Source: Alphaproteobacteria bacterium (GTDB lineage Bacteria; Pseudomonadota; Alphaproteobacteria; Rhizobiales; Xanthobacteraceae). From it: a DNA stretch of 54,443 bases. The DNA lies in contig JAJPHK010000162.1 of assembly GCA_021325315.1 (NCBI GenBank), positions 1 to 54,443 on the forward strand, given 5' to 3'. The notes below the pieces were generated by a model. That model was not told where the DNA came from. It made no database searches and worked only from the letters and a program-made list of their open reading frames with translations. The position numbers and the translations under genes are program-made. Of this stretch, positions 1 to 54,443 are shown piece after piece (within the stretch, counting starts at the first letter, position 1; each line of letters opens with the position of its first letter).

Positions 1-361
1 CTGAATCGGATCCGACTCCCCACGAGCGATAATACGGCTCCGCCGGTACCGGCCGGATCGGCGGCCGCATCCTGTACGCGTTCGGGTCGCGTTGATTGCT
101 CGGGAAGTAATACGGATCGTGGCTGTTGCTCGGATAGTAATCCGGAACGCCCTCGTTTTTCGTGATCGTCCGCCCATAGCCGTAGCAGCAGAAATACGGC
201 CGCTCGATCAGGACCGGCACGCCCGGGCGATAAAGTCCCCAATCGCGATAGGTGATCGTTCCGTCCCGCCACAACAAGGGCTCGTTATCCGCGCGCGCGA
301 GCTCGCGCGCGGGCAACATCAGCGCGGCGGCGAGCACAACGGCGGCGATCGAACGGTTCAC
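1..361 (-). CDS. Exported small protein, cut off by the left edge
   Basis: The minus strand reads from a GTG at 361 to the window edge without a stop, giving 120 codons. An AGGAG lies 5 nt before this GTG, which favours it over the in-frame GTG at 367. The N-terminus (VNRSIAAVVLAAALMLPA) is a signal peptide with an Ala-rich end. The mature part is rich in Tyr, Pro, Asn and Arg and contains a short repeated unit: YYPSNSHDP followed by YYFPSNQRDP. No family is recognised. The composition resembles small periplasmic or surface proteins of Hyphomicrobiales. It is divergent from the acyl-CoA dehydrogenase gene at 527, so 362-526 should hold both promoters. Confidence 0.65.
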   Translation of the reverse strand, partial: MNRSIAAVVLAAALMLPARELARADNEPLLWRDGTITYRDWGLYRPGVPVLIERPYFCCYGYGRTITKNEGVPDYYPSNSHDPYYFPSNQRDPNAYRMRPPIRPVPAEPYYRSWGVGSDS

Positions 362-526
362 GGTCACTCCTTGCAAGCCGCGTATTCTGCCATCCTAACG
401 CTGTGCGAACGTTACTGTTCTTGGCCGTCCTCGGCTTATGGTTAGCGCATCGCAACCGTTGCCATTTCATGCGATGGTTGGCCGTTATCGCGAATTTCTG
501 GGAATTTAGGACTGGACGGCACCATC

Positions 527-1753
527 ATGAACCTCGGCTTGAGCGAACCCGAACTCGCCCTGCAAAAGCGCGCCCGCGAATTCGCGAATGCGGTTGTCCG
601 CAAGCGCGGCATCGAGATCGACCGCACCGGCGAATATCCCTGGGACGTGGTCGAGGCCATGACCGCCGAAGGCTTTCTCGGCATGACGATCCCGCGCGAA
701 TACGGCGGCAAGGGCGCATCGTTTCTCGATGCCGTCCTGGTGATCGAGGAGCTGGGCAAGGCCTGCACCGTCGCCTCTCGGATCGTTGTCGAAACGAACA
801 TGGGCGCGATCTCCGCCGTGATGCATTACGGCTCGGAAGCGCAAAAGAAACTCGCCGCCGAACTCGTGCTCTCCGGCGACAAGCCCGCGATCTGCATTAC
901 CGAGCCCGATGCCGGGAGCGACGCCACCAACATGACGACGCGCGCTGACAAGCGCGGCGACACTTACGTCATCAACGGCCGCAAGCACTGGATCACCGGC
1001 GCGGGCGTTTCGAAGCTGCATCTCATCTTCGCGAAAGTGTTCGATGAGCAGAACCGTCCGCTCGGCATCGGCGGATTCCTCGCCGTGCGCGATAAGGACA
1101 AGGGCCTGAAATTCGTGAAACGCGAGCCGACCATGGGCTTGCGCGGCATGCCGGAGGGCGAACTTGCTTTCGAAAATCTCGAAGTACCTGCTTCGATGAT
1201 GCTGGCGCCGCCCTCGGGCATCAAGCGCGGCTTTTTCGATTTGATGAACGCCTACAATTCCCAGCGCGTCGGCGCGGGCACGGTCGCGCTCGGTGTCGCA
1301 GGAGGTGCGTTCGACTACGCGCTCGAATGGATCAAAACGCGCGAGCAATTCGGCCGCCCGATTGCCGAATTCCAGGGCTTGCAGTGGATGCTCGCCGACA
1401 TGCAGGTGGCGCTCACCGCCTCGCGCCTGATGCTTTACACGGCGGCACGCTCCAGGGGGCCGAACGGCAGCCCCTTCCCCGACCCGGAACTCGCGGCGCA
1501 GGCGAAAATCTTCGCCTCCGAATCCGCGATCAAGATCGTGAACGACGCGCTGCAGTTTTACGGCGCACGCGGCTATTCCAACAATTTCCCGATCGAGCGC
1601 ATGGCGCGCGACGTGCGTATGTTCACGATCGGCGGCGGAACCGCGCAGGTCTTGCGCACCCTGGTCGCCGCGAAAGCGCTCGGCTGGAAGCTGCCGCAAA
1701 CCCGCGAAGGCTATCTCGACATCGTCAACAAGAAGAAATCGGCGGCGGAATGA
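527..1753 (+). CDS. Acyl-CoA dehydrogenase-fold flavoprotein lacking the usual catalytic Glu (possible desulfinase type)
   Basis: The 408-residue protein has the full acyl-CoA dehydrogenase layout: helical N-domain, beta-domain with the FAD-binding CITEPDAGSD (about 123-132) and HWITGAG (154-160), then the C-domain with REQFGRPI (272-279). The two places where these enzymes carry the catalytic glutamate are both changed. The medium-chain-type position (usually YEGT) reads GGGT with Gly370. The isovaleryl-type position (usually ER) reads QR with Gln246. An Arg sits at 85 next to the acyl pocket region. An ordinary alpha,beta-dehydrogenation is therefore doubtful. From memory of the family, 3-sulfinopropionyl-CoA desulfinases share this pattern (Gln246, Arg84). 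That is inference, and no sulfur-metabolism neighbours support it. FAD and acyl-CoA binding are likely. Confidence 0.9.
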   Translation: MNLGLSEPELALQKRAREFANAVVRKRGIEIDRTGEYPWDVVEAMTAEGFLGMTIPREYGGKGASFLDAVLVIEELGKACTVASRIVVETNMGAISAVMHYGSEAQKKLAAELVLSGDKPAICITEPDAGSDATNMTTRADKRGDTYVINGRKHWITGAGVSKLHLIFAKVFDEQNRPLGIGGFLAVRDKDKGLKFVKREPTMGLRGMPEGELAFENLEVPASMMLAPPSGIKRGFFDLMNAYNSQRVGAGTVALGVAGGAFDYALEWIKTREQFGRPIAEFQGLQWMLADMQVALTASRLMLYTAARSRGPNGSPFPDPELAAQAKIFASESAIKIVNDALQFYGARGYSNNFPIERMARDVRMFTIGGGTAQVLRTLVAAKALGWKLPQTREGYLDIVNKKKSAAE

Positions 1754-1907
1754 TCCCGTAAAGGCGTGTGTTCGCTGGAAAATCCGGAGGTGCTCCCGTT
1801 TTTCCGAGAATGTGGTAAGCCGCCGTTTACGTCGTTTGATTTGGTGATGGACCCGGATTCCCGCAGACGAATTAGCAAATCAGCAAGCGGAAGCGGCGAG
1901 CATTCGC

Positions 1908-2198
1908 ATGAAATTCGGTTCCCGCCGGGAAGGCCGGTTCATGATCGCGAACGATCGCAGACGCATTAAGCGCACCCAGGTCCTCAAGCATGCGAGAATC
2001 CTCCCGCTGGATTCTGCGCATGAGCTCGATTGCGTCATTTGCGATGTGACCAATCTGGGCGCGGGCCTGCGCATCCCTCCTTCTGTTTCTGCACCGCAAA
2101 CATTCGAGCTGGTCTTCGGCTCCACGCTTTTCCGGCGGCGCTGCGAGGTTAAATGGGCCTTGGGTGAGCGGCTCGGCGTCGCCTTTACCGAGGTTTAA
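1908..2198 (+). CDS. Small PilZ-domain protein
   Basis: This 96-residue protein fits a lone PilZ domain, the cyclic-di-GMP-binding fold. The RxxxR-type motif appears as RRRIKRTQV (about 18-26) and the second motif as DVTNLGAGLRI, close to the (D/N)xSxxG consensus but with Asn-Leu in place of Ser-x. Translation could start at ATG 1908 or at ATG 1941 (MIANDRRR), which would remove 11 residues. Neither has a strong ribosome site. It lies between the acyl-CoA dehydrogenase and the glycosyltransferase island and could bring cyclic-di-GMP control to polysaccharide synthesis, but that link is only positional. Confidence 0.7.
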   Translation: MKFGSRREGRFMIANDRRRIKRTQVLKHARILPLDSAHELDCVICDVTNLGAGLRIPPSVSAPQTFELVFGSTLFRRRCEVKWALGERLGVAFTEV

Positions 2199-2216
2199 AA
2201 CGTTTTCGGCGAAAGT

Positions 2217-3014
2217 TCAGCGGCGGAGTGACGCTTGGCGAAGAAGATAATTAAAGCAAGAATTCTCTGCATATCGCTCCGGATCGCCCTTATGGGTCAA
2301 CTTCAGTAGCGGCACGAGCTTGCCCTGAAGGACGTCACGATCGGCATCGGAGACTGGCGCAGCAAGTTTTTCCGCATAAGGCACAAAATAATGCGGACCG
2401 TCCGCGGATACCTGGGGCGTCTCAGCCCATATTTTCCGGAAGCGCCTGTCGGTTTTTACTGCTTCATCAAATAATGCGTGAAACCAGAAATAGGTGTGAC
2501 GCTGTTCGCGTTTTCTCCAGTAAAGAAGACACCGGCGGTACCACGCCTCCACGATATAATTGCCGGGCTTAGCGGCGAGAAACCAGCTTGAAATAACGCG
2601 CTCAGGCGCCAATCGGGCGAACGCAAAGAAACCGCTTCGCATGTTTTCATCAAGCCATGTATCGAGCGGCCGAAGGCAGTAAACGGTGCTGTCCGCCCAT
2701 ATTCCACCATAACGGCGCAAGAGAGCGATCCGAACCACGTCAGCCAAGGCTTCCGGCTCGATATTCTTGCGGGCGACAATCGAGAACAATTCGTCGTCCC
2801 GAAGCAAATCGTCCAGGACGGCGCGTTCAAGCGCACGAATGGTCCAACCCGGATTGTGCATTTGCCAAGTCTTCAGACTGGCCTGCACGATGGCGGGTGC
2901 CGCAGCCCATCCTTGCAGCCATAAAATCCAAATGATCCGGGGAATTTCCCCGCTCGCTCCGGGACCTTGAAAGATCGTGACGCGATCAAAAATGCGCTGC
3001 AATCGGGCAAACAT
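2217..3014 (-). CDS. Capsular-polysaccharide-type glycosyltransferase (Caps_synth / OCH1-like DXD family)
   Basis: The 265-residue protein matches the sugar-transfer family typified by GEIPRIIWILW near residue 22 and ADVVRIALLRRYGGIWADST at 91-110, where the WAD-ST segment replaces the classical DXD metal/nucleotide-sugar site. There is no signal peptide or membrane span, so it should act in the cytoplasm on a lipid-linked or protein acceptor. It is divergent from the SDR gene (71 nt to that start) and lies at the left end of a cluster with three more glycosyltransferases. Local base composition is a little more AT-rich than the flanking housekeeping genes, which would fit an acquired surface-polymer island. 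The sugar and acceptor cannot be read from the sequence. Confidence 0.8.
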   Translation of the reverse strand: MFARLQRIFDRVTIFQGPGASGEIPRIIWILWLQGWAAAPAIVQASLKTWQMHNPGWTIRALERAVLDDLLRDDELFSIVARKNIEPEALADVVRIALLRRYGGIWADSTVYCLRPLDTWLDENMRSGFFAFARLAPERVISSWFLAAKPGNYIVEAWYRRCLLYWRKREQRHTYFWFHALFDEAVKTDRRFRKIWAETPQVSADGPHYFVPYAEKLAAPVSDADRDVLQGKLVPLLKLTHKGDPERYAENSCFNYLLRQASLRR

Positions 3015-3085
3015 CGGCGCGCTTTCAAAAGGCCCGGGCTATGATATGTGTCCGGCCAGAAACATTCTCTATCAACCCGACTTCG

Positions 3086-3844
3086 ATGGACAAGAAGCGT
3101 TTTCACGACAAGGTTGCCGTGATTACCGGCGCTGCGCGCGGCATTGGGTTCGCCTGCGCGGAGCGATTCATTTCCGAAGGGGCGCGGGTTGCTCTCATCG
3201 ACATCGACGAAAAAGGTGCCGACGCTGCGCGCAAACTAGGATCCGGCGCTGTCTTTCTCAAATGCGATGTGGGCGAACGAGCGCAGATTGAAAGCGCGAT
3301 CGCCAGGTTCCCGAAGACACACGCTGACGTCGACATTCTGGTTAATAATGCAGCGGTCCCCTGTCGCGGCGATATTCTTGCCTTGACCGAAGAGGATTTT
3401 TTGCACGCCTTGAAAGTGAACCTGCTGGGCGCTTTTCATTTCAGCCAGCTTTGCGCGCGGCAAATGATGCAGCGGGCCTGCGAGGGCAATCCCCCAGGCA
3501 CGATCATCAACATCGGTTCGATCAATTCAGTTCTCGCGATGCCGGAAGCCACTGCCTATTGCGCTTCCAAGGGTGCGTTATTGCAGCTGACCCGTGCGAG
3601 CGCGCTTGCGCTTGCGCCTTATGGTATTCGGGTAAATGCGGTCGGGCCCGGATCTGTCGCGACCGAGAGAAATACAGAGTCGCTGGGTAGGGTATCGGCC
3701 CGCACCCCGCTCGGCCGTTTCGGAACGCCGGAAGAAATCGCGGGCGTCGTGGCCTTCTTGGCTTCGCCAGACGCAGCTTATATAACCGGTGAGATTATTT
3801 ACGTTGACGGAGGGCGGCTCGTCTTGAATTACACGGCGCGATGA
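3086..3844 (+). CDS. Short-chain dehydrogenase/reductase
   Basis: A classical SDR of 252 residues when started at ATG 3086 (MDKKRFHDKV). An upstream ATG at 3041 is in frame but adds 15 residues unlike the family. The NAD(P)-binding motif TGAARGIG is at 14-21, followed by LVNNAA and the catalytic Ser in NIGSIN and YCASK (Tyr-x-x-x-Lys). The C-terminus AAYITGEIIYVDGG is the standard family ending. An Asp ends the second strand (IDID), which favours NAD over NADP. The stop is 67 nt before the PqqD-like gene in the same direction, so it may head that operon. The substrate is unknown; a nucleotide-sugar or sugar oxidation would suit the neighbours. Confidence 0.88.
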   Translation: MDKKRFHDKVAVITGAARGIGFACAERFISEGARVALIDIDEKGADAARKLGSGAVFLKCDVGERAQIESAIARFPKTHADVDILVNNAAVPCRGDILALTEEDFLHALKVNLLGAFHFSQLCARQMMQRACEGNPPGTIINIGSINSVLAMPEATAYCASKGALLQLTRASALALAPYGIRVNAVGPGSVATERNTESLGRVSARTPLGRFGTPEEIAGVVAFLASPDAAYITGEIIYVDGGRLVLNYTAR

Positions 3845-3910
3845 AAGCGCCGCCTTCATCGAGCGAGCTTGCCATCTTATTTTACAGAACAAACCGGAAG
3901 GAATTTGACG

Positions 3911-4333
3911 ATGTCTGCGTCGGCGTATGCGGTTGCGAGCAAGAGCATCATCGCGAAGAGTTTCGATTCCGAATTGACACTGATCAATCTGGATACGGGA
4001 CAGTATTTCGCCGCCGGTGGCAGCGCAGTCGATTTCTGGGAGGCCATCTCGCCGGGCGCGACTGTCGCGCGCGTCGAGCAGATGCTTCTCGCCCGATACC
4101 TCGCTTCCGAGGAGGTCGTCAAAATAGAAGTGGAGAAATTGCTGCGGCTGTTTCTCGAACATGGGCTTCTTGCCGAGTCGGCTGCTACCGGGGACGAAAT
4201 TCCAGCGTCGAGCGGACAACAAAAGCCCTGGGAGTCAGGATGGCTCGAAGTGTACGGCGACATGAAAGAGCTTCTGCTGCTCGACCCGATCCACGACGTC
4301 GAAACCGAATGGCCGGTCGCGAAAAAGGCCTGA
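3911..4333 (+). CDS. PqqD-like RiPP-recognition protein with a leader-peptide-like C-terminal tail
   Basis: The start at ATG 3911 follows GGAAGGA at a good spacing and gives 140 residues. Residues about 10-90 match the PqqD/RRE fold that binds leader peptides: the INLDTGQYFAAG strand, SAVDFWEAISPG, then helices and FLEHGLL. After a linker the protein ends in a separate conserved-looking segment: PWESGWLEVYGDMKELLLL (106-124), DPIHDVETEWP (125-135). The aromatic-x-x-x-aromatic-Leu and Tyr-Gly-Asp pattern resembles lasso-peptide leaders (YxxPxL...G...L). Ordinary PqqD proteins (about 90 residues) lack such a tail. The gene sits 1 nt before the HprK-like kinase gene. I infer the tail is either the partner-docking segment or itself the modified substrate. 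Confidence 0.85.
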   Translation: MSASAYAVASKSIIAKSFDSELTLINLDTGQYFAAGGSAVDFWEAISPGATVARVEQMLLARYLASEEVVKIEVEKLLRLFLEHGLLAESAATGDEIPASSGQQKPWESGWLEVYGDMKELLLLDPIHDVETEWPVAKKA

Positions 4334-4334
4334 C

Positions 4335-5393
4335 ATGGCCGGGTCCATCCATTCGGACTTGCTTAATGCTCTTTCAGTAGCCGCAGCCGAATTTTTCGAC
4401 CGGTCCGCCAAGCAAAATTTTCATCATACTGCTTCGCTGAAGCTCGGCCCGTTTTCCGTTCGGTTGTCCTGCCAGACGGAGCCGTTATACGCGGTGCTAG
4501 TGCCGCAATTCGGGCTCGTTGCGCAGAAAAGCGAAGCCACACCCGATCTTGTCGTTCGCGTTATGCAAGATGCGGAAAGCCTTGCGCACTTGCAAAAGTG
4601 CTGGTCAGCGTTCGGTCTTCCCGAACCGTACACCTCGACAACTGTCAGACATGGCGATCTGCGCATTCACGCCGAATTCGACGAACAAGGGCTTGCGATT
4701 CTTTTCGTGCTCGATATCGCCATCGGTGCCGCCGTCTACGCGGCTGCGGCGGCAGAGCGGGTAAGGAAAATCGAAGGCGCCTATCCGCTCCTGTTGCTTC
4801 TGCGGCTGTGGTCGGAACGGACGCCTTATCTCTGGACGCACGGGGCTGTTGTCGGCGCCGGCAAGGCCGGTGTGCTGATCACAGGCATTGGCGGGGCAGG
4901 GAAATCCTCGACCTCGCTTTCCGTAACCGGCGGCAAGCTCAAGCTGATCGGAGATGACCACGTATTTATCGGCCCCGACCGGATCGCACATTCGATCTAC
5001 TGCACAATTAGGGTCCGCGAAGACATGCTTCCCCGGATCGAAGCCCTCGATCCGTGGTTCGGCAAGCAATGGTTTTACTGGCGCGACAAGCCCTCGCAGA
5101 TTCTGCCGGCGGACAAGCATCATTTCTTCGCTCGCCAGGCGCCGCTGAAGGCCATCGTCCTGCTTCGCCATCATTGCGATGATGCCCTGACGTTTCACCC
5201 CCTGCCCCGGATTGCCGGCTTGCGCGCCATTACGCCGGTGACGGTGACCCGCTACTATTCCGACCCGATGGCCACGCTCGAAAAGCTCATCGGGATCGTC
5301 GCTCCGCTTCCGGTGTATGAGTTTCGCACCTCTCCGGATTTGTCCACGATGCGCGATCCCTTTGAACGTTTCGTGAGAACTCTCGAAGGATGA
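4335..5393 (+). CDS. HPr-kinase-related ATP-dependent kinase (HprK-rel type)
   Basis: A 352-residue protein with a variable N-terminal half and an HprK-like P-loop kinase from about 165 on. The Walker A is GIGGAGKSS at 184-192. The GDDHVFI segment at 206-212 corresponds to the ADDxV metal/catalytic strand of HPr kinase/phosphorylase. No HPr or PTS genes are nearby, and the N-domain is not that of true HprK. Related kinases occur beside PqqD-like proteins, and in the paeninodin lasso-peptide cluster such a kinase (PadeK) phosphorylates the precursor peptide. A similar role on a peptide or glycan-linked substrate is inferred here. It starts 1 nt after the PqqD-like stop and overlaps the next gene by ATGA, so all are translationally coupled. 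Confidence 0.85.
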   Translation: MAGSIHSDLLNALSVAAAEFFDRSAKQNFHHTASLKLGPFSVRLSCQTEPLYAVLVPQFGLVAQKSEATPDLVVRVMQDAESLAHLQKCWSAFGLPEPYTSTTVRHGDLRIHAEFDEQGLAILFVLDIAIGAAVYAAAAAERVRKIEGAYPLLLLLRLWSERTPYLWTHGAVVGAGKAGVLITGIGGAGKSSTSLSVTGGKLKLIGDDHVFIGPDRIAHSIYCTIRVREDMLPRIEALDPWFGKQWFYWRDKPSQILPADKHHFFARQAPLKAIVLLRHHCDDALTFHPLPRIAGLRAITPVTVTRYYSDPMATLEKLIGIVAPLPVYEFRTSPDLSTMRDPFERFVRTLEG

Positions 5394-6100
5394 CCATGAC
5401 CGCGCCTTCTGTCTCTGGGATCATCGCTGTCCGCAACGGCGCGAACTATCTTGCCGAAGCGGTCGAGAGCTGCCTCGCGCAGACGCTGGCGCTAAGCGAA
5501 ATTCTCGTCGTGGACGACGGTTCGACGGATAGAACCGCCGATATAGCACGCGGCTTCGGCGGGCGCGTACGGCTCGTGCGGCAGGATTGGAGCGGAGTCG
5601 GTGCTGCGCTCAACAATGGGATTTCCCGCGCTTCTTCCGAATTCATCGCCTTTCTCGACCATGACGATATTTGGCTGCCAGAAAAGACTGCACTTCAGTA
5701 CGCGCGTTTGCGCGAGAATTCCGAACTGGAAGCCGTATTCTGCCATACCGAACAATTTATATCGCCGGAGCTGTTGGAAACATTGCGCGATAAGGTCCGT
5801 CTGCCGGCTGGATCGCAACCAGGTATCATGGCTTCGGGGATGCTCATCCGGAAAATCGCCTTCGATCGTCTCGGCCTGTTCGGCGGCGGCCAAAAGAATG
5901 CTGTTGCATTCGGCCCCTGGTATGCTCGCGCGCTTCAGCGGTCTCTCCGCAGCGAAATCCTTGCCGAAACGCTTGCACGCCGGCGAATTCACGATTCCAA
6001 CTACACGCGAACGGAAAGACGGGACTATCACGAGCATTTGCTCGCCTTCATCCGCGATGTCACGCGGCAAAAGCGGAATTCCAACAGCACTTCCGAATGA
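5390..6100 (+). CDS. Family 2 glycosyltransferase
   Basis: The 236-residue protein has the GT-A fold signature of family 2: VSGIIAVRNG at the start, ILVVDDGSTDRTADIA (about 38-53) and FLDHDDIW, where the DHDD segment is the metal-binding DXD. It lacks membrane spans, so it is cytoplasmic, and the C-terminal region is short for the family (236 versus 250-320). It overlaps the kinase stop and the next glycosyltransferase start by 4 nt each (ATGA), so kinase, GT2 and GT4 must be made together. The sugar is not predictable. Its coupling to the PqqD/kinase pair suggests that glycosylation and phosphorylation act on the same product. Confidence 0.88.
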   Translation: MTMTAPSVSGIIAVRNGANYLAEAVESCLAQTLALSEILVVDDGSTDRTADIARGFGGRVRLVRQDWSGVGAALNNGISRASSEFIAFLDHDDIWLPEKTALQYARLRENSELEAVFCHTEQFISPELLETLRDKVRLPAGSQPGIMASGMLIRKIAFDRLGLFGGGQKNAVAFGPWYARALQRSLRSEILAETLARRRIHDSNYTRTERRDYHEHLLAFIRDVTRQKRNSNSTSE

Positions 6101-7254
6101 AGCCGCCCGTGCCGGAAAGAAGATTAAATATCCTGTTCTGGAACGAGCCGTACCTGCCGATGATCGGCGGGGTAGAACTTTTCACGGCACGCCTTGCGGC
6201 TGTTCTCATAAGCCGCGGTCATCGAGTCTCGGTCGTCGCGGATCGCATTCCGTCGAACACAAGCGAATTTGAAGTCATCGACGGCGTATCAGTGTATCGG
6301 TTCCCGTTCCGAAAAACGTTGCAGGCCCTAAGCGGTCCCGGCGCAGAAGGCATGGAGCAATTTTCCGCGATTATCCGGCGGATAAAATCGCTGAAACGGG
6401 ATTTGCAACCCGATATCGTCCACATCAATTTTACCGGGCCGACCCCGCTATTCCATTTTCGAACGCTTGCAGACTCGGTATCTCAAACTGTGGTGACGTT
6501 TCAGGCGGCGCTGTTCGACCAACCCGCATCGATAGAGGGACTCGTTTCGACAATCCTGGAAAAAGCCAAATCCGTCGTTGCAGTTTCTCGTGCTGCAGCG
6601 AGAAATATCGAGCGGCATACTGGATTTCCCTTGAATAGGATTTCGATTGTCTTTCCCGGTATCCCTCATGCGTTGTTCGCCGCGCATCCGGAAAAAAGCG
6701 CCGCGGAACCCACGGTGGTTTTCCTCGGAAGGCTGGTTAAAGACAAAGGCGTCGACATCGCCATCCAAGCGATGGCGATATTAAAGCATGGAGCCAAGCT
6801 GAGTGTAATCGGCGACGGGCCCGAGCGTCCTGCCCTTGAGGCGCTCGTTCAACAATTGGATCTGCAACATTCCGTGCACTTCGCTGGCCGTGTCGATGAC
6901 GACACACGGCGCGATATGTTGGCAAAGGCTCACGTGATGATCGTTCCGTCACGTCATGAAGAGTTGTTTGGCATGGTCGCAGCCGAAGGGGCGCTTTCAT
7001 CGCTTCCCGTTATCGCAGCGCGGATGGGCGGATTGCCGGAAGTCGTGGCCGATGGAGAAACCGGAATTATCGTTCCGCCGGACGACCCTGTGGCGCTGGC
7101 GCAGGCGTTGGATCGGGTGCTGGCCGATCCGCAGCTCGCCGCGCGCATGGGGAGGAACGGCCGCGAGAGAGCCCTGCGCGAGTTTTCGCTCGAAAACACC
7201 GCCGATCGCTATGAGCGAATTTATTTCGATGCGCTAGACAAGGCTGTCGGATAG
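6097..7254 (+). CDS. Family 4 glycosyltransferase
   Basis: A 385-residue GT-B enzyme. The N-domain opens with the glycine-rich GGVELFTARLA and contains DIVHINFTGPTPLFHF. The C-domain has VVFLGRLVKDKGVDIAIQA, IGDGPERPALEAL, and the nucleotide-sugar-binding ESXXXE-like region EELFGMVAAEGALSSLPVIA, ending GLPEVVADGETGIIVPPDD. The residue order is typical of retaining GT4 enzymes such as mannosyl- or glucosyltransferases. It is the last gene of the coupled operon and converges with a second GT4 gene, overlapping it by 21 nt at the 3' ends. The two proteins are clear paralogues. Confidence 0.9.
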   Translation: MKPPVPERRLNILFWNEPYLPMIGGVELFTARLAAVLISRGHRVSVVADRIPSNTSEFEVIDGVSVYRFPFRKTLQALSGPGAEGMEQFSAIIRRIKSLKRDLQPDIVHINFTGPTPLFHFRTLADSVSQTVVTFQAALFDQPASIEGLVSTILEKAKSVVAVSRAAARNIERHTGFPLNRISIVFPGIPHALFAAHPEKSAAEPTVVFLGRLVKDKGVDIAIQAMAILKHGAKLSVIGDGPERPALEALVQQLDLQHSVHFAGRVDDDTRRDMLAKAHVMIVPSRHEELFGMVAAEGALSSLPVIAARMGGLPEVVADGETGIIVPPDDPVALAQALDRVLADPQLAARMGRNGRERALREFSLENTADRYERIYFDALDKAVG

Positions 7255-8346
7255 CAATTCCTGATAGAGCCGCTCGTATTTTTCGGTCATCGCGGTAAGC
7301 GTAAATTCCGCGATCGCGCGCCCCCGCGCGCGTTTTCCGTATTGCTTCGCGGTTTCGGGTTCCAGAAGGAGTTTTTCCATCACCCCGGCCAGTTGCCCCG
7401 CATCGCCCGGTTCGACCAGCAAGCCGGTTTCTCCATGCAGCACGATTTCAGGAAGCCCGCCAATCTTCGAGGCGATGACGGCTTTGCCAGCAAGCGCCGC
7501 TTCTGTCGCGACAAGCGGCGCTGGATCGCTGAAAATGGACGGGATGACCACGGCCGCGGCTTCCGCCATGCAGCGCGCGAGCGATTCCTGCGGTAACATC
7601 CCGGCAAATTCGATAATATCGCGCAGCCCCATTCGCGAAATTTGCTCTTCGAGCAGAGCGCGCTCCGGACCCGCGCCGACGATCCGGAGCTTCGCCTTGT
7701 GGCGTGCTGTCAGCTTCGAGAAAGCCTCGATCAGAACCTGCACCCCTTTGTCGCGCACCAGCCGCCCGGCGAAGACAAAAACCGGCTCCGCTGACGACGC
7801 TTCATACGTTTTCAAAAAGCGCCCCTCATGCACGCCGTTCCGGATGACCTCCACTTTTCCTTCCGGAAGCGACAGCACTTCCTCCAGATGGCTTGCCAAA
7901 AACCGGGACGGAGCGATCAGCCGGCCGACCTGCACCGCCAGCGTCTTTCCAAGCTGCAGCCCGCCCGGCGCGGTATCGAGCGGGCTATGAAACACGACAA
8001 CTGCCGCATCTTTCCTCGGCTTCGTACGCAGATAGAAAAACGGGCTCGCATCGGTGAAATTGATATGGACGAGGTCGGGACGAAAACGCTGCCGCAAGCC
8101 GGCAACTTCCTTCTGGATCTCGAAAATCGCCGCATGATCCCGTGACGTCAGAGCCTGGAAGAACGGGAAGCGGTGAACTGGAATTCCCTCAATTATTGCA
8201 TGGCGATCAAAAGATTCGTTCGAATGGCTGGAGACGACCAGAACGTCGTGGCCTTTCGCGGCTAGTTTATGTGCGAGATTTTGGGTATAGATTTCCACCC
8301 CTCCCAGGGACGGCGCATATTCCTGATTCCAAAACATAATCCGCAA
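7234..8346 (-). CDS. Family 4 glycosyltransferase, convergent paralogue
   Basis: The 370-residue GT-B protein is closely similar to the product of the convergent gene at 6097: FWNQEYAPSLGGVEIYTQNLA against FWNEPYLPMIGGVELFTARLA, and DLVHINFTDASPFFYLRT against DIVHINFTGPTPLFHFRT. The C-domain has FVFAGRLVRDKGVQVLIEAF, GAGPERALLEEQ and a donor-site region SDPAPLVATEAALAGKAVIASK in which the first acidic residue of the usual motif is Asp. Its gene overlaps the paralogue's 3' end by 21 nt and is divergent from the nucleotidyltransferase gene with only 51 nt between starts, so that short gap must hold both promoters or one shared element. Confidence 0.9.
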   Translation of the reverse strand: MRIMFWNQEYAPSLGGVEIYTQNLAHKLAAKGHDVLVVSSHSNESFDRHAIIEGIPVHRFPFFQALTSRDHAAIFEIQKEVAGLRQRFRPDLVHINFTDASPFFYLRTKPRKDAAVVVFHSPLDTAPGGLQLGKTLAVQVGRLIAPSRFLASHLEEVLSLPEGKVEVIRNGVHEGRFLKTYEASSAEPVFVFAGRLVRDKGVQVLIEAFSKLTARHKAKLRIVGAGPERALLEEQISRMGLRDIIEFAGMLPQESLARCMAEAAAVVIPSIFSDPAPLVATEAALAGKAVIASKIGGLPEIVLHGETGLLVEPGDAGQLAGVMEKLLLEPETAKQYGKRARGRAIAEFTLTAMTEKYERLYQELLSDSLV

Positions 8347-8397
8347 GAAATTTTCCCCTAGCCCGCCCCTTTAAGTTGGAGTTTCGCAAGCGCTGCC

Positions 8398-10338
8398 ATG
8401 AATCTCAAGGACCGGGACAAGCGCCTGCTGTTGCGCGCCGCGCTCAACGAGCCGCAAGATGCGATTCGTTATTTCAAACGATGGTGCGCAACAAACACAA
8501 TTTACGACGCGCCCCACAACGCTTCCCGGCTTTTCCCGCTGATCCATCAGAACATTGGCTCTCTTATCGACGACAAACAGACCGCGGAACGTCTGCGCGG
8601 ATTCGCTCGGCATACATGGCTCGCAAACAATTTGCGCGTTCGCTTATGCCTGCAAGCGCTCGAGCGGTTGGCAAAAGCCGAAATCCCCACGCTCCTTCTC
8701 AAGGGCGCCGCGATGGCGAGCGTCGTTACGGGCGATTACACGGTCCGCCAAATGGGCGATTGCGACATTCTCGTGCCGCATGACCGCGCCAAAGACGCCG
8801 TCGATTGCCTCCTGACGGCGGGATTGTATTCCATTCCTTTCGACGTGCGCCGGTTCAGCGAATTCCATTTCCGTGAATTTCATGGCGCAACGTTCCGAAA
8901 CAGCGACGCGGAAGTCGACGTGATCGACCTGCATTGGCGTCCGCTGCGCGAAGTCGGATGCCCGCAACTGACCTCCGACTTCTTCGCCTCCGCACGGCCG
9001 GCGAAATTCGCCGGACACGCGGCGCTGGGGCCGAGCCCCGAAACTATTTTCTTCCACATCGCGATGCACGGCAGCGAATGGGCGCCGGAAGATCGCTTCG
9101 ACTGGTTCGCGGATCTCGCGATCATTTTGCGGCGATTTGAAAATTCCTTCGATTGGAGCACTGTCACCAACCTGGCCGCAAAATTCGGATGCGGACGAAT
9201 CCTCTACCAGGCGCTGCGTCGCGCTCGATCGATGATCGAAATACCGGTGCCTGGAGAGGTTTTTCAAAAACTCGGCAGGCGATCCGATTTCTTTCAGCGT
9301 TACGAAGCGCGCAAGCGAATGAGCGGCGGGCCGAGATCTGAGCTCGGCAAGACGATTCTGACCTTGCAAAAATATCGGCGCAGCGGACTTCCGCTGATCC
9401 GTCTGCCGTTATCGAAAGCGGTACCGGCGATCCTGCGTGAGCGGCTGGACACGGAGAGCGAAAAGCGAGCCCCGTCGGGAGCGGGCCTCTATGAAGTAGA
9501 TTTCGTTCATGGCTGGCATTCCGCGGAAGTTGGCGGGCGCTGGAGCGACGGGCGATATGCCTTCATCCGCCTCCCGAACGACCCGAAGGCGGAGCGCGAA
9601 AAATTGCTGTTCCGTTTCCATGTGATCGATCTCTACGCCGATACGATCGATATTTTTATCGGCCGCCACATGGTGAAGCGCATCTCATGGCGGAAGAAGG
9701 GACCGCGGTTTCACGCGCTGCTTCTCGACATCCCCCGCAGCGAACGTGGAAAGCATTGTCTGAGAATTTTTTTCAGGTTGCGACGGCCCCGCTCTCCCGC
9801 GGCCTTGTGGGGTGCAAAGGATGCCCGCACCCTCGGAATTTTTCTGCACGACATCCGCACACTGGGGGCGCCTCGCGACATTGCATCGGCCCCGATCGAT
9901 TTCCGGACGGATGAGGAAGTCGTTTGGACAGGCTGGTCGTTTCCTGAGGATGCCGGCCGCTGGACAGACGGCGAAGAAGCGATCATCCGGTGGACATCGA
10001 CAAAGGATATCCCCGCCAATTCCCTGTTGAAGCTCGCGATCGCCGGTCACTTCGGCCAACCAACGCTGACCGGAGACGTTTCGCTGAACGGCACGACGCT
10101 CGGCGCGCTTGATCTTCGCACGCCTTCAAGCGAGCAGGAAATTCTGCTGCCGGTTCCGATACGGATCGCAGCGAAAGAGGAAATCGAAATTCGGATCCGG
10201 ATCGATAGACCGCGCTCGCCGGAAGAGCTCGGCTTGTCTTCCGATTCCCGGAAATTGGGGTTACTCGTTCGCACGCTAAAACTGGAACCGGTTCTTTCCG
10301 GCCACGCGCCAGCCCGATCGGCCGCCCTGACAAATTGA
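8398..10338 (+). CDS. NTP_transf_5-type nucleotidyltransferase with two tandem beta-sandwich-like repeats
   Basis: The N-terminal half of this 646-residue protein is an uncharacterised nucleotidyltransferase domain of the PF14907 type: TLLLKGAAMASVV (98-110), then MGDCDILVP (119-127) with the paired aspartates 121 and 123, and a downstream HIAMHGSEW helix. Family members are usually 350-400 residues. Here about 280 extra residues follow, forming two copies of a 125-residue unit at roughly 363-490 and 498-632. Both copies contain GW(x)4-5GRWxDGxxAxIR and end in RPRSPxxLG/WxxxDxRxLGxxL. Similar GRWxDG beta-sandwiches occur in polysaccharide enzymes. A homologous nucleotidyltransferase (PadeN) accompanies the HprK-like kinase in the paeninodin cluster. 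No ribosome site is clear. Confidence 0.85.
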   Translation: MNLKDRDKRLLLRAALNEPQDAIRYFKRWCATNTIYDAPHNASRLFPLIHQNIGSLIDDKQTAERLRGFARHTWLANNLRVRLCLQALERLAKAEIPTLLLKGAAMASVVTGDYTVRQMGDCDILVPHDRAKDAVDCLLTAGLYSIPFDVRRFSEFHFREFHGATFRNSDAEVDVIDLHWRPLREVGCPQLTSDFFASARPAKFAGHAALGPSPETIFFHIAMHGSEWAPEDRFDWFADLAIILRRFENSFDWSTVTNLAAKFGCGRILYQALRRARSMIEIPVPGEVFQKLGRRSDFFQRYEARKRMSGGPRSELGKTILTLQKYRRSGLPLIRLPLSKAVPAILRERLDTESEKRAPSGAGLYEVDFVHGWHSAEVGGRWSDGRYAFIRLPNDPKAEREKLLFRFHVIDLYADTIDIFIGRHMVKRISWRKKGPRFHALLLDIPRSERGKHCLRIFFRLRRPRSPAALWGAKDARTLGIFLHDIRTLGAPRDIASAPIDFRTDEEVVWTGWSFPEDAGRWTDGEEAIIRWTSTKDIPANSLLKLAIAGHFGQPTLTGDVSLNGTTLGALDLRTPSSEQEILLPVPIRIAAKEEIEIRIRIDRPRSPEELGLSSDSRKLGLLVRTLKLEPVLSGHAPARSAALTN

Positions 10339-10462
10339 ACGGTTGGCCGAACCCCTTATGGCGAATAGCCAGGAGAATGGCCCGGAATCGTAGCAATTCG
10401 GTAGCAGATAGCTTTTATCCTGAACGGTCAGGTGCTAATTCTCGCCCGCCCGAAAACGGCGC

Positions 10463-10537
10463 GCCGGCTTAGCTCAGCGGTAGAGCAGCGGTTTTGTAAA
10501 CCGAAGGTCGGGAGTTCGATCCTCTCAGCCGGCACCA
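10463..10537 (+). tRNA. tRNA-Thr (anticodon UGU)
   Basis: The 75-nt sequence folds as a tRNA. The acceptor strand GCCGGCT pairs with AGCCGGC, the D-arm is AGCTCAGCGGTAGAGC, the anticodon loop is TTTGTAA with TGT at positions 34-36, and the T-arm contains GAGTTCGATCCTC. The CCA end is encoded (10535-10537). The anticodon stem has one mismatch at its outer end (G opposite A in GCGGT/ACCGA). UGU reads ACA/ACG threonine codons. It lies at the right border of the glycosyltransferase island, a common place for islands, but no integrase or duplicated 3' tRNA end is visible. Confidence 0.95.
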
Positions 10538-10693
10538 TTCCCGCGTCTCTTCGCTATTGCAGCATCAATCACATCATTTCTGTGATGGGAGATATCGATA
10601 AGTGCAATTAAGCCGGCACAGGCGGCTTGCTTTTGGCTGCGGACGCATAGACGATCTTAAATCGCTGACAAACAGCCTTTGGGGAACACGGCA

Positions 10694-11005
10694 ATGCCAC
10701 AGCTTGTGAAAGTCGTATCTGCGGGAATCGTCGTCGCGGGAATTTTCAGCGGGGTTGCGCTCATGCCGTCACCCGCCGCAGCGGTGGTCACCCAGAAAGA
10801 GAAGGCGCTGCTCAGGCAGTCGGTCACCGAATGCAAGGCGGAAGCAAAGGACCAAAAACTGAAATGGCGCGCACGCCGGAAATACGTGAAGAGCTGTGTG
10901 ATTGGAAAACTCAAGGCACATCCTGGCGTCAACGTGCAGGAGTTACTGCGCACCTACCCGGATCTGGATAAGCTGCCGAGAGCGGACGTCAGAAATCCAG
11001 TATAG
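10694..11005 (+). CDS. Small exported PsiF-repeat-like protein
   Basis: From ATG 10694 (GGGGA 8 nt upstream) the protein has 103 residues. An in-frame TTG at 10679 is less likely. It has a signal peptide ending SPAAA, then a stretch ECKAEAKDQKLKWRARRKYVKSCV with two Cys separated by about 22 residues, as in the PsiF repeat family (CxxEAK...R..Fm..C). That family is periplasmic and of unknown function; psiF of E. coli is phosphate-starvation inducible. The remainder is basic and predicts no other domain. It stands alone between tRNA-Thr and the tartrate-type dehydrogenase, which is on the other strand. Confidence 0.7.
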   Translation: MPQLVKVVSAGIVVAGIFSGVALMPSPAAAVVTQKEKALLRQSVTECKAEAKDQKLKWRARRKYVKSCVIGKLKAHPGVNVQELLRTYPDLDKLPRADVRNPV

Positions 11006-11071
11006 CAGGCTTCAGCACGACGCGCTCGCGCGAAGACCCGATCACCGCGAGATGCGCCGCGGTCACGGCCT

Positions 11072-12148
11072 CTATTCGTTCGCGCCTTCGATTGACTTGA
11101 TCACGGCGTCGGTCACCTGCCGCGTCGTCGCCTTGCCGCCCAAATCAGGCGTATGCAGGTTCCGGTCGGCGGTGACGCGCTCGATCGCGCGCATCAAGCG
11201 TGCGCCCGCTTCCTTCTCGCCGAGATGATCGAGCATCATCGTAGCGGTCCAGAAGGTGCCCGTCGGGTTCGCGATCCCCTTTCCGGTGATGTCGAAGGCC
11301 GAGCCGTGGATCGGCTCGAACATCGAGGGGAATTTCCGTTCTGGATTGATGTTCGCCGTCGGCGCAATACCGAGAGAGCCCGCGAGCGCCGCCGCGAGAT
11401 CAGAGAGAATGTCGGCGTGCAAATTCGTCGCGACGATCGTGTCGAGCGTCTCCGGCTTGAGCGTCATCCGCATGGTCATCGCGTCGACCAGCATCTTGTC
11501 CCATTTCACGTCGGGAAATTCCTCCGCGACTTCGAGCGCGATCTCGTCCCACATCACCATGCCGTGGCGTTGCGCATTCGACTTGGTGACGATGGTGAGC
11601 AGCTTCCGCGGCCGCGAGCGAGCAAGATTGAACGCGAAACGGATGATGCGCGCGACGCCCGCCCGCGTGAACAGCGCCACATCGGTCGCCGCTTCCTCCG
11701 GCAGCCCTTTATGGACGCGCCCGCCGACGCCGGCATATTCGCCTTCGGAATTCTCGCGCACGATCACCCAGTCCAGTTCCGGTCCGGTTACGTTCCGGAG
11801 CGGGCTCGTGATCCCCGGCAGGATGCGCGTCGGACGTACATTGGCGTATTGATCGAAGGGCTGACAGATCGCGAGCCGCAATCCCCAGAGGGTGATGTGA
11901 TCCGGCACATCCGGCGCGCCGACCGCGCCGAAGAAAATCGCGTCGTGATTCCGGATCGCTTCTCGGCCTCCTTCCGGCATCATCACGCCGTGCTTCTTGT
12001 AGTAGTCCGAGCCCCAATCGAAATGATCGAATTTGAACGCGAATCTTCCTTCGCGCTTCGCGAGCGCGTTCAAGACTTCGATCCCGGCGGCGATTACTTC
12101 CTTGCCGATGCCGTCGCCGGGAATGGCGGCGATCTTGTACGTCTTCAT
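11072..12148 (-). CDS. Tartrate / D-malate-type dehydrogenase (isopropylmalate dehydrogenase family)
   Basis: The 358-residue protein belongs to the beta-decarboxylating dehydrogenases. It has IPGDGIGKEV at the N-terminus, the substrate-binding arginine segment RLAICQPFDQYANVRPTR, ENSEGEYAG, the lysine in TKSNA, and the metal-binding aspartates in VDAMTMR and NLHADILSD. FEPIHGSAFDITGKGIANP closes the active site. The ENSEGEYAGVG and CQPFDQYANVRP forms match tartrate dehydrogenase/decarboxylase and D-malate dehydrogenase rather than LeuB or Icd, so NAD-dependent oxidation of a 2-hydroxy-dicarboxylate is expected. The gene follows the ABC permease by 45 nt and is the last gene of that operon, suggesting that the importer supplies its substrate. 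Confidence 0.88.
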   Translation of the reverse strand: MKTYKIAAIPGDGIGKEVIAAGIEVLNALAKREGRFAFKFDHFDWGSDYYKKHGVMMPEGGREAIRNHDAIFFGAVGAPDVPDHITLWGLRLAICQPFDQYANVRPTRILPGITSPLRNVTGPELDWVIVRENSEGEYAGVGGRVHKGLPEEAATDVALFTRAGVARIIRFAFNLARSRPRKLLTIVTKSNAQRHGMVMWDEIALEVAEEFPDVKWDKMLVDAMTMRMTLKPETLDTIVATNLHADILSDLAAALAGSLGIAPTANINPERKFPSMFEPIHGSAFDITGKGIANPTGTFWTATMMLDHLGEKEAGARLMRAIERVTADRNLHTPDLGGKATTRQVTDAVIKSIEGANE

Positions 12149-12193
12149 CTTTCGACTCTGTTTTTCAGGTTTGAGTTGGAATTCGCGCCGATG

Positions 12194-13063
12194 TCAGCTC
12201 TGCATGCCCCACTTCCGCACGGTGCGCGCTTCGACCGCGCGGAAAATCAGATTCTCCACGAGAAGGCCGATCACGATGACGGAAAGAAGCCCCGCGAACA
12301 CGCCGGGAATTTCGAGCTGATTCTTCTTCTCGTAAATGTACCAGCCGAGACCGCCCGAACCCGACGATACGCCGAAGACAAGCTCGGCCGCGATCAGCGT
12401 GCGCCAGGCGAAGGCCCAGCCGATCTTGAGCCCGGTCAGAATGCTTGGAAACGCCGCCGGGATAAGAATTTTTGCGATGTAAGAAATGCCGCTGAGTCCG
12501 TAATTGCGGCCGACCATGCGCATGGTTTGCGAAACCGACTTGAATCCGGAGTGCGTGTTCAGCGCTACCGCCCACAGCACCGAATGGATCAGCACGAAGA
12601 TCAGGCTCGCGTTTCCTAGGCCAAACCACAAAAGTGAAAGCGGCAGAAGTGCGATCGCGGGCAGCGGATTGAACATCGAAGTGAGCGTTTCGAGAAAATC
12701 CTGCCCGATCCGCGTGCCGATCGCGACCCCGGTGAGGATCGCCGCGAACAAAAGCCCAAGCGCATAGCCTTGCAGCAAAAGGCTCAGCGAAAACCACGCC
12801 CGCTTGAGCAAGCCGCCGGATCGAACGCCTTCAATCAGCGCCTGAAAGGTTTCCGAGAGCGTCGGAAACAAGAGCACGTTGTTAAGATGACTCGCATAAA
12901 TTTGCCATGCCGCCGCCAGAATAACGATAATGAAGCACTTCCGCACCCAGTTGAGATCGTAAATCCGCTCGGGCAGCGACAGCGGTTTTTCCACGACGCC
13001 GTAGGACTTCGTGGCGGAGGTCTTGCGGATGAATTCCGGACGCACCAGGCTTTGGTCAGTCAT
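12194..13063 (-). CDS. ABC transporter permease (SsuC/TauC/NitT type)
   Basis: Starting at ATG 13063 (MTDQSLVRPEF) the protein has 289 residues, usual for the family. The start overlaps the ATPase stop as ATGACTGA, so the two are coupled. About six membrane segments are visible, and the EAA loop conserved in importer permeases reads AAFPSILTGLKIGWAFAWRTLIAAEL. The family imports sulfonates, nitrate, taurine, thiamine precursors or aromatic acids. The substrate here is unassigned. An in-frame ATG at 13126 would place 21 unrelated residues in front and is rejected. Confidence 0.9.
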   Translation of the reverse strand: MTDQSLVRPEFIRKTSATKSYGVVEKPLSLPERIYDLNWVRKCFIIVILAAAWQIYASHLNNVLLFPTLSETFQALIEGVRSGGLLKRAWFSLSLLLQGYALGLLFAAILTGVAIGTRIGQDFLETLTSMFNPLPAIALLPLSLLWFGLGNASLIFVLIHSVLWAVALNTHSGFKSVSQTMRMVGRNYGLSGISYIAKILIPAAFPSILTGLKIGWAFAWRTLIAAELVFGVSSGSGGLGWYIYEKKNQLEIPGVFAGLLSVIVIGLLVENLIFRAVEARTVRKWGMQS

Positions 13064-13871
13064 GAACCGCCTCCTCGACTTCATCGGCGAACAAGAGTTT
13101 ATGGATGCGCTCCGAGAGCGTTTCACCGGTCTTCGGGTCGGGATGATCGGAACCGTTCGAATTCAGTTCGCCCTTCACCTCGCCCGGATGCGGCGTGAGC
13201 AGAAGAATGCGGTTGCCGATCTTCACGGCCTCGGGGATCGAGTGCGTCACGAACAGGATCGTGAACTTCGTTCCCTCCCATAGTTGCAGGAGTTCGTCCT
13301 GCATCTTGCGGCGTGTGAGCGCGTCGAGCGCCGCGAACGGCTCGTCCATCAACAGAATGTCCGGCTCCATCGCCATGCCGCGCGCGATCGCGACCCGCGC
13401 CTTCATGCCGCCCGAGAGCATATGCGGGTAGCTGTCGGCGAATTTTCCCAAATTCACTTTCTCGATGTATTGCATCGCGCGCTCGTCGGCGGCCTTGGCG
13501 TTGAGCCGTCCGCTCGCGGTGAGCGCGAAAGTGACGTTTTGCTTGACTGTCTTCCAAGGCAGGAGCTGATCGAACTCCTGGAACACCATCATGCGGTCGG
13601 GGCCGGGCTTGCCGATCTCCTTTCCCTTCAGCGTGATTTTTCCTTCCACCGGCTTCATGTAGCCGCCGATCGCTTTCAGGAGCGTGGACTTGCCGCACCC
13701 GGAGGGCCCAAGCAGCACGAAACGGTCGGACTTCAAGACATTAAAATCGACGCGGTAGCACGCGGTGACGAGATGCTCCTTCGTCTTGTACTGGAGCGTC
13801 ACGCCCTCGACGGAAAGATGCGGAAAGGGCGCGGCTATTCCCCCGCCCGCCGCTTTATTCGATGCGATCAT
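13056..13871 (-). CDS. ABC transporter ATP-binding protein
   Basis: The 271-residue ATPase has all the nucleotide-binding motifs: Walker A GPSGCGKST at 55-63, Q-loop VFQEFDQLLPW, signature LSGGM at 152-156, Walker B DILLMDEP at 171-178 and the switch His in FVTHS. The family is that of SsuB/TauB. It lies between the binding-protein gene (7 nt upstream) and the permease gene (8-nt overlap), so the importer is complete: binding protein, ATPase, permease. It acts on the cytoplasmic face as a dimer with two permease copies. Confidence 0.93.
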   Translation of the reverse strand: MIASNKAAGGGIAAPFPHLSVEGVTLQYKTKEHLVTACYRVDFNVLKSDRFVLLGPSGCGKSTLLKAIGGYMKPVEGKITLKGKEIGKPGPDRMMVFQEFDQLLPWKTVKQNVTFALTASGRLNAKAADERAMQYIEKVNLGKFADSYPHMLSGGMKARVAIARGMAMEPDILLMDEPFAALDALTRRKMQDELLQLWEGTKFTILFVTHSIPEAVKIGNRILLLTPHPGEVKGELNSNGSDHPDPKTGETLSERIHKLLFADEVEEAVHD

Positions 13872-13878
13872 GCCGCGC

Positions 13879-14889
13879 TCAACTTCCGTTCATCCCGTGC
13901 AGTTCGGGGAAATACATATCCTGCCACTTCTCCGGCGCGACCGGAATGCGCTTCACCTTGGCGAGAAATTGCGCGATCGGCAGCGTCTTGTGCGGCTCGA
14001 CGGTGTTCACGACCAAGGGGTCGTTCAGGATTTCGAGCAGGAATTCGACTGTTTCCTTCGTTCCGGTGATGCGCTTGTAGTCTTCCGCCGCCTTCTTCTT
14101 ATCTTTGTTGATGATGTCCATCGACTCTTTCAGCGCGTCGTAGAACGCTTTGTAGGCTTTCGGATTTTCGTTCCGGAATTTACTGGTCGCCCACACTACG
14201 TTGAACGTCGCCGGTCCGCCAAGAATTTCATAGTTGTTCAGCACCGTGTGAATCTTCGGGTCGGTACGCTCCGTGTACTGAAACGGCGGCGAGGAAAAAT
14301 GCGCGTTGATCCCGGCATTCCCTGACATCAGCGCAGTCATCGCCTCGGGATGCGGCATCGAAACCGTGAGAGAATCGAATTTTTCGTAATTCGCTTCGCC
14401 AAATTCCTTTGCGCAAGCGATCTGCAGCAAGAGCGCCTGCGTCGAAATCTTCACGGACGTCACGGCGATTTTGTCCTTGTCGGACAAGTCCGAGAGTTTC
14501 TTCACATTCGGGTTCGCGGAGACGAGATCGACCGGCATGTCGTTCAGAGCGCCGACGCCGTGGACGGCAATCGGCGTACCCTTCGTCTTCGCCCAGAGCG
14601 TCGCGAGACTCGGCACGCCGCCGGCGCCGAAATCGATCCCGCCCGACAACAGCGCGTCGTTCATGGCGCTAGGGCCGCCGAGCGTCACCCACGAAACCTT
14701 GAGATCCCTCAAGCCCGCCGCGGCCGCTTGTTTCTCGACAAGCTTCTGATCCTCCATGATCATCAGCGGCAGGTAGCTGAGACCGTATTGCTTGGATGCC
14801 CGAATATGATCGGTTTCGGCGGAGGCAGGCGCCGATGCCGCGAGCGCTGCCACTGCGCCGGCCATCAGAATTCGGATATGCCTGAACAT
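13879..14889 (-). CDS. ABC transporter periplasmic substrate-binding protein (NMT1/SsuA-like)
   Basis: The correct start is ATG 14889, preceded by GAGGGAGGAATTC, a strong ribosome site. This gives 336 residues with a signal peptide (MFRHIRILMAGAVAALAASAPASAE). An in-frame start at 14994 would bury the signal peptide. The mature protein is a two-lobe binding protein of the NMT1/NitT/TauT class, with KVSWVTLGGPSAMNDALLSG and GIDFGAGGVPSLATLWAKTKG near the start. It heads the operon for the importer and the tartrate-type dehydrogenase. The operon faces a GntR regulator gene across 158 nt that contain a matching operator. Confidence 0.9.
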   Translation of the reverse strand: MFRHIRILMAGAVAALAASAPASAETDHIRASKQYGLSYLPLMIMEDQKLVEKQAAAAGLRDLKVSWVTLGGPSAMNDALLSGGIDFGAGGVPSLATLWAKTKGTPIAVHGVGALNDMPVDLVSANPNVKKLSDLSDKDKIAVTSVKISTQALLLQIACAKEFGEANYEKFDSLTVSMPHPEAMTALMSGNAGINAHFSSPPFQYTERTDPKIHTVLNNYEILGGPATFNVVWATSKFRNENPKAYKAFYDALKESMDIINKDKKKAAEDYKRITGTKETVEFLLEILNDPLVVNTVEPHKTLPIAQFLAKVKRIPVAPEKWQDMYFPELHGMNGS

Positions 14890-14958
14890 GAATTCCTCCC
14901 TCTTGAAATTCCCCTTCCCGGTTGGTCCGGGCTTATTGTGGCTCGCTTTTGTCGCTTT

Positions 14959-14982
14959 CTTGCATGCCAGCTTGCATGCAAG
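14959..14982. promoter_or_regulatory. GntR-type operator between the importer operon and its regulator
   Basis: A perfect 12-bp palindrome CTTGCATGCAAG lies at 14971-14982. A second copy of its left arm, CTTGCATGC, starts 12 bp upstream at 14959. GntR proteins of the FadR group bind short palindromes with a central dyad of this form (T-x-G-N-x-C-x-A). The location, 70-90 bp before the binding-protein start and 65-90 bp before the regulator start, suits repression of both divergent promoters. The assignment is from pattern and position. Confidence 0.6.
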
Positions 14983-15047
14983 TATGATCGCCATCGTTAG
15001 CGGCTGTCAACCGCTCGAAAGTCTATCCATACACGAAGGCAAAGCGA

Positions 15048-15761
15048 GTGCCGACAACAATCCTGAAAATGCGCAGGGGTGAACGTGCGGCCGAGCCCGG
15101 CTCGCGGGTCGAAAATGCTTACGCCGCGCTGAAGTCAGCCATTCTCGACAATATTTATCCACCCGGCCACTTTGCGGCCGAAAACGACGTCGCCGCTCAG
15201 CTCGGCATGAGCCGTACGCCGGTGCACGAAGCAGCCATCCGGCTGCAGGAAGAAGGCCTTGTGGAAGTTCTGCCGCGGCGCGGCATCCTGGTGCGTGCCA
15301 TCTCGCCCCGCGACATCCGGGAAATTTACGAGTTGACGATCGCACTGGAAAGCATGGCCGCCGAAGTATTGGCGGCGCGATCCCTCTCCCCGGCCGTGAA
15401 AAAAACGCTCGCTCGCCTGGAAGCCGAAACGAAGACGATGGAAATCGCGCTCAAGAAAAACGATCTCGACAGATGGGCCGCGGCCGATGACCGTTTTCAT
15501 GGACTCCTGACGGGAGAATGCGGCAATCGCCGTCTTTCGAGAATGGCGTCCACGATTCGCGATCAAACGCACCGCGCACGGCTGTTGACGTTGCGGCTGC
15601 GCCCCCGGCCGGTCAAATCCGCGCCCGAACACCGCGCCATCATCGAAGCGATCCGCAGCGGCGATCCGGGGGCAGCCGCGAAAAGCGCGGGTGCGCATCG
15701 CCGCCGGGCAAGCGAAGTCATGATTCCGCTAATCGAGAAATTCAGTGCGCCAAACTCGTAA
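15048..15761 (+). CDS. GntR-family transcriptional regulator, FadR subgroup (FCD domain)
   Basis: Starting at GTG 15048 the protein has 237 residues; ATG 15069 is an alternative. Residues about 20-85 form the winged helix, with the recognition region LGMSRTPVHEAAIRLQEEGLVEVLPRRGILV. The rest is the all-helical FCD ligand domain, with the metal-binding pattern DDRFHGLLT (Asp, His) and HRAIIEAI (His) and a further His in AGAHRRR. Such FCD domains usually bind small organic acids with a divalent metal. It is divergent from the importer/dehydrogenase operon and probably represses it until the transported acid binds. Confidence 0.9.
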   Translation: MPTTILKMRRGERAAEPGSRVENAYAALKSAILDNIYPPGHFAAENDVAAQLGMSRTPVHEAAIRLQEEGLVEVLPRRGILVRAISPRDIREIYELTIALESMAAEVLAARSLSPAVKKTLARLEAETKTMEIALKKNDLDRWAAADDRFHGLLTGECGNRRLSRMASTIRDQTHRARLLTLRLRPRPVKSAPEHRAIIEAIRSGDPGAAAKSAGAHRRRASEVMIPLIEKFSAPNS

Positions 15762-15767
15762 ACAGCG

Positions 15768-18026
15768 TTACTCTCGCAAGTGCCGGATCATGGCGCCGAT
15801 CACATTGGAATAGTCATCGGTCCACACCCGCTGTTCGGGATCGGCCTCCAATGAATCCCAGCCGCTGTCTTCGTCTTGCAGCACACCGAAATCCTCCGGC
15901 GCTCGCGCCGCCGCGGTAACGGAAGATGTGTAGAGATAGCGGGAATTGTCGTCTTTCTCGTCCTGCCGGGAATTGATGAGCGCCGTAAGCCCGTTCGCAT
16001 GCGCAATCCCCGCGACTATGGACGCCAGCTCAAGATGGCGATTGGAGATATGCATTACAACCATACCATGCGGCGCGAGCTTGGAGAGATACGCCGCCAT
16101 TGCCTCGCGGGTAAGGAGGTGAATCGGAATCGCGTCCGACGAGAACGCGTCGACGATGATGAGATCGTAAGCGCCGTCTGGCGCATCGGTGATCGTCAGC
16201 CGCGCATCGCCGAGCACGATCTTCGCCTGCGGCGCGCAGACCGGCTTATAAGTAAAATAGGCAGGATTGGTCGCGACATCAATGATGCTCTGGTCGATCT
16301 CGTAGAAATTCCACTCGTCGCCCTCGCGCGCGTAGCAGGCAAGCGTTCCCGTACCGAGGCCGATCACCGCGACTTTGAGCGGTCCCGGTTTTTTCTTGCG
16401 CGCTGCCTCAATCGTTTTCGCCAGCCCCGAATTCGCGTGATAGTAAGTGAGCGGCACCGGCCGCGTACCCGGAAGCTGCACGGCCTGCGTCACCAGCTCG
16501 GCGCCGTGCACCGTGGTCCCGTGCAAAAGCACGCGATAATAACCGCTGTCCGTGAGATAGATTTTGTGGACACCGAAGAAATTGCGGACGGATTCGCCCC
16601 GCTCCTGCTGGTTGATATAGCCGACCAGGAGAAGAATTCCTGCAATCGCCGCGATTTTCAGCGGATCCTGAAAAAGGACGACCGACACCAAAAGCACGAC
16701 CGCCACGCCGGCCATAAAATGCTCGTCCGAAATCGAGCCGGCATTGAGATAGTGCTGCACCACGATCACGATGACCGTGAATGCAATGAACCAGATGAGC
16801 CGGCTTCTCGCATGCGCGGTGACGAACACGCCCGGCCGGCAGAGAAGCCCCGCAACGATCAGGAGCGGATATTCCGCCACCCAGTTGAAAATATTCGGCG
16901 CGATCAACCCGGCGAAAATTCCGCCGACCATGCCGCCGAACGACATCCATAAATAAAACGCGGTCAAATACCGCGCAGGCGGGCGGCGCTGCACGAGCTC
17001 GCCATGGCATACAAGCGCGGTAAAGAAAAACGCCGCGATGTTTACCCCGATCGATATGATAATCGAATCGGTCGAACCGTTGAGATAAACGCCGACAAGG
17101 AGCGCGACCATGACGAGTTGCGCCTTGAGCGCGAAGCGGTGCGGGATGATCGGCCTTGTCTGAAAAACGATCACGTAGGTCGTGAGATACAGCGCAAGCG
17201 GAATCACCCACAGAAGCGGCGTCGATCCGACATCCGTCGAGATGTAGGAAGTCACCGCAATCAGGAACGCCGAAGGTACCGCCGCAAGCGCCGTCCAGAT
17301 GAGCGCATCGATCGCGCGGGGCGCTCCCTCCTCGCTGCGGGGTGCGACCCGCGTGCGCGACGCCTCTTTCGCCGAAGGCCAGACCAGTGCGCCGCAAAGC
17401 GCGACCAGCACGATTAAAATATAAAACCCGTAGGACCAGAACGCTCGCTGCTCGGTAAGCAAGCTGAATGGTTCGACCACGAGCGGATAGCTGAGCAGCG
17501 CAAGAAAACTTCCGACATTGCCCGCGGCATACAGGAAATACGGATCCTTCGCCGAAGGATGATTTGTTCGCGCGAACCATGCTTGCAGAAGCGGCGAATT
17601 CGCGGCGAGCGCGAAGAACGGCAAGCCGACCGAAACCGAAAACAGCCCGATCAGGTAAAGGGCTTCGCCCTGCGCGGGCGGTCTGCCCCAGCCTTCCGCG
17701 ATCGAAAGAGGAAGAACGATCGTCGCGAGAAGCATCATCGCGACATGAATAACGGCCGCGTAGCGTACCGGCAGAAAGCGCGTCAGCAAATGCGCGTAGC
17801 CGTAGCCCGCAAGCAGCACCGACTGGAAGAAAACCATCGCCACCGACCACACCGACGGCGAGCCGCCGAGCCGCGGTAGCACGAGTTTCGCGAACAAAGG
17901 CTGCACCGCGAACAAGAGCGAGGCGCTGACGAAAATCGCGGCGACATAGGCCGTGAGCAAAACCCAGTTCGATGCGGCGAAGCCGCCCGCCGCGGCGGAG
18001 TTTCTGTTCGCTTGGCTGGAGGTCAT
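15768..18026 (-). CDS. Membrane-anchored spermidine-synthase-like protein (fused MFS/spermidine synthase)
   Basis: From ATG 18026 (MTSSQANRNSAA) the protein has 752 residues. The first 500 hold a dozen or more hydrophobic membrane segments, beginning NWVLLTAYVAAIFVSASLLF. The C-terminal 250 are a Rossmann fold like spermidine synthase: KVAVIGLGTGTLACYA, FYEIDQSIIDVA, VLGDARLTI, DLIIVDAFSSDAIP. The aminopropyltransferase motif GGGEG is replaced by GLGTGT, so true spermidine synthesis is unlikely. Fusions of this kind are widespread and biochemically unassigned. The gene converges on the GntR gene (6 nt apart). No clear ribosome site precedes the chosen start. Confidence 0.82.
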   Translation of the reverse strand: MTSSQANRNSAAAGGFAASNWVLLTAYVAAIFVSASLLFAVQPLFAKLVLPRLGGSPSVWSVAMVFFQSVLLAGYGYAHLLTRFLPVRYAAVIHVAMMLLATIVLPLSIAEGWGRPPAQGEALYLIGLFSVSVGLPFFALAANSPLLQAWFARTNHPSAKDPYFLYAAGNVGSFLALLSYPLVVEPFSLLTEQRAFWSYGFYILIVLVALCGALVWPSAKEASRTRVAPRSEEGAPRAIDALIWTALAAVPSAFLIAVTSYISTDVGSTPLLWVIPLALYLTTYVIVFQTRPIIPHRFALKAQLVMVALLVGVYLNGSTDSIIISIGVNIAAFFFTALVCHGELVQRRPPARYLTAFYLWMSFGGMVGGIFAGLIAPNIFNWVAEYPLLIVAGLLCRPGVFVTAHARSRLIWFIAFTVIVIVVQHYLNAGSISDEHFMAGVAVVLLVSVVLFQDPLKIAAIAGILLLVGYINQQERGESVRNFFGVHKIYLTDSGYYRVLLHGTTVHGAELVTQAVQLPGTRPVPLTYYHANSGLAKTIEAARKKKPGPLKVAVIGLGTGTLACYAREGDEWNFYEIDQSIIDVATNPAYFTYKPVCAPQAKIVLGDARLTITDAPDGAYDLIIVDAFSSDAIPIHLLTREAMAAYLSKLAPHGMVVMHISNRHLELASIVAGIAHANGLTALINSRQDEKDDNSRYLYTSSVTAAARAPEDFGVLQDEDSGWDSLEADPEQRVWTDDYSNVIGAMIRHLRE

Positions 18027-18134
18027 TCGCGCGTTTTCGCCGTGGCTTCTGGCTTGCGGAATTGTGACGCTTGTGGAGGAGCGATCATGCCATGCGGCGC
18101 ATCCGTGCGATACAGCTTCAACGCCGCAGCGCAT

Positions 18135-18161
18135 AAGAAAAAGGGGCGGAACCGCCGCCCC
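18135..18161 (-). terminator. Rho-independent terminator of the DUF1236 gene
   Basis: On the minus strand GGGGCGG (18161-18155) pairs with CCGCCCC (18149-18143) around a 5-nt loop and is followed by TTTTTCTTA. It lies 22 nt after the stop of the DUF1236 gene and before the start of the MFS/spermidine-synthase-like gene. Confidence 0.85.
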
Positions 18162-18183
18162 TCCTCTTCAGTGCTTCCGGCGG

Positions 18184-18912
18184 TTAAAGGTCAATGATGG
18201 CGACAATCTCCCAGGTATACGGATCGATGATGATCAGCTTGTCGTCGACCACGATGTACTTATAGCCTTCGTAGCCCGGCACATATTCGTAGAAATAGTC
18301 CGGAATGTCATAGATCACGTAATCGCGCGGAACATAGCCGCCGATCACGATCGGCCATGGGACATATGCGACGCGATGGAAGCGACCCCGGTGATGCCGG
18401 TAGTAGTCGCGTACGCGCCATCGCTGCCGCTCCGTGAAACGAATGCGCCTGCCGCGCTCCGCGCGCTCTGCCCGTCGCTCACGCACCTCGCGGCTGCGGC
18501 TGATCTCACGCCGCCTGATCTCTCGTTGCCTGACGATATCGCGCCTCCGCTCCACGCTGCGTTCGTCACGCCGTACGCGTTCGCGCTGAACGCGCTCCCG
18601 GCGCCACTCGCGGCGCTGCTGCTGCACGTTTTGGCGGCGTACGTCGCGCTGGCGGTTCACTTCGCGCCGCTCCATCCGCGCTCGTCCGCCTTCGCGCGCG
18701 CGCTGCTGCGCCTGGCCCCACGAACGGCCCTGCACGCGTTGCTGCACCTGGCCGCCGCCGCGATTACCCTGCGATCTGGCGTGACCTCCGCCACCCTGCC
18801 CTCCGCCGCGCTGCACGGCATGGCCGCCTTTTTGATTGTCCTGCGCGTAAGAAGCTGCGGGCATCGCGAGCAGCGACAAAGCAAGCGCAATTCCCAAAAC
18901 AATGGATCGCAT
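18184..18912 (-). CDS. Exported Arg/Gln-rich protein with C-terminal DUF1236
   Basis: The start ATG 18912 follows GGAGAAAAAAGCG and gives 242 residues. It begins with a signal peptide (MRSIVLGIALALSLLAMPAASYA). A Gly/Gln-rich stretch follows, then about 100 residues of extremely basic, Arg/Gln/Glu-rich sequence (QRDVRRQNVQQQRREWRRER and similar), probably a long charged helix. The last 80 residues are Tyr-rich and end GYKYIVVDDKLIIIDPYTWEIVAII, the DUF1236 signature found in Hyphomicrobiales periplasmic proteins. The function is unknown; RcnB-like or cell-envelope binding roles have been suggested for relatives. A terminator follows the gene. It is divergent from the metallo-beta-lactamase gene. 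Confidence 0.8.
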   Translation of the reverse strand: MRSIVLGIALALSLLAMPAASYAQDNQKGGHAVQRGGGQGGGGHARSQGNRGGGQVQQRVQGRSWGQAQQRAREGGRARMERREVNRQRDVRRQNVQQQRREWRRERVQRERVRRDERSVERRRDIVRQREIRRREISRSREVRERRAERAERGRRIRFTERQRWRVRDYYRHHRGRFHRVAYVPWPIVIGGYVPRDYVIYDIPDYFYEYVPGYEGYKYIVVDDKLIIIDPYTWEIVAIIDL

Positions 18913-19175
18913 CGCTTTTTTCTCCTTTTCGAAACGTTTCTCTCCCTCTCCAAACGGCAAAAAAGAAAACGCCCGCTCATACGATCAGTTCCCAACCTTT
19001 TTGTGCGAACGCGAGCGGCCGGGAGCAGGAATAAGCGCCGCAGGACAGGGTTCCCCGCAGCGATGCCGCCGGTTCCTGCCTCTGTCGGGCGCTAACCGTC
19101 GGCGCTATGATTGTTCCCCCGAATTTCATGAGACCCTCGTCGGGCTCACGGGGGCAAAACTCTGGGAGAAACAGG

Positions 19176-20171
19176 ATGACTGAACTCACTCGCCGTACCG
19201 TGCTTACCGCCGCCGCGGCCGGAGCCGCCGCCGCGCTCTCTCCCGCCGGATCGCAATCCGCGCGCGCTGCCATACCATTGCAAGGCAAACAGAATTCCGG
19301 CTGGTATCGCTACAAGGTGGGCGACTACGAGGTGACTGTCGTGACCGACGGCGCCGCGACGTTTCCGCTTCCCGATAAATTCGTCGTCAATGCGAGCAAG
19401 GACGACGTTGCAGCCGAGCTCGCAAGGCAGCATCTCGACCCGACCAAGCTCACCGTTCCTTTCACCCCAATCGTCATTAACACCGGCTCGAAGCTCGTGC
19501 TGATCGACACGGGCTATGGCGAAGCGGCGGGCGCGAAGCCTGGCGCCACCACAGGACAAGTCACGGCGAACCTGAAAGCCGCCGGCATTGACCCGAAGGA
19601 CATCGATATCGTCATCATCTCGCACTTCCACGGCGACCACGTGAACGGGCTCTTGAACCCCGACAACAAACTCGCTTTCGCGAACGCCGAGGTGATGGTC
19701 CCTTCCGTCGAATGGAAATTCTGGATGGACGACGGCGAAATGAGCCGCGCGCCGGAAGGCCGCATGCAGGGGCTGTTCAAGAGCAACCGCGCGATCTTCG
19801 ACGCCCTGAATCGCAAGGTCACGCAATACGAATGGAACAAGGAAGTGATCCCCGGCCTCACCGCCGTAGGAACACCCGGTCACACGCCGGGCCATACGTC
19901 CTATGTGCTCTCCTCCGGCAACGGAAAAATCTTCATCCAATCGGACGTCACCAACGTGCCTTTCCTCTTCGTAAACAACCCCGGCTGGCACGCGGGTTAC
20001 GACCAGGACGGCGCGATGGCGGAAACGACGCGGCGCAAGACCTACGATATGATCGTCGCGGAAAAATTGCCGGTGCAGGGCTTCCACTATCCCTTCCCGG
20101 GCCTCGGCCATCTCGAAAAAGCCGGCGACGGTTACCGGCTCGTGCCGGCACCCTGGAATCCCGTGATCTGA
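19176..20171 (+). CDS. Tat-exported metallo-beta-lactamase-fold hydrolase
   Basis: The start ATG 19176 follows GGGAGAAACAGG and gives 331 residues. The N-terminus TRRTVL plus an Ala-rich segment is a twin-arginine signal (Arg 6-7) ending near SARA. The metal site is HFHGDH at 150-155, preceded by LVLIDTGYG, with GTPGHTPGHTSY and FIQSDVTNVP downstream and a final His in GLGHLE. This layout fits the quorum-quenching lactonase/parathion-hydrolase-like group of periplasmic metallo-hydrolases. The substrate is not predictable. The gene is followed by a strong bidirectional terminator. Confidence 0.88.
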   Translation: MTELTRRTVLTAAAAGAAAALSPAGSQSARAAIPLQGKQNSGWYRYKVGDYEVTVVTDGAATFPLPDKFVVNASKDDVAAELARQHLDPTKLTVPFTPIVINTGSKLVLIDTGYGEAAGAKPGATTGQVTANLKAAGIDPKDIDIVIISHFHGDHVNGLLNPDNKLAFANAEVMVPSVEWKFWMDDGEMSRAPEGRMQGLFKSNRAIFDALNRKVTQYEWNKEVIPGLTAVGTPGHTPGHTSYVLSSGNGKIFIQSDVTNVPFLFVNNPGWHAGYDQDGAMAETTRRKTYDMIVAEKLPVQGFHYPFPGLGHLEKAGDGYRLVPAPWNPVI

Positions 20172-20202
20172 TTCCGTGGCCTGATTCTGAATCGCCATAA
20201 CG

Positions 20203-20232
20203 AAAAGGCCGCCTCGAAGGCGGCCTTTTTAT
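20203..20232. terminator. Bidirectional terminator between the hydrolase and FTR1 genes
   Basis: GGCCGCCT (20207-20214) pairs with AGGCGGCC (20218-20225) around a 3-nt loop. The stem is flanked by AAAA on the left and TTTTT on the right, so it can end transcription from both convergent genes. It lies 31 nt after the hydrolase stop and just after the FTR1 stop. Confidence 0.92.
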
Positions 20233-20234
20233 TT

Positions 20235-21062
20235 TCAGCGGCGGAGATGCGCAGGGATCGGTGGCGGCGAGACCGCCTTCATTAACCCGAAAGTGAGCAC
20301 GAGCACCGTGAGATAAACCACGACCTGCATCCCGCTTGGCTGGTCGGTATAGCCGATCAGTGTATGCAGCACGCGGCCGACGAAGCTCGAGTCGGGGAGA
20401 ATGCCGGAAGAATCCCACAGCACGTTGCTGAGCGACGTGACAACATCCGCCTGCTGCAGAAATGCGACCGCCTGCGAAGCCAGCCCCGCCGCGAGGAACG
20501 CAATCATCCAGGTCGTGACGGCAAAGAGATAGCGTCCCGGAATTTTCAGCAAGCCGAGATATGTGAGCACGCTCACCAGCGCGCCGAGAAGAAGACCGGC
20601 CACGCCGCCGAGAAAGACACTCACATGTGTGTCGGCTGTCGAGACGATGATCCCATACAGGAACAGAACCACTTCCGAGCCTTCGCGCAACACTGCGACA
20701 CCGCACACGATGGCAAGCGCAAGCAAAGTCTTCGAGCCCGCCGCGACCGACTGGCCGAGCGCCTTGGCTTCCGCTGCGAGTTCGCGCCCGTGCGACGCCA
20801 TCCAGACATTATGCCAGGTCAGCATCGCGACCGCGATGCCGAGGATGCCCGCATTGAACAGCTCCTGCCCCATTCCTGCGAACGCCTCGGTGATCCGTTC
20901 GACGAAAAGCGCAACCAGACACGCACCGATAAATCCGCCAAAGATGCCATACGCGATCCAGCGGCCGCGTCCCGGCACCGATCTCGTGGCCGCCATCACG
21001 ATTCCGACAACGATGCCGGCTTCGATAACTTCCCGGAATACGACGATGAGAGCAGCGAGCAT
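20235..21062 (-). CDS. FTR1-family iron permease
   Basis: The 275-residue inner-membrane protein has seven or so membrane helices and the two REXXE iron-binding motifs of FTR1/EfeU: REVIE at 10-14 and REGSE at 126-130. The start follows AAGGAAGAAAAA. It is the third gene of an operon with an outer-membrane protein and a cupredoxin, and probably moves ferric iron, oxidised or delivered by the cupredoxin, into the cytoplasm. No EfeB peroxidase or multi-domain EfeO is present, so the system is a reduced version of EfeUOB. Confidence 0.92.
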   Translation of the reverse strand: MLAALIVVFREVIEAGIVVGIVMAATRSVPGRGRWIAYGIFGGFIGACLVALFVERITEAFAGMGQELFNAGILGIAVAMLTWHNVWMASHGRELAAEAKALGQSVAAGSKTLLALAIVCGVAVLREGSEVVLFLYGIIVSTADTHVSVFLGGVAGLLLGALVSVLTYLGLLKIPGRYLFAVTTWMIAFLAAGLASQAVAFLQQADVVTSLSNVLWDSSGILPDSSFVGRVLHTLIGYTDQPSGMQVVVYLTVLVLTFGLMKAVSPPPIPAHLRR

Positions 21063-21075
21063 TTTTTCTTCCTTG

Positions 21076-21405
21076 TTATTTGGCGATCAGAACGCCCTGA
21101 TTTGACTGGTTGAAATCGTCGAAGAAGCCGTAGTTGCCGGGCGCGAGCGGCTTCACGTTGATGACGACCGTGCCGCCGGGAGGCACGACCTTCTCGACCC
21201 GCAGCGTGCTGCTCTCGAATTCGGCCGCGACCGGATCGGCGTTATGCACCGTGATCTTGATCGGCTTTTTCGCCGGCGCATTCAGCGTCGACGGCGAGAA
21301 ATGCTTGTTCTTGATCGTAACGCTCAGGGTGGCTTCCTGCGCTGAAGCGCCGAAGCTCACACCAAGCGCGAGAAATATTACCGCCGTATATTTTGCAAAT
21401 CGCAT
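21076..21405 (-). CDS. Periplasmic cupredoxin-domain protein (EfeO N-domain / P19-partner-like)
   Basis: From ATG 21405, preceded by GAGGAGAAAACG, the protein has 109 residues with a signal peptide ending GASAQ. The mature part is one cupredoxin-type beta-sandwich: VTIKNKHFSPSTLNAPAKKP, ITVHNADPVAAEFES, VVPPGGTVVINV, GNYGFFDDF. The usual type 1 copper Cys and second His are absent (GNYGFFDDFN replaces the C-x-x-H-xx-M loop), while acidic residues are present, so iron rather than blue-copper binding is likely, as in the EfeO cupredoxin domain. The coding region lies between the outer-membrane protein and FTR1 genes with short spacers. Confidence 0.85.
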   Translation of the reverse strand: MRFAKYTAVIFLALGVSFGASAQEATLSVTIKNKHFSPSTLNAPAKKPIKITVHNADPVAAEFESSTLRVEKVVPPGGTVVINVKPLAPGNYGFFDDFNQSNQGVLIAK

Positions 21406-21415
21406 CGTTTTCTCC

Positions 21416-22357
21416 TCAGAACTCATATTCGAACTTCGCCTTGCCGATGTCGCGGCTGAAATCGACGAGGTTCAGATTGTCGCTCGGCGTTTCGCGCGAA
21501 TGACCGCGCACCTGATGCCCCCAGGCGAGCGAAAGAAACATCTTCGGGGAGATCTGCCACCACAAGGACGGCCCGACATAGGTCGCGTCGCCGGTAAAAT
21601 GATTGAGCCCAATCCCCTCGTCGTAAGCGCGCATATACTGCACCTCCGCGCCGAGCGCGAATTTCGGGAAGAAGCGGTAGCTGAGCGCGCCGGTGAAGGT
21701 AAGCGATGACTCGTGCTCGGTCGGGTCGCCGTTCTTCGGATGCACGACTTCGGGCTCGTAAATGATGTTCGAGCCGAGATAGAGCCGGTTCGGGATGAGT
21801 TCGGCGTCGGCTTGCAGCCGCGTTTCGACCGCGAATTTGCGCACCCTTGAGCCGTCGCCGTCGTCAATCCAAGCATATTCCGGCTCCACAACGAAGGTGA
21901 GTCCGATCGGCGATTCCGGTCCGCGGTTGAGGATCAGATATTTGAATTCGGTCGAGACGAAGCCGAGCCCGTTGAAGCGCTTGTTGTCGAACGGCTCCGG
22001 ATTCATGACATTCTTGATGTCCGTGGAAATGCCGCCCAGCGCGACCTCAAAATGCATCCGGTCGTTCGGATTATAGCCGAAGGCAAGATGATGCTCGGCC
22101 GTGAAATATCTGCCATCGCGCTTGCGCGCCGACATTTCGGTTTCCCATTCGAGTTCTTTTTCGCCCGGCTGGCCGATATCGCTGCCTTCGGTGAAGCCGA
22201 AGAGATTATCGGTCCCGATTTCATGAAAAGCGTTCGGCACGAAATTCGGATTGGCCGTTGTTTTCAAATTTTGTGCGTCCGCCGCCGCGCCCGCAGCCAA
22301 TAGCGCAACCGCCGCGCCGATACCCAAACTAGAAAGCCAAAAAAACTTCAGCATCAT
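21416..22357 (-). CDS. Outer-membrane beta-barrel protein of the iron operon
   Basis: A 313-residue protein with signal peptide (ending AAADAQ) whose body alternates polar and hydrophobic residues and ends in an aromatic residue (KFEYEF), as outer-membrane barrels do. Recognisable strands include ELEWETEMSARKRDG, EHHLAFGYNPNDRMHFEVALGG, LTFTGALSYRFFPKFALGAEVQY and PSLWWQISPKMFLSLAWG. No plug or TonB box is present. It is the first gene of the three-gene iron operon, its stop 10 nt before the cupredoxin start, so it may form the outer-membrane entry for the iron source. Confidence 0.75.
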   Translation of the reverse strand: MMLKFFWLSSLGIGAAVALLAAGAAADAQNLKTTANPNFVPNAFHEIGTDNLFGFTEGSDIGQPGEKELEWETEMSARKRDGRYFTAEHHLAFGYNPNDRMHFEVALGGISTDIKNVMNPEPFDNKRFNGLGFVSTEFKYLILNRGPESPIGLTFVVEPEYAWIDDGDGSRVRKFAVETRLQADAELIPNRLYLGSNIIYEPEVVHPKNGDPTEHESSLTFTGALSYRFFPKFALGAEVQYMRAYDEGIGLNHFTGDATYVGPSLWWQISPKMFLSLAWGHQVRGHSRETPSDNLNLVDFSRDIGKAKFEYEF

Positions 22358-22449
22358 TAGCCCCGTCTACATTCGCCCAGCCGCCCCGTGCGCGTTTCGT
22401 AAACAAGGAAAACACCTATTCATTCCGATTTGGAAGACGCGGAAGAAAA

Positions 22450-22467
22450 ATCAGAATTTTTCTAAAT
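22450..22467. promoter_or_regulatory. Candidate Irr iron-control element (ICE box) before the iron operon
   Basis: Read on the minus strand, ATTTAGAAAAATTCTGAT contains TTTAGAA, three bases, then TTCTGAT, matching the ICE pattern TTTAGAA-N-TTCTAAA in 12 of 14 arm positions. It is about 95 bp upstream of the start of the outer-membrane protein gene, in a locally AT-rich stretch. Irr is the usual regulator for iron transport genes in Hyphomicrobiales. The call rests on pattern and context only. Confidence 0.5.
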
Positions 22468-22534
22468 TGAAAGTTGGCTCGGCTCTTTAGAACGTCACTA
22501 AAGTGCCCGCGCCTATCGTCGCTTTTTGTGCGGA

Positions 22535-22562
22535 AAAACGCGGGCCGGAATTTTCATTCCGG
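22535..22562 (-). terminator. Possible terminator after metH
   Basis: On the minus strand CCGGAAT (22562-22556) and ATTCCGG (22551-22545) form a 7-bp stem with a GAAA loop. A T5 run follows after CCCGCG, so the U-tract is 6 nt from the stem. It lies about 60 nt after the metH stop. The displaced T-run lowers confidence. Confidence 0.45.
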
Positions 22563-22619
22563 CGAGTTGCTCACATGAAATTTACGCGAGGCAATCTGTC
22601 CGCGTCTTTGCTGTGTGGA

Positions 22620-25600
22620 TTATGCCGCCTCGCGCGGGAGCCGCGCCGGATTGTAGGAAAGATTCGGTGCGAGCCACTTTTCGCACTCCCCGACCGTCCA
22701 GCCCTTGCGCTTGGCGTAGTCCTCGACCTGATCGCGGTCGATGCGGCCGACGCCGAAATAGGCGCTTTCGGGATGCGAGAAATAAATGCCCGAGACCGAC
22801 GCGCCCGGCCACATCGCGTAGCTCTCGGTGATCGAAACGCCGATTTGCGCCTCGGCGCCGAGGAGCGAAAACAGCGTGCCCTTCTCGGTGTGATCGGGCT
22901 GCGCCGGGTAGCCGGGCGCAGGCCGAATGCCGCTATATTTTTCCTCGATCAGCTCCTCGTTGGTGAGCTTCTCGTCCGCTGCATAGCCCCAATATTCCGT
23001 ACGCACGCGTTGGTGCATACGCTCGGCGAAGGACTCCGCGAGGCGATCCGAGAGCGCCTTCAGGAGGATCGCGTCGTAGTCGTTGTTTGCGCCCTTCAAG
23101 GCTTTCGACTTTTCTTCCTCACCGATGCCGGCGGTCACGACGAACGCACCGATATAGTCCGGCACTTTCGTGGAAAGCGGCGCGATGAAATCGGAAAGCG
23201 CGAGATTGACACGCGACGAATCCTTGCGCGCCATCTGCTGGCGGAGCGTGTGCAGCGTCGCGAGCCGTTCCTTGCGCGTATCGTCCTTGAAGAGAACGAT
23301 ATCGTCGCCGTCGGCGGCCGCCGGCCAGAAACCGATCACGGCGCGTGCCTCGATCCATTTCTCGCGAATGATCTTGTCGAGCATTTTCTGCGCGTCTTCA
23401 TAAAGGCCGCGCGCCGCGGCACCATATTTGTCGTCTTCCAGAATGTGCGGGAAGCGGCCCTTCAACTCCCATGCCTGGAAGAACGGCGACCAGTCGATGG
23501 TGCGCGTGAGCTCCGAAAGATCGTAGTTCTTGAACACGCGTGTGCCAAAGAATTTCGGCTTCGGCGGCGTGTAGCTTTTGAAGTCGAGCTTCAAGCCGTT
23601 CTCGCGCGCCTGCGCGATCGGCGTGCGGGCCTTCGCGTCGTCCGCGCGCGCATGCGCTTCCGCCACCTTTTCGTATTCCGAGCGGGTGTCGGCCATATAT
23701 TTCTGGCGCTGCGCCGGGTTCAGAAGCGCCGATACGACGCCAACCGCGCGGCTCGCGTCGTTCACGTAAACCGCCTGCCCGCGCACGTAATTCGGCGCGA
23801 TCTTCACCGCCGTATGCACGCGGCTCGTCGTCGCCCCGCCGATCAAAAGCGGAAGATCGAGCCCCTCCCGCTCCATTTCAGCGGCTACGTTGCACATCTC
23901 GTCGAGCGAAGGCGTGATCAGGCCCGAGAGCCCGATGATATCGACCTTCTCCTTGCGCGCCGTCTCGAGAATCTTCTGCGACGGCACCATCACGCCGAGA
24001 TCGATCACCTGATAATTGTTGCACTGGAGCACGACGCCGACGATGTTCTTTCCGATATCGTGCACGTCGCCTTTCACCGTCGCGAGCAGGATCTTTCCCG
24101 GCGGCGGCTGATCCGTAAGGCCCTTCTCTTCTTTTTCTTTCTCCATGAACGGCAACAGGTACGCGACAGCCTGCTTCATCACGCGCGCGGACTTCACCAC
24201 CTGCGGCAGAAACATTTTTCCGGAGCCGAACAGATCGCCGACCACGTTCATGCCCGCCATCAGCGGACCTTCGATCACTTGCAGCGGCCGCTCGGCGGCC
24301 TGCCGCGCCTCTTCGGTATCTTTCTCGATGAAATCGGTGATACCGGCGACAAGCGCGTGCGAAATGCGTTTCTCCACCGGCCATTCGCGCCAGGAAAGAT
24401 CGACTTCCTTCTTCTCCTTGCCGCCGCCCTTGTAGCGTTCGGCAAGCGCAAGCAATCGCTCGGTCGCGTCGTCCCGTCGATTCAGAACAACGTCCTCGCA
24501 GGCTTCGCGCAATTCCGGATCGAGTTCGTCATAAACCGCGAGCTGCCCCGCGTTGACGATGCCCATGTCCATGCCGGCCTTGATCGCATGATAGAGAAAG
24601 ACCGCGTGCATCGCTTCGCGCACGGCCTCATTGCCGCGAAACGCGAAAGATAAATTCGAAACGCCGCCCGAGATATGGACGTGCGGCAGATTTTTCCGGA
24701 TCCAACGCGCCGCCTCAATGAAGGCGATGCCGTAGCCCGCATGTTCCTCGATGCCGGTCGCGACCGCGAAAATGTTTGGGTCGAAAATGATGTCCTCCGG
24801 CGGAAAGCCGACTTCCTCGGTGAGGATTTTGTAGGCACGCGCGCAGATTTCCGTCTTGCGCTCGATCGTGTCCGCCTGTCCCTTCTCGTCGAACGCCATC
24901 ACCACGACCGCCGCGCCGTAGGCGCGCACGAGCCTTGCGTGCTCCTTGAAAATCCCCTCGCCCTCTTTCATCGAGATCGAGTTGACGATGCTCTTCCCCT
25001 GCACGCATTTCAGGCCCGCCTCGATCACCGACCATTTCGAGGAATCGATCATCACCGGCACGCGCGCGATATCCGGCTCAGACGCGATGAGGTTCAGGAA
25101 CGTCATCATCGCCTTTTCGGAATCCAAAAGGCCTTCGTCCATGTTGACGTCGATCGCTTGCGCGCCGTTCTCGACCTGATCGCGCGCGACCGCGAGCGCG
25201 GCGGCGTAATCGCCTTCCTTGATCAGCTTCCGGAATTTCGCCGAGCCCGTGACGTTGGTGCGCTCGCCTACGTTGACGAACGGAATCTCGGGCGTCAGCT
25301 CAAAAGGCTCCAGGCCCGACAAGCGCAGGCGCTGTGGGACCTCCGGAATCTTACGCGGCGCCTTGTCCTTCACCGCTTCGGCGATCGCATGGATATGATC
25401 CGGCGTCGTGCCGCAGCAGCCGCCGACGATATTCACGAGCCCGGAGGCCGCGAATTCGCCAAGGAGCTCGGCCATATATTCCGGGCTCTCGTCATAGCGG
25501 CCGAATTCGTTGGGCAGGCCCGCATTTGGATAGGCGCAGACGAACGTATCGGCGACGCGGCTGATCTCGGCGATATGCGCGCGCATTTCCTTCGCGCCAA

Positions 25601-26366
25601 GCGCGCAATTCAGCCCCACCGAAAACGGTTTTGCGTGCGCGACCGAATTCCAGAACGCCGCCGGCATCTGGCCGGAGAGCGTGCGGCCCGACAAATCCGT
25701 GATCGTGCCGGAGATCATCACCGGCAGACGGATTTTCCGTTCGGCGTAAAGCTTTTCGATCGCGAAGATCGCGGCCTTCGCGTTCAGCGTATCGAAGATC
25801 GTCTCGACCAGCAGAATTTCGGCGCCGCCGTCGACAAGTCCGCGCGCCTGCTCGTAGTAGGCCTCCACAAGCTGGTCGAAGGTGACGGCGCGATAGCCGG
25901 GGTTCGTAACGTCCGGTGAGATCGAAGCCGTCCGGTTCGTCGGGCCCAAAGCGCCCGCGACAAACCGTCGCCGGCCGTCTTCTTTTCGTGCGAGCTCTGC
26001 CGCTTCGCGCGCGAGCTTCGCGCCCATGACGTTCAGCTCGTAGGCGACTTCCTCCATGCCGTAATCGGCCTGCGCGATACGCGTCGAGGAAAACGTATTC
26101 GTCTCCACGATATCCGCGCCGGCCTTGAAATATTTGTGATGAATTTCGCGGACGGCTGCCGGCTGCGTGATGTTGAGGAGGTCGTTGTTTCCCCGCACCT
26201 CGCGGTTCCACGCGTCGAAGCGCGCGCCGCGAAACGCCGCCTCATCGAGCCCAAGCGCCTGAATCATCGTTCCCATCGCGCCGTCGAGCACAAGGATGCG
26301 CTCGCGCGCCGCTTCCTTCAGGGCGCGCTCGACTTCAAGACCGTCCACTTTCGGTAATTCAACCAT
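22620..26366 (-). CDS. metH: Cobalamin-dependent methionine synthase
   Basis: MetH transfers the methyl group of methyltetrahydrofolate to homocysteine through methylcobalamin. All four modules are present in 1248 residues. The homocysteine domain has [10 protein letters not shown] and the zinc ligands GLNCALGA and [11 protein letters not shown]. The folate domain starts [14 protein letters not shown]. The B12 domain carries [11 protein letters not shown] near 768, with the His that coordinates cobalt. The C-terminal reactivation domain includes the AdoMet-binding [12 protein letters not shown]. The start ATG 26366 overlaps the metF stop (TGATG); a GTG 1 codon earlier is also in frame. It is cotranscribed with metF and lies close to the B12 riboswitch and receptor. 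Confidence 0.97.
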
Positions 26367-27274
26367 CACGCCGCCTTTTGATTTTTATTTTCCGGGCGCA
26401 GGCCCAGAAGATGACAGATCGCGTACACGAGGTCCGCGCGGTTCAAGGTGTAGAAATGGAACTCGCGTACGCCTTTGTCGACCAGGTCGAGCACTTGCTC
26501 CGCGGCGACGGACGCCGCGATCAGCTTTCGCGTCGCCGGATCGTCGTCCAATCCTTCGAAGCGGCGCGCGAGCCACTCCGGCACTGAAGCGCCGCACTTC
26601 TCGGCAAAGGATTGCGCCTGCTTGAAATTCAGCACAGGCAAAATCCCCGGCACGATCGGAATATCGATCCCGCGCGCACGAACCTTGTCGAGATAGCGGA
26701 AGTAGACCTTGTTGTCGAAAAAGAACTGCGTCATCGCGCGGGTCGCGCCGGCGTCCACTTTCTCTTTCAGAAGATCGAGTTCGAATTCAACAGAGGGGCT
26801 CTCCGGATGCTGCTCCGGATAAGCCGAGACCGAAATTTCGAAGTCGCCGATCTTTTTCAACCCGTTGATCAAATCCTTCGTGTAGGCATAGCCGTTCGCG
26901 GGCGGGTCGTATTTCGCGCCCGCACCGGCCGGCGGATCGCCGCGCAGCGCCACGATGTGACGCACGCCCGCATCCCAATAGCCTTTTGCAACCTGATCGA
27001 TCTCTTGCGTCGTCGCCGCGACGCAAGTGAGATGCGCCGCGGGCCTCAGCTTCGTTTCCTTGAGGATCCGCACGATGGTCGAATGCGTGCGCTCGCGCGT
27101 AGAGCCGCCGGCGCCGTAGGTCACCGAAACGAAATCCGGTGAAAGCGGCGCAAGCCGCGCGATCGAATTCCACAACGTCTCTTCCATCTCCGCCGTCTTC
27201 GGCGGAAAGAATTCGAACGACACGCTGATCGGCATTTGGTGTTCGCGGCTTTGGCGGATCGATTCGACGCTCAT
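26366..27274 (-). CDS. metF: Methylenetetrahydrofolate reductase
   Basis: The 302-residue TIM-barrel flavoenzyme reduces methylenetetrahydrofolate to methyltetrahydrofolate, the methyl donor of MetH. Motifs: SFEFFPPKT near the N-terminus with the catalytic Glu, [30 protein letters not shown] and PGILPV. GCGAGG lies a few bases before the ATG at 27274, supporting that start, though ATG 27235 ([10 protein letters not shown]) would match shorter homologues. The last base of its stop is the first base of the metH start, so the two are coupled. A 20-bp palindrome at 27343-27362 in its leader is the likely control site. Confidence 0.96.
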
Positions 27275-27331
27275 GTGGCCTCGCGATGGGCGGGAGGGGC
27301 TCGATTAGCCGAATATAGGCTTCTAGCCTGT

Positions 27332-27362
27332 ATATAAAGACTATATAAAGATATCTTTATAT
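27332..27362. promoter_or_regulatory. Candidate operator of metF-metH: 20-bp perfect palindrome plus a half-site
   Basis: ATATAAAGATATCTTTATAT (27343-27362) is identical to its reverse complement. A copy of the half-site, ATATAAAG, lies at 27332-27339, 11 bp to the left. The element is 70-90 bp before the metF start and 80 bp before the riboswitch. ArsR-type repressors that sense AdoMet or S-adenosylhomocysteine (such as SahR) bind AT-rich palindromes of this type in front of methionine genes of Proteobacteria, but no such regulator gene is in the window. The strong symmetry makes a binding site likely; which protein binds it is unknown. Confidence 0.6.
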
Positions 27363-27439
27363 CTTTTTCTAGCCCCTTCCAGTTGACTCTTGGTTAAGTC
27401 TCGCCTCTGATGGAATGAGGTGCAGACGGCTCGATCTTC

Positions 27440-27612
27440 ATCGGTTGGGCCATATGGGAACACGGTAAGGCACTGATTTTACTGCCAAATCCGTGGCTGC
27501 TCCCGCAACTGTAGGCGGGTAGCCCCTTCCACAGGCCACTGGACGAGAGTCCGGGAAGGCGGATTGGGGCGATTACCCGCGAGCCAGGAGACCGGTCTGC
27601 ACTGGTCATCCT
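27440..27612 (+). ncRNA. Cobalamin riboswitch
   Basis: The segment carries the conserved elements of the adenosylcobalamin aptamer in order: GGGAACACGGT near the 5' end, GGCTGCTCCCGCAACTGTA, CCACTGGACGAGAGTCCGGGAAGGC, and the B12 box AGCCAGGAGACC at 27582-27593. It lies about 190 nt before the TonB-dependent receptor start in the same direction. When cobalamin is plentiful, such elements reduce expression of the transport gene. The space from 27613 to 27797 should hold the expression platform. Confidence 0.95.
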
Positions 27613-27797
27613 TCCGGCGTGCGGGAAGCGCGCATGGAGCGGCTCGTCCGCAGCGGTGACTGCCCTGAAGTCAACCGTTGCGGAGCGCAAGATGCGAGAA
27701 GTCTCCAAATTCAAGAGCGAAAACGCCGGACCTGGAGTCCGTCTCGCGTTCGCGCCTCCGCGACCTGTCCAACATCGACATTCGCTGGGGGCGAAAT

Positions 27798-29750
27798 ATG
27801 TCACGCAAAAGGATTGCCGCACGGCTTAGTTTTTTTCTGCTCGGTTTGCCGATTTCATCCGCGCTCGCGCAGGTGCAAACCCTGCCCGACACGGTCGTGA
27901 GCGCGACTGCGTTTCCGACGCCAAGCGAACAGATTGGAAGTTCCGTCTCGGTCATCACCTCCGAGCAAATAGAACGCGATCAGCTTCGCACCGTTCCCGA
28001 CGCGCTGCGTACCGTTCCGGGCTTGAATGTCGTATCGAACGGAGCGGTCGGCACGCAAACTTCGATTTTCATTCGCGGCACGAATTCCAACCACGTCAAA
28101 GTGCTGATCGATGGGATCGATGTGAGCGATCCCTCGAATCCGAACAACACATTCGACTTCGGGACGCTCGCCACGTCCGACATCGAACGCATCGAAGTGC
28201 TGCGCGGCCCGCAAAGCGGCCTCTATGGTTCCGACGCGATCGGCGGCGTGATTTCGATCACAACCAAGAAGGGCTCCGGCCCTGCGCAATGGAACGCTTG
28301 GGCCGAAGGCGGATCGTTCGGAACGTTCAACCAGTCGGTGGGTGTGCGCGGCGGCACCGATAACAGCAATTATGCGTTCAACGTCACGCATCTGCAGTCG
28401 ACCAGCACGCCGGTGACGCCGCTCAATTTGCTTGCGCCGGGTCAGAAGCGCATCAACGACTATTACGACAATTGGACCTATAGCGGCCGCTATGGCCTCG
28501 ACCTTTCGGATACCTTCGGCTTGAATTTTGTCGGTCGCTACACCGATGCCGCCCGGCACTTCATGCTGAGCGATTTCTGCGATCCGATTACCTTTGTTTG
28601 CTCGATCAACAACGATCAATCCTCGACACGCAACCACGAATTCTACGGAAACGCGGACGCAGTCTGGAAACTTCTGGACGGCAGGTTCAACAACCACGTC
28701 GGCATTAATGTCACCGACATCCAGCGCCGCGCCAACGACCCGGATGCCCCCCTCGGGTTCCTGCCGCATTTCACGCAGTTCAACGGCGCTCGCACGCGCT
28801 ACTATTGGAAAGCGGATCTCGAACTGGCGAAAGGCCAGACCTTGCTGACGGGCGTCGAGCGCGATTTCGAAACCGCCCGCTTCAACGATCTTTCGGGCGA
28901 CACCATGAGGCCACGCAACGGCAATACCGGCGCCTATATCGAACTGCATTCCGCCCTCACCGACCGGCTGTTCGTGACCTCGAACTTTCGTCACGACGAG
29001 AACGATGCCTTCGGCGGCCATAACACCTGGCGCGTTGCCCCCGCCTTCCTCATCCCGGAAACCGGCACAAAACTGAAAGCGAGCTATGGCACCGGCTTCA
29101 AGGCGCCAACTTTGTTTCAATTGTTCTCGCCGTTCTTCCCGGACGGCGGCAATCCGAACCTGAAGCCTGAGCAGAGCGAAGGCTACGATTTCGGCTTCGA
29201 GCAATCGCTACTCGACAAGCGCCTGCAGTTCGGCGTGACTTATTTTAACAACAACGTGAAGGATCTGATCTCGTTCGCGCCAACGCCCGATCCGAACAAT
29301 CCGGGCCAGACGGTGTTCGCGCTGCAAAACGTCTCCGCGGCGAAAATCCACGGCATCGAGGCTTTCATTGCGGCGCAAGTCACAAACCAGCTACAGGTTC
29401 GCGCCGACTACACGCGTACGATCACGCGCGATCTCACGACCGAAACGGAGCTGCTGCGCAGGCCGAGCGACAAGACGAGCGTCAGCGTCGTATGGCAGCC
29501 GACCAGCAAGTGGAATATTTCCGCGACGGCGCTCTGGGTCAGCAATTGGCTCGACGTCGGCCGGCTCGATTTCGCCCGCGAATTCGCGCCGAACTACAAG
29601 GTCATAAATCTTGCGGTGAACTACGACGTGAATCCGCACCTCACCGTATTCGGTCGCATCGACAACCTGCTCGACCAGCACTACCAGAATCCGATCGGCT
29701 ACGAACACGCCGGGCTGGCGGTGTACGGCGGGATTCGGGTGAGGAATTGA
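27798..29750 (+). CDS. btuB: TonB-dependent vitamin B12 receptor
   Basis: From ATG 27798 (GGGGGCGAAAT before it) the protein has 650 residues with a signal peptide ending SALAQ. A TonB box-like DTVVSAT is near the new N-terminus. The plug domain contains LRTVPGLNVV, IRGTNSNHVKVLIDGIDV and LRGPQSGLYGSDAIGGVISI, followed by a barrel with GTGFKAPTLFQLFSP and ENSEGYDFG-like elements. The C-terminus is VYGGIRVRN, so the last residue is Asn instead of the usual aromatic. The cobalamin riboswitch upstream identifies the ligand class. It is divergent from metF-metH, which needs B12. Confidence 0.92.
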   Translation: MSRKRIAARLSFFLLGLPISSALAQVQTLPDTVVSATAFPTPSEQIGSSVSVITSEQIERDQLRTVPDALRTVPGLNVVSNGAVGTQTSIFIRGTNSNHVKVLIDGIDVSDPSNPNNTFDFGTLATSDIERIEVLRGPQSGLYGSDAIGGVISITTKKGSGPAQWNAWAEGGSFGTFNQSVGVRGGTDNSNYAFNVTHLQSTSTPVTPLNLLAPGQKRINDYYDNWTYSGRYGLDLSDTFGLNFVGRYTDAARHFMLSDFCDPITFVCSINNDQSSTRNHEFYGNADAVWKLLDGRFNNHVGINVTDIQRRANDPDAPLGFLPHFTQFNGARTRYYWKADLELAKGQTLLTGVERDFETARFNDLSGDTMRPRNGNTGAYIELHSALTDRLFVTSNFRHDENDAFGGHNTWRVAPAFLIPETGTKLKASYGTGFKAPTLFQLFSPFFPDGGNPNLKPEQSEGYDFGFEQSLLDKRLQFGVTYFNNNVKDLISFAPTPDPNNPGQTVFALQNVSAAKIHGIEAFIAAQVTNQLQVRADYTRTITRDLTTETELLRRPSDKTSVSVVWQPTSKWNISATALWVSNWLDVGRLDFAREFAPNYKVINLAVNYDVNPHLTVFGRIDNLLDQHYQNPIGYEHAGLAVYGGIRVRN

Positions 29751-29772
29751 CTCGGCGCACGAACGTTCGCTC

Positions 29773-29860
29773 GTCATGGCCGGGCTTGTCCCGGCCATCC
29801 ACGTCTTAACGATATGTCAGCAAGAAAGGCGTGGATGCCCGGCACGAGGCCGGGCATGAC
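29773..29860. repeat. Dispersed palindromic element, copy 1
   Basis: An 88-bp element with inverted ends: GTCATGGCCGGGCTTGTCCC at the left and GCCCGGCACGAGGCCGGGCATGAC at the right, and inner CATCCACGTCTT / AAGGCGTGGATG arms that pair with each other. A second copy with the same parts is at 35048-35136. It can fold into a long hairpin. It sits between the convergent btuB and cutA genes. Such elements are common in Bradyrhizobiaceae and relatives. Confidence 0.9.
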
Positions 29861-29865
29861 GGCGG

Positions 29866-30195
29866 CTATTTTGTTTTTTCCGTCTCTTCCATAATCCACT
29901 CGATATACGGCTCGCTTCCGCCGAGAATCGGAAGTACCAGCAAGGCCGGCGTATCGTAAGCGTGATCGACTTTTACGGCGGCGGTGACTTTCTCGGCGAG
30001 CGAGGTCCGCGTCTTGATGATCATCACGGCCTCGTCCGCTTCCTCGATCTTGCCTTGCCAGCGATAGACCGAATGCATGCCGGGAATAACGTTAACGCAG
30101 GCGGCGAGCCTCGCTTCGACGAGTTTTCGGCCCGCCCTCCCGGCTTCGACAACGGAAGGATAGGTCGTGTATAGGAGTACCGGTTCGTCTTTCAT
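29866..30195 (-). CDS. cutA: CutA1 divalent-cation tolerance protein
   Basis: The 109-residue protein has the CutA1 pattern: [74 protein letters not shown]. CutA forms a trimer of ferredoxin-like folds and has been linked to copper tolerance, with the mechanism unclear. The conserved Cys of AACVN and the Tyr/Trp positions are intact. It is divergent from the NAD kinase gene by 11 nt, so transcription start sites must overlap coding sequence or be shared. Confidence 0.95.
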
Positions 30196-30206
30196 TGTCG
30201 CGTCAC

Positions 30207-30989
30207 ATGAACAAGCCCGTTGCAGCCTACGACAAGATCGCCTTCGTCGCGAGCACGCATCCCGAAGCGGAAGCCGCGCGCGCGGAACTTATGAAGCGCT
30301 ACGGCAATGCCGCGCCGGAGCAAGCGGACGTCGTGGTCGCGCTCGGCGGCGACGGGCAGATGCTGCAGACGCTTCACCGTTTCCGCGAAAGCAACAAGCC
30401 GATCTACGGCATGAACCGCGGCTCGGTTGCGTTTCTGATGAACGATTTTTCCCTCGACCGGCTGAAGGAGCGGATCGCCGCAGCGCACCGTGCGGTGATC
30501 CATCCGCTCATCATGGAAGCGGTCGATGATCAGGGAAAACAGCATCGCGCGCCCGCGATCAACGAGGTTTCGCTCCTCCGCCAGACCCATCAGGCCGCGA
30601 AGCTCCGCCTCTCGACCGACGGCAAGGTACGGCTCGCGGAATTGATCTGCGACGGCATCCTGGTGGCGACACCCGCAGGCTCGACCGCCTATAACCTCTC
30701 GGCACAGGGGCCGATCCTGCCCCTCTCCGCCACGCTGCTCGCGCTGACGCCGATCAGCCCGTTCCGACCGCGCCGCTGGCGGGGCGCACTCCTGCCCGAC
30801 AGCGCCCGGATCGAAATCGCGGTGCTGGAAGCAGAAAAGCGCCCCGTGAGCGCGGTCGCCGACCACTTCGAGGTACGTTCCGTCGTGGCGGTCCGCGTCC
30901 GCATGGACAAGAGCTCCTCCATGACCATGCTGTTCGATCCCGACCGGAACATGGACGAGCGGGTGCTCGCGGAGCAGTTCGGCAGTTAG
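30207..30989 (+). CDS. nadK: NAD kinase
   Basis: NAD kinase phosphorylates NAD to NADP. The 260-residue protein (ATG 30207; an in-frame TTG at 30195 is less likely) has the diagnostic GGDGQMLQT, the substrate loop [20 protein letters not shown], and the [24 protein letters not shown] stretch. The length is typical of the short alphaproteobacterial enzyme. The C-terminal half has [15 protein letters not shown]. It appears to be a single gene between cutA and the response regulator. Confidence 0.96.
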
Positions 30990-31078
30990 CCGCGAACTCG
31001 CGGATTTCCGAAAAATTAACGCTGTTTCGGTCCTAATGGCCCGAGTGACCGCTGCCTCCCCGGCCGCGGGAGGCCTGG

Positions 31079-31666
31079 ATGATTCGGATCGAGTTTCAGC
31101 GTCTGCGGTTTCTGGTTGTCGACGACAACATGCACATGCGGCGCATCGTGCGCCAATTGCTGCACGGCTTCGGCTCGCGCGAAATCTACGAAGCCGAGGA
31201 CGGCGCAACCGGCCTTGAAGGCTTCAACAGCCATAACCCCGACATCGTCATCACCGACTGGGCGATGCCAATCCTGGACGGGCTCGAGCTCACGCAAATG
31301 ATCCGCAAGCCGGATTCGAACGCGAATCCCTATGTCCCCATCATCATGCTCTCGGGTCACTCCGAGAAAAGCCGTGTGATGCGTGCGCGCGACGCGGGCG
31401 TCACCGAGTTTCTCACCAAACCGATCGCGGCGAAGGCGCTTTACGAGCGCGTCTTGAGCGTTGTGCTCGCGCCGCGGCCCTTCATCAAGACCGCGACCTA
31501 TTTCGGCCCCGACCGGCGGCGAAACGTGAACCCGAATTATTCCGGCGTCGAACGCCGCAAGGGCGAAGCGAAGTCGGAAACGATTCCGATCGCGCCGATC
31601 GACAACCGTCTAATCAACAACAATACGCGCGGCGCCAACGGGAAAGTGCCTGCCGCCTCCGAGTGA
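31079..31666 (+). CDS. Single-domain response regulator with basic C-terminal extension
   Basis: Residues 1-125 are a CheY-like receiver: acidic pair Asp15-Asp16, phospho-acceptor Asp60 in IVITDWAMPILDG, Ser92 in MLSGHS and Lys114 in FLTKPI. After it comes a 70-residue tail without an output domain, including YFGPDRRRNVNPNYSGVERRKGE, a PDRRR-type motif often found after such receivers, and an Asn-rich end. There is no DNA-binding domain, so it should act by protein contact or as a phosphorelay shuttle. Its stop overlaps the next gene's GTG start (GTGA), and that gene encodes an HPt-like protein, a likely phosphorelay partner. Confidence 0.9.
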   Translation: MIRIEFQRLRFLVVDDNMHMRRIVRQLLHGFGSREIYEAEDGATGLEGFNSHNPDIVITDWAMPILDGLELTQMIRKPDSNANPYVPIIMLSGHSEKSRVMRARDAGVTEFLTKPIAAKALYERVLSVVLAPRPFIKTATYFGPDRRRNVNPNYSGVERRKGEAKSETIPIAPIDNRLINNNTRGANGKVPAASE

Positions 31667-32253
31667 CCTGTCCGATGCCGAAGCCTGCCCAGCCCCGCGC
31701 CAAAATCACCGAAACCAAATTCGCCGATCACACCGTGATCGTGCCGCCCAACCGGTTGAAATCGTTCGTCACCCGCACCAGTGACTCCATGGAAATCGCG
31801 ACCGACCCGATCCGGCGCGCGGAAACCGCGCTCAAGCAGATCGAGAAGGAATTCCGCGGCTGGATGAACACCGAATGCGACACGATCGAAGTCGTGCGCG
31901 CGGCGATCCACAAGGACGGCCTTTCCGACGAATTGATCGAGCGCCTGTTCAACGCAGCGCACGACATCATGGGCCATGCCGATGTGTTCGGCTTTCCGCT
32001 TGCACGCAAAATCGCGGATTCGCTTTGCCGCCTGATCTCGGCTGCGGCCGAGCCCGAACATATCCCCTTGAACTTGATCGACTCGCATGTCGACGCGGTG
32101 CGGGCCGTCGTGCGCGAAGGCGTGCACGACGCCGACAATCGTACGGGCAACGAAATCTATCAGCGTCTTGTGAAGCTCACTGGCACCTATCTGATGAAAA
32201 GAGAGCTAAACGGCGCGGCGTCGCTGCCGAAAGTCGACGCGCCGAAGCTTTAG
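31663..32253 (+). CDS. Histidine phosphotransfer (HPt)-like protein
   Basis: The 196-residue protein starts at GTG 31663, overlapping the response-regulator stop by 4 nt; ATG 31675 is an alternative. The core is helical and contains ERLFNAAHDIMGHADVFGFPLARKIADSL. His100 (GTG numbering) sits in the HxxxGHA context of HPt proteins, such that His100 is the candidate phospho-acceptor. About 80 residues before it and 60 after are family-specific. Coupled translation with the receiver suggests that the pair forms a branch of a phosphorelay whose histidine kinase is elsewhere. Its 3' end overlaps that of the DUF2336 gene by 4 nt. Confidence 0.8.
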   Translation: MTCPMPKPAQPRAKITETKFADHTVIVPPNRLKSFVTRTSDSMEIATDPIRRAETALKQIEKEFRGWMNTECDTIEVVRAAIHKDGLSDELIERLFNAAHDIMGHADVFGFPLARKIADSLCRLISAAAEPEHIPLNLIDSHVDAVRAVVREGVHDADNRTGNEIYQRLVKLTGTYLMKRELNGAASLPKVDAPKL

Positions 32254-33392
32254 GCCGCCGCCAGCAAATCCGCCGTGTAAAGCCGCGCTTCGTCGCGCGC
32301 CGCCTCGCCTGCGAATTTGCGCAAGAGCGCGAGCAGATGATCGAGCTCGCCCTCGCCTGCTTCTTCGTAACGTGTAAGCACGCGTTCCGCCATTCGCCGG
32401 CGAAGCACGGCATGGCCGAGCATTTCCTCAGTGAAATTCGCTTCGTAAATCACTTCCAGCGCGGCGCGGAAGGCGCGGAACGCGCCCTGCGGCAGGCCTG
32501 CTTGCCTGTAAAGCGCCTCGAAGCCGTGACCGGAGCGGTCCGAAACAATCGCCTCAACGCGCCTTGCGTCGAAACCCGAAAGCTGCGCAAGCGCCTCGAT
32601 GAAGAACTGAAGATTCCCCGCGATCAGGGCGCGCAGCACCAGTCCGCCCGTAAGCTGATGGCTTTCGACAAGGTGATGCACGAGCGAGCGGACCTCCGTG
32701 TCGCGCGTTTCCGACGCGAGCGCCACGGTCGCGCGATCGCAAGCCTCGCGCGTGACGTGCTGCGCCCGCTCTTCCGGCAGCCAGGCTTTGTGCGTGACAA
32801 AGCGCGCGAGCGTATCGGACAGTTTCGCGACCAGCGCCTGCCGCGTTTCCACCGAAAGATCGTCGCGCGCGAGCAAAGTCTCCCGCAGCGCCGCGAGATG
32901 GCCGTGCCGCCCGGCGATACGGGCGACGTCTTCCGGACCGAAACAGGCTTCTGGATTTTCGATCAGCACCAGGCACGCAGCCGCACAGCCCACTTCGGCG
33001 ATGGCGGCCGAAACCGCATTCGAAAGCGGCATTCGCGACGCGATGGCGCATTGAATCTTCTCGGAGCTGCACGCGACGAGATCGACAAGCTCCGCCTCGA
33101 CAAGAAGCGGCGAGCGCGCTGCCACCATTTCGGCGATATCGGGCTGGTCATGCGCGAGACCGAGAATGACGTTGTGAGGCGCCATGTTCGAAGAAGCGAG
33201 CGCTTCCGCGAGCGAAAACCGCACTAGCGGCGAAGGATCGTCCAAGAGCACCATCATCGCCGCTTCGGCGGCAAGCCGGTCTTCCTGCGTCATGTCCGAA
33301 TAAAGATAAGCGCGGGCCAAGGCGCTCGTGGCATCCGCGCGCTCGCCGGGCGCGGCGGTCTGAATCCAACGTAGAAACTGACGCACGATCAT
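32250..33392 (-). CDS. DUF2336 alpha-helical repeat protein
   Basis: The 380-residue protein is all helical and reads as HEAT-like repeats typical of DUF2336: AAMMVLLDDPSPLVRFSLAEALA, ILGLAHDQPDIAEMVAARSPLL, LVACSSEKIQCAIASRMPLS, then a C-terminal helical region (FDARRVEAIVSDRSGHGFEALYRQAGLP). There is no signal peptide or membrane segment. The family is found in alphaproteobacteria and its function is unknown. It is convergent with the HPt-like gene; the stop codons overlap. Confidence 0.85.
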   Translation of the reverse strand: MIVRQFLRWIQTAAPGERADATSALARAYLYSDMTQEDRLAAEAAMMVLLDDPSPLVRFSLAEALASSNMAPHNVILGLAHDQPDIAEMVAARSPLLVEAELVDLVACSSEKIQCAIASRMPLSNAVSAAIAEVGCAAACLVLIENPEACFGPEDVARIAGRHGHLAALRETLLARDDLSVETRQALVAKLSDTLARFVTHKAWLPEERAQHVTREACDRATVALASETRDTEVRSLVHHLVESHQLTGGLVLRALIAGNLQFFIEALAQLSGFDARRVEAIVSDRSGHGFEALYRQAGLPQGAFRAFRAALEVIYEANFTEEMLGHAVLRRRMAERVLTRYEEAGEGELDHLLALLRKFAGEAARDEARLYTADLLAAA

Positions 33393-33495
33393 AGCGATAC
33401 CTACTCGACACCACCGAACTACACACCGGAGTATCGCAGGCTCCGCTTAATAAAGCGTTCAGTTTAAATATTTGGATTTAATTAAGATTCGCGGA

Positions 33496-34458
33496 TCAGG
33501 CCGGTTTCTCGATATTGCTCGGGAAGAAACGCTTCCGCTCGCCGCCGTCGGCCGCAATTTCGTCGGCGCCACTCCGCCCCCAGATCTCGCGCACCGCGTT
33601 CGGGATCGGACCGCGCTCGTTCGAAAACATGGTCTGGAAAACCGGCGCATCGCTCGATAGCGCCGCTTGCGCGTTCTGATCGCTTTCGAGATCGGGAAGC
33701 TGCACCACGACCTGCCGTACCTGCGCCGCCTGCAAGGGCGGCTCGCTCCGCTGGCTCGCCGGAAGCACCACCTGCGCTTCGCGGCTGGGCGCGGCTCGAG
33801 TCACCGATGCGACTTGTGTCGCCGGCGGTTGCGGCGGTTGCGGTACGAAATCGTGCTTGGCGACAAGCGAGGCATAGACCGCCTCCGCGCTCTTCGCGCG
33901 GCCGTGATTGTCGTAGAAGATCGAGCGGTTCGCTTTCGCCGCTTCCGGAAAAGCCGCGGCGGCGGAAGCGCCCGGCCGCGACTGCTTGAGCGCAATCAGT
34001 TTCTTCGCGCCGTTGAGGCCGAGGAAATGCGCGATATAGAGCTCGCCCGAAGTCGGCTTGCGGCCGAGCGCCGGCGCAAGCCCTTCCGCATTGCGGTTCG
34101 CAAGCGCCCCCGCCATCAGCGCCGAGATTTGCGGATCGTCGCGCATCTTTAGGATTTGCGCGCGCGTCGCCGGATCGCGCACGACGTATTTCCCGTCGCC
34201 CACCTTCTCGATCGCCGCCGCCTGCGCGCCGAAGCCGTATTGCGGCCCCGCCTCCTTCATCGTGCCGAGCCAGGTCGACTCGATGAACTGGAAGAGTCCG
34301 CGCGCCGAGGACGTGCTCGCCTTCGCGGAAGGATTGAAGGCGGATTCGCGCGCCGCCGTTTGCACGAGATAATGAAATTCCGTGCCGGTCGTTTTGCTCG
34401 CGGACTGAATCGCCGAAGTGATGCGATCGCCCGCGCCGCTTACATTGTCGACGACCAA
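33496..34458 (-). CDS. Lytic transglycosylase (SLT domain) with disordered C-terminal half
   Basis: The best start is TTG 34458, with GGAGG 5 nt before it; no ATG exists near the domain start. This gives 320 residues. Residues about 27-190 hold the lysozyme-like SLT fold with the catalytic Glu38 in AARESAFNP, then ARGLFQFIESTWLGTM and ELYIAHFLGLNGAKKLI. The second half is Pro/Gln-rich (PQPPQPPATQ) and probably unstructured. No signal peptide is seen, so export by another route (for instance the flagellar apparatus, as for some Hyphomicrobiales SLT proteins) is possible. It cleaves glycan strands of peptidoglycan. Confidence 0.85.
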   Translation of the reverse strand: MVVDNVSGAGDRITSAIQSASKTTGTEFHYLVQTAARESAFNPSAKASTSSARGLFQFIESTWLGTMKEAGPQYGFGAQAAAIEKVGDGKYVVRDPATRAQILKMRDDPQISALMAGALANRNAEGLAPALGRKPTSGELYIAHFLGLNGAKKLIALKQSRPGASAAAAFPEAAKANRSIFYDNHGRAKSAEAVYASLVAKHDFVPQPPQPPATQVASVTRAAPSREAQVVLPASQRSEPPLQAAQVRQVVVQLPDLESDQNAQAALSSDAPVFQTMFSNERGPIPNAVREIWGRSGADEIAADGGERKRFFPSNIEKPA

Positions 34459-34565
34459 CGGAGCCTCCGTTCACGCCCGAAAATCGGGGGTACGCCCGGC
34501 CGCATGGCGCGGATGTTGGGCTTCTATGGTAAACGAAACCTTAATTGGGAACGAAGGAGAACGGC

Positions 34566-35042
34566 ATGAGCGAACCGCGGCGCCACCCCAGAGGCGGGCT
34601 TTATTTCGAGGATTTCGTCGTGGGTGCGGTCACTGAGCACCGGCTCACGCGCACCGTGACTGAAATGGACAATATGCTGTTCTCCAACATGACGCTGAAC
34701 CCGCAGCCTTTGCATATCGACCGCCACTTCTGCGCCGAGACCGAGTGGGGCCAGCCGCTCATGAATTCCCTTTTCACGCTCGGGCTGATGATCGGGATTT
34801 CGGTGAATGACCTCACCGTTGGCACGACAATCGCCAATCTCGGCATGGAACAGGTGAAATTCCCGCATCCGCTCTTTCAGGGCGATACGGTTCGTTGCAC
34901 GACCGAAGTGCTGGCTAAACGCAAATCGAAATCGCGGCCCGATGCCGGCATCGTGGAGTTTCTGCACAAGGCGTTCAATCAGGACAACAAGCTCGTTGCC
35001 GAATGCCGGCGGCAGGCCTTCATGCGCAAGCGCGCAAAGTAA
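34566..35042 (+). CDS. MaoC-like hydratase
   Basis: From ATG 34566, with AAGGAGAACGGC before it, the protein has 158 residues and one hot-dog domain. It opens GLYFEDFVVGAVTEHRLTRTVTE and has the hydratase-type active-site segment DNMLFSNMTLNPQPLHIDRHF, in which the second half (NPQPLHID) supplies the His and Asn/Asp pair. MaoC proteins hydrate enoyl- or mesaconyl-CoA. A single-domain MaoC protein beside a CitE-like lyase is a recurring pair in alphaproteobacteria. The gene converges with the CitE-like gene with a palindromic repeat between them. Confidence 0.88.
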   Translation: MSEPRRHPRGGLYFEDFVVGAVTEHRLTRTVTEMDNMLFSNMTLNPQPLHIDRHFCAETEWGQPLMNSLFTLGLMIGISVNDLTVGTTIANLGMEQVKFPHPLFQGDTVRCTTEVLAKRKSKSRPDAGIVEFLHKAFNQDNKLVAECRRQAFMRKRAK

Positions 35043-35047
35043 CAACC

Positions 35048-35136
35048 GTCATGGCCGGGCTTGCCCCGGCCATCCACGTCTTTGCCGCGCATACCGTACT
35101 AAAGGCGTGGATGCCCGGCACAAGGCCGGGCATGAC
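35048..35136. repeat. Dispersed palindromic element, copy 2
   Basis: An 89-bp element with the same parts as the copy at 29773: GTCATGGCCGGGCTTGCCCC, CATCCACGTCTT, AAAGGCGTGGATGCCCGGC and GGCCGGGCATGAC. The outer GTCATG/CATGAC and inner GTGGATG/CATCCAC arms pair into one long hairpin. Only the central 20 or so bases differ between the copies. It again lies between two convergent genes (MaoC-like and CitE-like). Confidence 0.9.
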
Positions 35137-35141
35137 GAGCG

Positions 35142-36011
35142 CTAGACCAACCCCGCCGCCTTCGCCCGCGCGAGGACGCGCTCGGCATATTTGACGTGCA
35201 GCATGTCGAGCATCTCGCCGTTCAGGTTCGCGACGCCCGCGCCGGTTTCGAACGCCTTTATGATCGCTTGCGCACGCGCGATCGACTCTTTCGACGGTGT
35301 GAAAATCTCGTTCACCGGCCCGATTTGATCAGGATGGATCACCATCTTGCCGAGAAAACCGTCGCGCCGGGCCGCGAGCGCTTCTTTTCGCAGGCCCGCC
35401 TCGTCGCGAAAGTTCGTGAATACGGTGTCGATCGGCGTCACATTCGACGCCACCGCCGCGAACAGCGTAAGCGAGCGCGCAAGCTGATAGGGCATTGTGT
35501 AGTTTCCGTCCTCAAGACGATTCGTCTCAGCCGCAACCTCGGCCGACAGATCCTCTCCGCCCCAGGTCAGCGCTTCCATGCGTGCGCTCGCGCCACGATA
35601 GCTGCCCATTTGAAAGATCGAGGCGGTGGTTTCTGTCGCGATCGGAATGGTCCTGATCGCGCCGTCGGGCAGACCGTTGATCGCCTCGCGCGCGGCCAAC
35701 TTCGCGCCGAGCGCGATCGCATCCGCGCCGCCCCCGCTTTTCGGCAGCATGATGCCGTCCGGCCTTCCCGGTACGACGGCGTCAAGATCGGCGTCGGTAA
35801 GCCCTGTTGAGAGCGCATTCACGCGAACATAGAAGCGCGCCTTTCGTGCTTTCAGCGATTTCAGGTATTCCGCAACGATCTCCCGCGCTTTCGCCTTAGA
35901 GCTTGGCGCGACAGCGTCTTCAAGATCGAGAATGAACGCGTCCGCGCGAGCGCTTTCTGCTTTCGCGAGCTTTTTCTCACTGTCGCCGGGGACGAACAGA
36001 AGCGAACGCAT
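35142..36011 (-). CDS. CitE-like CoA-ester lyase (HpcH/HpaI aldolase family)
   Basis: The 289-residue protein has the CitE-type TIM barrel: MRSLLFVPGDSEKKLAKA, DAFILDLEDAVAPSSK, the arginine in FYVRVNAL, the metal-binding Glu in IPIATETTAS and MEALTWGGEDLSAE, and GFLGKMVIHPDQIGPVNE. This branch includes malyl-CoA, citramalyl-CoA and beta-methylmalyl-CoA lyases; a free citrate lyase beta subunit is unlikely because the alpha and gamma subunits are missing. The start follows the flavin reductase stop by one base (TGACATG). The MaoC-like hydratase next door could supply its hydroxyacyl-CoA substrate. Confidence 0.9.
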   Translation of the reverse strand: MRSLLFVPGDSEKKLAKAESARADAFILDLEDAVAPSSKAKAREIVAEYLKSLKARKARFYVRVNALSTGLTDADLDAVVPGRPDGIMLPKSGGGADAIALGAKLAAREAINGLPDGAIRTIPIATETTASIFQMGSYRGASARMEALTWGGEDLSAEVAAETNRLEDGNYTMPYQLARSLTLFAAVASNVTPIDTVFTNFRDEAGLRKEALAARRDGFLGKMVIHPDQIGPVNEIFTPSKESIARAQAIIKAFETGAGVANLNGEMLDMLHVKYAERVLARAKAAGLV

Positions 36012-36012
36012 G

Positions 36013-36612
36013 TCAGCGCGGCCTCACCATGGTGAAGGTCTCGTCGAGAAGCGAATAGTCGTGATAGCCGCAGCGTGCGATCGGCTTCATCGCGGCGGTG
36101 TCGAGCAAGCCGTGCTTGATGAACTGCTCGTCGATATGGACACCGATTACCTGCCCGAACACAACGTAGGTCTCCGGCGCTTCGCCGGGAAGGTATTGTA
36201 ACGGCACGATCTGCGTGACTTTGCACTCAAGCGCGCAAGGCGAGGCCGCCACGCGCGGCGGCTTCACGAGCACGGACGGAGCGGGCTTGAGCCCCGCCTT
36301 TTCCATCTCGTTCACGCCGTATGGAAAAGTGGCGGACGTCGCGTTCATCTGCTCGCGCAAATCCCAGGTCGCGAGATTGCAAACAAATTCGCCGGTCTCC
36401 TTCGCGTTCGTCACCGAATCCTTGTGGCCTTCGCTCGAAAACATCACCACCGGCGGACGCGACGAAACCCCGTTGAAATAGGAGTACGGCGCGAGATTAA
36501 TTGCTCCTTCCGCATTCATCGTCGTGATCCAGCCGATCGGCCGGGGTGCGACGATCGCCTTGAACGGATCGTGCGGCAAACCATGATTGCGTTTGGCGGT
36601 TTCGTAGAACAT
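36013..36612 (-). CDS. Flavin reductase-like protein (FMN-binding split barrel)
   Basis: The 199-residue protein matches the flavin reductase family: AIVAPRPIGWITTMNAEGAINLAPYSYFNGVSSRPPVVMFSS, followed by KDSVTNAKETGEFVCNLA and LECKVTQIVPL. The family binds FMN and serves monooxygenases or acts alone as NAD(P)H:flavin reductase. It lies between the nitroreductase gene (7 nt upstream) and the CitE-like gene (1 nt downstream), so three genes form one operon. No oxygenase partner is seen nearby. Confidence 0.9.
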   Translation of the reverse strand: MFYETAKRNHGLPHDPFKAIVAPRPIGWITTMNAEGAINLAPYSYFNGVSSRPPVVMFSSEGHKDSVTNAKETGEFVCNLATWDLREQMNATSATFPYGVNEMEKAGLKPAPSVLVKPPRVAASPCALECKVTQIVPLQYLPGEAPETYVVFGQVIGVHIDEQFIKHGLLDTAAMKPIARCGYHDYSLLDETFTMVRPR

Positions 36613-36619
36613 CGCGCGC

Positions 36620-37183
36620 CTATAGATACGTCACGACATCGGAAAGCTTCGGCCGCGGGCGCTCTTCCTGCGCCGCCTTCGGCGTGCCGATGTGGATGAG
36701 ACCGGCCACACGTTCGCCGGGTTTGATTCCGAGCAATTCCAGCGCCGGACGTTCGTAAGCCACCCATCCCGTCACCCAGTTTGCGCCGTAGCCTAGCGCA
36801 TGCGCGGCCACCACAATGCTCATCGCAGCCGCCCCCGCCGAAAGAATCTGCTCCCATTCGGGAATTTTCACATGCGGGCCCGCTTTCGAGATCACCGCGA
36901 TAACCAGCGGCGCATTCGCGAATCGCTCCGGCTCTTTCCGCAGCTGGTCTTCCGTCACTTCGGGATGGGACTTCCGGAAAATCGGCAGGAGCGCCTCCGC
37001 GATCTGTTTCTTCCGTTCGCCCTGCATCACCAGAAAACGCCAGGGCGCAAGCTTGCCGTGATCCGGCACACGCGTGGCGATGGTGAGCAGCGTCTCGATC
37101 TCGGCCGCGCTCGGCCCCGGCTCCATAAGGTCCGGGATGCGCGGCGAGCGGCGCGTCTTCAGGAGGTCGATGGTGCCGGTCAT
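36620..37183 (-). CDS. Nitroreductase-family flavoprotein
   Basis: The true start is ATG 37183 (MTGTIDLLKTRRSPRIPD), giving 187 residues; the open frame further upstream is not coding in character. It has the flavin-binding LLKTRRS, ATRVPDHGKLAPWRFLVM, ILSAGAAAMSIVVAAHALGYGANWVTGW and the C-terminal IHIGTPK segment of the YdjA-like group of minimal nitroreductases. It uses FMN and NAD(P)H; the natural substrate is not known. First gene of the operon with flavin reductase and the CitE-like lyase, and divergent from the exported protein at 37304. Confidence 0.92.
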   Translation of the reverse strand: MTGTIDLLKTRRSPRIPDLMEPGPSAAEIETLLTIATRVPDHGKLAPWRFLVMQGERKKQIAEALLPIFRKSHPEVTEDQLRKEPERFANAPLVIAVISKAGPHVKIPEWEQILSAGAAAMSIVVAAHALGYGANWVTGWVAYERPALELLGIKPGERVAGLIHIGTPKAAQEERPRPKLSDVVTYL

Positions 37184-37303
37184 AGGCTGTCTGTTTCGCG
37201 CTCCCGTAGCATGAGCGCGCCTTTCCAGCCACCATTTACCGAGACAAAAGGCCTTCTTCCAAAGCCTTGCATTCGCCCGAACACGGGTAGAAAAACATGC
37301 GCC

Positions 37304-38407
37304 ATGCCGCCCCGCCGCTTTGCCGCGATCGCAAGCCGTAGCGTGATTTTCGCGCTGTGCGCAGCGTTTCTTTGCACACCCTCCGTACCCGCTTTCGCAC
37401 AGGCAAGCTTCACCGGCCCGAGCGGACTTACCTTTGCACCGCCTCCACCGAATTCGACCCGCCCAGTTCCGCCGGCCGACGTTCCCGAGGCTCCGACGCC
37501 CGTTAACAATCCGCCCGCCGTGGAAACGCACCCGCCGGCCGCGCAGCCCTCCGCCCCCATTCCCGCGCCGAAGCAGGCGGTCCCGCGCGAACCGCACGTC
37601 AATATGCCGACGGTCGCAGCCGGCAAATATCCGCTCGGTGTCTCCGCGCGCTACGCACAAAACGGCCCGCTCATTCAACGCGTGCTCACCTGGCGCGTCT
37701 TCACCGAAAAAGGCGAAGGGGGCATGCCCGCGCTCGTGGCCGAAGCGCAGGACGCCTTTCCGGTTTTCCCGCTCGCGCCCGGCAATTACCTTGTGCACGT
37801 CTCCTCCGGCCTCGCGAGCGCCGCGAAGAGCGTGAAAATCACCAGCGAGCCGAAGAAAGAGACATTCATCCTCCCGGTCGGCGCCCTGCGCGTGCAGGGC
37901 CGCGTAGGCGACCGTCCGATCCCGTCGAGCAAGTTGCGCTTCGACGTCTATGAGGGAAGTTTTCTGCAGCGCGGGGCGTTGGCGAAAGGCCGCATGAAGA
38001 AAAACGATCGCCCGCCTGTGCTCCGAAACGCGAACGGAGGCGATGTCGTGTTTCTCCCTGCCGGCGTCTATTACATCCAGTCGACCTACGGCGAAGGCAA
38101 TGCGCAGATTCAGGCGGACGTACGCATCGAGGCCGGCCGCTTGACGGACGCCACCGTGCATCACCACGCGGCGGAAGTGACGCTCCGGCTCGTCAACAAC
38201 AAGGGCGGCGAGGCGATCGCGAACACCCAATGGTCGGTCCTCACGCCCGGCGGCGACTCGATCAAGGAATCGATCGGGGCATTTCCCACCGTCGTGCTCT
38301 CCGAAGGCGAATATGTCGCGGTCGCGCGCTCAAGCGACAAGACGTTTCAACAGAATTTCAAGGTCGAGTCCGGCAAGGACCGCGAGATCGAAGTGCTGGC
38401 GCGTTAG
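37304..38407 (+). CDS. Exported proline-rich protein of unknown function
   Basis: The best start is ATG 37304 (MPPRRFAAIASRS), 367 residues, with a signal peptide ending PAFAQA. A 70-residue Pro-rich linker follows (APPPPNSTRPVPPADVPEAP and so on). The rest is beta-rich with three similar-looking segments: LTWRVFTEKGEGGMPALVAEAQDA, LRFDVYEGSFLQRG and TQWSVLTPGGDSIKESIGAFP, each followed by a short LPAGxYxVxxxSxxxxxxxxVxVxxGxxxxxxxxL unit (APGNYLVHVSSG, PAGVYYIQSTYG, SEGEYVAVARSS). These look like three repeated carboxypeptidase-regulatory-like beta-sandwiches. A surface or periplasmic role is inferred. No ribosome site is obvious. Confidence 0.75.
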   Translation: MPPRRFAAIASRSVIFALCAAFLCTPSVPAFAQASFTGPSGLTFAPPPPNSTRPVPPADVPEAPTPVNNPPAVETHPPAAQPSAPIPAPKQAVPREPHVNMPTVAAGKYPLGVSARYAQNGPLIQRVLTWRVFTEKGEGGMPALVAEAQDAFPVFPLAPGNYLVHVSSGLASAAKSVKITSEPKKETFILPVGALRVQGRVGDRPIPSSKLRFDVYEGSFLQRGALAKGRMKKNDRPPVLRNANGGDVVFLPAGVYYIQSTYGEGNAQIQADVRIEAGRLTDATVHHHAAEVTLRLVNNKGGEAIANTQWSVLTPGGDSIKESIGAFPTVVLSEGEYVAVARSSDKTFQQNFKVESGKDREIEVLAR

Positions 38408-38544
38408 CGCGGCACATCTCCTTTGCACGCCGCCAACGCGCCGCTGCCCTGCGCGCGGATCGGATAGCCGCAGGGATCGCACGCCGAAAGTGCGAACGAG
38501 GCGGCGAAAAGAGCGAGAACGAAAAGAAGCCTTACCCGACCCAT
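38404..38544 (-). CDS. 46-residue lipoprotein downstream of thrS
   Basis: The minus strand from ATG 38544 to TAA 38404 encodes 46 residues: a lysine-poor but Arg-initiated signal peptide (MGRVRLLFVLALFAASFA), the lipobox LSAC with Cys22, then DPCGYPIRAQGSGALAAC and a short basic end. Cys25 and Cys40 may form a disulfide. It starts 34 nt after the thrS stop and its stop codon overlaps that of the convergent exported-protein gene. It is too short for routine gene calling and its ribosome site is weak, but signal peptide and lipobox are clear. Function unknown. Confidence 0.6.
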   Translation of the reverse strand: MGRVRLLFVLALFAASFALSACDPCGYPIRAQGSGALAACKGDVPR

Positions 38545-38577
38545 ATCGGGATCATAGCGCATTTGCGCCCGAACGCG

Positions 38578-40521
38578 CTATGCCAATCCTTCCGCCCGCT
38601 GCAAATCGGGCGGCACGGCCTCGGCCTTCAGCATCGCAAGCGCGTCTTCCCACGGCATCGACTTCTGATCCGTCGAGCCGAGCCGGCGGATCGAAACCGT
38701 GCGCTCATTCGCCTCCTTCTTGCCGACGACGAGCAATACCGGGATTTTTGCGAGCGAATGCTCGCGCACCTTGTAGTTGATTTTTTCGTTGGCGAGATCC
38801 GCTTCGAACCGCAAGCCCACGCGCGCACCCGTCTGCACCAGTTCCTGCGCATAGCTGTCGGCATCCGAAGTAATCGTGCAAACCATCGCCTGCGTCGGCG
38901 AAAGCCATAGCGGCAGATGGCCGGCATAGTGCTCGATGAGGATGCCGATGAACCGCTCCAATGAACCGAACATCGCGCGGTGCAGCATCACCGGCGTCAC
39001 TTTCTCGCCTGACGGCGCGATATAGAAGGCGCCGAGCCGCCCGGGCATGTTCAGGTCCACCTGGATCGTGCCGCATTGCCAATCGCGGCCGATCGCGTCC
39101 CGCAGCACATATTCGAGTTTCGGCCCGTAGAACGCGCCCTCGCCCTTGTTGAGAGTCCACGCCTTGCCGGATCTCTCCAGTGCCTCCTTCAGCGCGGCTT
39201 CGGCCTTGTCCCAGATCACGTCGTCGCCGATGCGCTGTTCAGGCCGGTCGGAGAATTTGATCCGGACGTCCTCGAAGCCGAAATCCTTATAGATTTCGAG
39301 GAGCTGGTTGTTGATCTTCAACGTTTCTTCCGCGATCTGTTCCTCGGTGACAAACACATGCGCATCGTCCTGCGTGAACGCCCGTACGCGCATCAGGCCA
39401 TGCAGTGCGCCCGACGGCTCGAAGCGATGTACCTTTCCGAATTCCGCAAGCTTGAGCGGGAGATCGCGATAGGACTTCAAGCCGTTCTTGAAAACCTGCA
39501 CGTGGCCGGGGCAGTTCATCGGCTTGATCGCGAAAACGCGTTCGTCGTCCTCGCGCTTTTCCGTGAGAAAAAGCATTTCGCGATATTTTTCCATGTGCCC
39601 GGTCTGGACCCAGAGCTGCGAGTCCATGAGCTGCGGGGTGTTCACTTCGAGATAACCCGCATCCATCTGCGCGCGGCGCAGATATGAAGTCAGTGTCTCG
39701 AACAGGCTCCAGCCCTTCGCGTGCCAGAAGACGGCACCCGGCGCTTCTTCCTGGAAGTGAAACAAATCCATCTCGCGGCCGAGGCGGCGATGGTCCCGCT
39801 TCTCCGCCTCTTCCAGCATATGCAGATACTGGTCGAGCTGTTTCTGATCGGGCCAGGCAGTGCCGTAAATGCGCGTCAGCATGGGGTTCTTGGCATCGCC
39901 CCGCCAGTAGGCCCCGGCCACCTTCATCAGTTTGAACGCGTTGCCGATCTTGCCGGTCGAGGTCATGTGCGGCCCGCGGCAGAGATCAAACCAGTCGCCC
40001 TGTTTGTAGATCTTCAGGTCTTCGCCCGGCGGAATGGCGTCGATCAGCTCGACTTTGAAATTCTCGCCCTTCTCGCGGAAAACCTTCTTCGCCTGCTCGC
40101 GACTCCAAACCTCTTTCGTAAAAGGTTTGTCCTTCGCGATGATTTCCCGCATCTTTTTCTCGATGGCCGGGAAGTCCTCGGGCGTAAAAGGCTCGTTCCG
40201 GTAGAAGTCGTAATAGAATCCGTTCTCGATCACAGGCCCGATCGTTACCTGGGTACCGGGCCAAAGCGTTTGCACGGCTTCGGCTAGCACATGCGCGGCG
40301 TCGTGGCGGATCAATTCCAGCGCGCGCGGGTCGTCCCGCGAGATAAATTCGATCGAGACATCGCGATCGATCTTGTCGGAAAGGTCGGAAAGGACGCCGT
40401 CGAGCGCCATCGCAATCGTGCGTTTCGCCAAAGATGGCGAAATGCCTTTCGCGATTTCCAAACCACTAATGCCGGGAGCGAATTCTCGACGTGCGCCGTC
40501 GGGAAAAGTAACCGTAATCAT
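38578..40521 (-). CDS. thrS: Threonyl-tRNA synthetase
   Basis: The enzyme charges tRNA-Thr. The 647-residue protein has the TGS domain ([20 protein letters not shown]), the editing-like domain with [17 protein letters not shown], and the class II catalytic core: [10 protein letters not shown] (motif 1 region), [10 protein letters not shown] with a zinc Cys, [18 protein letters not shown] (motif 2 region) and [21 protein letters not shown] (motif 3). The anticodon-binding domain closes the protein. All core residues appear intact. No T-box or other leader RNA was found upstream. A tRNA-Thr gene also lies in this window at 10463. Confidence 0.97.
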
Positions 40522-40851
40522 TTTTTCCTCTTCTGCTCACTCGCTGCAAACCAACGCAGGTAAGCGGTAGAAAATTTTTCGAAACCTTGAGAATCCGCCA
40601 TTTCGGATTCCGCAAATTTTAGGCGCTCGCAAGATGTTGTGCACGCCGCATTGCAGTAGCGGAATTACAAAAATTCGCGCGCGTTTGCAATTCCCCAATC
40701 GCGACACAATCGATCCGAACGGATGACACAATCTGAAATAAATATCACGCGAACGAGAGAACCGGACCCGTCTGATCAAAAAAAAGCGGAGCCGGCGCGA
40801 AATGCGGAAGCGGTTTTAGTTGCGTAGCAAACCGCCAGACGGGAGAGCGTT
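40522..40851. other. Intergenic region between divergent thrS and TAXI-protein genes
   Basis: A 330-bp AT-richer stretch without a supported gene. It must hold promoters for both divergent genes. The TAXI gene start is preceded by GGGAGAGCGTT, a good ribosome site. The region contains a run of eight A and several short AT-rich runs, but no clear inverted repeat, terminator or T-box-like leader was recognised on either strand. Confidence 0.6.
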
Positions 40852-42063
40852 ATGATTCGAGGCTTGCGGGAGCCTCTGCGCGCGTATTGTGGGACGCGCA
40901 AGAGTATCCTTTGTGGGGTCGCGGTTTTCGCCGCACTCGTTTTCTCCTCTTTCACGGCAAATGCCCAAGATTCGCGGCCGATCAAGACGGCCCGTAGCGA
41001 CCCTGGCGCCGTGCAAAAGCTCGGCGATCAGATCAATCAAAACACGATCGCCATCATATCCGGCAATCCGAATGCCACTTATCTTTCCCTCGCCTACGAT
41101 CTTTCCGCGGTGCTGGATGATGGCGATAATTTCCGCATCCTGCCGGTGATCGGCAAAGGCGGCGGGCAAAATCTCCGCGACGTCCGTTTTCTGAAGGGGA
41201 TCGATCTCGGCATCACCCAATCGGTCCTCTTGAACCGAATGCGGAAGACCAACGAGATCGGCAACATTGACGACAAGATCGTCTACATCACCAAGCTCTA
41301 CAATGAAGAGATGCACTTCATCGTGCGGGCGGACTCCAACATCAGGACGCTGCACGACCTCGAGGGCAAGACTGTCAACTTCAGCGACATTGGCTCCGGT
41401 ACGCAGCTCTCGACCCAGGACATCTTCGAAAGGCTCGGCATCCACGCCCATGAAGTGAACATGGGCCAGGACGCCGCCGCCGTCGCGTTGAAAAAGGGCG
41501 AAATCGACGCCACTATTCTGATCGCGGGCAAGCCGACGGGCTCCACGTCGAAACTGAAAGCGTCGGATGGCTTCCGTATTCTGCCGATCGCCTACGAGAA
41601 GCCGTTGCAGAGCGACTTTCTGCCGGCCGTGCTCACCCACGCCGACTATCCGAATCTTATCAAAGAGGGCGAGCAAGTCGACACCATCGCCGTTGGCGCG
41701 GTGCTGATCGCGTACAACTGGCCGAAGGGCACTGATCGATACAATCGCCTGGTGAGCTTCGTTGATCATTTCTTTCCGCGGCTCGCCGAATTCCAGCGTC
41801 CGCCGCGGCATGTGAAGTGGAAGGAGACGAACCTCGCCGCAAAGCTGCCCGGCTGGAATCGCTTCGCCTATGCCGACGAATGGCTGCAGAAGAATCGGCC
41901 GAAAGTTGCGGCCGGCGGCGACCTTGAGCGCAAGCAGTTCAACGAGTTTGTCGCAGCGCACATGCCTGGCAGTTCGCCGCTCGCCGACGGAGGTTCTTTC
42001 GAGGAACGCGAGCGTCTGTTCCAGGAATTCCTGAGATGGAAGCAAGCGCGTGATCGCCGCTGA
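40852..42063 (+). CDS. TAXI-family TRAP-type solute-binding protein
   Basis: The 403-residue protein has an N-terminal signal/anchor (ILCGVAVFAALVFSSFTANAQ) and the TAXI binding-protein pattern: NTIAIISGNPNATYLSLAYDLSAVLDD, IDLGITQSVLLNRM, DLEGKTVNFSDIGSGTQLSTQDIFERLG and KKGEIDATILIAGKP. TAXI proteins normally feed TRAP membrane subunits, but none is encoded here, so this is an orphan receptor or acts with distant permeases. The C-terminus is extended (EERERLFQEFLRW). It is 39 nt before the Sel1 protein gene and probably cotranscribed with it. Confidence 0.9.
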   Translation: MIRGLREPLRAYCGTRKSILCGVAVFAALVFSSFTANAQDSRPIKTARSDPGAVQKLGDQINQNTIAIISGNPNATYLSLAYDLSAVLDDGDNFRILPVIGKGGGQNLRDVRFLKGIDLGITQSVLLNRMRKTNEIGNIDDKIVYITKLYNEEMHFIVRADSNIRTLHDLEGKTVNFSDIGSGTQLSTQDIFERLGIHAHEVNMGQDAAAVALKKGEIDATILIAGKPTGSTSKLKASDGFRILPIAYEKPLQSDFLPAVLTHADYPNLIKEGEQVDTIAVGAVLIAYNWPKGTDRYNRLVSFVDHFFPRLAEFQRPPRHVKWKETNLAAKLPGWNRFAYADEWLQKNRPKVAAGGDLERKQFNEFVAAHMPGSSPLADGGSFEERERLFQEFLRWKQARDRR

Positions 42064-42102
42064 GAATTCATTTGCGTCGTGGGAAGCCGTGGGAGATCGT
42101 AA

Positions 42103-43299
42103 ATGAGTACCCCAACCAATCCTCCGCATTATCCGACAGAACCGCACTATCCGGCCGAACAAGAAAACCACCACCCGCGTCCACGCATGCCGCGCGGACC
42201 GGATCAGCAAACGATCCCGGACTTTCTGCAACGGCGCGCCGACGAGCTCGCAGGCTTGCCGCCCCGGCAGCGCCCGCCGCGCGAAACCGTCGTGCCGGTG
42301 CTCGACGATCAGGCGATTGCGGAAGAAGCGCCCGGCCTTTCGCCCATCAATCTCGACGAACTCGAGCGCGAAATCGGCCGCGTGACGGCGGCGGCACGGC
42401 CCGCTCGCCGCTCTCTTTCGCCGGAATTTATGCCCCCGCCGCCCTTGCGGCCGAAAGCAAAAGTCGCGGGGGACGGAATGACCGGGTTGGTATTGCGTCT
42501 CGGTCTAGTGACTGGGGTGGTGCTGCTCGCCGTGATGCTGCTCCTAGGGAAGCTCCCCCTTCCTTCGAGCTGGAAATCGGCTTTATCGGCACCCTGGCAG
42601 CATCTCGCCGCACTCGTGCGTCCGTCGGCGCCTGCACCGGCACCGGCCCCGCAACCGCTTCCGCAGCCGCCGCAAGCGGCACTGCCGAGGCTCATGGTCG
42701 AAGGCGCGAACGCCGACAACAGCGACGAGATCGGCCTCGGTGTAAAAATTTCCGGCCGCATCGAAGGCGTGATGGCGATCGTAACCGGTCTCGTGGCCGG
42801 CACGAAGCTCACGCGCGGCCAGCCGTGGGGTGAGAACGAGTGGTTCGTTCCGGCTTCCGAGCTGGCGGAAACGAAGCTGCGCCCGCCTGCCGGCTTTTCC
42901 GGCACGATGCAATACACGGTCGCGCTGAGGATGCCGGACGCGAAAATCGCGGATCGCCAGACGCTTCGCCTGCAATGGTCGCAAGCGCAGAACAGCGCCC
43001 CGCAGCGCAAGCTTGAGCCTGACGAAATCGCCACGATGCTGAGCCGGGGCGAGGCGATGTTCGAGAATGGCGACATCGCCGGTGCGCGGCTTTTGTTGCA
43101 ACGCGCGGCGGAAGGCGGAAGCGATCAAGCGGCGATGGCGCTTGCCGCAAGCTACGATCCGGCTGTGATGAAGAATTTAGGCGTGCGCGGGGTGGAAGCG
43201 GACGTGGAGAAGGCCCGCTACTGGTACGAAAAAGCCAGACAGTATGGGTCCAAAGAAGCGCCCAAACGGCTCGAGTCGCTGGCAAGTCAGGGCCGTTGA
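42103..43299 (+). CDS. Single-span membrane protein with C-terminal Sel1-like repeats
   Basis: The 398-residue protein has a 120-residue Pro-rich cytoplasmic N-terminus (HYPTEPHYPAEQENHHPRPR), one membrane helix LVLRLGLVTGVVLLAVMLLL near 125-145, a Pro/Ala linker (APAPAPAPQPLPQPPQ), a beta-rich domain, and at the end alpha-helical Sel1-type repeats: ARLLLQRAAEGGSDQAAMALAASYDP and ARYWYEKARQYGSKEAPKRLESL. Sel1 repeats bind other proteins. The topology suggests the repeats face the periplasm. It follows the TAXI protein gene. Function unknown. Confidence 0.85.
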   Translation: MSTPTNPPHYPTEPHYPAEQENHHPRPRMPRGPDQQTIPDFLQRRADELAGLPPRQRPPRETVVPVLDDQAIAEEAPGLSPINLDELEREIGRVTAAARPARRSLSPEFMPPPPLRPKAKVAGDGMTGLVLRLGLVTGVVLLAVMLLLGKLPLPSSWKSALSAPWQHLAALVRPSAPAPAPAPQPLPQPPQAALPRLMVEGANADNSDEIGLGVKISGRIEGVMAIVTGLVAGTKLTRGQPWGENEWFVPASELAETKLRPPAGFSGTMQYTVALRMPDAKIADRQTLRLQWSQAQNSAPQRKLEPDEIATMLSRGEAMFENGDIAGARLLLQRAAEGGSDQAAMALAASYDPAVMKNLGVRGVEADVEKARYWYEKARQYGSKEAPKRLESLASQGR

Positions 43300-43332
43300 A
43301 GCGCTCGGCGCGCCGGGGGTGGTGTACTAGTA

Positions 43333-43683
43333 TCAGCCTCCGGCGCGTCCGTTCTTGTTGACCCCGCGCCACCTTCCGTAACGCCACGGCAAATACCAGC
43401 GCGAATTTTTCGGCAGCTCTTTCGGCACGAAATCCAAACCTGACGTGCCGAATGGATGACAGCGCATGATGCGCGCGAGCGTCATCCATCCGCCGGCCCA
43501 CAAGCCGAAGCGCGCGATCGCCTCGTCGCCGTATTCCGAGCATGTCGGCAGATGCCGGCAGCGCCAGCCGATCAGTGGCGAAAGCGTGTAGCGATAGATC
43601 CGGATCAGCCCGCGGCCGAAACGGCGCGGAAGGTCAAAAATGAATCCACGCCCGCTGTGATCCTCGACGCGCGTGACGCTCAC
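43333..43683 (-). CDS. yidD: Membrane protein insertion efficiency factor YidD
   Basis: The 116-residue protein carries the YidD core: IRIYRYTLSPLIGWRCRHLPTCSEYGDEAIARFGLWAGGWMTLARIMRCHPFG with the conserved Cys of RC.. and PTCS. YidD aids insertion of membrane proteins by YidC/Sec and is peripheral on the inner membrane. The start GTG overlaps the stop of the NifU-like gene (GTGA), unlike the common rnpA-yidD-yidC arrangement, and extra basic C-terminal residues (WYLPWRYGRWRGVNKNGRAGG) are present. Confidence 0.93.
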   Translation of the reverse strand: MSVTRVEDHSGRGFIFDLPRRFGRGLIRIYRYTLSPLIGWRCRHLPTCSEYGDEAIARFGLWAGGWMTLARIMRCHPFGTSGLDFVPKELPKNSRWYLPWRYGRWRGVNKNGRAGG

Positions 43684-44126
43684 TCCGCCGCCTGCCGCTG
43701 CTTCGCTTCGATCTGGCTGATCGCGTCAACCACCGCGTCGAAGGTCAGCATGGTGGAGGCATGGCGGGCTTGGTAATTACGTACCGGTTCCAAAACCCTG
43801 AGGTCGGCCCATTTTCCGCCCGGTGGCGGCCCGTTTTCCTTCAGCATTTTACGCATTGTGTCCCGCACCTCCCGCAACTCTTCCGCGCTGGATCCGACGA
43901 CATTGCGCGCCATGATCGAGGAGGACGCCTGGCCGAGGGCACAGGCCCGGACTTCATGGGCAAAATCGGTGACTTTGCCCCCTTCCATGGCCAAATCGAC
44001 GGTTACGGTCGACCCACAGAGCTTGGAATGGGCGGTGGCCGAGGCGTCCGGGTGCGGTAGGCGCCCGATATTAGGGATATCGCCCGCCAGCTCCAGAATT
44101 CGCTTGTTATAAACGTCGTCTAGCAT
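43680..44126 (-). CDS. NifU/IscU-like protein lacking some canonical scaffold ligands
   Basis: The 148-residue protein has the IscU/SufU fold: SKLCGSTVTVDLAM (Cys37), VRACALGQASSSIMA (Cys62), and YQARHASTMLTFDAV at 118-132. In IscU/SufU the first Cys is followed by Gly-Asp and a third Cys lies in the last region. Here Ser39 replaces the Asp, and His122 takes the third Cys position. Cluster assembly is therefore uncertain; the protein may deliver sulfur or zinc, or belong to the alphaproteobacterial NifU-like group of unknown role. It is divergent from folE and coupled to yidD. Confidence 0.85.
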   Translation of the reverse strand: MLDDVYNKRILELAGDIPNIGRLPHPDASATAHSKLCGSTVTVDLAMEGGKVTDFAHEVRACALGQASSSIMARNVVGSSAEELREVRDTMRKMLKENGPPPGGKWADLRVLEPVRNYQARHASTMLTFDAVVDAISQIEAKQRQAAE

Positions 44127-44303
44127 AGATATTTCTTCCGCCGGGCCATCCGGTCAATTGCAAGACACAATTGGGAACAAATATAGTATCTGGCTGGTTC
44201 TCAAGGAAGGCGCGGGTCCGGGAAGCGTCTCAGATTTAGCTGCATGTGCAACAACCGGTGACACTCCGGCTGCCGCTAGAAGCGGCCGGTCGAACGGGAG
44301 AGT

Positions 44304-44951
<648 letters not shown>

Positions 44952-44982
44952 ACTTCGCACGGCTCAAGCGTTAACGATGACC

Positions 44983-45012
44983 GCCTCGCCGCCTCCCGCG
45001 GCGGGGCTTTTC
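44983..45012 (+). terminator. Rho-independent terminator after folE
   Basis: GCCTCGCCGC (44983-44992) pairs with GCGGCGGGGC (44998-45007) over 10 bp (one G-U pair) around a CTCCC loop, followed by TTTT. It lies 31 nt after the folE stop. Confidence 0.75.
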
Positions 45013-45021
45013 ATTTGGAAG

Positions 45022-45147
45022 CCCTCATCCTTCGAGACACCTGCCTTCGCTTACGCTCGGCAGGCTCCTCAGGATGAGGTAAACCGGCTAACACTCGCCT
45101 CGTCCTGAGGAGGCCAGCAAAGCTGGCCGTCTCGAAGGACGGGTCGG
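45022..45147. repeat. Second class of dispersed palindromic repeat
   Basis: The 126-bp segment contains CCCTCATCCTTCGAGACACC at one end and GTCTCGAAGGACGGG at the other, which are inverted with respect to each other, and inner pairs CTCCTCAGGATGAGG / CCTCGTCCTGAGGAG and GGCCAGCAAAGCTGGCC. Repeats of this composition are common between genes of Hyphomicrobiales. It fills the folE-hisI gap. No second copy is in this window. Confidence 0.8.
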
Positions 45148-45149
45148 AA

Positions 45150-45593
45150 ATGGAGACTCAAATGTCATCCCGATTTGCTGCCCGCGGCAGCCACCGCGAG
45201 ATCGAAGCCGGCAATGTATTCATGCCGAAATTCGACGAGCATGGCCTCATCGCTTGCATCGTGACCGATGCAGGCGACGGCGAACTCCTGATGTTCGCCT
45301 ACATGAACGAGGAGGCGCTCGCGCGCACGATCGAAAGCGGCGAAGCCTGGTTTTGGTCGCGTTCGCGCAAAGCGTTGTGGCGAAAGGGCGAGACCAGCGG
45401 AAACACGCTCACCGTCACCGGGATCCGGATCGACTGCGATCAGGATGCGATCCAGTTGAAGGTTCGCGTCGGCGGCAAGGGTGCCGCCTGTCACACCGGC
45501 GCGCGCTCCTGCTTTTACCGCGCTTTGCCGGTTAAGCCTTCAGTGAAACTTTCGGCGGATAATCCCGTTAAGTTAACCCCGGCGGAAAGCTAA
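45150..45593 (+). CDS. hisI: Phosphoribosyl-AMP cyclohydrolase
   Basis: HisI opens the purine ring of phosphoribosyl-AMP in histidine synthesis. The 147-residue protein has [72 protein letters not shown], with the Cys and Asp metal ligands (D of DCDQD, C of AACHTG and SC). It is the monofunctional type without the HisE domain, as usual in alphaproteobacteria. Start at ATG 45150 or, 4 codons later, ATG 45162. The palindromic repeat ends just before it. Confidence 0.96.
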
Positions 45594-45684
45594 TCTCGAC
45601 GGAGAAATAAAGCCGCTGACGCGTTTTTGTCATGGTTGACGTCTAGACGGCTCGACATCGGGGCGCGATCAAGGGACGATATCC

Positions 45685-46686
45685 GTGTTCCAGGCTTTTA
45701 GACGAAGCGCGACTGAGCCCGTGTCGAATCCTCCGCTCGAGCGGCAAGAGCCGAAAACCGGCCGTCCGAAAATCGGACTCGCACTTTCCGGCGGTGCGGC
45801 GCGCGGGTGGGCGCATATCGGCGTCATCAAGGCGCTCACAGCGAACGGCATTGTCCCCGACGTGATCGCGGGCACATCGATCGGCGCTCTCGTCGGCGGC
45901 GTCTGGGCGGCCGGCAAGCTCGATGAGCTCGAAGTCTGGGCGCGCGCGATCAACCGCCGCCGCATACTCGGCCTGATGGACTTCCGGCTCGGCGGCGCGG
46001 GCCTGATCGCGGGCGGCAGACTCGCGGATCTGCTCGCCAGGAATCTCGGCGACATGACGATCGAGCAGCTTCCGGTCCGCTTCGCGGCGATCGCGACGGA
46101 AATCAGTACCGGACATGAAATCTGGCTGACGCAAGGAAACCTCGCGCAGGCGATGCGTGCGAGCTACGCCCTTCCCGGTATCTTCAGTCCGGTGAAGGTT
46201 GCCGGCCGCTGGCTGATGGACGGCGCGCTCGTCAATCCCGTACCGGTCACGGCGGCCCGCGCGCTCGGCGCCCGCTTTGTGATCGCGGTGAACTTGAACG
46301 CCGACTTTTTCGGCCGCGGCACGGTAATCCAGAATCACGGCCTCGAAGAAGAGCCGGAAGCCGTCGAGGTCGCGATCGCGCAAGAGAACCGCTTCGGTTC
46401 GATGTTCCGGATCGACCGCATGATCCGGCGGCAGTTTTTCGGCGACAAGAAGCATGACGGGCCGAGCGGCATTTCTTCCGTCATGATCGACGCCTTCAAC
46501 ATCACGCAGGATCGAATCTCGCGCTCGCGTCTCGCCGGCGACCCGCCGGACGTTCTCCTCTCGCCCAAGCTCGGAAATATCGGGCTGTTCGACTTCTCGA
46601 ATGCCGCAACCGCGATCCAGCTCGGCGTGGAAGCCGTCGAGCGCTCGCTCAGCGAGATCCGGGAAGCGGCTTCCGCCCTGTCCTAG
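45685..46686 (+). CDS. Patatin-like phospholipase (RssA-type)
   Basis: The 333-residue protein has the patatin serine hydrolase features: oxyanion segment GLALSGGAARGWAHIGVIKAL, nucleophile Ser in AGTSIGALVGG, and the dyad Asp in LMDGALVNPVP. It lacks a signal peptide and membrane span. Start is GTG 45685 with AAGGGACG 8 nt before. Such proteins hydrolyse lipids, but the substrate and target are unknown. The gene stands alone between hisI and the convergent CBS-domain gene, whose 3' ends are only 4 nt apart. Confidence 0.92.
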   Translation: MFQAFRRSATEPVSNPPLERQEPKTGRPKIGLALSGGAARGWAHIGVIKALTANGIVPDVIAGTSIGALVGGVWAAGKLDELEVWARAINRRRILGLMDFRLGGAGLIAGGRLADLLARNLGDMTIEQLPVRFAAIATEISTGHEIWLTQGNLAQAMRASYALPGIFSPVKVAGRWLMDGALVNPVPVTAARALGARFVIAVNLNADFFGRGTVIQNHGLEEEPEAVEVAIAQENRFGSMFRIDRMIRRQFFGDKKHDGPSGISSVMIDAFNITQDRISRSRLAGDPPDVLLSPKLGNIGLFDFSNAATAIQLGVEAVERSLSEIREAASALS

Positions 46687-46690
46687 CCAA

Positions 46691-47119
46691 TTACGCCGTC
46701 ATGATGTAGTCGCGGAGCGCGGAGCTTTCGCGTTCGATCTCGGCGAGCCGGTGTTTCACCACGTCGCCGATCGAGACAATACCGGCGAGCTTGCCGTTTT
46801 CGATCACCGGCAGATGCCTGAAGCGGCCCGCGGTCATACGGTTCATCAGCGCCGCCATCGTATCGTGCGGCGAGCAGGTTACGACTGTGCTCGTCATGCT
46901 GTCGGCGACCCTGCTCTCGAGTGCCGCCGCGCCCCCGCGCGAGACGGCTTTCACGATGTCGCGCTCCGAGAGGATGCCGCTCACCCGTTCCCCGGTGACC
47001 ACGACTACGGCGCCGATCTTGTTCGCCGAAAGCAATTCGGCCGCTTCCGCGAGCGTTTTTTCCGGCGCGACGGTGACCACGTCGCGGCCCTTGAGATCCA
47101 GGATAGCGCGTACAGTCAT
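46691..47119 (-). CDS. Tandem CBS-domain protein
   Basis: From ATG 47119, preceded by AGAAGGAGACGCCCC, the protein has 142 residues. Two CBS domains are seen: VVTVAPEKTLAEAAELLSANKIGAVVVV followed by ILSERDIVKAV, and VVTCSPHDTMAALMNRMTAGRFRHLPVIE followed by VSIGDVVKHRL. Stand-alone pairs bind adenosine nucleotides and act as energy sensors. Target unknown. The ribosome site and spacing exclude the longer reading from 47287. It is downstream of the rhomboid gene by 43 nt on the same strand, so the two may be cotranscribed. Confidence 0.9.
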   Translation of the reverse strand: MTVRAILDLKGRDVVTVAPEKTLAEAAELLSANKIGAVVVVTGERVSGILSERDIVKAVSRGGAAALESRVADSMTSTVVTCSPHDTMAALMNRMTAGRFRHLPVIENGKLAGIVSIGDVVKHRLAEIERESSALRDYIMTA

Positions 47120-47162
47120 GGGGCGTCTCCTTCTTCTTCCAATTAGAAGTCCCATCCCCGAT

Positions 47163-47981
47163 TTAAGTTTCGTCGTGTTCGTCCGTGGGCGCAAGAGGCA
47201 CGGTGGGCGAGGTTCGCGGCACCGGGTCGAAGAAGCGGAACAATAAGAGCCCTGCAACAAACCCGCCCAGATGCGCTTCCCAAGCAACGTTCACGCCGCC
47301 TGCAATGGAGTCGCCGACAAAATTCATGGCGGAGATCAGGTTGAACGCGAACCAGGCGAGCAGAAAAATCATGACCTGGCGATTCTTCAGCGCCAGTCTA
47401 AGCGGAAGCGCTGGCATACGGTACGCCTCCGCCCCCCGGCGGCCAAACGCAATCGGCCCGCCCTCGGCGAAGACGAATCGGCATGCCGCTGCCATCGCCG
47501 CCGAAATCGCGCCCGAGGCGCCGATCACTGGAGCGGTTTCTCCCGGATGCAAGAACCAATAGGTCGCGGCCGAAATCGCGGACGCCACCAGGAAGAAAGC
47601 GAGAAACCGCACGGTACCGAAACGCCACGCCACCGCGCTCCCGAAGGCGAGCATCCACACGAGGTTCACGACGAGATGCAAAATCTCGGCGTGCAGAAAC
47701 GCGTAGGTGAAGAACGTCCAGATGTCGGCGGCAAGGCCGCCGGGAAAATGCACGACCGCCGCGACCGCCGGATCGTAGCGCGCCGGAATGAACGCGAACC
47801 ACAACAGGATAACAGTGTCCGCCGCCTGATCGAGGAACGCACGGAAGACATGCACGAGCACCATTGCGGCAGAGAGCCACAAAATAGCGGGCGGCACATT
47901 GAAGGCTGGTTCGGAAGAACGCACGCAGAAGTCCGGCGTAGGAAAGCGCAGGGGATACGCTATTGCACTTGCGAAGCGCAA
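47163..47981 (-). CDS. Rhomboid-family intramembrane serine protease
   Basis: The 272-residue membrane protein has the rhomboid layout: FFTYAFLHAEILHLVVNLVWMLAFGSAV (the His and Asn of the oxyanion side), the catalytic Ser in IGASGAISAAMAA, and the catalytic His in VAWEAHLGGFVAGLLL near the end. A TTG at 47981 opens the frame; a GTG at 47924 is an alternative start about 19 residues later. Neither has a strong ribosome site. A 13-bp hairpin with a T run precedes it (48000-48042). Rhomboids cut membrane-spanning substrates; the substrate here is unknown. Confidence 0.88.
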   Translation of the reverse strand: MRFASAIAYPLRFPTPDFCVRSSEPAFNVPPAILWLSAAMVLVHVFRAFLDQAADTVILLWFAFIPARYDPAVAAVVHFPGGLAADIWTFFTYAFLHAEILHLVVNLVWMLAFGSAVAWRFGTVRFLAFFLVASAISAATYWFLHPGETAPVIGASGAISAAMAAACRFVFAEGGPIAFGRRGAEAYRMPALPLRLALKNRQVMIFLLAWFAFNLISAMNFVGDSIAGGVNVAWEAHLGGFVAGLLLFRFFDPVPRTSPTVPLAPTDEHDET

Positions 47982-47999
47982 GTATGGCGGGAATCCCGA

Positions 48000-48042
48000 A
48001 ATAAAACGACCCGCAAGCGGAGCCCACCACTTGCGGGTCGTT
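48000..48042 (-). terminator. Strong minus-strand terminator hairpin in the leader of the rhomboid gene
   Basis: AACGACCCGCAAG (48005-48017) and CTTGCGGGTCGTT (48030-48042) form a perfect 13-bp stem around a 12-nt loop. Read on the minus strand it is followed by TTTTAT. It lies about 20 nt before the TTG start of the rhomboid gene, or 75 nt before the GTG alternative. No coding gene ends just upstream on this strand, so it may end a short RNA or act as an attenuator. Confidence 0.65.
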
Positions 48043-48201
48043 GGTCACGATGGACCACCCCCGATTTCATAAACAAGAGCCTACCAGTTCAAATCACGGC
48101 GTCCACAAAAGCCGGTCCTTAACCTTACTTTCGGCGCGTGGCATGCGCCCTGCTCCGTAGCTCCCAGCCGTTCCGTTTCGCGACAGCCTGTGGAGAGTGC
48201 C

Positions 48202-48777
48202 ATGAAACACGCGACCTCCCGCGTACTTTACGATTACTGGAACCGCGTGCGCGGTGACCGCTCCGCGCCCGAGCGCAGCGAGATGAAACCTGACGCGATC
48301 GGAAACATTCTCGGCGACGTGTTCATACTCGAAACCACCGGCCGGTACGTTTACAATATTCGTCTCGCCGGGACACAAGTCTGTACCCTTCTGGGACGTG
48401 AGTTGCGCGGGCGGAGTTTCACCGAGGCTTTCGCCGCCGCCGAACAGGCGGAGATCTTCGGTTTGCTCGACACGACCACCCGCAGCACCACGCCTGTTCT
48501 CGCGAGTGTCATTGGTGAAACCGAGGATCGCCGCCTTCTCGGCCTGGAGCTTCTGTTGCTGCCGCTACGGCATCAAGGCCGTACCGATGCGCGCCTGATC
48601 GGCTCGCTCGCCGCGCTCGCCAGGCCTTATTGGTCGACGCTGGTGCCGCTCGCCAGCCTGCGGCTCGGTTCTTCTCGCTTTCTGCGGCATGAGGATACCG
48701 CCCTGACACCGGCGTCAGCGGCGAGGCGATTCCATGCGCCTCCACAACTTCGCGTAGTTTACGGCGGGCGCGCCTAA
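48202..48777 (+). CDS. PAS_5-domain protein
   Basis: From ATG 48202 (TGGAGAGTGCC before it) the protein has 191 residues. It matches the PAS_5 family of alphaproteobacteria: LYDYWNRVRGDRSAPERSEMKPDAIGNILGDVFILE, YNIRLAGTQVCTLLGRELRGRSF, ELLLLPLRHQGRTDARLIGSLAAL. The core is the one PAS-like fold and no output domain is attached. In many relatives this gene precedes a PilZ gene, as here, suggesting a shared role near cyclic-di-GMP signalling. The ligand is unknown. Confidence 0.85.
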   Translation: MKHATSRVLYDYWNRVRGDRSAPERSEMKPDAIGNILGDVFILETTGRYVYNIRLAGTQVCTLLGRELRGRSFTEAFAAAEQAEIFGLLDTTTRSTTPVLASVIGETEDRRLLGLELLLLPLRHQGRTDARLIGSLAALARPYWSTLVPLASLRLGSSRFLRHEDTALTPASAARRFHAPPQLRVVYGGRA

Positions 48778-48864
48778 ACCGATCCCTCCGCACACAGGGA
48801 TACCCCTCGTTAACTACGGGTCACTAGGCTCAAGGCGAATTCGGGAAGAAATCGGCCGGTCGCC

Positions 48865-49485
48865 ATGATGCAATCCAAACGCGCGGTTCGCGTGTTGCCG
48901 CTCAATCAGGAGCGGCGCAAGCACCAGCGGGTGAAAATCCAGCTCACTGGCCGTTTCATGTTGCAGAACCGGCAAGAATATCCCTGCCGGACGATCAATA
49001 TGTCGCCGGGCGGGCTCGCGCTCTTGGCAGACGTGAAAGCGCAGATCGGCGAAACCGTTGTCGTCTATCTCGATCATCTCGGCCGCGCCGAAGGCCGTTG
49101 CGTGCGCCATATCGAAGGCGGCTTCGCCATGACCGTCGCCGGCACCATCCGCCGGCGCGACAAGCTCGCGAACCAGCTCACTTGGTTCGCGAACCGCCAG
49201 ATTCTCGGTCTGCCGGAAGACCGCCGCCACGAGCGCTTTACGATTTCCGATCCGCGCTCCACCCTCACGCTTCCCACCGGCGTCACCATTCCCTGCCGCA
49301 TCATGGACGCCTCGCTCTCGGGAGCGGCGATCGCGACGACGACGCCGGTTGCCACCGGCACGCCTGTCGTCGTCGGACGCACCCAGGGCCGTGTCGTACG
49401 CCAGCTCGAAGGGGGCTTCGCAGTCGAATTCAGCCGCATCCAGAACCCCGACACGCTCGAGCGCGATCTCGGCAGTTCGATGTAA
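48865..49485 (+). CDS. Protein with two tandem PilZ domains
   Basis: The 206-residue protein contains two cyclic-di-GMP-binding PilZ folds. The first has ERRKHQRVKI (RxxxR) and NMSPGGLAL near residue 55. The second has DRRHERFTI and DASLSGAAI. The two halves are similar in order: RxxxR motif, (D/N)xSxxG motif, then GRVVRQLEGGFAV or GRCVRHIEGGFAM, so it arose by duplication. Both ligand motifs look intact. It is 87 nt after the PAS_5 gene and 333 nt before a cysteine proteinase gene. Cytoplasmic. Confidence 0.92.
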   Translation: MMQSKRAVRVLPLNQERRKHQRVKIQLTGRFMLQNRQEYPCRTINMSPGGLALLADVKAQIGETVVVYLDHLGRAEGRCVRHIEGGFAMTVAGTIRRRDKLANQLTWFANRQILGLPEDRRHERFTISDPRSTLTLPTGVTIPCRIMDASLSGAAIATTTPVATGTPVVVGRTQGRVVRQLEGGFAVEFSRIQNPDTLERDLGSSM

Positions 49486-49818
49486 CGCGCCGGAAACGCC
49501 GCGCTAACCCTCTTTCTTCATTTTCCGTTAGCGATGGAAATGAAATCGCACGCTTGGTTGCGGCGCGCGCTTTGTCGCGTTCCGGAGATTTTCAGCAGCA
49601 AAATTTGCGTTCGATCAAAGCGGAAATCTTTTGCGTTGCGCCCGCTGCGCCGCACGATCTTCGATCAAAGCAAATTATCTAAAATTTGAATCATCTCAAT
49701 TTGAATTGAATTTTAGTAGGATTTTATTCAAAGACGCTTCGGATTTGCGCGCATGATTTAGCGCGCCCTCAAAACGCGCTTGCCACATTGCTGCCAAGAA
49801 AATTTTTGGGGGCAGTCA
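49486..49818. other. AT-rich non-coding region with repeats before the cysteine proteinase gene
   Basis: The 333-bp region is much richer in A and T than its neighbours. It holds two copies of TTCGATCAAAGC at 49610-49621 and 49660-49671, exactly 50 bp apart, and an inverted repeat CTAAAATT (49679-49686) / AATTTTAG (49709-49716) flanking TTTGAATCATCTCAATTTGAA. No gene, terminator or RNA was recognised. The spacing and symmetry suggest regulatory sites for the proteinase gene. Confidence 0.6.
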
Positions 49819-50463
49819 ATGTTTGGCAAAGCGAAGCTCGGGAAGAGCACGGGGATGATCGCCGTCGCGTTATTTGCGGCGGCGGGGATGGGGATGAGCG
49901 GATTCGCACCGCAAGCGAGTGCAGCGGAACGCTTGGCCTATGTTTCGGTTGGCGAAAACACACGTGCGCCGATCGGCTGGAAGCAATTCTGCCAGGACCA
50001 TCCGGAAGATTGTACGGGCGGCCCGGTGGAAGCGCTCGATGTGCAGCTCACGAAAACCGCGTTCAAGGAATTGGATCGCATCAACCGCTATGTGAACGAG
50101 CACGTAAAGCCCATGACCGATCTCGAGCACTACGGCGTGGTCGAGAAATGGGCCTATCCGGACGACGGTTACGGCGATTGCGAAGATTACGTGCTCTTGA
50201 AACGCAAGATGCTGATGCAGGCCGGCTGGCCGCAGAGCGCGCTCTTGATCACGGTCGTGCGCGACAAGAAAGGCGACGGCCACGCGGTGCTCACGGTTCG
50301 CACCGACAAAGGCGAATATATCCTCGACAACCAAGAGGACGAAATTCTCCCCTGGTCGGAGACCGGCTACCACTTCGTCAAGCGCCAGGCGCAGACCGAT
50401 CCGAATGTGTGGGTCTCGCTCGGCGACAATCGCCCGACGAATTACGTCGCGGGCACGCGTTAA
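49819..50463 (+). CDS. Exported transglutaminase-like cysteine proteinase (BTLCP / LapG-like family)
   Basis: From ATG 49819 (GGGGGCAGTCA) the protein has 214 residues with a signal peptide ending QASAAE. The transglutaminase-like triad is clear: Cys121 in GYGDCEDYVLLK, His155 in GDGHAVLTV and Asp170 in YILDNQEDEI. The family includes LapG, the periplasmic protease that frees cells from surfaces under cyclic-di-GMP control. No LapD-type receptor or adhesin is in the window. Two PilZ/PAS genes precede it, so a surface-attachment role is a fair guess. A strong terminator follows. Confidence 0.9.
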   Translation: MFGKAKLGKSTGMIAVALFAAAGMGMSGFAPQASAAERLAYVSVGENTRAPIGWKQFCQDHPEDCTGGPVEALDVQLTKTAFKELDRINRYVNEHVKPMTDLEHYGVVEKWAYPDDGYGDCEDYVLLKRKMLMQAGWPQSALLITVVRDKKGDGHAVLTVRTDKGEYILDNQEDEILPWSETGYHFVKRQAQTDPNVWVSLGDNRPTNYVAGTR

Positions 50464-50527
50464 GAAAGGAACTGGATCGCGATCCTGGTCACGTCCCCAC
50501 CCTCCCCGTCCCCGGACCGGGACCGCG

Positions 50528-50566
50528 GAGGCCGACTCTCCCCCAGAGTCGGCCTCAACTTTTTTT
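50528..50566 (+). terminator. Rho-independent terminator after the cysteine proteinase gene
   Basis: GAGGCCGACTCT (50528-50539) pairs perfectly with AGAGTCGGCCTC (50545-50556) around CCCCC, followed by AAC and seven T. It lies 65 nt after the proteinase stop and 90 nt before the barrel gene start. Confidence 0.95.
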
Positions 50567-50653
50567 GGCGGCTCACCTGGCGTGGCAACCTGTCGCATTC
50601 TGACGCTCCCGACATTTTCTTAATTTTTTCCTCGGGACTCGGAGGGGGCAAAG

Positions 50654-51322
50654 TTGAACGAAAATTTCGGCAGAATCTGCTGCGCCTTTGTGATTTGCGC
50701 GCTGCTACCAAGCCATGCGAACGCGGTGGAGAGCCTGTTCAATTGGACCGGCTTTTATATCGGGGTCGAGGGCGGCGGCGGGGGAGCGACGACCAAGCAG
50801 ACAAATCTCAATACCGGCGGCACGCGCGGAGATTTTCAGCAGTCGGGCGGCCTTGCGGGCGGCACGGTCGGTTACAACTGGCAACAAGGTAACTTCGTCG
50901 TCGGCCTCGAAGGCGATTACGCGTGGGCCCATATTTTCGGGCGCGAGACCAATTGCGGCTTGCTTTCCAATGAAACCTGCCCGACGGAGCTGCGCGCTTT
51001 TGGAACGGCGCGTGGCCGGGCCGGTCTTCTTTTATCGAATAGCTCGATGATCTATGCCACCGGCGGTTTGGCCTTCGCCGACATCAAAGCCTATAAGGTC
51101 GCGACCGCGCTGACTGGCGGCGAAGCATGGCGCACGAACTGGACCTTGGGCGGCGGTTTCGAGACGATGTTTGCGCCGCATTGGTCGCTTAAGTTCGAAT
51201 ATCTCTACACCTCCTTTGGAGAGCGCGCGGCAACCTACACGATCGTTGCGAGCGGCAACCGTGTCGCCGCCGACGAACGGGATCTGCACATCATCCGCAG
51301 CGGCGTGAATTTCCGCTTCTGA
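50654..51322 (+). CDS. Outer-membrane beta-barrel protein, Omp25/31 type
   Basis: The start TTG 50654 has GGAGGGGG 5-7 nt before it, and gives 222 residues with a signal peptide (ending SHANA). The protein shows the porin-like pattern of Omp25/31 and related barrels: FNWTGFYIGVEGGGG, GGLAGGTVGYNWQQGNFVVGLEGDYAW, GLAFADIKAYK, WTLGGGFETMFAPHWSLKFEYLYTSFG, and the C-terminal SGVNFRF ending in Phe. Such proteins are major surface proteins of Hyphomicrobiales. A single disulfide is possible (NCGLLSNETC). It is convergent with the gamma carbonic anhydrase gene. Confidence 0.9.
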   Translation: MNENFGRICCAFVICALLPSHANAVESLFNWTGFYIGVEGGGGGATTKQTNLNTGGTRGDFQQSGGLAGGTVGYNWQQGNFVVGLEGDYAWAHIFGRETNCGLLSNETCPTELRAFGTARGRAGLLLSNSSMIYATGGLAFADIKAYKVATALTGGEAWRTNWTLGGGFETMFAPHWSLKFEYLYTSFGERAATYTIVASGNRVAADERDLHIIRSGVNFRF

Positions 51323-51325
51323 CGA

Positions 51326-51856
51326 TCAACTCAAGGGTTTGATACCCTCGGCATATTGCTGCCAGCGACGGAAATAATTTTCCGCGCCCATGCGCCCCAT
51401 CGCCATGCCCTTCTCGTCGAGCGTGCGGATCGCGCGCGCCGGCGCCCCGACGATCAGCGAGTTCGGCGGAAATTCTTTTCCTTCGGTGACAAGCGCCCCC
51501 GCCCCCACGATCGAGTTCTCGCCGATCTTCGCGCCGTTCAGCACCGTCGCACCCATACCGATCAGCGCGCCGTTGCCGATCGTGCAGCCGTGCAAGACCA
51601 CGCGATGCCCGATCGTGCAATGGTCGCCGACGATCAGCGGAAAGCCGGGGTCGGTGTGAAACACGCAGCCGTCCTGCACGTTGCTGCGCTTTCCGAGCGT
51701 GATCGGTTCGTTATCCCCGCGCAGCACGGAGCCGAACCAGATACTTGCCTCTTCACCGATAATTACCTTGCCGATTAATTCGGCACTCGGCGCGATCCAA
51801 TAACGTCCGCTGGCCGGGAGTTGCGGCCGTACGCCGTCGAGTTCGTATAGGGGCAT
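51326..51856 (-). CDS. Gamma-carbonic anhydrase-family protein
   Basis: The 176-residue protein (ATG 51856, MPLYELDGVRPQ) folds as a left-handed beta-helix of hexapeptide repeats: SVLRGDNEPITLGKRSNVQDGCVFHTD, VGDHCTIGHRVVLHGCTIGNGALIGMGA. The three metal His of the Cam type are present in CVFHTD, CTIGHRV and VVLHGC. The catalytic loop Glu of Cam is not obvious, as is common in this subgroup (YrdA/PaaY-like). An in-frame ATG at 51892 is less likely. It is convergent with the barrel gene. Confidence 0.92.
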   Translation of the reverse strand: MPLYELDGVRPQLPASGRYWIAPSAELIGKVIIGEEASIWFGSVLRGDNEPITLGKRSNVQDGCVFHTDPGFPLIVGDHCTIGHRVVLHGCTIGNGALIGMGATVLNGAKIGENSIVGAGALVTEGKEFPPNSLIVGAPARAIRTLDEKGMAMGRMGAENYFRRWQQYAEGIKPLS

Positions 51857-51923
51857 GGCTTCCTCGATGAATCCGGGAAGCTCATGCCACATCGAACGGA
51901 AACTTGGAAAGTGCGCCGAAAGA

Positions 51924-52253
51924 TCAGCCGCCGAGGCCCGCGGAGCGCATCAGCCCCATCATCACCAGGCCGCAGGAAAGGCTCCAGAAACCCGCGAGCA
52001 TGGTCGAAAGCATCGCCGGCATGAACCCGCGCGATTCGAAGGTAACGCCGCGGATCGTGTTGCGGAGGATGATGAAAGGCGCCGCGAAGACGAGAAACGG
52101 AACGGATACGAGCGCCTTCGGGCGGCTTTCGCTGTTGAGCAACCGGAAACTCGCAGGCTTTTCCCAGAAGAGCTGATAGCCTGTCGCCAGCATGCCCGCG
52201 AAAGCGAAGCCGAAGGCGACTGCAAACAACGACTGAACCGTTTCCGGCGACAT
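51924..52253 (-). CDS. Small membrane protein, DUF6949-like
   Basis: From ATG 52253 (MSPETVQSLF) the protein has 109 residues with about three membrane segments: FAVAFGFAFAGMLATGYQLFW, ALVSVPFLVFAAPFIILRN and FMPAMLSTMLAGFWSLSCGLVMMGLM. I recognise it as a conserved Hyphomicrobiales membrane family of unknown function. It lies between the gamma-carbonic anhydrase and the duplicated DUF3126 gene, a gene order seen elsewhere in that group. No catalytic residue is evident. Confidence 0.7.
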   Translation of the reverse strand: MSPETVQSLFAVAFGFAFAGMLATGYQLFWEKPASFRLLNSESRPKALVSVPFLVFAAPFIILRNTIRGVTFESRGFMPAMLSTMLAGFWSLSCGLVMMGLMRSAGLGG

Positions 52254-52384
52254 GACGCGACCCGACACAATCGGCGGCCTGATCGCCGCCCCCACGGATC
52301 GCAGTTAATAAAAGATGAAGATGCGGGGCAAGCTTGAAGGTAAATAAAGGTTAACCGCGTGAGCGTTCCGCTCTACGTCCTTGA

Positions 52385-52786
52385 TCAGACAGCCCCTTCG
52401 TCCAGATCCGTATCCAGAATCGCCATCTGGAACGAGAACGACTTGCCGTTATCTTCCAAAAACAGCACCGCGATGAACTCCTCGCCGATAAAGACCTCGG
52501 CGGAGTCTTTTTTCTTCGGCCGCGCCATCACCTTGATGTCCGGATGGCCGAGGAGCTTGCGCAAAAACGCCGCCGACTTCTGCAAATCGGTTTCCGGCAC
52601 GTTGATCTGCAGGTTGTAGGAGCGGTCGCCGTCTTCGGTATCGAGCGTCAGAATCCCCTGCTGCTCCCCGCCGATATAAAACTCGGCCATGTCCGGCCGC
52701 TGGGCGCGGGGCAAAAGACGGATTTCCGGATTGCGGAACAGGCGGCGCAAATAATTCTGAACCTGATCGAGTTCGCTTTTTTCCAC
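52385..52786 (-). CDS. Internally duplicated DUF3126 protein
   Basis: The 133-residue protein contains two similar units. Residues about 5-65 read LDQVQNYLRRLFRNPEIRLLPRA, AEFYIGGEQQGILTLDTEDG; residues about 68-130 read LQKSAAFLRKLLGHPDIKVMARP, AEVFIGEEFIAVLFLEDNG. Shared positions include FLR/YLR, the NPxI/HPDI turn, R before a linker, AExxIG and D/E-DxG. Members of DUF3126 are normally single-unit proteins of about 70 residues; a fused duplicate here means the two halves may form one folded pair. Function unknown. It lies directly upstream of cysE in many relatives. Confidence 0.85.
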   Translation of the reverse strand: MEKSELDQVQNYLRRLFRNPEIRLLPRAQRPDMAEFYIGGEQQGILTLDTEDGDRSYNLQINVPETDLQKSAAFLRKLLGHPDIKVMARPKKKDSAEVFIGEEFIAVLFLEDNGKSFSFQMAILDTDLDEGAV

Positions 52787-52873
52787 GCGCCGACTCCGTC
52801 TTGTTTGGGGAACAAGCGCTACACCTAACCGCGCCGGGGCGGCGCGGGCAAGCCGGAATTTACAGTTATTGAA

Positions 52874-53707
52874 TCAAATGCCTTCGCCGGAGAACGGCGA
52901 TTCGAACATCTGGTCCATGGTGTGCGCGGGCGAGCCTTCGCACGGCGCAGTGCCGACAACGCGCGCCGGGATGCCTGCGACCGTCGTGCGCGGGGGCACG
53001 GGCTTCAGCACCACCGAGCCCGACGCCACGCGCGAGCACTCGCCGATCTCGATATTGCCGAGCACCTTCGCGCCCGCGCCGATCAGCACGCCGCGGCGGA
53101 TTTTCGGGTGGCGGTCGCCCCGCTCCTTGCCGGTGCCGCCGAGGGTCACGCCTTGCAACAGCGAAACGTCGTCCTCGACAACGGCAGTCGCGCCAATCAC
53201 GACGCCGGTGCCGTGATCGATAAACACGCCGCGGCCGATTCTCGTTTGCGGATTGATGTCGACGCCGAACACGGAAGAAGCGCGGCTTTGCAGGTAGAGC
53301 GCGAAATCCTTGCGGCCGTTGTTCCAGAGATAATGCGAAAGGCGATGCGTCTGCAGCGCGTGGAAGCCCTTGAAGTACAAAATCGGCTCGATATAGCGCG
53401 TGGTCGCCGGGTCGCGATCGGTGACGGCCGTGATATCGGCGCGCATCATCGCGCCAAGCGAAGAAGGCTCCGCTTCGATCAGCTCGTGATACGCTTCGCG
53501 AATGATGCTCGCGGGCAAATCCGGATGATCGAGGCGACCCGCGACGCGATACGCCACCGCGCTTTCGAGGCGGTCGTGATTGAGGACGGTCGCGAAAATG
53601 AAAGTCGCGAGCTCCGGCGAGCTCTTGGTGATGGCTTCCGCCTCTTCACGCACGCGCGCCCAGACGGGATCGACCGTGCGGATAGGCTGAACATGGGTTT
53701 TCGCCAT
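52874..53707 (-). CDS. cysE: Serine O-acetyltransferase
   Basis: CysE makes O-acetylserine for cysteine synthesis. From ATG 53707 (GGGAGAGAGCACC before it) the protein has 277 residues. The N-terminal helical domain (VDPVWARVREEAEAITKSSPELATFI) precedes the hexapeptide beta-helix: DINPQTRIGRGVFIDHGTGVVIGATAVVEDDVSLLQGVTLGGTGK, then IRRGVLIGAGAKVLGNIEIGE. The catalytic Asp and His (FIDHG) and the substrate Arg are present. An in-frame ATG at 53776 adds 23 residues and is less likely. Confidence 0.96.
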   Translation of the reverse strand: MAKTHVQPIRTVDPVWARVREEAEAITKSSPELATFIFATVLNHDRLESAVAYRVAGRLDHPDLPASIIREAYHELIEAEPSSLGAMMRADITAVTDRDPATTRYIEPILYFKGFHALQTHRLSHYLWNNGRKDFALYLQSRASSVFGVDINPQTRIGRGVFIDHGTGVVIGATAVVEDDVSLLQGVTLGGTGKERGDRHPKIRRGVLIGAGAKVLGNIEIGECSRVASGSVVLKPVPPRTTVAGIPARVVGTAPCEGSPAHTMDQMFESPFSGEGI

Positions 53708-53924
53708 GGTGCTCTCTCCCGAGCCTGAATGATCGTTTTCGGCTTCTAGCGCGAAAGGCATGAAGAATCCACGCATGGCTGATCTGCTTGAATCAAGGCT
53801 TTAACCAAGCGGAAAGCGTGAAATGTCGCGGCTTCGTTCCTTCTCAAAGGGCTTTCATTCCGCCGTCTAAAGACTCTGTGCGTGAAGGGAACCGCTCGAG
53901 TGATTCAAAAGATTCAAATTTTCG

Positions 53925-54443
53925 TTACGGCCGCTTTTCCAAAAAGCCGATGACGCCTTCCTTGAAAGCTCGGTCGCCCACGGCGGTCATGTGGTTGCGA
54001 TGAGGAATTTCGATGTATTCGCATCCCGGTATGATGCGCGCGATCTCGGCGGCGGGCCCGGCGATGTCGCCGTCGTCCCCGCCCCGCACGATCAGCATCG
54101 GCACGCGAATAGAAGCGAGTTCCTCCTTCTTGAACTCAACGTGCAACCCATCCATGCAGGCGATCAACGCCTTCAGATCCGACTTGGTCTGCTCCGCAAA
54201 CACCCGAAATTGTTTCGCCACCGGATCGGAAATTGCATTCGCGCTTTCCGCCTTGAGCGCCTCGATGATCTGCAGCCGCCGCCCCGGACCGGTAATGATC
54301 GACGCGCCGATGCCGCCCAGGCTCGCGGAGCGAATACGGTCGGGATGACGAAACGCGAGATACATCCCGATCCGCCCGCCCATCGAGTAGCCGAGATAGT
54401 CAACGCGGCCGAGCTTCAGGTGGTCGAGGAGCGCCAGCGTATC
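53925..54443 (-). CDS. Alpha/beta-hydrolase, N-terminus cut off by the right edge
   Basis: The frame runs from the window edge to a TAA at 53925. The visible 172 residues start DTLALLDHLKLGRVDYLGYSMGG, with the nucleophile elbow GYSMGG, and continue with GMYLAFRHPDRIRS. The acid residue lies in VRGGDDGDIAGP and the final His in IPHRNHMTAV, so the catalytic triad is complete. Esterase, lipase or haloalkane-type activity cannot be separated. The N-terminal strands lie beyond the window. Confidence 0.9.
   Translation of the reverse strand, partial: DTLALLDHLKLGRVDYLGYSMGGRIGMYLAFRHPDRIRSASLGGIGASIITGPGRRLQIIEALKAESANAISDPVAKQFRVFAEQTKSDLKALIACMDGLHVEFKKEELASIRVPMLIVRGGDDGDIAGPAAEIARIIPGCEYIEIPHRNHMTAVGDRAFKEGVIGFLEKRP

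Follow-up and report, generated by a model that had tools for sequence, protein, structure and literature searches.

Does a compact group of genes for a PqqD-like protein, an HprK-like kinase, a nucleotidyltransferase and several glycosyltransferases act on a peptide, and if so, where is that peptide encoded? The question is raised by a locus in the window studied here, i.e., a stretch of 54,443 nucleotides from an alphaproteobacterium of the family Xanthobacteraceae (assembly GCA_021325315.1, contig JAJPHK010000162.1). A preliminary description had listed seven genes at this locus and proposed an undescribed system, modifying a peptide or glycan, that has neither a separate precursor nor a cyclase. 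Open reading frame and profile searches agree with all seven genes, their positions and their families.

Gene order and the kinase of the island

The island begins with a gene for an SDR oxidoreductase (3041-3844, plus strand), found by profile search, which is probably an accessory member; SDR genes lie near five of the compared loci. It is followed on the same strand by the genes for the PqqD-like protein of 140 amino acids (3911-4333; PF05402, E 6e-8), the HprK/PEPCK-superfamily kinase (4335-5393), a GT2 glycosyltransferase belonging to the core module (5390-6100) and an accessory GT4 glycosyltransferase that varies between loci (6097-7254), the latter two assigned by profile search and co-occurrence. 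A second, also accessory GT4 found by profile search occupies the minus strand (7234-8346), and the NTP_transf_5 nucleotidyltransferase (E 6e-36) is encoded at 8398-10338 on the plus strand, with the domain itself at about 8521-9234. The packing is as tight as had been claimed: a single nucleotide separates the PqqD-like gene from that of the kinase (TGA-C-ATG), and 4-nt overlaps join the kinase to the GT2 and the GT2 to the GT4. A promoter scan of the window gave nothing useful.

The nucleotidyltransferase carries a C-terminal extension, weakly DUF7024-like, and its last ~350 residues (9300-10335) are absent from most homologues of ~500 amino acids; the best match is a 698-aa homologue in a related locus, L033 (E 2e-94), and the extension is probably common to both. 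Directly upstream of the island lies a Caps_synth/Gly_transf_sug glycosyltransferase gene (2217-3014, minus strand), and directly downstream a gene for a small PsiF-like protein (10679-11005) that scores below family cut-offs.

The kinase matched Hpr_kinase_C with an E value of 3e-5 and 24 bits, under the Pfam cut-off of 33. Its structural model (pLDDT 90) resembled the catalytic domain of HprK (1ko7, Z 13.3 over 132 residues) and, over nearly its full length, PEPCK (1j3b, Z 16.4 over 300 residues). The protein carries the P-loop GxGGxGKS, the catalytic His and the Asp-Asp pair by which the HprK/PEPCK superfamily is recognized. Mutagenesis of lasso kinases has shown that they require a His-Lys-Asp-Asp tetrad (PMC9266682), whose residues (H169, K190, D207 and D208 in the window) are kept in 96-100% of the 97 kinases compared. 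Since relatives and structure agree, the assignment as an HprK-like kinase is firm despite the weak profile score. The PEPCK-like fold predicted for the whole kinase would leave carboxylate chemistry open as well, but a fold by itself shows no reaction.

A conserved tail fused to the RRE

The PqqD-like protein proved to be more than a bare RRE of ~90 amino acids: its last ~40 residues form a conserved leader-plus-core-like tail, and the order in the tailed proteins is RRE, variable linker, leader-like segment and conserved end. In the window, these parts are the RRE domain (residues 4-91; 3920-4183, plus strand), identified by PF05402 and by its modelled likeness to lasso RREs, the leader-like segment (residues 104-124; 4220-4282, plus strand), delimited by the family consensus and the AF2 model, and the conserved core-like C-terminal peptide DPIHDVETEWPVAKKA (residues 125-140; 4283-4330, plus strand), recognized from alignments. 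The leader-like consensus [FYW]xxPx[LVIF]..[YFH].D[ML]..L fits the motif [Y/W]xxPx[L/V/I/A/F/Y] that is recognized by the RREs of lasso peptides and of linear polyphosphorylated peptides (LPP) (PMC13381572), and the segment is apparently a candidate for RRE binding. The window has W107..L112..Y115.D117M in this segment, with G110 in place of the usual P at −15 from the DPxH sequence, and it also departs from the consensus in the end, where TEWP replaces xGWP.

When 32 divergent proteins were aligned, D125, P126, H128, W134 and P135 within the end, DP[IV]H[DE]V..(G)WP, were invariant. By mean majority fraction, the end (0.81) ranks above the leader-like segment (0.50), the RRE (0.41) and the linker (0.26), i.e., the tail end is more conserved than the RRE domain, and it is where the protein's best-conserved columns lie. 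This is not an artefact of searching with the tail, because the first 15 sequences of the alignment had been located via the kinase: a kinase search of 297 related genomes gave matches in 18, and each of the 14 best loci (L023-L036) has a PqqD-like protein nearby that ends in the common tail motif. Positions upstream of DPxH, which lie outside the DNA pattern used in the wider search described below, are likewise conserved among the matches listed, with [FYW] at −18 in 53/72, P at −15 in 56/72, a hydrophobic residue at −13 in 71/72, [YFH] at −10 in 72/72 and D/E at −8 in 71/72.

Neither the gaps between the genes of the window nor the compared loci yielded a precursor or another suitable leader-bearing ORF, the leader-type motif being present in 68 PqqD ORFs versus only 2 unrelated ones. 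The earlier statement that the island has no precursor thus stands for a separate, recurrent precursor gene, but not for a precursor-like peptide as such: one is present, joined to the RRE.

The AF2 model of the window RRE with its tail, built from 66 sequences, has a mean pLDDT of 89. In it the leader-like segment is ordered (pLDDT about 85-95), forming a strand at 111-115 and a helix at 118-122, and the last ~20 residues are loose (pLDDT 61-65). The RRE matched those of the lasso proteins TbiB1 (5v1v and 5v1u, Z 12.9 and 12.5) and TfuB1 (6jx3, Z 11.3), structures that were solved with the leader bound. At groove positions 33, 35, 77, 81 and 86 the residue type is kept in the family, the window itself having A35, L77 and F81. 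We infer from the model that the leader-like part of the tail may dock in the RRE groove.

Several variants of the tailed protein were encountered. In L104 (9990-10376), the RRE tail bears a lasso-type leader, YEKPELYCHGNLEQLILSGE, in place of the DPxH end, and the gene adjoins those of a divergent kinase and a GT4. A single ORF in L180 (7070-7999) comprises two RRE domains, with the tail DPVHDVDEAGWP after the first and another stretch, FxQPVLGVFG, after the second. One genome, G428, has three RRE copies of the tailed family (L080, L088 and L101), and the tail of L101 stops early at ALDPPLPA.

Recurrence of the module across bacteria

The neighbourhood comparison bears out the recurrence of the RRE/kinase/nucleotidyltransferase/glycosyltransferase module that the preliminary description had proposed. 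The PqqD-like protein, the kinase and the GT2 occur together in 37/37 loci of Hyphomicrobiales/Pseudomonadota, the kinases of L027, L033 and L035 having been located by a six-frame profile search, and NTP_transf_5 is present in 32/37. In the 75 listed 8-kb pieces from other genomes, the kinase was found in 65, the GT2 in 61, NTP_transf_5 in 41 and a GT4 in 17. Since RRE, kinase and GT2 recur in all 37 loci and in most of the 75 others, this grouping is not due to chance. In 27/37 loci and, among those listed, in 48/75, the RRE gene is immediately followed by the kinase gene in the same orientation. There are also kinase-GT2 fusions and, within the module of Bosea-related bacteria, fusions of an ABC exporter to a GT2 (about 1190 aa; L082 10926-14492, L083 10925-14509 and L126 4425-7991), and such fusions tie these functions together. 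MsbA-like ABC exporters are found in about a dozen loci, which is a minority, and no cyclase, leader peptidase, exporter or small peptide gene recurs across the compared loci.

Alignment searches gave full-length matches to the tailed protein in 20/297 related genomes and in 6/398 of a phylum sample, other RREs matching over the domain only. We then scanned 85,000 species genomes with the DNA pattern for DP[IV]H[DE]V-x(3,4)-GWP, in its reverse-complement form. Among the matches listed, 80 loci were kept, of which 75 encode tailed PqqD-like proteins; the other five are DNA polymerase I genes of Variovorax/Proteobacteria that contain the motif by chance, and they were removed. The tailed loci among these matches come from about a dozen phyla, and the record titles name Alphaproteobacteria, deltaproteobacterial lineages, Cyanobacteria, Clostridia, Chloroflexi, Bacteroidota, Acidobacteria, Verrucomicrobia, Planctomycetes, Gemmatimonadetes, Actinomycetota, Chlamydiae and Nitrospirota; as the names are those of the titles and many records are metagenome-assembled genomes, single assignments may be wrong. 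A search of phages gave no match, and that of plasmids only Crinalium, where the whole set resides on a mobilizable cyanobacterial plasmid and is annotated merely as "PqqD family protein" and "HPr kinase". A scan of genome contigs with the single kinase protein gave no confirmed match.

A kinase and nucleotidyltransferase working without a PqqD partner had been named as evidence that would speak against joint function. This was not borne out in two relatives, L037 (9165-10367) and L041 (9541-10671, minus strand), where Pfam finds a PqqD/RRE domain at the N-terminus of the HprK-like kinase itself, beside NTP_transf_5. Small ORFs with a common RRRAALxKLGKAA..PATL-like segment adjoin HprK-like kinase and NTP_transf_5 genes in L042 (8490-8681, 8678-8929 and 8983-9198) and L037 (8772-9026, minus strand), and they have the look of standalone precursors from another system, as yet undescribed. 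An RRE fused to the kinase together with standalone peptide ORFs is the mirror arrangement of the tailed module, and it supports a peptide substrate.

Possible function of the tail

Taken together, the results suggest a self-contained RiPP-like module whose RRE protein includes its own precursor, to be modified by the kinase, NTP_transf_5 and the glycosyltransferases. We regard this as the best-supported explanation and give it a probability of about 0.5. With the gene order, conservation, catalytic residues, co-occurrence and predicted RRE fold at hand, we infer the modification of the tail and the following order of steps. The RRE would bind the leader-like part of a C-terminal tail, either in its own chain or in that of a partner, and present the last ~15 residues, DPxHxVxxxGWP, to the partner enzymes; the HprK/PEPCK-type kinase would phosphorylate a residue thus presented; NTP_transf_5 would act on the phosphate, adding a nucleotide or a sugar, as the NTP transferase PsmN is reported to add a hexose to a phosphorylated peptide (PMC9266682); and one to five GT2s with accessory GT4s would extend a glycan that differs between species. 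On the best reading, the tail would be phosphorylated and/or glycosylated.

The strongest objection to the tail as a substrate is that, in 33/113 tails, neither Ser nor Thr occurs in the stretch that starts with DPxH and runs to the C-terminus (22/113 have none from D−8 on), so that the known Ser phosphorylation cannot be general there. In that case the modification falls on some other residue, the acceptor is located elsewhere, or the tail serves for docking. Moreover, it is unusual for a RiPP core to be conserved across phyla, the module is accompanied by no dedicated protease, an ABC exporter is present in a minority of loci, and the window tail departs from the consensus. There is also a bolder form of the substrate explanation: the RRE would be its own precursor in an intramolecular RRE-leader-core arrangement, and the near-invariant DPxHxVxxxGWP end would be phosphorylated or acyl-activated on a residue other than Ser/Thr (His or Asp/Glu) by the PEPCK-like kinase and then receive a species-specific glycan, making up a pan-bacterial system that has no name as yet. 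We consider this doubtful.

It is possible, as a tentative alternative, that the tail is a constant docking or gating peptide which occupies the RRE groove or holds the RRE to the kinase or GT2, the true substrate being a separate peptide, a lipid carrier or a sugar. The extreme cross-phylum conservation of an end devoid of a conserved Ser/Thr is more in keeping with a binding motif than with a modified core, and the tail is constant while the number of GT2s varies; on the other hand, the loci hold no other recurrent substrate gene, and the segments follow the order of a leader-core precursor and end, likewise, at the C-terminus. It is unlikely that the island belongs to a capsule or exopolysaccharide pathway, where the kinase and nucleotidyltransferase would make activated sugars, the glycosyltransferases consume them and the RRE serve as a regulator. 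Such a role would account for the many glycosyltransferases and the adjoining Caps_synth gene, and LPP clusters likewise lie in capsule loci (PMC13381572), but no constant set of sugar-precursor or export genes accompanies the recurring RRE, kinase and GT2, and the kinase belongs with HprK/PEPCK rather than with sugar kinases.

Least probable is a remnant or diverged lasso or LPP cluster that has lost its cyclase and protease. The RRE is indeed nearest to lasso RREs, but the identical architecture is found in many phyla among the matches listed, and three genomes (G364, G399 and G499) keep a lasso set, with an untailed RRE, B2 and cyclase adjoining, in addition to the tailed module elsewhere in the genome. 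Furthermore, a FastTree phylogeny of the RRE domains placed 27 untailed RREs, including TbiB1 and PbaB1, in one clan (support 0.98), with the tailed ones outside; of eight other RREs scored as untailed, five have intact, degenerate or altered tails (L101, L103, L104, L152 and L180). For so short a domain, this provides moderate evidence of a coherent tailed lineage.

If the tail is the substrate, the module bears on genome mining. Mining for RREs seeks a separate precursor nearby and tends to drop loci that have none; because here the precursor-like peptide lies within the RRE protein, a large and widespread group may have been overlooked. Key residues of the tail stay nearly constant in groups as different as Alphaproteobacteria, Chloroflexi, Bacteroidota and Cyanobacteria, and the accompanying set of glycosyltransferases is variable; together, this points to a general function.

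Relation to known systems

A lasso cluster was rejected, in line with the earlier statement that the island has neither a cyclase nor a B2 protease. The B2 leader peptidase (Transglut_core3, PF13471) is absent from the window's genome and was never near the module in other genomes; matches to the Asn_synthase cyclase (PF00733) in the window's genome are on other contigs, none in the cluster, and one of 31 genomes, G473, has such a gene about 3 kb from the module, in an atypical locus. The window RRE scores 28 bits against the lasso B1 model NF033536 (cut-off 80), though its fold matches lasso RREs. With the pathways of paeninodin- and pseudomycoidin-type phosphorylated lasso peptides the module shares a discrete RRE of the lasso fold, an HprK-like kinase with the His-Lys-Asp-Asp tetrad and an NTP transferase (PMC9266682), and it differs from them in having no nearby cyclase or B2, no free precursor and no C-terminal Ser.

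The HPr-rel-A system (NCBIfam TIGR04352/TIGR04353) likewise pairs a PqqD-like protein with an HprK-related kinase of weak similarity to ours, but the profile search suggested in the preliminary description gave no match above curated cut-offs: the window kinase scores 13.5 bits against TIGR04352 (cut-off 200), and the RRE has no match to TIGR04353, which few members of the tailed family reach even weakly. Membership was thus rejected. The SynChlorMet cassette, compared here by its ScmC/ScmD pair (NCBIfam) alone, also has a PqqD-like and HprK-like pair and gives weak matches for some members, the window proteins falling below these families.

The nearest described system is LPP, reported from Bacillota in 2026 (PMC13381572), and in view of it the term "undescribed system" went too far: LPP clusters and the tailed module both combine an RRE, an HprK-like kinase and an NTP transferase with no macrolactam cyclase, both have surroundings of polysaccharide genes, and the MsbA-like exporter is shared by a minority of the loci compared here. 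LPP clusters have, in addition, a SipW-like peptidase and a separate precursor, which bears a YxxP leader and is phosphorylated on Ser (PMC13381572). No separate precursor with the LPP leader YxxPxVLxHQ was found here; no SipW-like LppS was detected among the scanned window genes, nor any recurrent family of this kind in the loci, with profiles that include no SpI model; and polyphosphorylation of Ser is unlikely as a general rule, judging by the tail sequences. Conversely, the tailed module has a tail fused to the RRE, no conserved Ser/Thr, a near-constant GT2 and a pan-bacterial spread. The fused tail, the GT2 partner and this breadth are not covered by Pfam/NCBIfam models, and the open-access literature searched held nothing relevant on the tail motif or on RRE-precursor fusions. 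In other words, a cyclase-free set of RRE, HprK-like kinase and NTP transferase was already known from Bacillota (PMC13381572), and what is new, as far as the open-access literature goes, is that the tail is fused to the RRE, that the GT2 is near-constant and that the module is of pan-bacterial spread.
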